From positions 1-32,112 of the forward strand of contig JAPUIH010000028.1 in the NCBI GenBank assembly GCA_027297205.1: DNA of 32,112 bases, in the 5' to 3' direction. The translations under genes and the position numbers were made by a program. Below, in pieces: positions 1 through 32,112 of the stretch. Under the pieces are notes generated by a model. The model was not told where the DNA came from. It saw nothing but the letters and a program-made list of their open reading frames with translations, and made no database searches. How positions within the stretch are numbered: the first letter of the stretch is position 1; every line of letters starts with the position of its first letter. The stretch is from SAR324 cluster bacterium. GTDB lineage: Bacteria; SAR324; JACQKK01.

Positions 1-1668
<1,668 letters not shown>

Positions 1669-1769
1669 CGCCCTCCCCATCATAGTAACCCATGAGATTC
1701 CGGCACTCCCGCAGTGGCACTGGAAGGGGGCATTTTCCTTGCCATTGCGGCGGAAAGGACAGTTCTACC

Positions 1770-2061
1770 ATGGCGATGCTGCGCAGCTTCCTTGCCAAAT
1801 CGCGGTTCACGTCGTTTATGAAGAACGAGGGGAGAACCCTGGCCTACGTGTTGGAACGGCAGGCCGGCCTTCGTGCGCATTATGGCCGAGCCCCAAATGA
1901 CGACCACTCTGAAATACCGCAAGGCCGATCTGGTGCGGGAAGGCTACGATCCCACACAGGTGCGGGACCCACTCTATTACCGGGATGATGCTGGGGAAAC
2001 CTACCAGCCTCTGGATAGCGCGGCGACGAGAAAAATCGCGGACGGATCGCTGCGGTTCTAG
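1770..2061 (+). pseudogene. Remnant of a second FATP-type acyl-CoA synthetase: N-terminal start joined out of frame to the C-terminal end, centre deleted
   Basis: ATG at 1770 after AAAGGA gives MAMLRSFLAKSRFTSFMKNEGRTLAYVLERQA (frame of ORF 1692). From about 1861 another frame reads RPAFVRIMAEPQMTTTLKYRKADLVREGYDPTQVRDPLYYRDDAGETYQPLDSAATRKIADGSLRF, about half identical by eye to the C-terminus of the upstream synthetase (QPAFVRIRPELEVTGTFKLIKTGLKIAGYDPGQVSDPLFFRD...). Confidence 0.75.
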
Positions 2062-2126
2062 GGGTGGGGTGCCAATTGTAGAAATGGTGAGCGGAAGTTA
2101 GTCCGAGAGTCTACTAATTACGACCT

Positions 2127-2975
2127 TCATCGGCCCTTCTTCAGCCCCTCGTTGAGAGAGCCGGAGCGGAAGCCCTTCAGGTCCACGGTGACATAGCGGT
2201 AGCCCAACGCTTCCAGTTCACGCACGATCTGCTCGCGCTGTGGCAACAGCCGCTCAATATCCTCAACGGGCACTTCGATCCGCGCCACATCGCCGTGATG
2301 ACGAACCCGCAATTGCGCGAATCCCATCCGCTTCAGGACCTGTTCCGCCTGTTCAATTTGGGAGAGCATGGGCAATGTAATCGCCAATCCATAGGGGACG
2401 CGGCTGGACAGGCAGGCGGCCTGAGGCTTGCGCGCATTGCGCAGCCCCAAGTGCGCCGCCAGCCGTCGGATATCCGTTTTTTGGAAATAGTACTCCGCCA
2501 GGGGCGAGCGCACCTTGTATTCCGCTGCGGCCTGCAGGCCCGGACGGTGGTCGCCCAGATCGTCCAGGTTGGTGCCATTGATGATGACCGCAAAGCCCTC
2601 CTGGCCGGCCAAGGCCGCCAGGTCGGCATACAGCGTCGATTTGCAAAAATAGCAGCGGTTGACCGGGTTGGCCAGATAGGAGGGGTTGCTTGTCTCGGCG
2701 GTGCGGATTACGCGATGCGCCATGCCCCAGTCCGCCGCCAGGCTCTCGGTGAGCGCATAGTCATCCCGGGTCAGGCTCTCCGAACAGGAAGTCACGGCCA
2801 GCGCACTTTTACCCAGAACGCTGTGCGAAAGATACGCCACCAGCGAGCTGTCCACACCACCGGAAAAGGCGGTGATGACACTGCCCATGGCCTTAATTGC
2901 TTCCTGGAGCGCCAGGTACTTGCGTTCCAATTCGGAGTCCAGGGGGACGGTCTGTGTTTGCTGCAAGGCTTCCAC
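2127..2975 (-). CDS. larE: LarE-like ATP-dependent sacrificial sulfur transferase (start codon uncertain; ORF extends to 3149)
   Basis: PP-loop SGGVDSSLVAY, RCYFCKSTLY, NGTNLDDLGDHRPGLQAAAE, KPQAACLSSRVPYG. GTG at 2975 precedes EALQQTQTVPLDSELERKYLALQ. Confidence 0.87.
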   Translation of the reverse strand: MEALQQTQTVPLDSELERKYLALQEAIKAMGSVITAFSGGVDSSLVAYLSHSVLGKSALAVTSCSESLTRDDYALTESLAADWGMAHRVIRTAETSNPSYLANPVNRCYFCKSTLYADLAALAGQEGFAVIINGTNLDDLGDHRPGLQAAAEYKVRSPLAEYYFQKTDIRRLAAHLGLRNARKPQAACLSSRVPYGLAITLPMLSQIEQAEQVLKRMGFAQLRVRHHGDVARIEVPVEDIERLLPQREQIVRELEALGYRYVTVDLKGFRSGSLNEGLKKGR

Positions 2976-3108
2976 GGGGCTCGGCGATAGGAAGATTTGA
3001 ATGCGATCGGGCAGGCAGTTGCCTGACCACCGTTTATACGGGCGCCGTGGTTGCGGTGTCAATCGCGGACGTGCAATTCCGGAGGCTACAGGCCGCGGGC
3101 AGGGAGGC

Positions 3109-3795
3109 TCAGGAATCAGGCTCGGCCGCGGGCTCTGTCTCGGATTCAATCTCGTCGAGTTTTATTTGAGCATCCGCCGCTGACACTTCCCCACTTTCCA
3201 CACCTTGCTGAATATCCTTCAATTCCTCGCCCCGCACTTCCGCCGCCATTTCGCCATCGGCCACGGTCTCCTTTGTGGCCATAAAATCCGCCTCGTCTTT
3301 GAGATCGGAATTTTTCTTGAGAAACGAGGATTTAATTTCAAGATAATTCTTGAACAGTCTCGTGTCTCGCAGGGTCTGCACCAAATTTTTGAAGGTCACC
3401 ACCGCTTGTTGGTCGCTCGTGTCAACCGTATTCTTGGTCAATTTATCGATGGAACTCTTCAGCTCTTTGCCACCCTCGAATTCTTCCACCTTCAGGAAGG
3501 CATCAATCAGGCTTCCCGTATTGTGCAAGCGGCGATTGGTGCGTTCCACGAACTGGGGTGGCGTCAGCGCGTGCTGTGTCGATTTGGCGAAATGGCGGAT
3601 ATCCGCATTGTTAAATTTAAAAGCCCCCGACTGCTCCAGTTGCCGAAACTGCACCGCCTTGATTCCTGGAGGCATTTTTTCGATTACCTCGAGCTTCTCG
3701 TTGAGTTCCTTGAAATGCTCGATCAAATCGTCGTTATCCGCAGTCAGCAACTCCAGCGTGGCCCTTACCGCCGCGATTTCGTCAACATTTTCCAT
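3109..3795 (-). CDS. Hypothetical protein, charged/helical, no recognised domain
   Basis: Intact 228-aa ORF on the strand of larE, start MENVDEIAAVRATLELL; acidic C-terminus; no motif recognised. Confidence 0.6.
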   Translation of the reverse strand: MENVDEIAAVRATLELLTADNDDLIEHFKELNEKLEVIEKMPPGIKAVQFRQLEQSGAFKFNNADIRHFAKSTQHALTPPQFVERTNRRLHNTGSLIDAFLKVEEFEGGKELKSSIDKLTKNTVDTSDQQAVVTFKNLVQTLRDTRLFKNYLEIKSSFLKKNSDLKDEADFMATKETVADGEMAAEVRGEELKDIQQGVESGEVSAADAQIKLDEIESETEPAAEPDS

Positions 3796-3934
3796 GGACG
3801 CCCGCTCCTGGTTTTTCGTTCCTTGATTCAGCTCGGCCTGCCGGGACCGTGCTGAAAGTTGTACAGTCGCAGATTATCGCTAGATCAACGTGTGGTCTTG
3901 TATAAGAGTACGTATTATCCCACCTGGAGGTTGT

Positions 3935-4324
3935 ATGTCGAACCGTTGGATTGTGCTCGCCGCCCTGTTGGCTGCGCTCGGCGTGGCCATGGGCGCCTTT
4001 GGCGCACATGTGTTGAAGTTGTGGCTGCCCTTGCAGAAGATGACCATCTTCGAAACGGCTGTGCGTTATCACTTGTTTCATACCTTGGCGCTGCTGGCCT
4101 GCGGAGTGCTGATAACCACCCACCCCGCGCACGCAGCAGGCCTGCGTTGGGTGGCTGGATTGCTTACCGCGGGAATCGTGCTGTTCTCCGGTGGATTGTA
4201 CGCCGCCGCGCTCAGCGACCTGGATCCATTCATGTGGGCCACGCCCTTTGGGGGGCTGGCCTGGATTGCCGCCTGGCTGCTGCTGGCCTATCTGTTTTGG
4301 CGAAAGCCCGGCCGCGGCGCCTAA
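3935..4324 (+). CDS. DUF423 family small membrane protein (YgdD-like)
   Basis: MSNRWIVLAALLAALGVAMGAFGAHVLK...FETAVRYHLFHTLALL...FSGGLYAAAL; four hydrophobic helices; CTGGAGG ribosome-binding site before ATG 3935. Confidence 0.88.
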   Translation: MSNRWIVLAALLAALGVAMGAFGAHVLKLWLPLQKMTIFETAVRYHLFHTLALLACGVLITTHPAHAAGLRWVAGLLTAGIVLFSGGLYAAALSDLDPFMWATPFGGLAWIAAWLLLAYLFWRKPGRGA

Positions 4325-5976
4325 CGGGACAGCCAGTGATGGGACTGCGGGGCGCGGTTCGCCTCCGGAGCGATGGGCACGTTAATCAGCGCCGGTTCCC
4401 GCTTGTCCAGGGCTTCCTGGAGGGCCTGTGCCAATTGCTCGGGCGTATCGCAATGGTATCCCGTGCCTCCGAAAGCCTCGATCACTTTGTCGTAGCGGCT
4501 GCCGGGTGTGTACACGTTAACCGGCGGTGGCTCGTCCTCCGGCCACCCGGCCACTCCTCGGCCGATGCCGTTATTGGCGAATATAATCCATACGATGGGC
4601 AACTTGTAGCGCACCGCCACTTCCACTTCCATGCCGTCGAAGCCGAAAGCGCCATCGCCCATCAGTGCCACTACCGGCTTTTCCGGGTGCACAACCGCCG
4701 CAGCCAGGGCAAATCCACAGCCCACGCCCATGGTGCCCCATGTGCCCGCGTCCAGGCGGTGCCGGGGCAGATAATTTTCGATCACGGAGCGGCTGATGTC
4801 CATGGTGTTGGAGCCCTCCGCGATGAACAGTGTCTCTCTGGGCAGCAGCTTTTGAATTTCCGACAACGGACGGTAAAAGCCCATGGGCACCTCGCTGGAT
4901 TCCAGGGCGGGCTGCAATTCATTCTTTTTCTTCTCCACTTCCCCTGCCAGTTCCTTCAGCCAGGGAGCCTTGGGGTCCAGGCGCCAGGGCTCTTCCTCCA
5001 GCCGTGCCGCCATCTGCCCCAACACCGCCTTGAGGTCTCCTGCGATGCCGATCGCTGCCGGCACATTGGTGCTCAACTCTTCCGGCGCAATGTCAATCTG
5101 CACCACCTTCACGTCCGGCCGGTAGCGCGGTTCAAGGCCGAAATGCATAATCCAGTTGAAGCGCGCCCCGGCCAGCAGAATCGTGTCCGCATTGGCCAGG
5201 GCATAGCTGCGTGCCGCCGCCACGGACGCTGGATGATCGTCGGGAACGACCCCTTTTCCCATTGGGGTGGGCAGGAAAGGAATTCCAGTCTGCTCCAGCA
5301 ACCGGATCAGTTCCGGCGCCGCATCCGCCCATGCGGCCCCCTTGCCTACGATGGCCAAGGGCCGCTCCGCCTCGCGCAGCGCGCGCAATGCCTCGTCCAC
5401 CAATGCCAGGCTGCTTCCTTCGCGGGGAGGTTCCGCCAATAGCGGAGGGTGTTTGATCAAGCCCTCGTCCACGACTCCGTCGATCACGTCCGCCGGCAGG
5501 TCCAGATAGGTGGCGCCCGGCCTGCCGTACCATGCCTGGCGCAGGCCCTGCTCGATCAGGCGCGGGATTTCCTCCACGCGCCTGGCCTGGGCTACCCATT
5601 TGCAGAATGGCCGCGCCGCTTCCATCTGGGGGGCCTCCTGAAATGCGCCGCGATTCGCGAGAGGCGAATCCGAGGAGCCACTGATAACCAGCAGGGGCCA
5701 GCAGTTGGCTTGGGCGTTTCCCATCGCGGTGATGGCGTTGGTCATTCCGGGCCCCGAAACGGTGAGGGCCACGCCGGGCCGTCTCCGCAGATAGCCGGCA
5801 CCCTGGGCGGCAAAACAGGCGGCCTGCTCATGACGGGTTCCGATGAAGCGAATCCCCGCCTCCTGGATGCGATGTCCCACCTCCACCACGGGATAACCCA
5901 CCAGGCCGAACACTTCCTCGACCCCTTGCCGCTTGAGGCACTGGGCAATCAGCACCGCTCCTTTGATCTCCGCCAT
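4321..5976 (-). CDS. ThDP-dependent 2-hydroxyacyl-CoA lyase / oxalyl-CoA decarboxylase family enzyme
   Basis: ThDP-enzyme fold motifs; HACL/OXC-type FIAEGSNTMDISRSVIENYLPRHRLDAGTWGTMGVGCGFALAAA and GDGAFGFDGMEVEVAVRYKLPIVWIIFANNGIGRG. Confidence 0.87.
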   Translation of the reverse strand: MAEIKGAVLIAQCLKRQGVEEVFGLVGYPVVEVGHRIQEAGIRFIGTRHEQAACFAAQGAGYLRRRPGVALTVSGPGMTNAITAMGNAQANCWPLLVISGSSDSPLANRGAFQEAPQMEAARPFCKWVAQARRVEEIPRLIEQGLRQAWYGRPGATYLDLPADVIDGVVDEGLIKHPPLLAEPPREGSSLALVDEALRALREAERPLAIVGKGAAWADAAPELIRLLEQTGIPFLPTPMGKGVVPDDHPASVAAARSYALANADTILLAGARFNWIMHFGLEPRYRPDVKVVQIDIAPEELSTNVPAAIGIAGDLKAVLGQMAARLEEEPWRLDPKAPWLKELAGEVEKKKNELQPALESSEVPMGFYRPLSEIQKLLPRETLFIAEGSNTMDISRSVIENYLPRHRLDAGTWGTMGVGCGFALAAAVVHPEKPVVALMGDGAFGFDGMEVEVAVRYKLPIVWIIFANNGIGRGVAGWPEDEPPPVNVYTPGSRYDKVIEAFGGTGYHCDTPEQLAQALQEALDKREPALINVPIAPEANRAPQSHHWLSR

Positions 5977-6041
5977 GGTTCAGGTTACTCCTATTGGCCC
6001 GCGCCAGGGGGTGGCGTGGGTAGGTTGACAATCGCACTGGC

Positions 6042-6752
6042 TCACTGTTCGAGCACAAAATACACACGGCGATTGGCCTTGCCTTTGTTCTCGGACTTGG
6101 TAAGAACGAGTTTGCCAATTTCCGATAGTTTGGCTACGTGGCATCCACCGTCGGCCTGTACATCGAAATTGACAATGTCCACAAGCCGCAGTTCGCTGTA
6201 GTCGTGGTGAAATGCAGTTTCCAGCTTGAACAGCTCCGGACGCGCCTTGGCTTCCTCGGCCGGGACAAAGGAAATTTCCACTGGCAGGTCCTGTGCGACG
6301 AGTGCATTGGAGCGCCTGAAACCCTCTTCCAGCGCCTCTCTGTCGAAAGTCTCGAAGGCAAAATCCACACGGCCCTTTTCCGGCGTGAGTTGATTTCCCG
6401 TAACGCGCACGCCGTAATCCTTGAACATTATGCCTGTCAATACGTGGGTGGCCGTGTGGTACCGCATTAGGGTAAAGCGCCGCTGCCAGTCCAATGCGCC
6501 CTTTATTGCATCGCCCTGCCGAAGCCCCTGGTGGTCCAGCCTGTGCAGAATGCCTTGCTCGCCATCCAGAGTTTCCATTACCCGGTAGGTCTCTCCGCTC
6601 TGGCTGGTCAGCGTGCCCTCGTCCCCTTGCACGCCGCCGCCGGATGGAAAGAAGGCGGTACAATCCAGCATGACCCCATCCGAAGTGGTCTCAATCACTT
6701 GGGCGTTAAACTCTTTCAGATAGGCGTCATGCTGATAAAGCCGTTCAGTCAT
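6042..6752 (-). CDS. AlaX-type alanyl-tRNA editing protein
   Basis: FFPSGGGVQGDEG, HTATHVLTGIM, FDVQADGGCHVAKLSEIGKL; start ATG 6752 (MTERLYQHDAYLKEF). Confidence 0.88.
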   Translation of the reverse strand: MTERLYQHDAYLKEFNAQVIETTSDGVMLDCTAFFPSGGGVQGDEGTLTSQSGETYRVMETLDGEQGILHRLDHQGLRQGDAIKGALDWQRRFTLMRYHTATHVLTGIMFKDYGVRVTGNQLTPEKGRVDFAFETFDREALEEGFRRSNALVAQDLPVEISFVPAEEAKARPELFKLETAFHHDYSELRLVDIVNFDVQADGGCHVAKLSEIGKLVLTKSENKGKANRRVYFVLEQ

Positions 6753-6841
6753 TGCCCCTCTACTCCATGGAAATATGCCGCGAGATCTACCCTGGGCGGG
6801 TCCGGCCCGCGGAGACCGGAAATCATCCCGAAGCAGATGAT

Positions 6842-7387
6842 CTACTGTTTTTCCTGAATTTGCTTGACGAACATTTCGCGGGAAAGCACGTAGACCAGAT
6901 ATCCGTTGACACGCGGGGAGAACTTTGCGCGCACCAGGTATTTGTATTCCATGAAGTTGGAATCCGTTTCTTCCAACACGCATTCCACCACGATCACATC
7001 CAGGGCCACCATGCTCAGGGCGCTCATTAGCACGTTGGTGCCCGGTTCGAAATAAGTGTCGGAGTGAAATGCCAGCCCGCTCACGGAAATGTCGAGAATG
7101 GGGAATGCCTGCGGGCCGATATGGGCATAGATATTAACGTCCTTATCGTGGTCGAAGCGGTAACGGGGCTCGGTGCGCCGTTCGTCAATACCAGGCGGGG
7201 CCTGGGCCGCCTTCAACGCTTCCATTTCTCCAAGCACGTCCTCGTCTGGATTGATGCTTTGCAGTTCGGATTTAAGTGAGTCGTACTCCTCTTTCCAGCG
7301 TCCTCTTTCTTGTTCTTCATTCCAGACTTTACCTTCTCCATCGCTGGAAAAGTTGTCCTCTTTATTGTGATCGCCCATCGGGTTCAT
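6842..7387 (-). CDS. PilZ-domain protein with N-terminal helical segment
   Basis: IDERRTEPRYRFDHDKDVNIYA...PILDISVSGLAFHSD resembles the PilZ RxxxR ... DxSxxG signature. Confidence 0.75.
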   Translation of the reverse strand: MNPMGDHNKEDNFSSDGEGKVWNEEQERGRWKEEYDSLKSELQSINPDEDVLGEMEALKAAQAPPGIDERRTEPRYRFDHDKDVNIYAHIGPQAFPILDISVSGLAFHSDTYFEPGTNVLMSALSMVALDVIVVECVLEETDSNFMEYKYLVRAKFSPRVNGYLVYVLSREMFVKQIQEKQ

Positions 7388-7554
7388 TCTCCCTGATTCC
7401 CCATAAATAGGTAACCGGTGCGGTAATGCTGGAATGCAGACTTCCTGCACCAATAGCACTAACGGGAGCATATTTCCACTCCGCCACTATTCGGCGGGGA
7501 GGCGTTAACGTCCTAATGCGCGCTTTGCAGGGGCCGGTGGCGCACCATTTGCTC

Positions 7555-8508
7555 TCACAATTTCAGTTCGGCCAGCAGGTTTCTCCAGCCTGCAATTTCC
7601 CGGGATGGCTGGAACATGGGGGCCAGCCTAGCCATGTGCCGCTGCAGCGCTCTCAAGAAGGCAGCATCGTCTTCGGCGCGCGTCAGCAGTTCCCGCAGTT
7701 CTCCCGTGTCACCCACCCTGAAATAACCAGGATAGCTGTCACCCAGCAGGCCCACCGTGCCTGGAATTTTCGAGGCCAGGACGGGCAATCCCGCGGCGCC
7801 CGCCTCCGAGATCACATTCGCGCCACCTTCCATGCGGGAAGACAGCACCATCAACCTGCATGCGGCCAGCAGCCTCCGTACCCGCCAACGGGGCAATTCC
7901 CCCAGCCAGCTGTAACGGGAATTCGTCTGCGCTTCCCGTTTGGCCTTGCGTTCCATCTGCGGATTTAGGGCTTTCCCTGCGTGCAGCACGCGGATGCGTG
8001 AAGAGGCGGGCAATCCCCGCACGGCCATTGCGGCCCGGAACGGGTCTTTCTCCTCGCGCAAATGGCCGACCACACACACTGGAAAGCCCGTGTGCGGGGG
8101 CTTGACCCCTGCTGGAGGGGCCTGGGCAGATTGCACAATCACGCGCAGTTTACCCCGCACCGCGCGGGGCAACTCGCGGCTGGCCAAGGGCTGCAGGGCA
8201 ACCAACCGGGTGGCCATCCGCAACGACGCCCGGGCCTCCTCGCTGTTTTGCATGTCCCTGTACAGATCGGTGCCTGTCAAGGCCAGCACCAGCGGCGCCC
8301 TGGGATAGTGATCCCGGTAGGCGCGCAAGGCGGCATGACTGCGCCGGGCGTGGAGGGCGATCATCAGATCGCAGCGCTGGGCGTCATAGGTCTGGGCCAG
8401 GGTCACACGATGGCCCAGACCCTCCAGGATGCCGCGCCAGCGGAGGGCCGTAACCCGGTTGCCATGACGGGTGCGGGGCGGGGCGGGCGTAATCATGATG
8501 ATTTTCAT
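7555..8508 (-). CDS. senB: TIGR04348-like glycosyltransferase; candidate selenosugar synthase SenB
   Basis: MKIIMITPAPPRTRHGNRVTALRWRGILEGLGHRV...YDAQRCDLMIALHARRSHAALRAYRDHYP...LALTGTDLYRD...SSRMEGGANVISEAGAAGLPVLASKIPG; immediately downstream of an EgtB/SenA-like gene. Confidence 0.83.
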   Translation of the reverse strand: MKIIMITPAPPRTRHGNRVTALRWRGILEGLGHRVTLAQTYDAQRCDLMIALHARRSHAALRAYRDHYPRAPLVLALTGTDLYRDMQNSEEARASLRMATRLVALQPLASRELPRAVRGKLRVIVQSAQAPPAGVKPPHTGFPVCVVGHLREEKDPFRAAMAVRGLPASSRIRVLHAGKALNPQMERKAKREAQTNSRYSWLGELPRWRVRRLLAACRLMVLSSRMEGGANVISEAGAAGLPVLASKIPGTVGLLGDSYPGYFRVGDTGELRELLTRAEDDAAFLRALQRHMARLAPMFQPSREIAGWRNLLAELKL

Positions 8509-8590
8509 GGAGCGTGCCCTGGACGAGGAAACCGCCCCGCTGGCGGGGCTGAGAGGGAGCCGGAATGACTGGGCACGGGTCTGGCCGCCG

Positions 8591-9916
8591 CTACTGGGAG
8601 CAGGTGCGGAATCCGGCGAACACGTCGCTCCGATCCGGCATGAAGAAATTGCGCCAGGTGTTGCGTATCATGCGGGAGCGGGTGGCCCAGCTGCCGCCTC
8701 GCAGCACTTTGTGATACCCAAACCAGGGTGCGGAATACTCCCGGTAGGGATCGACCACAAAGCCGGGATAGGGATAGAAGGCGTCGGCGGTCCATTCCCA
8801 CACATTACCCAGCATTTGCCGGCAGCCATGGGCGCTATCTCCATCCGGCAAGGCCGCTACGTCCGCCGGTGCGGTGGAATGACAATCCAGGTTGGCGTGT
8901 TGGGGTGTGGGCGCCGCATCACCCCAGGGATAGCGGCGCTTTTCGCCAAGCAGGGAGCCGTTGGCGGCGGGCACCGTGGCCGCGGCCAGCTCCCACTCGG
9001 CCTCTGTGGGCAGTCTGCGTCCGGCCCAATTGCAATAGGCCTCCGCTTCAAACCAGTTGACGTGCAGCGCCGGCTGATGCTCCCGTATCGGCTCCCAGCG
9101 GTCGAAGCGGCGGCAGCGCCAGCCGCCCCCCCTGCCGGGACGCCAGTAAACTGGGTGCTTCGCGCGGGAATTGCCCAGCCAGAGCCGGCCCCGGATGCTC
9201 CAGAATTGTTCGCTGCGGTAACCCCCCGCTTCCACGAACTGAGCAAATTCGCCATTGGTGACAGCTGCGCGGGCGATGTGGAACGGCGCTACGTCCACGG
9301 GATGCGCCCATTTCTCGTTGTCGAAAACGTAGGGCATGTCCTGGCTGCCGCCCAGCATATAGCCTTGCGCGCCGGGCACCTCCACATCGCCCGGCAAGGG
9401 CCCCGCCGGTTCCGCTTCCGGCGGCGGTTCCACAGCCCTGGCCTGCAAGGTTGGAGCGGAATAGCGCTGGGTCTGGCGGTCATGGATCATGGCCTCGTCG
9501 TGCATGTCCTCATGAAACACAGACAGCCTGTTGTAGTAAGTGGCCTCCTCACCAAGTGCCGTGTCGCGCACGGTCTCCAACACGTTCTCCAATACCTCCG
9601 CCGCATAAGCGAGCGTACTTTCCCGCCCGGGCATGGCAAGGTCCCAGCGGATTTCGTGGGCCACTTCAAAGGAATCGTAGAGTGCGTCCACCTCCGGCCG
9701 CAAGGTGGGACGTCCGTTCAGGTGGCGCAGCACCCATCTTTCCTGGAACCAGGCGATATGGCCTACGTGCCAGATCATGGGATTTACCGTGGCCACTATT
9801 TTCCCAAGCAACTGTTCATCGGTCAGGTCTTCCACCAAATGGAAAGTGAAGTCCCGAGCGTCGCGCACCCAACGCGTCAGTTCCTCTTCCGCCGCGGCTT
9901 TGCAGGCCAAATCCAT
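8591..9916 (-). CDS. senA: EgtB-like DinB + formylglycine-generating-enzyme domain protein; candidate selenoneine synthase SenA
   Basis: DinB part NPMIWHVGHIAWFQERW and FHEDMHDEAM (HxxxH metal motif); FGE part LPTEAEWELAAAT...MLGNVWEWTADAFYPYPGF...KVLRGGSWATRSRMIRNTWRNFFMPDRSDVFAGFRTC. Start MDLACKAAAEEEL at 9916 preferred; the ORF extends to 9994. Confidence 0.83.
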   Translation of the reverse strand: MDLACKAAAEEELTRWVRDARDFTFHLVEDLTDEQLLGKIVATVNPMIWHVGHIAWFQERWVLRHLNGRPTLRPEVDALYDSFEVAHEIRWDLAMPGRESTLAYAAEVLENVLETVRDTALGEEATYYNRLSVFHEDMHDEAMIHDRQTQRYSAPTLQARAVEPPPEAEPAGPLPGDVEVPGAQGYMLGGSQDMPYVFDNEKWAHPVDVAPFHIARAAVTNGEFAQFVEAGGYRSEQFWSIRGRLWLGNSRAKHPVYWRPGRGGGWRCRRFDRWEPIREHQPALHVNWFEAEAYCNWAGRRLPTEAEWELAAATVPAANGSLLGEKRRYPWGDAAPTPQHANLDCHSTAPADVAALPDGDSAHGCRQMLGNVWEWTADAFYPYPGFVVDPYREYSAPWFGYHKVLRGGSWATRSRMIRNTWRNFFMPDRSDVFAGFRTCSQ

Positions 9917-10009
9917 CGGTATTCCATCCTGCGGGATCCAGGGGCGCCCCGTGGCGGGTTTCGCCAAAAGTTTCGTGGCCGGGCGGAGCACCACCCGTAC
10001 CGCCGCTTA

Positions 10010-11386
10010 TTACAAAGGTTTCAGATCACCCAGCAAAGTTGGCAGGAGTTCCGAAACCGTGGGATGGATGTGTACCGCGCGGGTCACCGTCGTATAGGGC
10101 GCCTTGGCATACATCAGATCCAGCAGGGAGTGGGCTATCTCGTCGCCCCCGATACCCAGCAAGGCCGCACCCAGTATCTCCTTACTCTCCGCATCCACCA
10201 CCACTTTCATAAAGCCCTGGGTTTCGCCGCGTTCCCGGGCACGGGCCACTCGCTCCATCTGCATTGTCCCCACCAGGGCCTTGCGTCCCGATTCCCGCAC
10301 CTGCTGCTCCGTCATGCCGGCCCGCCCCAGCGGGGGGTCGATAAAAAGACCGTAGCAGATGATGCGGTCCGCCACGCTGCGCGGGTCGTTGTCGAACAGA
10401 TTGGCCGCCACGATCTCATAATCGTTGTAGGAAGTATGGGTAAAAGCGCCCAGGCCATTGCAATCTCCGATGGCCCAGATGCCTTCTACGTTGGTGCGCA
10501 ACTGGTTGTCCACCGTGATCATTCCCTGGGGATTGGTGGCCACCCCGGCCTTGTCGAGGCCGAGGTCATCGGTATTGGGGCGGCGTCCTACGGCAACCAG
10601 CAGATGGGAGCCGGCAAGGTCTTCCTCGCCGCCCGCGCCATTCAGTTTGACCGAAATGCCGCCGCTCTGCTGCCCGGCTTCCGCCAGGGTGGTGTCAAGC
10701 CGGATGTCGATGCCCTCATTTTCCAGTATTTTCTTGATGGCATCGGAGATATCTTCATCTTCCCGTGGGATCAGGCGGGGTCCTTGTTCCACCACCGTTA
10801 CCTTGCTCCCGAAGCGCCGGTATATCTGGGAGAATTCCAGGCCGATATAGCTGCCGCCGAGCACAATCAGGTGCTCGGGCACCGCTTCCAATTCCAGCAT
10901 GCTGGAGTTGGTGAGGTACTTGATACTGTCCAGACCTGGCACCGGCGGCACCATGGCCCGCGCACCCACGTTAATGAAAATCTTATCAGCTTCGAGCACC
11001 TCTCCGTTCACACTTACCGTATTTGGGCTTTCCAGGCGGCCATGGCCCTGGAAAATCGTACCGTTGTCCAGATTCTTCATCCAGTTGGTGACGCCGGTGT
11101 TGGAACGCTCCACAATTTCGTCTTTGCGGGCCTTGACCCGCTTCATGTCCACCCGGATCGGCGAGTCGATCATGACGCCGAATTCCGCGCCTCGGTTGGC
11201 CATGTATGCTGCCCTGGCGCTAGCCACCAAGGTTTTTGTGGGAATTCAACCTGTATTGACACAGGTGCCGCCGAATTTATCTCTCTCGATGACAGCCACC
11301 TGCATGCCCTCCTGGCTCAGGCGGGATGCCAGAGAGGGGCCCGACTGGCCGGTGCCGATTACGATTGCGTCGAACTTGGTTGTCAT
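10010..11386 (-). CDS. Selenocysteine-containing FAD/NAD(P)-dependent pyridine nucleotide-disulfide oxidoreductase (mercuric reductase/dihydrolipoamide dehydrogenase superfamily); UGA at 11248-11246 read as Sec
   Basis: MTTKFDAIVIGTGQSGPSLASRLSQEGMQVAVIERDKFGGTCVNTG[TGA]IPTKTLVASARAAYMANRG... continues in the same frame to HIHPTVSELLPTLLGDLKPL. FAD GxGxxG motif, NAD motif VLGGSYIGLEFSQIYRRFGSKVTVVE, C-terminal HxxxxxE present. AAAGGAG ribosome-binding site before ATG 11386. ORF track shows only the part after the UGA. Confidence 0.86.
11212..11232 (-). promoter_or_regulatory. Candidate bacterial SECIS hairpin
   Basis: 5'-CCUUGGUG GCUAG CGCCAGGG-3': 8 contiguous pairs (two G.U), 5-nt apical loop starting with G, loop G 22 nt after the in-frame UGA. 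Confidence 0.72.
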
Positions 11387-11409
11387 ATTGCTCCTTTCTT
11401 CGCCCCTCA

Positions 11410-11435
11410 GGCCGGCTGCCTAGGCAGGACCGGCC
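11410..11435 (-). promoter_or_regulatory. 5'-leader hairpin of the Sec-reductase/sen cluster
   Basis: Minus strand GGCCGG-UC-CUGC-CUAG-GCAG-CCGGCC: 6-bp lower stem, 2-nt 5' bulge, 4-bp upper stem, 4-nt loop; 24 nt upstream of ATG 11386. Confidence 0.45.
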
Positions 11436-11790
11436 GGCGTGGCGGGGGCGCTTGTTGATCGATTCCCTTCCCCTGTCCGGTACCGGAGTTGAAGCACAAA
11501 TGAGGGTGCCGAACTGGAATTTGAGACGTTAAACTAATTTGATGCCGGTACAGTTACCACGAAATTTTTTGGAAGTCGCGGCTTTATTGACCCCATGGCG
11601 GACGGGACAGCACATGGCGCGGGTTGACCGGTGGCAGCACCCCCCGCGGCGTGGTTTGAGGGCCGAATTGCTTGTGTTCCAGGAGTATTACCTATATTAA
11701 TTTGAGTTCTGTAACCACAACCACGCCGCGCTGAATTCAAATCCGTGAGGCGATCAAAAAATACGGGCGGACTCTCCAGGATAGCCGGTT

Positions 11791-12579
11791 ATGCCCTCCA
11801 CAATCGCGTTTTCTAGCCAAAAGGGCGGTGTCGGAAAAACCACCTCCGCGGTAAATCTGGCCATGGCCTTTGCCGTGGGCGGCTACCGGGTATTGTTGAT
11901 TGACCTCGACCCGCAAGGGTCGGTGCGTTATTCCTTCGGCATCAAGGAGGCCGCTGAGCGTGGAACCCATCAACTGCTGACGGACCCTTCCGTGCCCCTG
12001 CGGGACCTGCGCATGTCCGCCGATGGACAGGGCCTGGATTATGTCCTGTCCAACATCGATACCCTGAAGCACGAGCGGGAACTGGCGGAGAAAATCGGAG
12101 ACCTGACCAGCCTCAAACGGCGGCTGGACGAGGAAGCCCAGGATTACGATTTTGTATTGCTGGATTCTCCACCATCCACAGGCATTCTGGCCCTTAATGC
12201 CATGACCGCCGCCGACTATGTAATTCTGCCCCTGCAATGCGAGTCGTTGGCCATCAAGTCCCTGAAGCGATTTCTGCACTCTTTCCGGGAATTGCAGATG
12301 ACCCACAACCCGGACCTGCGCATCGCCGGAATTCTGATGACCATGTACAACCGCCGCCTGGCCGTGCACCGCAAAATCTGCCGGCAAATGTACGAGACTT
12401 TGTTCGATTCCGTATTTTCCACCATCATTCCCCAGGCCAAGGAAATCGCCGAAGCCAGCGCCATAGGCCAATCGGTGATTACCTATAACGTCAATTCCAT
12501 TGGCGCAACGGCCTATATTCGGCTGGCCAAGGAGATGCTCGATCGCTTTGGGTTCAGGCCGGAACTTGCCGTCAAGTAA
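11791..12579 (+). CDS. ParA/Soj-family ATPase
   Basis: Deviant Walker A QKGGVGKTTSAVNLA, LLIDLDPQGS, DFVLLDSPPSTGILALNAMTAADYVILPLQCE. Confidence 0.92.
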   Translation: MPSTIAFSSQKGGVGKTTSAVNLAMAFAVGGYRVLLIDLDPQGSVRYSFGIKEAAERGTHQLLTDPSVPLRDLRMSADGQGLDYVLSNIDTLKHERELAEKIGDLTSLKRRLDEEAQDYDFVLLDSPPSTGILALNAMTAADYVILPLQCESLAIKSLKRFLHSFRELQMTHNPDLRIAGILMTMYNRRLAVHRKICRQMYETLFDSVFSTIIPQAKEIAEASAIGQSVITYNVNSIGATAYIRLAKEMLDRFGFRPELAVK

Positions 12580-12583
12580 CGCC

Positions 12584-13030
12584 ATGCGCGGCACCAGATC
12601 CCAGGGCAGGTCATTCGCCCTGCAACTGCTTTACCAAGCCGAAATGAATGAAGAATTGGCGGAGGCGTCCGCCAGCCGATTCTGGGAAGAGCAACATCCT
12701 TCCCGGAAGGCCAGAGCCTTTGCCGAGGCGTTGGTGGAAGCCACTCTGTCGCACATGTCCGAGATCGACGCCAGGCTGGGCAAGGAATTGGAGCATTGGA
12801 AGCTGGGCCGTCTCTCGGTTGTGGTGCGCAACCTGTTGCGTATGGCCGTGTGCGAGATGCTGGTGGTGGGTGAAGTGCCGTTTCCCGTGGTGATTGACGA
12901 ATCGGTGGAGTTGGCCCGTAGATTCATGGACGAGGAGTCCGCCCGATTCGTGAACAGTGTGCTGGAAAAATGCTGGATAAATGCATCCGCCGCTCAAGGC
13001 GGCGCGCCCGCATCCCAGGAGGGCGCCTAG
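12584..13030 (+). CDS. nusB: Transcription antitermination factor NusB
   Basis: MRGTRSQGRSFALQLLYQAEMN...LLRMAVCEMLVVGEVPFPVVIDESVELARRF...ARFVNSVLEK. Confidence 0.92.
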   Translation: MRGTRSQGRSFALQLLYQAEMNEELAEASASRFWEEQHPSRKARAFAEALVEATLSHMSEIDARLGKELEHWKLGRLSVVVRNLLRMAVCEMLVVGEVPFPVVIDESVELARRFMDEESARFVNSVLEKCWINASAAQGGAPASQEGA

Positions 13031-13050
13031 GCAGAATCCTAGGCAGAGTC
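13027..13050 (+). repeat. Tandem 12-bp direct repeat over the nusB stop codon
   Basis: CTAGGCAGAATC followed directly by CTAGGCAGAGTC (11/12 identical); the first copy contains the nusB TAG. Confidence 0.7.
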
Positions 13051-13103
13051 TATCGCCATGCGCGGAAGTCTGCCCACAAGGCAGGGCCGCGGGTATTGGC
13101 TAG

Positions 13104-15109
<2,006 letters not shown>

Positions 15110-15110
<1 letters not shown>

Positions 15111-16468
15111 TGAAAAAAATCGCCATCGTTGGTGCAGGGGAAATCGGTGCATTTATCGCAGAGCGGCTCAACGCAGAGAAGTTTGACGTCACTGTGATTG
15201 ACCGTAATCCGGAGGTGCTTTCCAATCTGCAAAACACCCTGGATGTGGCCGGGGTGCAGGGGAATGCCACCAATATCAAGGATTTGATCAACGCCGATAT
15301 CCAAGACGCGGACTTGTTTATCGCCACCACGCGCCAGGATGAGACGAATTTGGTGTCCTGTCTGCTCTCCCGTGAGCTTAAGATTCCGCACAACATTGCC
15401 GTTACGCGTTATCTGGGGTCCAGGGACAAAGTTTTCAACGTCGACAATGCGCCCCTGGGTATCGACATGGTGGTCAATACCAGCGAAGTGGTGAAGGACG
15501 AAATCATGGACGTGGTGGAAACCACCGGCCCCAGCGAAGTTGCCACCTTCGCCGAGGGCCAGATTATTTTGATCGGCTATCAGATAAGCGCCGATTCGCA
15601 CCTGATCGACAAGAAAATTTCCGACGTGGCCGGTAAGGGTACCGATCTTAAATTTTTTGTGGGCAGCATGGTACGGAACAACAAGTTAATGACGCCCACC
15701 GCGGATACGGTGTTGGAACGTGACGATTATCTCTATCTGATCACTATAGAGAAGCACATGCAGGAGCTCAACGCGGTACTGCATGTGGAAACCATCAAGT
15801 CCCGCACCGCAATTGTCTATGGGGACAATTACCTGTCCCAATTACTGGCCGGGGCGCTGCTCAATCGCCATTTTCAAGTCACCATGCTGGCCGCCACGGA
15901 GGGAAAAGCGGATTTTCTCAAACAGTATTTTGCAAACCGCCGCCATTTTCATGTGGAGGTGGGGGAAGGCACCGAAGCGCGTCTGTTGCGCAGAGTCAAA
16001 GCGCCGGCCACCAGTTTGTTCGTGGCCACCAAGAGCGATGATGCGAGCAATCTGACCGGTTGCCTGGTAGCCAAAAACCTGGGTGTCGGCAAGACGGTCG
16101 CTTCCATCAAGCGCAACGACATCATGCTGCTTTGCCCTCAGGCCGGAGTGGACGCGAACATTGCGCCGCGTCTGGCCACAGCCAAGGTAATTCAGAAGGT
16201 GGTGCACGAGAACAGGGTGCTGGACTACCGGGCGGTCTCCCGTACGAATCTGGAAGTGATCGAGTTGGAGGTCAAAGGCAAGTGCGGATGCACCAAAGCG
16301 CCCATTGGAAAATTGAAACTGCCTGAGGGGGTGATTATCGGGGGGATTGTTTCCGACGGAGTGCCTTCGCTGCCCAATTCCGGATACACACTCAAAGCGG
16401 GGGATAAAGCCATCGTGCTTACCCTGCCCGAGCATATCGTCAAGGTGGAAACTCTCTTCGGAGAGTAG
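15110..16468 (+). CDS. trkA: Trk system potassium uptake protein TrkA
   Basis: MKKIAIVGAGEIGAFIAERLNAEKFDVTVID; two tandem RCK N/C halves; start overlaps ligA stop (TAATG). Confidence 0.95.
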
Positions 16469-16472
16469 CCGC

Positions 16473-16489
16473 GGCCGGGGCGCCCGGCC
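16473..16489. terminator. GC-rich hairpin between convergent trkA and lptC
   Basis: GGCCGGG-GCG-CCCGGCC, perfect 7-bp stem in the short trkA/lptC intergenic region; no clear U-tract. Confidence 0.5.
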
Positions 16490-16505
16490 GACGGCCGCGC
16501 CACGG

Positions 16506-17048
16506 CTATTGGTAAAACAGTGGCGCGGAGAAGGTCATTTTCTGTGCGGCGATATCGTAAACCAGGGAATCCCCCTGGTGAATGCCGTTCCTGGTTTTCA
16601 CCCACACTTCCCCAAGGGCCAGCAAGCGATTTTTCTTCTCTTCGAATTCAACGCGCTGGCTGTGGATTTCCGAGCCGTCCCGGTCCACCATCCGCACTTT
16701 TCCTATCAGCACGAGTGTGTCTTTCTTTTCGGCCAGCAGGGCCTTTTCCGCTCGTCCTTCCAGAAGCGTCGAGCTGGGGTCGGCTTTCGTTGCCGTAAAT
16801 ACCTTGAAGCGCACGGTAGTCAACTCCGCCGTATTGGCGGTCTCATCGTATTTCAAACTATTGGCGAACAGCTCGTATTTGAGCAGAGAGCCATTGTGCT
16901 GGCGGATGGACACCTTCCTCAGGGCCAGCACGTTGGTGGGAATGTCTTCCCGGGGCCAATTGGGTTGTGGGGAATTCTGCACAGTGAGCAGATAAATTGC
17001 CCCCGACCCGAAAGCCATGAATGTGAGGAACAGTAGCAGCCTTCCCAT
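16506..17048 (-). CDS. lptC: LPS export ABC transporter periplasmic protein LptC
   Basis: N-terminal TM anchor; LRKVSIRQHNGSLLKYELFANSLKYDETANTAELTTVRFKVF; GKVRMVDRDGSEIHSQRVEFEEKKNRLLA. Confidence 0.82.
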   Translation of the reverse strand: MGRLLLFLTFMAFGSGAIYLLTVQNSPQPNWPREDIPTNVLALRKVSIRQHNGSLLKYELFANSLKYDETANTAELTTVRFKVFTATKADPSSTLLEGRAEKALLAEKKDTLVLIGKVRMVDRDGSEIHSQRVEFEEKKNRLLALGEVWVKTRNGIHQGDSLVYDIAAQKMTFSAPLFYQ

Positions 17049-17072
17049 TGGGTGCTCTGCGTAGGGTCGGTG

Positions 17073-19268
17073 CTACTGGGGGGCGCTTCCGGAATTGCGT
17101 GACTGCAGGGCGGAAGCGGCCGTGAGCGCGTGGCTGAAATCTTCCATGCGCACAGTGAACTGCTCAATCATTCGTTCCACCTTGTCGCCATGAGCGGCGA
17201 TGTAGCTTTGCAGCCGCTCAAAGCCCGTGCGTCGGCAGAGGGTGGTCAGGTCCGCACCACTCATTCCCTCCGTGCGGCGGGCCAACTCTTCCAGCCGCAC
17301 GTCGGCATCCAGTTTCATATCGGCGGTGTGAATGGCCAGGATTTCCAGCCGTTCCTGCTCGTCCGGTAATTCCAATTCTATCACGATGCCGAAGCGGCTG
17401 GGGTTTAATAGCGCGGGCTCCACCAGATCCAGGCGGTTGGTGGCTCCTATGACCACCACCTCGCTGAACTTCTCCAGGCCGTCCATTTCGCTCAAGAACT
17501 GCCCGATTAGGCGTTCCCGGCCTCCCGCGTCATGGCTTTGCCCGCGGCGGGGGAATATGGTGTCCAATTCATCGAAGAACAAAATACAAGGGGAGGCTTG
17601 CTTGCCCTTGATGAACACCTGGCGCAGGGCCTTTTCCGATTCCCCCACCCACTTGGAAAACAGAGCCGCGGCATCCACGGTAATAAAGCTGAAGCCCCCT
17701 TCGGTGGCCAGGGCCCGCACCAGCAGGGTTTTTCCGCTTCCCGGTGGGCCGCTCAGCATGATTCCCCTGGGGGCCGTGGCGCCAGCGGCCTTGCTCAAGT
17801 TGGGATACAGTCGTGGCAGCTCGACCGTGGAGCGCAGCAGCGCCTTGCCCGCATGCAGGCCGCCCACCTCTTCCCATTTCACATTGGGCCGTTCAGCGAA
17901 AAACTCCCTGGTGGCGGTAGGCTCAATGCCCTTGAAGGCATCGAAGAAATGGTGCATGGAGATGGAGGTTTCTCCGGCCAGTTCCGAGATTTCCTTCTCC
18001 GCGAAGTCCTCCCGCTCCAGCACGTCCTTCAGCGCGGACATGCCCGCTTCCTTGCACAGCACCTCCAGATCCGCGCCGACGAATCCATGGGTGATTTCCG
18101 CCAACCGCTCCATGTCCACGTCATCGGCCAGGGGCATGCCGCGGGAATGAATTTTCAGGATTTGCAGCCGCCCTGGCCGGTTGGGTACTTTTACCACTAC
18201 TTCCCGGTCGAAGCGGCCCGGACGGCGCAGGGCATGGTCCAACAATTCGGGCACATTGGTGGCCCCGATGATCACCACCTCCCCGCGGGAGACCATCCCG
18301 TCCATCAGGGCCAGCAGTTGGGCCACCACCCGTTTTTCCACCTCGCCCGCGACTTCAGTGCGCTTGGGTGCGATGGCGTCAATCTCGTCGATGAAGATGA
18401 TACTGGGTGCGCGGCGCTGCGCCTCCTCGAAAATTTCGCGCAGCTTGGCTTCGCTTTCGCCGTAAAACTTGTGGATTACCTCCGGTCCGTTGATGCGGAT
18501 GAAGTGCGCGTTAACCTCGCTGGCGATGGCGCGGGCGATCGTGGTTTTCCCGGTGCCCGGAGGGCCGTACAGCAGCACCCCTTTGGGAGGCTCGATGCGC
18601 AGTTGCGCCAGCAACTCCGGGTATTTCATGGGCAATTCGATCATTTCCCGGATTCGAGTCAACTCCTCTTGCAACCCGCCGATATCCTCGTATTTCACCG
18701 AGGATTTGATCTCCAGGCTGGTGCGTACCTGTTCCTGGATGCGTACGTCGGTGTGCAGTACGGCGATGCATCCCGCACCTTCCGGCTCGAAAGCGGCCAC
18801 CTGGAATTGTGTGCCCTTGCGGGAATGGAGGGGTACCATGACTTTGTCCCCCAAGGTCAGGATCCGCCCCGCCAGTACTTCGCGAATGCGCCGCACTTCC
18901 GCCGGACCGTAGCTGGCCTTCTCCAGGGGGGTAATGAGCAGGGTTTGGGCATAGGGTGGGTCGCAGGGCGTGATGCGGATCCGGTCGTCTAGGCTGATGC
19001 CCGTATTTTCGCGAATCAGCCCGTCCATTTGAATGATGAGGCGCTGTCCGCTCTCCTCCTGCAGGGGCAACAGGCGGGCCATGGTGTTGCGCTCGCCTTC
19101 GATGAGCACCGCACCTCCCGGTTGTACGCCCAACGCGGCCATGGTTGCTTCGCTGGTGCGCACCACGCCCTGCTCTACGTCTTCTAGATGGGCCTCCACC
19201 ACACGCAGCCGGGGTCCTACCGCGGCTGCAAGGTCTTCCACCAGGTATTTGTCGAAGGGAACGGTCAT
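17073..19268 (-). CDS. Cdc48/p97-like double AAA+ ATPase
   Basis: Cdc48-N-like domain followed by two AAA modules: GPPGTGKTTIARAIASE / IIFIDEIDAIAPKR and GPPGSGKTLLVRALATE / ILFFDELDTIFPRRG. Confidence 0.93.
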   Translation of the reverse strand: MTVPFDKYLVEDLAAAVGPRLRVVEAHLEDVEQGVVRTSEATMAALGVQPGGAVLIEGERNTMARLLPLQEESGQRLIIQMDGLIRENTGISLDDRIRITPCDPPYAQTLLITPLEKASYGPAEVRRIREVLAGRILTLGDKVMVPLHSRKGTQFQVAAFEPEGAGCIAVLHTDVRIQEQVRTSLEIKSSVKYEDIGGLQEELTRIREMIELPMKYPELLAQLRIEPPKGVLLYGPPGTGKTTIARAIASEVNAHFIRINGPEVIHKFYGESEAKLREIFEEAQRRAPSIIFIDEIDAIAPKRTEVAGEVEKRVVAQLLALMDGMVSRGEVVIIGATNVPELLDHALRRPGRFDREVVVKVPNRPGRLQILKIHSRGMPLADDVDMERLAEITHGFVGADLEVLCKEAGMSALKDVLEREDFAEKEISELAGETSISMHHFFDAFKGIEPTATREFFAERPNVKWEEVGGLHAGKALLRSTVELPRLYPNLSKAAGATAPRGIMLSGPPGSGKTLLVRALATEGGFSFITVDAAALFSKWVGESEKALRQVFIKGKQASPCILFFDELDTIFPRRGQSHDAGGRERLIGQFLSEMDGLEKFSEVVVIGATNRLDLVEPALLNPSRFGIVIELELPDEQERLEILAIHTADMKLDADVRLEELARRTEGMSGADLTTLCRRTGFERLQSYIAAHGDKVERMIEQFTVRMEDFSHALTAASALQSRNSGSAPQ

Positions 19269-19483
19269 GCGGCCTGCCGTTGCTCCGGAGAAGTTTAAAA
19301 TTTACTCGCAAGCGGCCCTGGAATAAAGCCAATGATAGGCGATTCCCCAAGGGGTTGGCAACCAGGCTCCATCGCGGTTCGCCCGGTGGTGATTGCAATG
19401 GCCTCGGCTCTGCGGGTAAGCTGGTTGCGCCCCGTACCTCGAGGGGTGCCTGCACTACTGCAATTCCCAAGATTCGGCGCTAC

Positions 19484-19975
19484 GTGAAACTGCTTCTTAC
19501 CTCCCTGATCCTGATTACATTATCGGTCATCGCGGATCAGGGATCCAAGATCTGGGTGCGCATAAACGTAAATCCCTATGAGTCATCAACCCTGCTGCCG
19601 AATTTGCTGGAACTGACCCATGTGCAGAACAAAGGCGTCAGCTTCAGCTTTCTGGGCAATATTGCAGACTCCATGCGCGTGCCCCTGCTGATAGTAATCT
19701 CCCTGCTGGCAATGGCATTACTGACCTATTACTGGTGGCGGCAACGTCACCAGCTGAACGCCCTATCTCATTTGGCCTTTCAACTGATCCTGGGAGGCGC
19801 AATTGGGAATCTAATCGACCGCACCTTGTTTGGCGCGGTGACGGATTTCCTGCACTTTCGATTCTATTCCATCAGCTTTTTCGTGAACAACCTGGCGGAT
19901 ATTTTAATCAGTGCCGGAGTGGTGATTTATCTGTTGGGGATGTTGCAAGCGAGTAATAGACAGCGGGAGAGCTAG
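19484..19975 (+). CDS. lspA: Lipoprotein signal peptidase LspA (GTG start)
   Basis: VIADQGSKIWV, HVQNKGVSFSFL, GGAIGNLIDRTLFGAVTDFLHFRFYSISFFVNNLADILISAGV, with both catalytic Asp motifs. Confidence 0.93.
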   Translation: MKLLLTSLILITLSVIADQGSKIWVRINVNPYESSTLLPNLLELTHVQNKGVSFSFLGNIADSMRVPLLIVISLLAMALLTYYWWRQRHQLNALSHLAFQLILGGAIGNLIDRTLFGAVTDFLHFRFYSISFFVNNLADILISAGVVIYLLGMLQASNRQRES

Positions 19976-19982
19976 CCGCCTT

Positions 19983-20008
19983 GGCCTGGAGGTCGGCGCC
20001 TCCGGGCC
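19983..20008. terminator. Hairpin between convergent lspA and htrA
   Basis: GGCCTGGAGG-TCGGCG-CCTCCGGGCC: 10-bp stem with one G.T pair. Confidence 0.5.
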
Positions 20009-20050
20009 GTAATGGGCGGAGTGTATCAGCAGGGCGGCGGGGAGCGGCGC

Positions 20051-21526
20051 TCAGGGTTTCTTCACCGCCACGAATTGCGTCATTTGTCCCAATTGCAGAA
20101 GGAACAACACCTGCTTGCCCTTGGGGGCACTGCCGTAGATCCTGCGGAAATCCTGAATATTGCGGACGTGCTTGCGGTCCACCTCGACGATCAAGGATCG
20201 TGGCCGGAGATTGGCCTCCGCCGCGGGGCTGTTGGGCTTCACCTCCACGATCAGCACCCCGGACAGTCCCACATATCCCAGTTGTTCGGCCAACTCCCGG
20301 GTCAGCGGCCGCAGTACCAACCCCAGTTCTCGCTCCGGTGACGCGTCACTCTCTCTTCCCTGCCGGCCCGGCCCGGGTGCGCGCCGTCCGCTGATCGCGG
20401 CGCGCATGTCCTCGGGTTGCTCACCAACCTTGACCATCAGTTTCATGTCTTCGCCATCCCTGGTCAGATTCACCGGGACGGATGTGCCGGGCTTCACGGC
20501 GGCAACCGCATTGCGCAGTTCGTTCGAATCTGTCACCGCTCTCTGGTTGAATTTGGTAATCACGTCCCCCTGCAGGATTCCGGATTTCCCGGCAGGAGTG
20601 TCTTCGCCCACATTGGCGATCAGCACGCCGCTCTTAACCTTAATATCCAAGGCCTCCGCTATTTCCTGGGTGACGTTCTGAATGACCACGCCCAGAAAGC
20701 CCCGCGTAACCTTCCCCGTATCAATGAGGGACTGCATAACGCTGCGCACCATGTTGATCGGTATGGCAAATCCAATGCCTTGATTGCCCCCGGTACGGCT
20801 GAAAATGGCCGTGTTCACACCCACCAGCTCTCCTTTCAGGTTAACAAGCGGGCCCCCGCTGTTGCCCGGATTGATGGATGCATCGGTCTGGATGAAGTCC
20901 TCGTAGTCGGTCAGGCCTACCTGAGAACGGCCCTTGGCGCTGACGATTCCCGCGGTGATGGTCTGTTCCAGGCCAAAGGGATTTCCGATGGCGATCACCG
21001 ATTCTCCCACCTCCAGTTCGTCCGAGTCGCCGAAATTTGCCACGGGCAGATCCTTGCCTTCAATCTTGATCACGGCAAGGTCCGTTGGCCGGTCCGCACC
21101 CACCAGTTTCGCTTCGAATTGTCTGCCGTCGGGCAGCTTCACGGTTATTTTGTCGGCCCCTGCCACGACATGGTTGTTGGTGATAATATATCCGCGTTTG
21201 TCCACGATGGAGCCGGAGCCCAGTCCCCGCTGTTTGAATTCCCTGGGCATGCGCGGCTGAAAAAAGCGCCGGAAGAACTCGTCATCGAAGAAATCCTGGG
21301 ATGGCTCCTGTGGCTGCTCCGAGCCCTTTACGGTCTTTTCCACCCGGATATGCACCACGGCGGGACTGATCCTCTTGATGATGGCCGCACGGGCCTTGGA
21401 TGCGCGCTGCAGCGCTTTGATGTCATCGGTCACGTCCGCCATGGCGGCCCCGGAAAAGGCGCCGATACCCAGTACAATCGCCAGTGCCGTGGCGATAAGA
21501 CAGCCGCGAGCTTTTAATACGTTCAC
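20051..21526 (-). CDS. Periplasmic Do/HtrA (DegP) serine protease
   Basis: Signal peptide; GSGSIVDKRGYIITNNHVV (His), DRPTDLAVIKIE (Asp), NPGNSGGPLVN (Ser); two PDZ domains. GTG 21526 (VNVLKARGC) likely start. Confidence 0.93.
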   Translation of the reverse strand: MNVLKARGCLIATALAIVLGIGAFSGAAMADVTDDIKALQRASKARAAIIKRISPAVVHIRVEKTVKGSEQPQEPSQDFFDDEFFRRFFQPRMPREFKQRGLGSGSIVDKRGYIITNNHVVAGADKITVKLPDGRQFEAKLVGADRPTDLAVIKIEGKDLPVANFGDSDELEVGESVIAIGNPFGLEQTITAGIVSAKGRSQVGLTDYEDFIQTDASINPGNSGGPLVNLKGELVGVNTAIFSRTGGNQGIGFAIPINMVRSVMQSLIDTGKVTRGFLGVVIQNVTQEIAEALDIKVKSGVLIANVGEDTPAGKSGILQGDVITKFNQRAVTDSNELRNAVAAVKPGTSVPVNLTRDGEDMKLMVKVGEQPEDMRAAISGRRAPGPGRQGRESDASPERELGLVLRPLTRELAEQLGYVGLSGVLIVEVKPNSPAAEANLRPRSLIVEVDRKHVRNIQDFRRIYGSAPKGKQVLFLLQLGQMTQFVAVKKP

Positions 21527-21570
21527 GTTCTCAAACTCCAGACAGATGTTATTGCGTATACCAAGTGCCA

Positions 21571-21638
21571 CGCCAGCCGGGCACCGGAAATTCGGCTGCT
21601 CCGGACGAGTCCGGCAAGGCGGTGAATTCCGGCTGGCG
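21571..21638 (-). repeat. Nested inverted repeat / multi-element hairpin in the htrA leader
   Basis: CGCCAGCCGG (21571-21580) pairs with CCGGCTGGCG (21629-21638); inside it CACCG (21582-21586) with CGGTG (21620-21624); inner hairpin CCGGA-CGAG-TCCGG (21601-21614). Confidence 0.7.
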
Positions 21639-21789
21639 GCGGCGCCATCTAATTTGATAGATCGATCCTGGGGCGATATCGTTCAATCGCCTATCCAACC
21701 AGTTTAATGAAGGGCGCGGATTTGTTCAACGGAAAGCATGCGCGGCCATGCTCTTGAGTTTCTGCGCGCTCCCCGGCTATCGCCGCCGG

Positions 21790-22512
21790 CTAGCCTGTCA
21801 TCCAGTACCAGGCCGCGCTTACGGCGTGGTTGATGGGTGTGATCAACAGCTCGGGAAGCAGGTCGTGCTGAAACTCCGCCCATTGTCCTCGCGAATGGTA
21901 ACGGGAGATCAGCACAAAATGTATCCATCGCCATGAGGCCACGGCGTACAGAAGCCATGCCGCCGATGCCAGGAACATATTTAATTGGGGTTTCCATCTG
22001 GCCAATGCGCGCAGTCCCGCGGCGATGAACAAGGTCGTCATGAACAGCCACAGCAGGTAGGGGGTAAACCAGCCGATGTGGCTGTAGCTCCCGAATCGGA
22101 CCACCGCGGGCCAGAAAATCGGCATGGACCAGCCGGGCGTGAAGAAATCGCCGAACAGGTGGATTATTGTGCCAATCCACAAACCGCCGGTCAGCCAAAG
22201 ATAGGCCGCCAGCGCCGAGCCGCCTTCACGGCGGGAGGCCAAGGGGCGGTACAGCAATGCGGCAACCAGCAGTGCCATCAGCAACCCGCCCAGCAGGGAA
22301 TGTGACGCCGCGCGGTGACCGTACCAAACCCCGCTAAAATATTCCGCCCGGCCCAGCAGCAACTTGCTCAGAATGTCCGCATCGGGCAAGGCCGCCCCCA
22401 GCAAGAATGCCCAACCCAGGGATCTTTCGGAAATGGCGCTATGCTTTTTCAGCGCCGGCATGACCGTACGCGCACATACGTAGGCGCTCAACCCGTGATT
22501 GATTGTAATCAT
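21790..22512 (-). CDS. Membrane-bound metal-dependent hydrolase, DUF457/YdjM-like
   Basis: FLLGAALPDADILSKLLLG...YGHRAASHSLLGGLLMALL...GTIIHLFGDFFTPGW; multiple TM helices. Confidence 0.82.
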   Translation of the reverse strand: MITINHGLSAYVCARTVMPALKKHSAISERSLGWAFLLGAALPDADILSKLLLGRAEYFSGVWYGHRAASHSLLGGLLMALLVAALLYRPLASRREGGSALAAYLWLTGGLWIGTIIHLFGDFFTPGWSMPIFWPAVVRFGSYSHIGWFTPYLLWLFMTTLFIAAGLRALARWKPQLNMFLASAAWLLYAVASWRWIHFVLISRYHSRGQWAEFQHDLLPELLITPINHAVSAAWYWMTG

Positions 22513-22696
22513 GGACAGTCCTGCTTCCTGCGACCTTGGAACGTCCCCGGGTAGCGTGAAATCCCCGTGCTGCCGATTCGCGCTCCCATTTTCACACCGC
22601 GCCTTGTAAGATATGACCCAGCCCGGCGGCCGCCGCATTATACCCGATGGCGTGGGAGGAGAGTAATAATAGAATTATTCGCCGCTTTTTCCTTGC

Positions 22697-22715
22697 CCGC
22701 ACCGGTACGGTGCGG
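22697..22715 (+). promoter_or_regulatory. Hairpin in the hldE 5' region
   Basis: CCGCACC-GGTAC-GGTGCGG, perfect 7-bp stem 39 nt upstream of the TTG start; preceded by AT-rich inverted repeat AATAAT-AGA-ATTATT (22665-22679). Confidence 0.4.
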
Positions 22716-22754
22716 CGGATGCTTACGAATCGTGCATAAACCGGGAGATTCGCC

Positions 22755-24185
22755 TTGAAGGATGTCCTTGACCAGTTGCGGAAGACCAGTGTCCTCGTGA
22801 TCGGCGACCTGATGGTGGACAATTACCAATGGGGCAAGGTGGAGCGTATTTCGCCGGAAGCGCCGGTGCCCGTGGTGAAAATTCAGAGTGAGGAACTGCG
22901 GCTGGGCGGGGCGGCCAACGTGGTGAGCAACCTGGCCGCCCTGGGTTGCCAGGTGGGGGTGTGCGGGCTGATCGGCGACGACGCCATGGGCGTGAAAATC
23001 TCCGCAATGCTTGACGGGATGGGCGTGGACCGCACCGGGCTGATTACCGACCCGCATCGTCCAACCATCGAAAAGACCCGCATCATGGCCCAGAACCAGC
23101 AGATGCTGCGCTATGACCGTGAGCAGACCGGCCCACCGGCGGACGCCGTGGCCGAGCAGGCCGCTAATTATCTGGAACGGCATGCGCAGTCCTACGACGG
23201 CATCATTGTCTCGGACTACGGCAAGGGGCTGATCAGTAAGGAATTGCTGGGGGCGCTGAATTCAGGAAAGTCCAAGCCGCCGGTCTTCGTGGATCCGAAG
23301 GGAATGAATTATGGGCTTTATCGCGGGGCCGCCTGCCTCACCCCCAACGAGCAGGAGGCCGCCCTTGCTTCCCGCATCGCCATATCGGACGACGCGTCGG
23401 CCCTGGAGGCCGGCCGGGCGTTGATGAATGAACTTAAGCTGCTTCATCTCTGCATCACCCGCGGTGCGGGGGGCGTGCTGGCCATGACGGGAGGAGAGCA
23501 TCGCTTTCTCCCGGCGCGGGCGAGGGAAGTGTTCGATGTTACCGGGGCGGGAGATACTTTCATCAGTGTGGCGGCGGCCCTCAGCTTTTCCGGGCACCCC
23601 TTCTTTGAGTGCGTAGAGATGGCCAACCTCGCCGCCGGAGTGGTGGTGGGCAAGCTGGGCACTGCCGCCGTTACGCCCCATGAAATTCTTGGTGCCGCGG
23701 AAGGCGGAGCGAAGTACTACACAGCGCTTGAAATTGTGGAGTTGGCCGCCTCCCTGCACGCCCAGTCCAAGCGCATTGTGTTCACCAACGGCTGCTTTGA
23801 TCTGATTCATACCGGGCATATCCAGTACCTGCAGGCCTCCCGTGCTTTGGGAGACGTGCTGATTATTGGTCTAAATTCCGATGCGTCGGTGCGGCGCCTG
23901 AAAGGGCCGGAGCGCCCGCTGATCGGCGAGGCGGATCGCGCGCATCTGCTGGGTGCATTGTCATGCGTGGATTACGTGGTGGTGTTCGACGATGACGACC
24001 CGTTGGAACTGATCCGTGGTATTCGGCCCGATCTGCTAACCAAGGGGGCAGACTACACCGTGGAAACCGTCGTGGGTCACGATATGCTGTCAGAATGGGG
24101 TGGCGAGGTGCGTCTGATTCCCCTCGTCGAAGATCGCTCCACTTCGAGACTGATCGAGAAACTCGCGAAGCAGAGCCGGGGCTAG
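22755..24185 (+). CDS. hldE: Bifunctional heptose 7-phosphate kinase / heptose 1-phosphate adenylyltransferase HldE
   Basis: PfkB-type kinase VIGDLMVDNYQWGKVERISPEAPVPVV ... FDVTGAGDTFISVAAAL fused to nucleotidyltransferase FTNGCFDLIHTGHIQYLQASRALGD. TTG start. Confidence 0.95.
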   Translation: MKDVLDQLRKTSVLVIGDLMVDNYQWGKVERISPEAPVPVVKIQSEELRLGGAANVVSNLAALGCQVGVCGLIGDDAMGVKISAMLDGMGVDRTGLITDPHRPTIEKTRIMAQNQQMLRYDREQTGPPADAVAEQAANYLERHAQSYDGIIVSDYGKGLISKELLGALNSGKSKPPVFVDPKGMNYGLYRGAACLTPNEQEAALASRIAISDDASALEAGRALMNELKLLHLCITRGAGGVLAMTGGEHRFLPARAREVFDVTGAGDTFISVAAALSFSGHPFFECVEMANLAAGVVVGKLGTAAVTPHEILGAAEGGAKYYTALEIVELAASLHAQSKRIVFTNGCFDLIHTGHIQYLQASRALGDVLIIGLNSDASVRRLKGPERPLIGEADRAHLLGALSCVDYVVVFDDDDPLELIRGIRPDLLTKGADYTVETVVGHDMLSEWGGEVRLIPLVEDRSTSRLIEKLAKQSRG

Positions 24186-24250
24186 AGTTTTCCTACAACC
24201 CTCCGAGTAGTCAGTGGGCTGCAATTCCGGCCTGCGTTGCCGAGGAAGAG

Positions 24251-24643
24251 ATGAAAATTGACAGGATGGACCATCTTGTGCTGACGGTGAAAGACCTCGC
24301 CGCCAACTGTGAGTTTTACTCCGGTGTGCTGGGCATGCAAGTCATCAATTTTGGCGAAGGGCGCACCGCACTGCGTTTCGGCAACCAGAAAATGAATCTC
24401 CACGAGGCGGGCCGGGAATTTTCTCCCAGGGCACGCACCCCCACCCCCGGCTCGGGCGATCTTTGTTTCATCACCAGTGTTCCCATGGCGCAGGTGATCG
24501 AACATCTGCGTGGTTGCGGCACGGAAATCGTCGAGGGCCCGGGACCGCGCACCGGCGCCCGGCGGATGCTGGATTCCGTCTATATCCGCGACCCCGACGA
24601 CAATCTAATCGAAATCTCCAACGAAACTTCCGAGCCCAGCTAA
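24251..24643 (+). CDS. VOC/glyoxalase-fold dioxygenase-like protein
   Basis: MKIDRMDHLVLTVKDLAANCEFYSGVLGMQV ... SVYIRDPDDNLIEISN. Confidence 0.9.
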   Translation: MKIDRMDHLVLTVKDLAANCEFYSGVLGMQVINFGEGRTALRFGNQKMNLHEAGREFSPRARTPTPGSGDLCFITSVPMAQVIEHLRGCGTEIVEGPGPRTGARRMLDSVYIRDPDDNLIEISNETSEPS

Positions 24644-24723
24644 GACAGCTTGTGGGACCCTCGCCACGGGTTGAGGCGGGGGGTGATCGGCGCGGTTGGG
24701 CCACGAATGGGGCAATGCCTCAT

Positions 24724-25554
24724 TCACCTGCGCGGCAAGGAATCCAGAAACCCGCTCAGCCAGGCGTAGTAGGCGGGCCCGGGAACAAGGTAGGTGTCGT
24801 TGTGGCTTCCTCCCTGCACCGGCTGAAAGCGCTTGCGGGAGGAGGCGGCTTCGTCGAAAATCCGCTTGCCCATCACAAAAGGCACAAGCTCGTCCTGGGT
24901 GCCGTGAATGACCAACAGGGGCAGTGCGAGATTCCTCACCGCGGCCAGGGTGTCAAAGCGGGAGCGCACCAGCAGGTGGATGCCGGGCAGCGGAAGCACC
25001 CGCTTGGCCATTTCCGGGGCAGAGGTGAAAGCGGATTCCAGAATTAGCGCTCGCGCCGGGCGTTTGCCAGCCACCTGGGCTGCCACGGCGGCTCCCAGGG
25101 AGCGTCCGAACAGCACAATGTCATGGGACCCGGTCTCCTTTTGCAGCCAGTCGAAGGCGGCCAGTCCGTCGGCCAACAATCCTGCTTCAGAGGGCCTGCC
25201 CGTGCTGCCGCCATAGCCGCGGTAATCAAAGATCAGCACGGATATGCCCGCCCGCCACAGCCCCGCCACATTGTGCAGCCGGTCCTCCCGGTTGCCGGCA
25301 TTGCCGTGGAAAAACAGCAGCAGCGGCGCTTCTCGTTCCGGGCGGGGGCACCACCAGGCCCCCAGGGTTTCCCCATCCTCTGTTTCCAGAGCCACTTCCC
25401 GATAGGGCAGTGCAAAGTCCCTGGGGGTTGTGCCGCCCAGCGAGGTGGGATGGTAAAGCATGGAAGGTTCCAGCCCATAACGCAGCCATGCCACGAGCAG
25501 CAGCGCCAATGCGGCTATCACGAGCAGGGTTGTCACGTTTTTCCCGAGTTTCAC
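24724..25554 (-). CDS. Membrane-anchored alpha/beta hydrolase (ABHD13/BEM46-like)
   Basis: N-terminal TM; LLLFFHGNAGNRED, IFDYRGYGGSTGRPSE, LFGRSLGAAVAAQVA nucleophile elbow, HGTQDELVPF, GGSHNDTY. Confidence 0.9.
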   Translation of the reverse strand: MKLGKNVTTLLVIAALALLLVAWLRYGLEPSMLYHPTSLGGTTPRDFALPYREVALETEDGETLGAWWCPRPEREAPLLLFFHGNAGNREDRLHNVAGLWRAGISVLIFDYRGYGGSTGRPSEAGLLADGLAAFDWLQKETGSHDIVLFGRSLGAAVAAQVAGKRPARALILESAFTSAPEMAKRVLPLPGIHLLVRSRFDTLAAVRNLALPLLVIHGTQDELVPFVMGKRIFDEAASSRKRFQPVQGGSHNDTYLVPGPAYYAWLSGFLDSLPRR

Positions 25555-25657
25555 ATCCGGGCGCCTTGTAATGGCTGATGCGGCGGAGACCCCACGGAGT
25601 AAGGAGCGCGAACGCCTTTTCCAGGGGCGGGTGCGGTCACGGGGAAGCGCCGAGGGG

Positions 25658-28447
25658 TCAAACCTGCAGCATGGCCACCAAAGCGCGGGTTTTTTTCAGG
25701 CGCCGTGCGTGAATCTGTGCCTCACTCTCCTGGCTGAGCGGCACATCCGGCTCCACTTCCAACAGGCCCTGCCCCTTACGGACAATGACTCCGCCGTCGG
25801 TGGAGACCAGCACCTTGGTGACGGTGCCGGAAAATTCGGCCCGCAGTGGATTAAACATCTTCATCACTTCCAGCAGGCCCACCACCTCACCTGCTTCGAT
25901 ATGGATGCCTTCCTGTACATAGGGCGGGCTGTGCGGAGAGGGGCGGGAGTAAAAGGTGCCGCCGCTCCAGGCGAGAATGCGGTTGCCGCTTACCGGGAGT
26001 GGTGGCGCCAGGGCTGTGTGGTATTCCTCGATCAGCTGTTCGTTCTGCAAAATCTGGGGCAGCACCGGTTCCAGCCGCTCGTTGACTTTGAGGGCGGCAA
26101 AGCCGGATTCCTCTCCGCTTAGGATGGGCAATGCGAGCAGCTCCAATCCGATCTGATAGCCCCGGTGACTGGCCCGCACCGCCTCCCAGCAAGAGGAAGT
26201 AAAGCCCTTGGGAGGCGTGGCGCGCTTCAGCAGGACGCACAGCTCGGGCCAGGAAGACACGGCCGGGCCCAGCCGCGCATGCAATTCGCCATAAAAGTCC
26301 AGTCCGTCCCGCAGCAGGCGTTGATCCTGCTCCCAGATTTTTTCCTCGGGGGATACGCCCGGACGATTCTCCAGCAGCAAATGAAAATACAACAACTCCA
26401 GCACGGCCAACGGATTCTGGTGCCACGTGATCTTTCCACGGTCGACCGTCCAGCGGCGCGGATTCCATGGCGCCAGCCAGCCAGCCATCAGATGCGGGTG
26501 CCGGTACAGCAGGTGCAACGGCCGCATGACAAGGGTGATTTTATCGGCCAGGCTCTGCGCGGCATCGTCGCCCAGGCGGGCCACCCGCTCGCTTAGCAGC
26601 GCCCAGGCCTCCTCCAGGTGCACTTCCCGGCAAGCCGTGCGCAGGGCACCCACCGCCGCCAGATAATTGCCCACAAAGCGCGTGGAGGGCTTGACCATTG
26701 GCTCGTGGCCCAGCATCCACCGCAGCAGGCCGTAATGAAAGGCGCGATTGGTCAGCACGTCATCTCCCCGCACTTCCATTCTACGCAGTATTTCCGCCAG
26801 CCGGCTGAAATTGTGCTCCCGGTTTTCTCCATGAGTCACCACCAGCGCCGCGTTGGAGTCGTAAGCGCCGGCAAGGTGGTAGGGCATGAAGGTGCCGGTA
26901 TCCGGATTGGGAATGCCGATCCCTTGATCGTCGCGCAATTCATCGTCAACCGGCGGGGACCAATCCAGCACGACACCGCCCGCATGGGGCTGCAGGGCGT
27001 CATTGGTGGCGTTCACCCGCGCCTCTGCGCCGCTGCCATGGCGGGGAACCCGCTCCGGCCGTGGCAGGGCCTGGCCGTGCACCGCCAGCCGCAGCATGGC
27101 CTCCACCAGGGAGTCCACCTGAAACGACTGCTCCGGCCTGGACGGGTTGGAGAAGCGCAGACCGTAAACCATTTCCGTGACCCGGTGCTCCACCTGCACA
27201 CGGGTGTTGATCTCCATGAAATAGTGCTGCTTGCCATGCACGATGGATTCTAAGGTGGAAGCGGAATCCAGTCCCACCGCCGCGCCGATCCGCTCCGCCT
27301 CGCTTTCCATCTCCGCCAGCACCCTCATGTCGTCCCGCAGCACGCGGGCCTGGCGCAGCTTTCCCTCGGCCTGGTAGCGCGTGGCTGAGCTTTCCAGCAA
27401 TTCCGCGGTGATGGAGACCTCCAGCAACTTTTGTTCGTGCATCTGCAGGGAACAGTCACGGCCCCCCAGGGCGATGCACCACTCGCCATTGCCCAGTAGC
27501 TGAATTTCGTTATGGCGGGCGTCCTCCACGTTGAGTTCCATCAGGAAATTCTTGTTGTCCGCCGGCCCCATGGCCCTGGACTCGCTCAGCACTTCGAACA
27601 CCGCATCGGGCACCTCCTGTGTGGCGGAAACGATACGCTGGCCCTTACCGCCTCCCCCTTCGACATGCTTCAAGCGCAGGCGCATGCCCGGATGATCCTT
27701 CAGGAGGCGCGCCGCCTGCCGCTTCGCCTCCGCCTGCAGTTCGGGCAGGCTCAGCAGCGCCTTTCCCTGGATCACCGCTGCCTGCAGCACGGCTTCCGCC
27801 GCTTGGGCCGGGGGCAGCTTCTCCCACCCCGCCGCGGGCCTCAGCCGCTGCTTGCGCACGAGCCGCCTGAGATGCGCCGCCTCGTCCCCTTTACCGGACT
27901 TGGCCAGCAGGGTCAGCGCGGCCACGTTGTCCAGGCCCGGAGTGACGGAGACTCCCAGGCTGCGCGCGAGGGTTTTGGCCGCGTCCTTGGCTCCGGCCCT
28001 GCGCACCACCTGTGAGGAGGGACCCACAAATCCCAGCCCGGCGTCCTCGATGGCTTTGATGAACTCGTGGTCCTCGGCCATGAAGCCGTAGCCGGCAAAG
28101 AGATGGGTATAGCCAGCGCCGTGGGCGATCTCCAGAATCTCCGCGATGCGCTGCCGCTTATCCCCTTCGGCCAGGGAACTGCCATAATCGGAAATACGAT
28201 GCACTCGGGCGTTGCGCCCCACATGGCGCAACTCGGGCGCCAGGGCGCGGCTGTAGATCACGCTGTCTTTTTGCGAGAGTAAAATGCCGCTCGGCTGGGC
28301 ACCCAGCCGGTCAAAGGTGGTCACCGCCTCCAGCCGGATCGGGCCCCGGCACACCACCAGTACCTTCACATGGTCGAACCGGAACTGCTCCCACCAGTTC
28401 TCATGCTTGGCGCCGCGTGCCGGGTTTTTTTTCTCAAAGGCTTGCAT
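25658..28447 (-). CDS. Biotin carboxylase-BCCP fusion (acetyl/propionyl-CoA carboxylase alpha-like) with atypical insertion and long middle domain
   Basis: HVEGGGGKGQRIV, VEDARHNEIQLLGNGEW, RDCSLQMHEQKLLE, YFMEINTRVQVEHRVTEMVYG; C-terminal biotinyl site GLLEVMKMFNPL. MQAFEKK start at 28447; the ORF extends to 28462. Confidence 0.87.
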   Translation of the reverse strand: MQAFEKKNPARGAKHENWWEQFRFDHVKVLVVCRGPIRLEAVTTFDRLGAQPSGILLSQKDSVIYSRALAPELRHVGRNARVHRISDYGSSLAEGDKRQRIAEILEIAHGAGYTHLFAGYGFMAEDHEFIKAIEDAGLGFVGPSSQVVRRAGAKDAAKTLARSLGVSVTPGLDNVAALTLLAKSGKGDEAAHLRRLVRKQRLRPAAGWEKLPPAQAAEAVLQAAVIQGKALLSLPELQAEAKRQAARLLKDHPGMRLRLKHVEGGGGKGQRIVSATQEVPDAVFEVLSESRAMGPADNKNFLMELNVEDARHNEIQLLGNGEWCIALGGRDCSLQMHEQKLLEVSITAELLESSATRYQAEGKLRQARVLRDDMRVLAEMESEAERIGAAVGLDSASTLESIVHGKQHYFMEINTRVQVEHRVTEMVYGLRFSNPSRPEQSFQVDSLVEAMLRLAVHGQALPRPERVPRHGSGAEARVNATNDALQPHAGGVVLDWSPPVDDELRDDQGIGIPNPDTGTFMPYHLAGAYDSNAALVVTHGENREHNFSRLAEILRRMEVRGDDVLTNRAFHYGLLRWMLGHEPMVKPSTRFVGNYLAAVGALRTACREVHLEEAWALLSERVARLGDDAAQSLADKITLVMRPLHLLYRHPHLMAGWLAPWNPRRWTVDRGKITWHQNPLAVLELLYFHLLLENRPGVSPEEKIWEQDQRLLRDGLDFYGELHARLGPAVSSWPELCVLLKRATPPKGFTSSCWEAVRASHRGYQIGLELLALPILSGEESGFAALKVNERLEPVLPQILQNEQLIEEYHTALAPPLPVSGNRILAWSGGTFYSRPSPHSPPYVQEGIHIEAGEVVGLLEVMKMFNPLRAEFSGTVTKVLVSTDGGVIVRKGQGLLEVEPDVPLSQESEAQIHARRLKKTRALVAMLQV

Positions 28448-28564
28448 GGGGCGGGATAGCAATCGTGAGTCGGGTTGGCCGGGCCGTTCCCGGCTGTGGC
28501 AGGGAGGTTATGGCTGGGGACGCACCTGCTGCTCCTGCCTCGCCAGGGTTAGCACAGTTGCCGG

Positions 28565-29911
28565 TCATTGGGGAGTGGTGCGCGCGGGGAGGGCGGTGCC
28601 CGAAGCGCTCCGCTCATTGCCCAGGAAAGCCTTCTTGGCCACCAGCAGCACCAGGCGTCCGGGGTGCTTCATATGTCCCGCGGCCCATTCCGCCTTCATG
28701 CCCTGGCCCCAGAACACGTCCGCCCGCCCGTGGCCGCGGATTACACCACCAGTATCCTGAACCAGCATAAAGCGCCTGAAGGGCCGCGTGGCGGAATCCC
28801 CGAACAAGGTTGCCTCCGTCTCGATGTAGGCCAGCGCCCCCTTTGGCAACAATCTGTGGTCCAGGGCCAGGGAGCGGCCCGGCGTGAGGGGCACCTGGAT
28901 ATTGCCCAAGGGTCCATTCTCCACCTGGCGGAAGAATGTATAGCTCGGATTTGAGTTCAAAAGCGGACGCACGGACTCGGGGTTTGCATTCAGGTAAGCC
29001 CGAATGCTTTGCATCGTCACTTCCTCCGCGCTGAACACTTCCTGGCGGATCAGTTCCGCGCCGATGCTGCGGTAGGGATGTCCGTTTCCCGCCGCGTAAT
29101 TCACCCGTATTTCCCCGCCGTAGAGAAAACGCACAATGCCCGAGCCTTGAATTTGCAGGAAAAACAGGTCGATCTCGTTCACGTAGGCCAAAGGTTCGGC
29201 CACGCCCTCCAGCACGGCCTTTTCCTGAATTTCCTTGCGCGAGTAAAAGGGCAGCACGGTGCGGCCAGCCAGTCTTCCCACCAGGGTCTGCCTGGGCAGG
29301 GAGGTATTGAATCTGGAAAGCTCCACCGTAACCAGATTGCGCGGCAATTCGTACAAGGGGGCTCTGAAGCCTGGCTCGGATTTTTTGCGGCCCTGAATTA
29401 CCGGCTCGAAATAACCGGTGAACAGATTATTGCCATTCTCCGAGATGGACTCGAACAGATGAAACCGCTCACCCAGCAGGCGCACGAACTGATCCTGGAC
29501 CCGCGCCTCCCGCCGCAGTTGCAGGAACAGTTGGTGGGAGCGGATCATTTCCACCGCGGTATAGGCCAGCTTGCCGAACCGGACGGTGTGGGATGGGGGC
29601 AGCCGGCGGAAATAAGCAATGGAGTGCCGCACCGCTGTCTCCAGGCTATCTGGAGTGCCGTCGTCCTCCCAACTGATATTCAGATCTTCGGGGGCATCGT
29701 GGGCCACGAATCCGGTCTGGGTGCAGGCGGCCATCGCCAGCATGCACAACAGCAGGAAAGCAGCGGCCAATGCTCCCGGTACCTGATGGTGCCGGACATG
29801 CCGGGCCGATGCCGGCTCGTAGAGTGCTCGTGATATATACTGTGAAATTGCTGGGAACATCGGGGAAGACCCAAATGGGCGGAACGGAGCGGCGAATGGC
29901 CTTATTGCCAC
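28565..29911 (-). CDS. mltA: Membrane-bound lytic murein transglycosylase MltA (start may be internal, e.g. MFPAISQY)
   Basis: Lipobox-like LAMAAC; LFTGYFEPVIQGRKK; FLQIQGSGIVRF; VQDTGGVIRGHGRADVFWGQGMKAEWAAGHMKHPG. Confidence 0.9.
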   Translation of the reverse strand: MAIRPFAAPFRPFGSSPMFPAISQYISRALYEPASARHVRHHQVPGALAAAFLLLCMLAMAACTQTGFVAHDAPEDLNISWEDDGTPDSLETAVRHSIAYFRRLPPSHTVRFGKLAYTAVEMIRSHQLFLQLRREARVQDQFVRLLGERFHLFESISENGNNLFTGYFEPVIQGRKKSEPGFRAPLYELPRNLVTVELSRFNTSLPRQTLVGRLAGRTVLPFYSRKEIQEKAVLEGVAEPLAYVNEIDLFFLQIQGSGIVRFLYGGEIRVNYAAGNGHPYRSIGAELIRQEVFSAEEVTMQSIRAYLNANPESVRPLLNSNPSYTFFRQVENGPLGNIQVPLTPGRSLALDHRLLPKGALAYIETEATLFGDSATRPFRRFMLVQDTGGVIRGHGRADVFWGQGMKAEWAAGHMKHPGRLVLLVAKKAFLGNERSASGTALPARTTPQ

Positions 29912-29938
29912 AGCTTGTCACGCCAATTTAGGCAGGCC

Positions 29939-29958
29939 CCCGGTTGAAGTCAACCGGG
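29939..29958. repeat. Perfect palindrome/hairpin in the mltA / FG-GAP divergent region
   Basis: CCCGGTTGA-AG-TCAACCGGG, 9-bp arms. Confidence 0.55.
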
Positions 29959-30180
29959 CCGAATAAGGTAGGCCGCCTGGAGTGGAGGATCTGTGGGGCC
30001 GGATGAGCCGCCGCGGGACTGTAATCTCCCTGCCAAATTCGGCGGCGCCACTGTGGTATGATCGCGGCGGCTGAAGTTGCAGGCAAATCGCAGTTGCTTA
30101 CTGCGCCGGCTGCCAGGGGAGGAAGGCCCCGCTTCGCGTGCGTCATCGGGAATGAGAACATGAGGCCGTTGGATTACAAA

Positions 30181-31758
30181 ATGCGTGCTGTGCAATGGCC
30201 GGGACGGCTTTCCGTCCCCCGCCTTTTGTCAGGAATACTGCTGGGCTTCGTGCTGGCAGTGCTGCCCTTGCGGGCGGAGGGACCGGGGTTTCAGCGTTAC
30301 CGCCTGCCCGTGGAGAAAGAAACCGCCGCGGTATTTGCCTTTGACCTAACAGGCAATGGCCACAAGGAAATTCTCACGGTGGAAGTGGATCGGGCTGTGC
30401 GCAACCCCGTGCCGCACTTGAGGGTGTTTACCCGCAACGGCAAGGGCTTCGATGTGGTCGCAGAAACCGGCCTGCCCCTCCCCGCCTCCCTGGCCATGCT
30501 CGGCGTGGGGAGGTTTCCCGAAGGGCCGGCGCTCGTGATGCTCATGCCCGGCCAACTGCAAATCCTGCCCTGGAAGGAAGGACGGTTCCGGTTGGAGGAG
30601 ACGGTCACCATTGAGCTGGAGAGCATTAATCTGAAGCCTGGCGGGGATCTCAAGACTGGATTGCAATGGATCGTGGACCTGGATGGGGACGGCTTTGACG
30701 AGATTGCCGTGCCGCGCCTCGACGGGCTCCAGATTTTACGGGTACCGGCCTTTGACGCCGTGGAGCGGCATGTGCTGCTCCTCACGCGCAGCAAGAGCCG
30801 CCTGTGGATTTACCTGCGCCAGAACATCGTGGCCTACAGCATTCCCGTGGTGCACTTTCTGGACATCGATGGGCGGGACTGGAAAGACGTGGTGGCTTTC
30901 AACGATGGGCTGGTGCAAATTTTCTACCTCGGTGAGGAACCCGGCGCCATGGTCAAGACGCCCGACGCCGAGCACGACTTGCAACCCCCGAAACCTTTTA
31001 ACCCCGACGCCCCCTGGGATCCGCCACTCAAGATGGTGAAGGCGGGCGATCTTAACGGAGACGGAACGCTGGATTTGGTATTCGTCAAGATCGCGCCCTC
31101 GGATTCTGGTGTGAGCACAAGCTCGCGCGTATTGATTTATTACGGCCGGCGCAATGCGGACAGTGGAATGTATGAGCTGCCGTCCAAACCCGACCAGGTG
31201 TTCGCGACGGAGGGGTTTTCCCATCCCCTGCTGGTGGATATTAACAACAACGGCCGCACGGACCTGGCGCTGGTTAACGTTGAGATCGGATTCTGGGCGA
31301 TGCTCAAGGCGCTGATCGCCCGCACGGTGAGCGCGGAAACGGCGTTTTACCTCATGCCCAAGGAAGGGCGGTATCCCCGGCAACCGGACGCTGTCGTGGA
31401 CTACTCGGTCAAGTTCTCCCTGGGACGTTTCAGCCACCAGCCTCTCACGGCTTTCGGGGATTTCAACGGGGACGGCCGCCCCGACCTGCTGCTGTCAGTG
31501 GACAAGTCGAATCTGGGTATTCATTGGGGGCTTGAAAACGAGTTCTGGGACGACGATTACGACTATCTTTTGGAAGATTTCCTGCCCACCCGGAAAAAAG
31601 GACTGCGGGTTACCGATTTGGACGGAGATGGCCGCGACGACTTGATTTTTACCTACAATCGCAACGATATTAGGCAAATGCCGGAAGTGAATCACAAATT
31701 CACCGTCCTGCTGAGCCGGTTTGCATTACCCGTAAATCAAATTGCCGGTTCCCCCTGA
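30181..31758 (+). CDS. Secreted FG-GAP/VCBS repeat protein (start 30181 or 30160)
   Basis: Signal peptide MRAVQWPGRLSVPRLLSGILLGFVLAVLPLRAEG; repeated Ca-binding-like motifs DLDGDGFDEIAVPR, DLNGDGTLDLVF, DINNNGRTDLALV, DFNGDGRPDLLLS, DLDGDGRDDLIFTYN. Confidence 0.87.
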   Translation: MRAVQWPGRLSVPRLLSGILLGFVLAVLPLRAEGPGFQRYRLPVEKETAAVFAFDLTGNGHKEILTVEVDRAVRNPVPHLRVFTRNGKGFDVVAETGLPLPASLAMLGVGRFPEGPALVMLMPGQLQILPWKEGRFRLEETVTIELESINLKPGGDLKTGLQWIVDLDGDGFDEIAVPRLDGLQILRVPAFDAVERHVLLLTRSKSRLWIYLRQNIVAYSIPVVHFLDIDGRDWKDVVAFNDGLVQIFYLGEEPGAMVKTPDAEHDLQPPKPFNPDAPWDPPLKMVKAGDLNGDGTLDLVFVKIAPSDSGVSTSSRVLIYYGRRNADSGMYELPSKPDQVFATEGFSHPLLVDINNNGRTDLALVNVEIGFWAMLKALIARTVSAETAFYLMPKEGRYPRQPDAVVDYSVKFSLGRFSHQPLTAFGDFNGDGRPDLLLSVDKSNLGIHWGLENEFWDDDYDYLLEDFLPTRKKGLRVTDLDGDGRDDLIFTYNRNDIRQMPEVNHKFTVLLSRFALPVNQIAGSP

Positions 31759-31780
31759 TCCCCTCAGTAAGGCCGCGCCG

Positions 31781-32112
31781 TTGAGCCTCCTTTCCACCAG
31801 TCCTTTTTCGCCCTTGCTGGGTGTCGTGTTGATCCCTCTCTCGCTCCTGTACGGAGCCGCCGTGCGGCTGCGCTTGGCGCTGTACCGCGTGGGGATTCTG
31901 CGATCCCGCCGCGCCGCCGCGCCGGTCATATCCGTGGGAAATCTCACCGTGGGAGGCAGCGGAAAGTCTCCCGTGGTGGAATACCTGCTGCGCGAGGCGA
32001 AAAAGGCGGGCGTCAACGCCGTTTCCATCAGCCGGGGCTACGGACGGAGATCCGGTGTGGGGCTGCTGCGAGTGCGTATGAACGATCGCGTTCCGGCCAG
32101 CCCGGAGGTGAT
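31781..32112 (+). CDS. lpxK: Tetraacyldisaccharide 4'-kinase LpxK, 3'-truncated by window edge
   Basis: Not in ORF track (no stop before the edge). Translation from TTG 31781: LSLLSTSPFSPLLGVVLIPLSLLYGAAVRLRLALYRVGILRSRRAAAPVISVGNLTVGGSGKSPVVEYLLREAKKAGVNAVSISRGYGRRSGVG; P-loop GNLTVGGSGKSP and SRGYGR. Confidence 0.9.
   Translation, partial: MSLLSTSPFSPLLGVVLIPLSLLYGAAVRLRLALYRVGILRSRRAAAPVISVGNLTVGGSGKSPVVEYLLREAKKAGVNAVSISRGYGRRSGVGLLRVRMNDRVPASPEV

Follow-up and report, generated by a model that had tools for sequence, protein, structure and literature searches.

The DNA analysed here, a 32,112-nucleotide window from a SAR324 cluster bacterium, contains a disulfide reductase gene that is interrupted by a single in-frame UGA codon and that precedes the genes for selenoneine synthase (senA) and selenosugar synthase (senB). 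Based on its sequence and on the gene neighbourhoods of its relatives, we propose that this reductase, in which the UGA very likely specifies selenocysteine (Sec), may function as an NAD(P)H-dependent selenoneine/ergothioneine reductase, a substrate assignment that we consider to have about an even chance of being correct. In two other phyla, related reductases are encoded beside selenoneine or ergothioneine genes, an arrangement that points to a role in recycling these antioxidants. How selenoneine and ergothioneine are maintained in their reduced forms in bacteria appears unsettled, and a bacterial candidate with gene-neighbourhood support would make the question of their reduction testable.

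Organization of the locus and family assignments

The three genes are located on the minus strand in the order reductase, senA and senB, and the positions of the open reading frames (ORFs) confirm the coordinates and the 93- and 82-bp gaps reported in the first-pass annotation. The features of the locus are as follows.

6842..7471, minus strand: conserved ORF with no assigned function; a homolog directly follows the reductase in the relative G008
7555..8508, minus strand: senB, selenosugar synthase, 317 aa
8509..8590, no strand: senA-senB gap, 82 bp, containing a GC hairpin followed by a weak T tail
8591..9916, minus strand: senA, selenoneine synthase, 441 aa, in which an HEDMHDE segment (H-x3-H-x-E) is found
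9917..10009, no strand: reductase-senA gap, 93 bp
10010..11386, minus strand: predicted Sec-containing FAD/NAD(P)H disulfide reductase of the PRK06370 type, 458 aa, motif GGTCVNTGUIPTK
11212..11232, minus strand: SECIS-like hairpin with an 8-bp stem (CCUUGGUG/CGCCAGGG) and the loop GCUAG, its stem beginning 13 nt past the UGA
11246..11248, minus strand: UGA codon 47 of the reductase, read as selenocysteine, the only in-frame TGA in 458 codons
11391..11397, minus strand: Shine-Dalgarno-like sequence AAAGGAG preceding the reductase ATG
11737..12594, minus strand: conserved ORF upstream of the reductase, with no Pfam match, syntenic in G008
13116..15110, plus strand: ligA, a syntenic flank common to G008

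We infer that the reductase, senA and senB are co-transcribed. Scans for promoters and terminators revealed neither a consensus promoter nor a minus-strand terminator in the reductase-senA gap and gave no decisive sites, and the senA-senB gap, with its hairpin, folds no better than shuffled sequences. A GTG at position 9994 is an alternative open start for senA. Searches of the window against Rfam at the gathering threshold and for tRNAs returned no matches. On the opposite strand, an open frame of 995 codons spans the entire reductase-senA region (window 8471-11458, plus strand) and is probably a by-product of high G+C.

Both biosynthetic proteins exceed their curated cut-offs (SenA, 484.8 bits versus 420 for NF041186; SenB, 401.9 bits versus 300 for TIGR04348), and their solved-structure matches carry the names SenA/OvsA/EgtB and SenB, respectively. 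When read through its one UGA, the reductase is a full-length Pyr_redox enzyme that scores 767.4 bits against NF004992 (PRK06370; cut-off 629), a family for which we found no described function. Cys-form orthologs from this family are 53-70% identical to the window reductase and occur in Acidobacteriota, Planctomycetota, SAR324 and Pseudomonadota, in some cases beside senA or egtB; the window enzyme differs from them in having UGA/Sec in place of the second active-site cysteine. It falls short of the cut-offs for glutathione reductase (286.7 versus 480 bits for NF004776; 250 versus 606 bits for TIGR01424), both of which are exceeded by a different gene in the same genome. Because separate genes in the genome encode glutathione reductase, lipoamide dehydrogenase and transhydrogenase, the Sec-reductase need not fill those roles.

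Mercuric reductase (MerA) and the RclA/hypothiocyanite reductases share the superfamily and the CxxxxC site with the window enzyme and are among its better NCBIfam and PDB matches, but it scores below the curated cut-offs of both (334.9 versus 454 bits for MerA, TIGR02053; 364.9 versus 740 bits for RclA, NF040477). Its C-terminus ends in GDLKPL and lacks the cysteine pair found there in MerA. The best solved-structure match is 6kgy, which we take to be E. coli RclA, and the C-terminal HPTVSE segment of the reductase aligns with HPSMSE in that structure. This match favours an alternative in which the enzyme is a general reductase of small disulfides or oxidants (RclA/hypothiocyanite-reductase-like, or acting on another substrate) whose adjacency to senAB arose in this lineage and lacks functional meaning, whereas the size of the shortfall against the RclA cut-off speaks against it; the gene-neighbourhood evidence on this alternative is considered below.

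Probable selenocysteine at the flavin-proximal position

Within the motif GGTCVNTGUIPTK the first cysteine of the CxxxxC site is retained and the UGA occupies the position of the second, which is the flavin-proximal cysteine in the flavoprotein disulfide reductase superfamily. In the PRK06370 Cys homologs whose motif was read, the aligned residue is a conserved cysteine. The window genome encodes tRNA-Sec (61 bits) and SelB (360 bits), together with a SelD that has a UGA inside its own frame. A scan with the UGA-containing motif across 84,980 species genomes yielded 17 loci, of which three, from SAR324, Acidobacteria and Planctomycetota, are 60-71% identical to the window reductase. More distant homologs come from Nitrospirae, Rokubacteria and Ammoniphilus, and the remaining locus (L050, Nitrososphaerales) was dropped, its frame being broken after 84 codons in a genome with no SelB over the cut-off. 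In several phyla, full-length homologs carry the UGA at this very codon. Of the 16 genomes with UGA-motif loci, 14 encode a SelB that exceeds its cut-off and one more has a fragment. In a tree of the reductase family, the well-supported branches require the Sec label to have changed at least three times.

Hairpins following the UGA are more stable than synonymous recodings when the Sec genes are combined (p=8e-5, for sequences that are related and hence not independent), and this excess is not seen in 49 Cys-gene controls (p=0.21). The hairpin in the window, taken alone, reaches p=0.076 and is only suggestive of a SECIS element. Its weakness, together with the fragmentation of the assembly into 400 contigs, would favour reading the UGA as a true stop, in a pseudogene or through a sequencing error. 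We consider this very improbable and reject it, as the 458-codon frame is otherwise intact, the genome contains Sec machinery, and the same-codon UGA recurs in other genomes that encode SelB. The selenocysteine reading put forward in the first-pass annotation is therefore very likely on the basis of the encoded machinery and the comparison with relatives, and we infer that Sec is inserted at this codon in vivo.

The scan recovered Sec-containing CxxxxU disulfide reductases (L048-L064) in Nitrospirae (PRK06292-like), Rokubacteria and Ammoniphilus, in which the UGA is followed by hairpins such as AGACCUU-GGU-AAGGUCU; three of the Nitrospirae enzymes (L053, L060 and L062) have His-rich C-termini, for example EEKEHHHHHH. 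A 2026 inventory describes 119 prokaryotic selenoprotein families (PMC13188914); a Sec CxxxxU flavoprotein disulfide reductase is missing from this list, as the L048-L064 enzymes apparently are too, and we found none described in the open-access literature. Such reductases are unlisted, yet they recur across several phyla.

Gene neighbourhoods in SAR324 and other phyla

The Sec-reductase and senAB were seen side by side only in the window genome, and their neighbourhood is not conserved within SAR324. A relative from the same family (G008) has the gene order trkA-ligA-orf-Sec-reductase-orf found in the window, but senAB is missing between the reductase and the next ORF and is located on another contig; in two further SAR324 relatives (G001 and G005), too, senA and the reductase are on separate contigs. 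The shared order implies that senAB was either inserted in the window lineage or lost in G008, and the agreement of the flanks on both sides argues against a chimeric window contig.

Outside SAR324, linkage to senA or egtB recurs. We surveyed 396 Acidobacteriota genomes at E<=1e-150 and found the ortholog in 35, at 36 places, one of which contains the UGA. Genome G459 encodes senA and a Cys-form reductase separated by 33 bp, a Cys-form reductase is followed by egtB and egtD in G308 (a genome in which no SenA exceeded the cut-off), and in G310 egtD and an egtB-like gene face the reductase in a convergent arrangement. The reductase of the Planctomycetota genome G626 lies within 5.6 kb of senA-senB-egtD. 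Altogether, 4 of the 44 Acidobacteriota and Planctomycetota orthologs, all four of the Cys form, are located within 6 kb of senA/egtB, as compared to ~0.1 expected from assumed gene densities. For the other 40, and for five Pseudomonadota plasmid orthologs that were inspected, senA/egtB was not found within ~6 kb, with several flanks ending at contig ends.

Taking senA as the starting point, we found a reductase within ~2 kb at 4 of 25 loci (G459, G348, G414 and G390), where 0.3 to 0.6 would be expected by assumed density; some of these loci end at contig ends. In G348 a 46% identical homolog is the first gene of a co-directional run, reductase-egtB-senA-senB, and in G414 a divergent homolog (42% identical) lies near senA. 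The reductase beside senA in G390 is 30% identical and best fits glutathione reductase (below the cut-off), and was excluded as an ortholog. Viral contigs gave only weak and partial SenA matches; plasmid matches were few, and at the one inspected no reductase was listed beside SenA. In G459, a 292-residue ORF lies directly upstream of senA (L131:11163-12041) and has homologs near senA in L133 and L068.

The reductase and the biosynthetic genes also co-occur. EgtB/SenA is present in 28 of the 35 Acidobacteriota genomes with the ortholog versus 94 of the 361 without it (p=4e-10, uncorrected for phylogeny or genome size), and SenA alone in 6 of 35 versus 19 of 361 (p=0.016, likewise uncorrected for phylogeny). 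In the remaining 7 of the 35 genomes EgtB/SenA was not detected.

These data bear directly on the general-reductase alternative. Synteny in G008 in the absence of senAB and the large majority of orthologs unlinked to senA/egtB are what it would predict, but linkage that recurs in separate branches and in other phyla and co-occurrence with EgtB/SenA are not, and we rate it as a real, though lesser, possibility. The association between reductase and sen genes raised in the first-pass annotation consequently stands in part: several genomes from other phyla have a reductase that adjoins senA/egtB or is no more than 6 kb away, whereas in SAR324 (G008) the arrangement is not conserved. An absence of conservation across related genomes, which that annotation had envisaged as grounds for abandoning the association, is not what was found outside SAR324, given the recurrent linkage and co-occurrence.

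Proposed reaction and selenium supply

We propose that the window enzyme is a class I flavoprotein disulfide reductase with selenocysteine in its active site. NADH or NADPH would donate electrons to FAD, which would pass them to a Cys42-Sec47 selenenylsulfide pair, and from there they would reach a small disulfide or diselenide. Its likeliest substrate would be the oxidized product of the neighbouring genes, selenoneine diselenide, and for Cys-form relatives beside egtB it would likely be ergothioneine disulfide. The reductase would thereby restore reduced selenoneine or ergothioneine, a role comparable to that of glutathione reductase in glutathione recycling. Reduction of selenoneine by a selenoenzyme is chemically plausible by analogy, as both selenoneine diselenide and ergothioneine disulfide are direct substrates of the mammalian Sec-containing thioredoxin reductase, which reduces them in vitro, and replacing its Sec with Cys removes ~98-99% of the activity with ergothioneine (PMC8868364). 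In the open-access literature, this was the only enzyme for which we found direct action on oxidized selenoneine or ergothioneine. Like the predicted window enzyme, it is an NAD(P)H/FAD selenoenzyme of the disulfide reductase superfamily, but its Sec is near the C-terminus rather than in a flavin-proximal CxxxxU site, and the two are not close in sequence. Ergothioneine disulfide is also reduced by glutathione together with glutathione reductase, a system that could do the same job and so weakens the need for a Sec-reductase.

Another reading of the locus is that the reductase, instead of recycling selenoneine, acts on selenite, selenodiglutathione or a selenosugar intermediate and delivers selenium in reduced form to SelD or SenB. 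The enzyme adjoins senAB and is itself predicted to be a selenoprotein, as this reading would have it, but the Cys-form relative next to egtB-egtD in G308 accompanies a sulfur pathway that has no selenium step, and we regard a supply role as unlikely. Extending the recycling role to the family, PRK06370-type reductases may include a dedicated bacterial selenoneine/ergothioneine reductase whose flavin-proximal Cys has become Sec in several lineages, with the genome analysed here containing one selenium circuit of selenoenzyme, selenium substrate and shared SelD; we hold this broader proposal tentatively, at somewhat less than even odds.

As in the senA-senB-senC cluster, senA and senB in the window are co-directional, but here a Sec-reductase precedes senA and neither senC nor selD was found beside senA-senB at the locus. 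Only one SelD over the cut-off is encoded in the genome, on another contig (C365), which agrees with the absence of senC noted in the first-pass annotation and with its suggestion that a single SelD could feed both the Sec and selenosugar branches. In the relative G004 (contig C104, L068), senA, senB and a UGA-containing selD are clustered, a grouping that fits the idea of one SelD for both. The senB gene of G006 contains an in-frame TGA (L066:6681) that was considered as a further Sec codon and rejected; by-eye comparison places it at an arginine of the window SenB, and it is probably a mutation or sequencing error.

Follow-up and report, generated by a model that had tools for sequence, protein, structure and literature searches.

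The reductase gene on the minus strand of a contig from a SAR324 cluster bacterium raises the question of how an in-frame TGA at its redox centre is read: as a stop, as an error in the sequence or as selenocysteine (Sec). The gene lies within the window, by which is meant the whole stretch of 32,112 nucleotides that was analysed. Directly downstream of it on the same strand are senA and senB, which adjoin each other. The features that bear on the question are as follows.

10010..11386, minus strand: class I flavoprotein disulfide reductase of 458 aa, predicted to contain Sec in a CxxxxU redox centre (C42, U47)
11391..11397, minus strand: ribosome-binding site AAAGGAG, 4 nt 5' of the ATG, read directly
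11246..11248, minus strand: in-frame TGA, predicted Sec codon 47, at the flavin-proximal (charge-transfer) Cys position
11212..11232, minus strand: bSECIS-like hairpin CCTTGGTG-GCTAG-CGCCAGGG with a perfect 8-bp stem, statistically borderline
8591..9994, minus strand: senA, selenoneine synthase (NF041186, 484.5 bits against a cut-off of 420), the next gene downstream
7555..8508, minus strand: senB, selenosugar synthase (TIGR04348, 401.9 bits against a cut-off of 300)

The reductase frame starts at ATG 11386, with AAAGGAG-CAAT immediately before it, and ends with TAA at 10012-10010. Its sole internal stop is the TGA at 11248-11246, which is codon 47. The recoded product has an FAD-binding N-terminus, the motif GGTCVNTG[U]IPTK, in which the TGA occupies the position of the second cysteine, and a C-terminal HPTVSE motif. 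The initial annotation had claimed that the minus-strand frame from 11386 to 10010 is open except for one TGA, that this UGA sits on the second active-site cysteine and that automated callers would pick TTG 11230 as the start. Re-reading has confirmed the open frame, which gives 458 aa when recoded, and the aligned orthologues carry Cys at the position of the UGA. Standard ORF calling indeed starts at TTG 11230, producing 406 aa in which the FAD-binding N-terminus is lost. An open frame of 995 aa on the plus strand (8471-11458) runs antisense to both the reductase gene and senA, and is probably a by-product of opposite-strand coding. A scan for sigma-70 promoters gave no match. Elsewhere in the window, the minus strand encodes a ThDP enzyme near oxalyl-CoA decarboxylase (4321-5976; NF006721, 553 bits, just below the cut-off of 557) and LarE, an ATP-dependent sacrificial sulfur transferase (2127-3149; 308.8 bits, cut-off 150), whose start codon is uncertain.

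Judged by its sequence, the reductase is a member of the uncharacterised PRK06370 'FAD-containing oxidoreductase' family. The recoded protein scores 767 bits against NF004992 (cut-off 629) over residues 1-458, and Pfam Pyr_redox_2 and Pyr_redox_dim are both above cut-off. It shares the FAD/NAD(P) and dimerisation domains and the His-Pro...Glu signature with the class I pyridine nucleotide-disulfide reductases, with the second Cys replaced by UGA. The best match among solved structures by sequence is 6kgy (E 5e-83), which we take to be RclA. 6kgy has both centre cysteines, and its HPSMSE aligns with HPTVSE of the reductase. The recoded protein falls under the curated cut-offs for RclA itself (NF040477, 364.9 bits against 740), for dihydrolipoyl dehydrogenase (TIGR01350, 366.5 bits against 408.8) and for glutathione reductase, and these identities were rejected. 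The score for MerA is likewise too low (TIGR02053, 334.9 bits against 454.45) and, because the C-terminus, LLGDLKPL, lacks a Cys pair, the protein is not a mercuric reductase. The superfamily placement made earlier, a disulfide reductase with the redox motif, stands, but by the curated cut-offs its family is PRK06370 rather than the mercuric, lipoamide or glutathione enzymes.

The reading of codon 47 has been compared across 101 non-duplicate orthologues with at least 56% identity, collected from a collection scan and genome searches. The codon is TGC or TGT in 98 of them and TGA in the remaining three, and no other in-frame stop is present in any of the 101. The TGA carriers are the window gene, L044 in genome G008, which belongs to the window's family and bears the record title SAR324 cluster bacterium, as well as L110 in genome G058, an Acidobacteria MAG; L021 and L044 come from one genome and are counted as one case. 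All three genomes are many-contig draft assemblies, two of them titled MAG, and the two other TGA proteins are 62-70% identical to that of the window. If stops were placed uniformly, the chance of two further stops matching the first would be about 5e-6, and about 0.004 when only the 16 codons that a single base change turns into TGA are allowed. The Sec form is rare, a point against the Sec reading: exact-pattern searches for Sec in this motif were positive in 2 of 52 genomes of the window's phylum, in 1 of 399 genomes of the class of G058 and in none of 395 genomes in the phylum of G063. Between the window gene and L044, identity is 31/46 over codons 1-46 and 292/411 over the remainder, indicating that the N-terminal part is equally conserved. 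Codon differences of the reductase gene are concentrated at third positions.

The source genome (3.24 Mb in 400 contigs, 91% complete) encodes selA (500 bits), selB (360 bits) and selD (380 bits), all over curated thresholds, as well as a tRNA-Sec with a UCA anticodon (61 bits, over threshold). Its selD (L010 2463-1399, minus; G000:C365) has an in-frame TGA in GG[U]AAKLSP. Given that this is a known Sec site, selD is most likely a second gene of the source genome in which UGA means Sec. Each of the three TGA genomes has a SelB that scores above cut-off; SelB is absent in 8 of 25 genomes checked, including Cupriavidus and Pandoraea, which have the Cys form. The initial annotation had proposed Sec insertion at the UGA, naming Cys-containing and further UGA-containing orthologues together with selA, selB, selC and selD as support and neutral decay of the frame as counterevidence. 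All four genes are present, 98 Cys orthologues align at the UGA, L044/G008 and L110/G058 carry the same codon, and no decay is seen, codons 1-46 being conserved. Such comparative evidence argues strongly that the reductase gene encodes a selenoprotein with Sec at codon 47, which we consider very probable.

The TGA could instead be a nonsense mutation that has left a recent pseudogene, or a truncated enzyme made only from TTG 11230. Such a truncated ORF is what standard gene calling gives, and a stray in-frame stop is found in the lineage at a non-conserved Arg position of SenB in genome G006. However, the TGA recurs at this one active-site codon in three genomes, with no other occurrence among the 101 orthologues, the N-terminal FAD-binding part is still conserved, and all three TGA genomes encode SelB, making a nonsense mutation very unlikely. 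Still less likely is readthrough of the UGA by a near-cognate Trp or Cys tRNA, or its reassignment, with no involvement of selenium. Cys orthologues predominate, and insertion of Cys would yield an ordinary enzyme; but TGA is the ordinary stop for about half of the listed window genes, by which genome-wide reassignment was rejected, and both the complete Sec machinery and the TGA at the canonical Sec site of selD speak against either route. A sequencing or assembly error from TGC or TGT to TGA would be a one-base difference in many-contig draft assemblies. But the same codon would have to be hit separately in each of three assemblies, whose proteins share only 62-70% identity with that of the window, and such an error can practically be dismissed.

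Returning to Sec insertion, the sequence just downstream of the UGA is suggestive of a bSECIS element in the window and L110 genes, with a geometry that matches the source-genome selD. The window hairpin has a 5-nt loop beginning with G, and the apical loop is 21 nt past the UGA. In the hairpin of L110 (6-bp stem, loop GGTCGCG) and that of selD (6-bp stem, loop GGTC) the loop is 17 nt past the UGA, and L044 has no simple hairpin of the window/L110 type after its UGA. In a strict simple-hairpin test, 78 of 2000 synonymous shuffles were as good as the window hairpin and 114 of 2000 as good as that of L110, and the two ranked 6th and 12th, respectively, among the 101 orthologues. This test was the third version tried, and its borderline result calls for caution; the first tests, where any fold counted, gave no enrichment and no significance. 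The codon GGT directly precedes the UGA (window 11249-11251) in 3/3 TGA genes vs 11/98 Cys orthologues (p about 0.001, post hoc), and CCC is found two codons past the UGA in all three TGA genes. The GGT is possibly a context preference of the UGA, a reading that is likewise post hoc.

In the tree of the orthologues, L110 falls in a supported group made up mostly of Acidobacteria, and the window gene is grouped with a Cys gene from the same family. A single clade for the three TGA genes is rejected (AU p = 0.029), which suggests that the Cys-to-Sec exchange probably occurred at least twice. Such a scattered distribution of Sec and Cys is typical of selenoprotein families, and repeated nonsense mutations that all hit a single codon are no credible alternative.

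In the proposed mechanism, SelB and tRNA-Sec would decode the UGA of codon 47 as selenocysteine to produce a homodimeric disulfide reductase dependent on FAD and NAD(P)H. Its C42-x4-U47 redox centre would replace the C-x4-C disulfide and form a selenenylsulfide when oxidised. Homology with RclA, lipoamide dehydrogenase and glutathione reductase, in a superfamily where these roles are established, predicts that residue 47 is the charge-transfer residue next to the flavin and that C42 exchanges with the substrate. Electrons would pass from NAD(P)H to FAD and from there, via U47, to the selenenylsulfide, and C42 would in turn reduce an oxidised small thiol or selenol or a thiol oxidant. We infer that the substrate may be a low-molecular-weight disulfide or a selenium compound connected with the adjacent selenoneine genes.

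Selenoneine is a selenium antioxidant; in its pathway, senA encodes selenoneine synthase and senB encodes selenosugar synthase (PMC10891094). The initial annotation did not name these two downstream genes. The true start of the window senA probably lies inside the listed GTG ORF. Other genomes of the same family also retain senA and senB as a pair. Among the genomes examined, the reductase gene is found beside the pair in the source genome only, and a role for the reductase in selenoneine metabolism is therefore put forward as a hypothesis. The reductase is not a conserved member of the selenoneine cluster in G001, G005 and G008, where its orthologue and senB are on different contigs, and a conserved role in a selenoneine operon was rejected because senA and senB travel without the reductase in relatives. 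It is conceivable, though rather unlikely, that the reductase is an enzyme of the selenoneine operon dedicated to selenium, which keeps selenoneine or the selenol intermediates of its biosynthesis reduced, and that the early UGA, through translational polarity, makes senA and senB expression depend on the Sec supply. If so, the selenoneine operon would be made only when selenium is available. The SenB of G006 (L127 1495-2439, G006:C220) contains one in-frame TGA. It was considered as a second new selenoprotein and rejected, the TGA being at a non-conserved position where the window SenB has Arg; mutation or error is more likely than Sec.

No CxxxxU flavoprotein is among the 119 prokaryotic selenoprotein families inventoried in 2026 (PMC13188914). 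The same inventory contains a CoA-disulfide-reductase-like flavoprotein with UGxP, as well as a subtype of sulfide:quinone reductase and, with UxxU, a 'putative mercuric reductase' that binds metal (PMC13188914). A natural precedent for Sec in the primary CxxxxC centre was not found in the open-access literature. The reductase described here is a predicted new selenoprotein family inside a known enzyme superfamily; it would add a family missing from the 2026 inventory, with a recurrent Cys/Sec exchange at one codon. Gene callers drop the FAD-binding N-terminus of such Sec genes. For the flavin-coupled Cys-x4-Cys disulfide, the long-standing model enzymes are glutathione reductase, lipoamide dehydrogenase and mercuric reductase, and a natural flavin-proximal Sec would permit a direct test of the effect of selenium on electron flow between flavin and thiol.

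Animal thioredoxin reductase and thioredoxin-glutathione reductase are Sec-containing enzymes of the same superfamily. In these animal enzymes Sec sits in a GCUG extension at the C-terminus, and the flavin-proximal CVNVGC pair remains Cys-Cys. In contrast, the window protein terminates in LLGDLKPL, and its predicted Sec is within the primary centre. It resembles PRK06370-type proteins (NF004992, NF004990), with which it shares motifs and whose full-length homologues are 57-71% identical, but codon 47 encodes Cys in 98 of the 101 examined members and is UGA in the window gene. A further close system is RclA / hypothiocyanous acid reductase (Har family, PMC11107202), represented by 6kgy, whose CxxxxC centre and C-terminal HP..SE align with those of the window protein; however, 6kgy has two centre cysteines, and the window protein reaches less than half of the RclA cut-off. 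The CoA-disulfide reductase-like FAD oxidoreductase (TIGR03385; PMC13188914) is, like the window protein, a predicted flavin-enzyme selenoprotein, but it belongs to another family and has a UGxP motif instead of a Cys-x4-Cys centre.

Follow-up and report, generated by a model that had tools for sequence, protein, structure and literature searches.

The flavoenzyme gene and its neighbours

The window, a stretch of 32,112 nucleotides of SAR324 cluster bacterium DNA, carries on its minus strand a flavoenzyme gene, hereafter FADox, followed by the genes senA and senB. The features referred to below are listed here.

10010..11386, minus strand: FADox, class-I FAD-containing pyridine nucleotide-disulfide oxidoreductase, 458 aa, assigned from the translation with TGA read as U, profile matches, and a Shine-Dalgarno-like site; start ATG 11386, stop TAA 10012-10010, a single in-frame UGA
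11397-11391, minus strand: Shine-Dalgarno-like sequence AAAGGAG, 4 nt ahead of ATG 11386
11261..11263, minus strand: codon 42 of FADox (TGT), first redox Cys, which lies in the GGTCVN motif and is the predicted interchange thiol paired with residue 47
11248-11246, minus strand: in-frame UGA, codon 47 of FADox, very probably read as selenocysteine (Sec), at the place in the alignment where RclA and other class-I enzymes have their second active-site Cys
11212..11232, minus strand: hairpin, candidate SECIS, unproven; 5' arm 11232-11225, loop 11224-11220 (GCUAG), 3' arm 11219-11212
8591..9916, minus strand: senA, selenoneine synthase, 441 aa, NF041186 484.8 bits (cut-off 420), 93 nt downstream of FADox
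7555..8508, minus strand: senB, selenosugar synthase, 317 aa, TIGR04348 401.9 bits (cut-off 300), directly downstream of senA

In profile searches performed with C in place of U, the FADox product matched NF004992 (PRK06370 type) over its full length with 767.4 bits, against a cut-off of 629, and both the PF07992 and the PF02852 domains were found in it. The models for dihydrolipoyl dehydrogenase, RclA, and MerA gave similar scores, each below its cut-off, and the best solved relative was RclA (6kgy), the second active-site Cys of which is aligned with U47. The fold of the predicted product is settled by its sequence. In class-I enzymes, the interchange thiol lies at the position of Cys42, and the charge-transfer residue that faces the flavin lies at the position of residue 47. 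FADox shares its domains with the PRK06370 family, which belongs to class I together with RclA, dihydrolipoyl dehydrogenase, glutathione reductase, and MerA, and keeps the first redox Cys, whereas its second redox Cys codon is replaced by UGA, and the CxxxxC pair of the family thus reads CxxxxU (C42-VNTG-U47 in the translation with TGA as U). This CxxxxU centre would be functionally equivalent to CxxxxC if Sec is inserted.

The composition of a selenoneine cluster was found in the window genome, with SenA and SenB over their cut-offs and encoded by adjacent genes, and with SenC (SelD) encoded on another contig, C365. As in the Variovorax SenA-SenB-SenC(SelD) selenoneine pathway (PMC10891094), senA and senB of the window lie side by side on one strand; the window differs from this pathway in that the UGA-containing FADox gene precedes senA-senB and that selD lies on C365. 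The window also carries a gene of a LarE-type sulfur transferase at 2130-3149 (TIGR00268, 309 bits, cut-off 150).

The in-frame UGA at codon 47

Orthologs of FADox were collected by the GGTCVN motif, with 1330 genomes searched in all in addition to one pattern scan, and at least four UGA orthologs were obtained. Most genomes in this sample are draft assemblies of uncultured bacteria. Among 116 orthologs, in-frame stops were found in four, which are the window gene, L030, L095, and L172; each of these stops is a TGA at codon 47, no other in-frame stop occurs in any of the 116, and codon 47 encodes Cys in the other 112. L030 comes from the SAR324 MAG B11T3L8, a member of the same bacterial family as the window genome, and homologs of ParA, NusB, LigA, and TrkA adjoin the gene in an order common to the two genomes. 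L095 comes from an Acidobacteria MAG, and L172 turned up among genomes from the phylum to which a Planctomycetota MAG belongs. In the tree of the orthologs, the UGA forms occupy three places, one held by the window gene together with L030 and the others by L095 and L172, and well-supported branches force at least three changes between the Cys and UGA labels. These changes could be gains of UGA, or gains plus losses.

The machinery for Sec insertion accompanies the gene. All four genomes with a UGA form of FADox encode SelA above the curated cut-off. The window genome further encodes SelB (360 bits, cut-off 242), a tRNA-Sec (61 bits, cut-off 47) with the anticodon TCA according to ARAGORN, and, outside the window, a selD gene that has an in-frame TGA of its own. 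In addition, the comparison of the window gene with L030 downstream of codon 47 gave a dN of 0.234 and a dS of 0.977, and by this measure purifying selection acts on the sequence 3' of the UGA.

The position of the UGA at a catalytic codon, its recurrence, the presence of the Sec machinery, and the coding constraint together strongly suggest that Sec is inserted at codon 47 of FADox in vivo. The earlier note had likewise taken this UGA for a Sec codon, and we regard that assignment as very probable on these four grounds and not on the hairpin discussed below. The UGA at 11248-11246 would then be decoded by SelB and tRNA-Sec.

A mutated or misread Cys codon, that is, a pseudogene or a sequencing error, would take one base change from TGC or TGT to TGA, and the assembly of the window genome is fragmented (400 contigs, 91% complete). 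However, the change recurs in four genomes at three places of the tree and never appears as another stop at another codon, dN/dS downstream of it is well below 1, and SelA is encoded in every one of the four genomes; this explanation is very improbable. Even less credible is a true stop followed by a restart at TTG 11230, from which an open reading frame of 406 aa does extend to the FADox stop, since its product would have neither the FAD-binding N-terminus nor either of the two active-site residues, the Shine-Dalgarno-like sequence precedes ATG 11386 instead, and residues 1-46 are conserved with the Cys orthologs.

A general reassignment of UGA in the window genome was also considered and was rejected, because senB in the window terminates with UGA.

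The hairpin 3' of the UGA

Nucleotides 14-34 past the UGA (11232-11212, minus strand) read CCUUGGUG GCUAG CGCCAGGG and form a stem of eight standard pairs, two of them G.U, with the first loop G at nucleotide 22 and a spacing of 21 nt between the UGA and the loop. On re-reading and refolding, the hairpin described in the earlier note proved exact in its position, pairs, and loop. Its further claim, that the hairpin matches the rules for bacterial SECIS elements, is borne out by the published bSECIS limits, which are a loop of 3-9 nt, a G at loop position 1 or 2, a spacing of 16-37 nt, and a minimum free energy of -7.5 kcal/mol or lower (PMC13188914). The loop of 5 nt has its G first, the 8 bp lie within the 4-16 bp of the upper stem, and the spacing of 21 nt and the energy of -12.9 kcal/mol are also within the limits. 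The hairpin thus resembles bacterial SECIS elements (bSECIS model; E. coli formate dehydrogenase type) as a structure inside the coding region just 3' of the UGA. The usual, but not obligatory, loop pattern of G followed by G or U is different, since the window loop begins with GC; opening the upper two pairs would give an alternative loop, UGGCUAGCG, that fits this pattern.

The outcome of folding depended on the length of the sequence folded from the UGA. With 37-55 nt, the hairpin has the lowest energy of all structures (-12.3 to -12.9 kcal/mol), and its pair probabilities are at least 0.94. When at least 60 nt are folded, a different fold wins, with -19.1 kcal/mol at 60-64 nt and -25.1 kcal/mol at 75 nt, and the probability of the hairpin falls to 0-0.2. 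The earlier note had named a different, much more stable fold as an outcome that would count against its reading, and folding of 60 nt or more does yield a more stable alternative; together with the ortholog comparison below, most of the outcomes that it had named in this sense were observed. No unusual stability was seen in folding the 64 nt after the UGA (z = -0.43). A scan of the whole window gave no Rfam family, and ARAGORN gave no tRNA in the whole window.

We then scored the best hairpin that fits the bSECIS rules in 109 Cys (TGC or TGT) orthologs and three, later four, UGA orthologs from public genomes. A rule-fitting hairpin at -7.5 kcal/mol or lower was present in 74 of the 109 Cys orthologs, and in 34 it reached -12.9 kcal/mol or lower. 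The hairpins of the UGA genes were not significantly better than those of the Cys genes (one-sided p = 0.063, n = 4 versus 109), and a strict model with a GG or GU loop did not separate the two groups either (p = 0.108, n = 4 versus 109). As for the stem itself, all eight pairs form in the TGC ortholog L066 (CCCUGGUG GCGAG UGCCAGGG) and at least seven of the eight form in 11/109 Cys orthologs, whereas the stem is broken in the UGA orthologs L030 (4/8 pairs) and L095 (5/8 pairs). In both respects the window stem differs from a bacterial SECIS, and the comparison of stems between UGA and Cys orthologs that the earlier note had put forward as a check came out against its use as independent evidence.

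The same pattern emerged when the peptide was recoded synonymously according to local codon usage: 65% of the recodings yield a hairpin within the SECIS rules at -7.5 kcal/mol or lower, and 32% yield one at -12.9 kcal/mol or lower. The conserved peptide TLVASAR, when written in GC-rich codons (CTG GTG GCC AGC GCC), yields such hairpins unaided. This peptide in GC-rich codons thus accounts for most of the hairpin. Given its presence in Cys orthologs, its disruption in UGA orthologs, and its frequency among recodings, it is not independent evidence for Sec, although the earlier note had counted it as evidence independent of the protein alignment. Even a well-formed SECIS-like hairpin that follows a conserved, GC-rich motif may be shared by most Cys orthologs, and it is then no independent line of evidence.

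Whether the hairpin at 11232-11212 serves as the SECIS is a separate matter, on which we see the chances as evenly divided. A structure just 3' of the UGA would recruit SelB, and this hairpin is the candidate; if it acts in this way, the SECIS itself would be an ordinary one. Nearly as plausible is that the hairpin is a by-product of the codon usage for TLVASAR and that Sec is inserted with the help of some other structure after the UGA, or of an element specific to the lineage, to which SelB is drawn. In addition to the hairpins of the Cys orthologs, the equally stable recodings, and the loss of the stem in L030 and L095, the hairpins after other UGA codons point in this direction: that of selD in the same genome has a GGUC loop (CAGCCC-GGUC-GGGCUG), that of L095 reads GGCGCU-GGUCGCG-AGCGCC, and both have a spacing of 17. 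Conversely, the perfect eight pairs in the exact register of the window occur in only 1.8% of the recodings (a register picked after the fact), no other fold of the first 37-55 nt has a lower energy than the hairpin, and bacterial SECIS elements diverge widely (PMC13188914).

Proposed function and known selenoproteins

As a whole, we consider it probable that FADox is a Sec-decoded class-I FAD- and NAD(P)H-dependent disulfide reductase with a Cys42-x4-Sec47 centre, for which an oxidised substrate of the selenoneine/ergothioneine type is the most likely one. In the proposed mechanism, Sec47 would occupy the flavin-facing charge-transfer position and Cys42 would be the interchange thiol; NAD(P)H would donate electrons to FAD, which would hand them to the Cys42-Sec47 selenenylsulfide, and the final acceptor would be selenoneine diselenide or a mixed form. 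By the operon context, the most likely substrate would be an oxidised low-molecular-weight selenol or thiol of the selenoneine/ergothioneine type, and genome co-occurrence suggests the same. The narrower assignment of FADox as a selenoneine/ergothioneine reductase is, on sequence and context, possible at somewhat less than an even chance.

The linkage seen in the window recurs elsewhere. In an Acidobacteriota genome (G443, L176:14427-18386), a Cys form of FADox lies directly after SenA and beside a divergent selD with its own TGA, with SenB about 10 kb away. A 9.2-kb contig of a Planctomycetota genome (G053) contains SenA-SenB, an EgtD, and FADox. A Sulfopaludibacter MAG (L062) has FADox, an EgtB/OvoA-like gene, and EgtD in a row. 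At the loci L079, L099, and L100, genes resembling EgtB and EgtD likewise lie close to FADox, and at L135 EgtB does so. Among 396 Acidobacteriota genomes, FADox is present in 36 and SenB in 30, with both in eight against about 2.7 expected (p = 0.003, kinship ignored), and SenB is present in five of the seven closest FADox carriers.

The linkage is not general. No sen or egt neighbours were found at most FADox loci within the flank examined, and no sen genes were found near FADox in the UGA forms L095 and L172. In L030, the interval from FADox to the next shared gene lacks senA-senB, and SenB is encoded elsewhere in that genome, suggesting that the pairing of FADox with the sen genes is recent or labile. 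Similar uncharacterised proteins without an NCBIfam match are encoded beyond senB in the window (6842-7471) and directly after FADox in L030 (7712-8134), which suggests either an insertion of senA-senB in one lineage or their loss from the other. In a contig with SenA-SenB, a fused substrate-binding/permease protein of the osmoprotectant-transporter type (L180:2769-4292, family matches below cut-off) lies between EgtD and FADox; its layout resembles that of an ergothioneine transporter.

It is an even question whether the Sec flavoenzyme instead acts on another substrate (lipoamide-, glutathione-, Hg(II)-, or reactive-chlorine-related, or an unknown disulfide), with its adjacency to senA-senB due to chance or shared regulation. 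The similar scores below cut-off against the dihydrolipoyl dehydrogenase, RclA, and MerA models, RclA as the best solved relative, and the position of the L030 gene outside any sen cluster are consistent with such a substrate, whereas the recurrence of senA/senB or egtB/egtD linkage in several phyla and the co-occurrence of FADox and senB in genomes argue for the selenoneine/ergothioneine type. No bacterial reductase of oxidised ergothioneine or selenoneine was found in the literature searched, which was mostly without subscription papers.

The animal high-molecular-weight thioredoxin reductase is an NADPH-dependent class-I flavoprotein with Sec in a C-terminal GCUG tail, and its flavin-proximal pair consists of Cys only. 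FADox has the same class-I fold with Sec, which in this case would lie inside the flavin-proximal pair. The class-I CxxxxU flavoenzyme is absent from a 2026 inventory that covers 119 families of prokaryotic selenoproteins (PMC13188914). The entries of this inventory include a CoA-disulfide-reductase type (UGxP), the UxxU protein NF041115, and a type III sulfide quinone reductase. The CoA-disulfide-reductase type (TIGR03385) is, like FADox, an FAD-dependent disulfide reductase with a predicted active-site Sec, but it forms a separate branch with UGxP (PMC13188914), whereas FADox has a class-I two-residue CxxxxU centre. NF041115, annotated as a putative mercuric reductase and in this respect related, differs in being metal-binding by its listing, with two Sec in UxxU and without a CxxxxC flavin centre. 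A CxxxxU flavoprotein selenoprotein was likewise not found in the literature searched, again mostly without subscription papers.

We tentatively propose that FADox represents a previously unlisted selenoprotein family in which a flavin-adjacent Sec may have been acquired several times from Cys, and which would recycle the low-molecular-weight selenol selenoneine, and ergothioneine in the Cys relatives. If confirmed, this would be a new selenoprotein family with Sec at an unusual, flavin-facing residue rather than at the substrate-attacking one, which raises the question of what a class-I disulfide reductase gains from selenium at that position. The repeated conversions between Cys and Sec would make natural Cys/Sec comparisons possible. 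By its operon position beside senA-senB, the enzyme may serve in the redox recycling of selenoneine and ergothioneine; in that case, both the enzyme and its substrate would contain selenium.

In-frame TGA codons were also observed in other senB genes. In a genome of the same family as the window genome, senB (L179, G005:C220) has an internal TGA (LPEDS-TGA-IRVLH) where the window SenB has Arg, and it may be an error, a pseudogene, or recoding. For two Acidobacteriota genomes, both of which encode SelA, the senB starts (L177 near 6263, minus strand, G070:C2; L178 near 1975, plus strand, G111:C570) have an in-frame TGA at codon 4 (MRI-TGA-IVTPAPPG), a position that is not Cys in other SenBs. The two SenBs are identical at 280/321 positions, and in both genes the codon-4 TGA is followed by a strong SECIS-like hairpin whose loop contains GGUUC (-23.1 and -17.0 kcal/mol, respectively).
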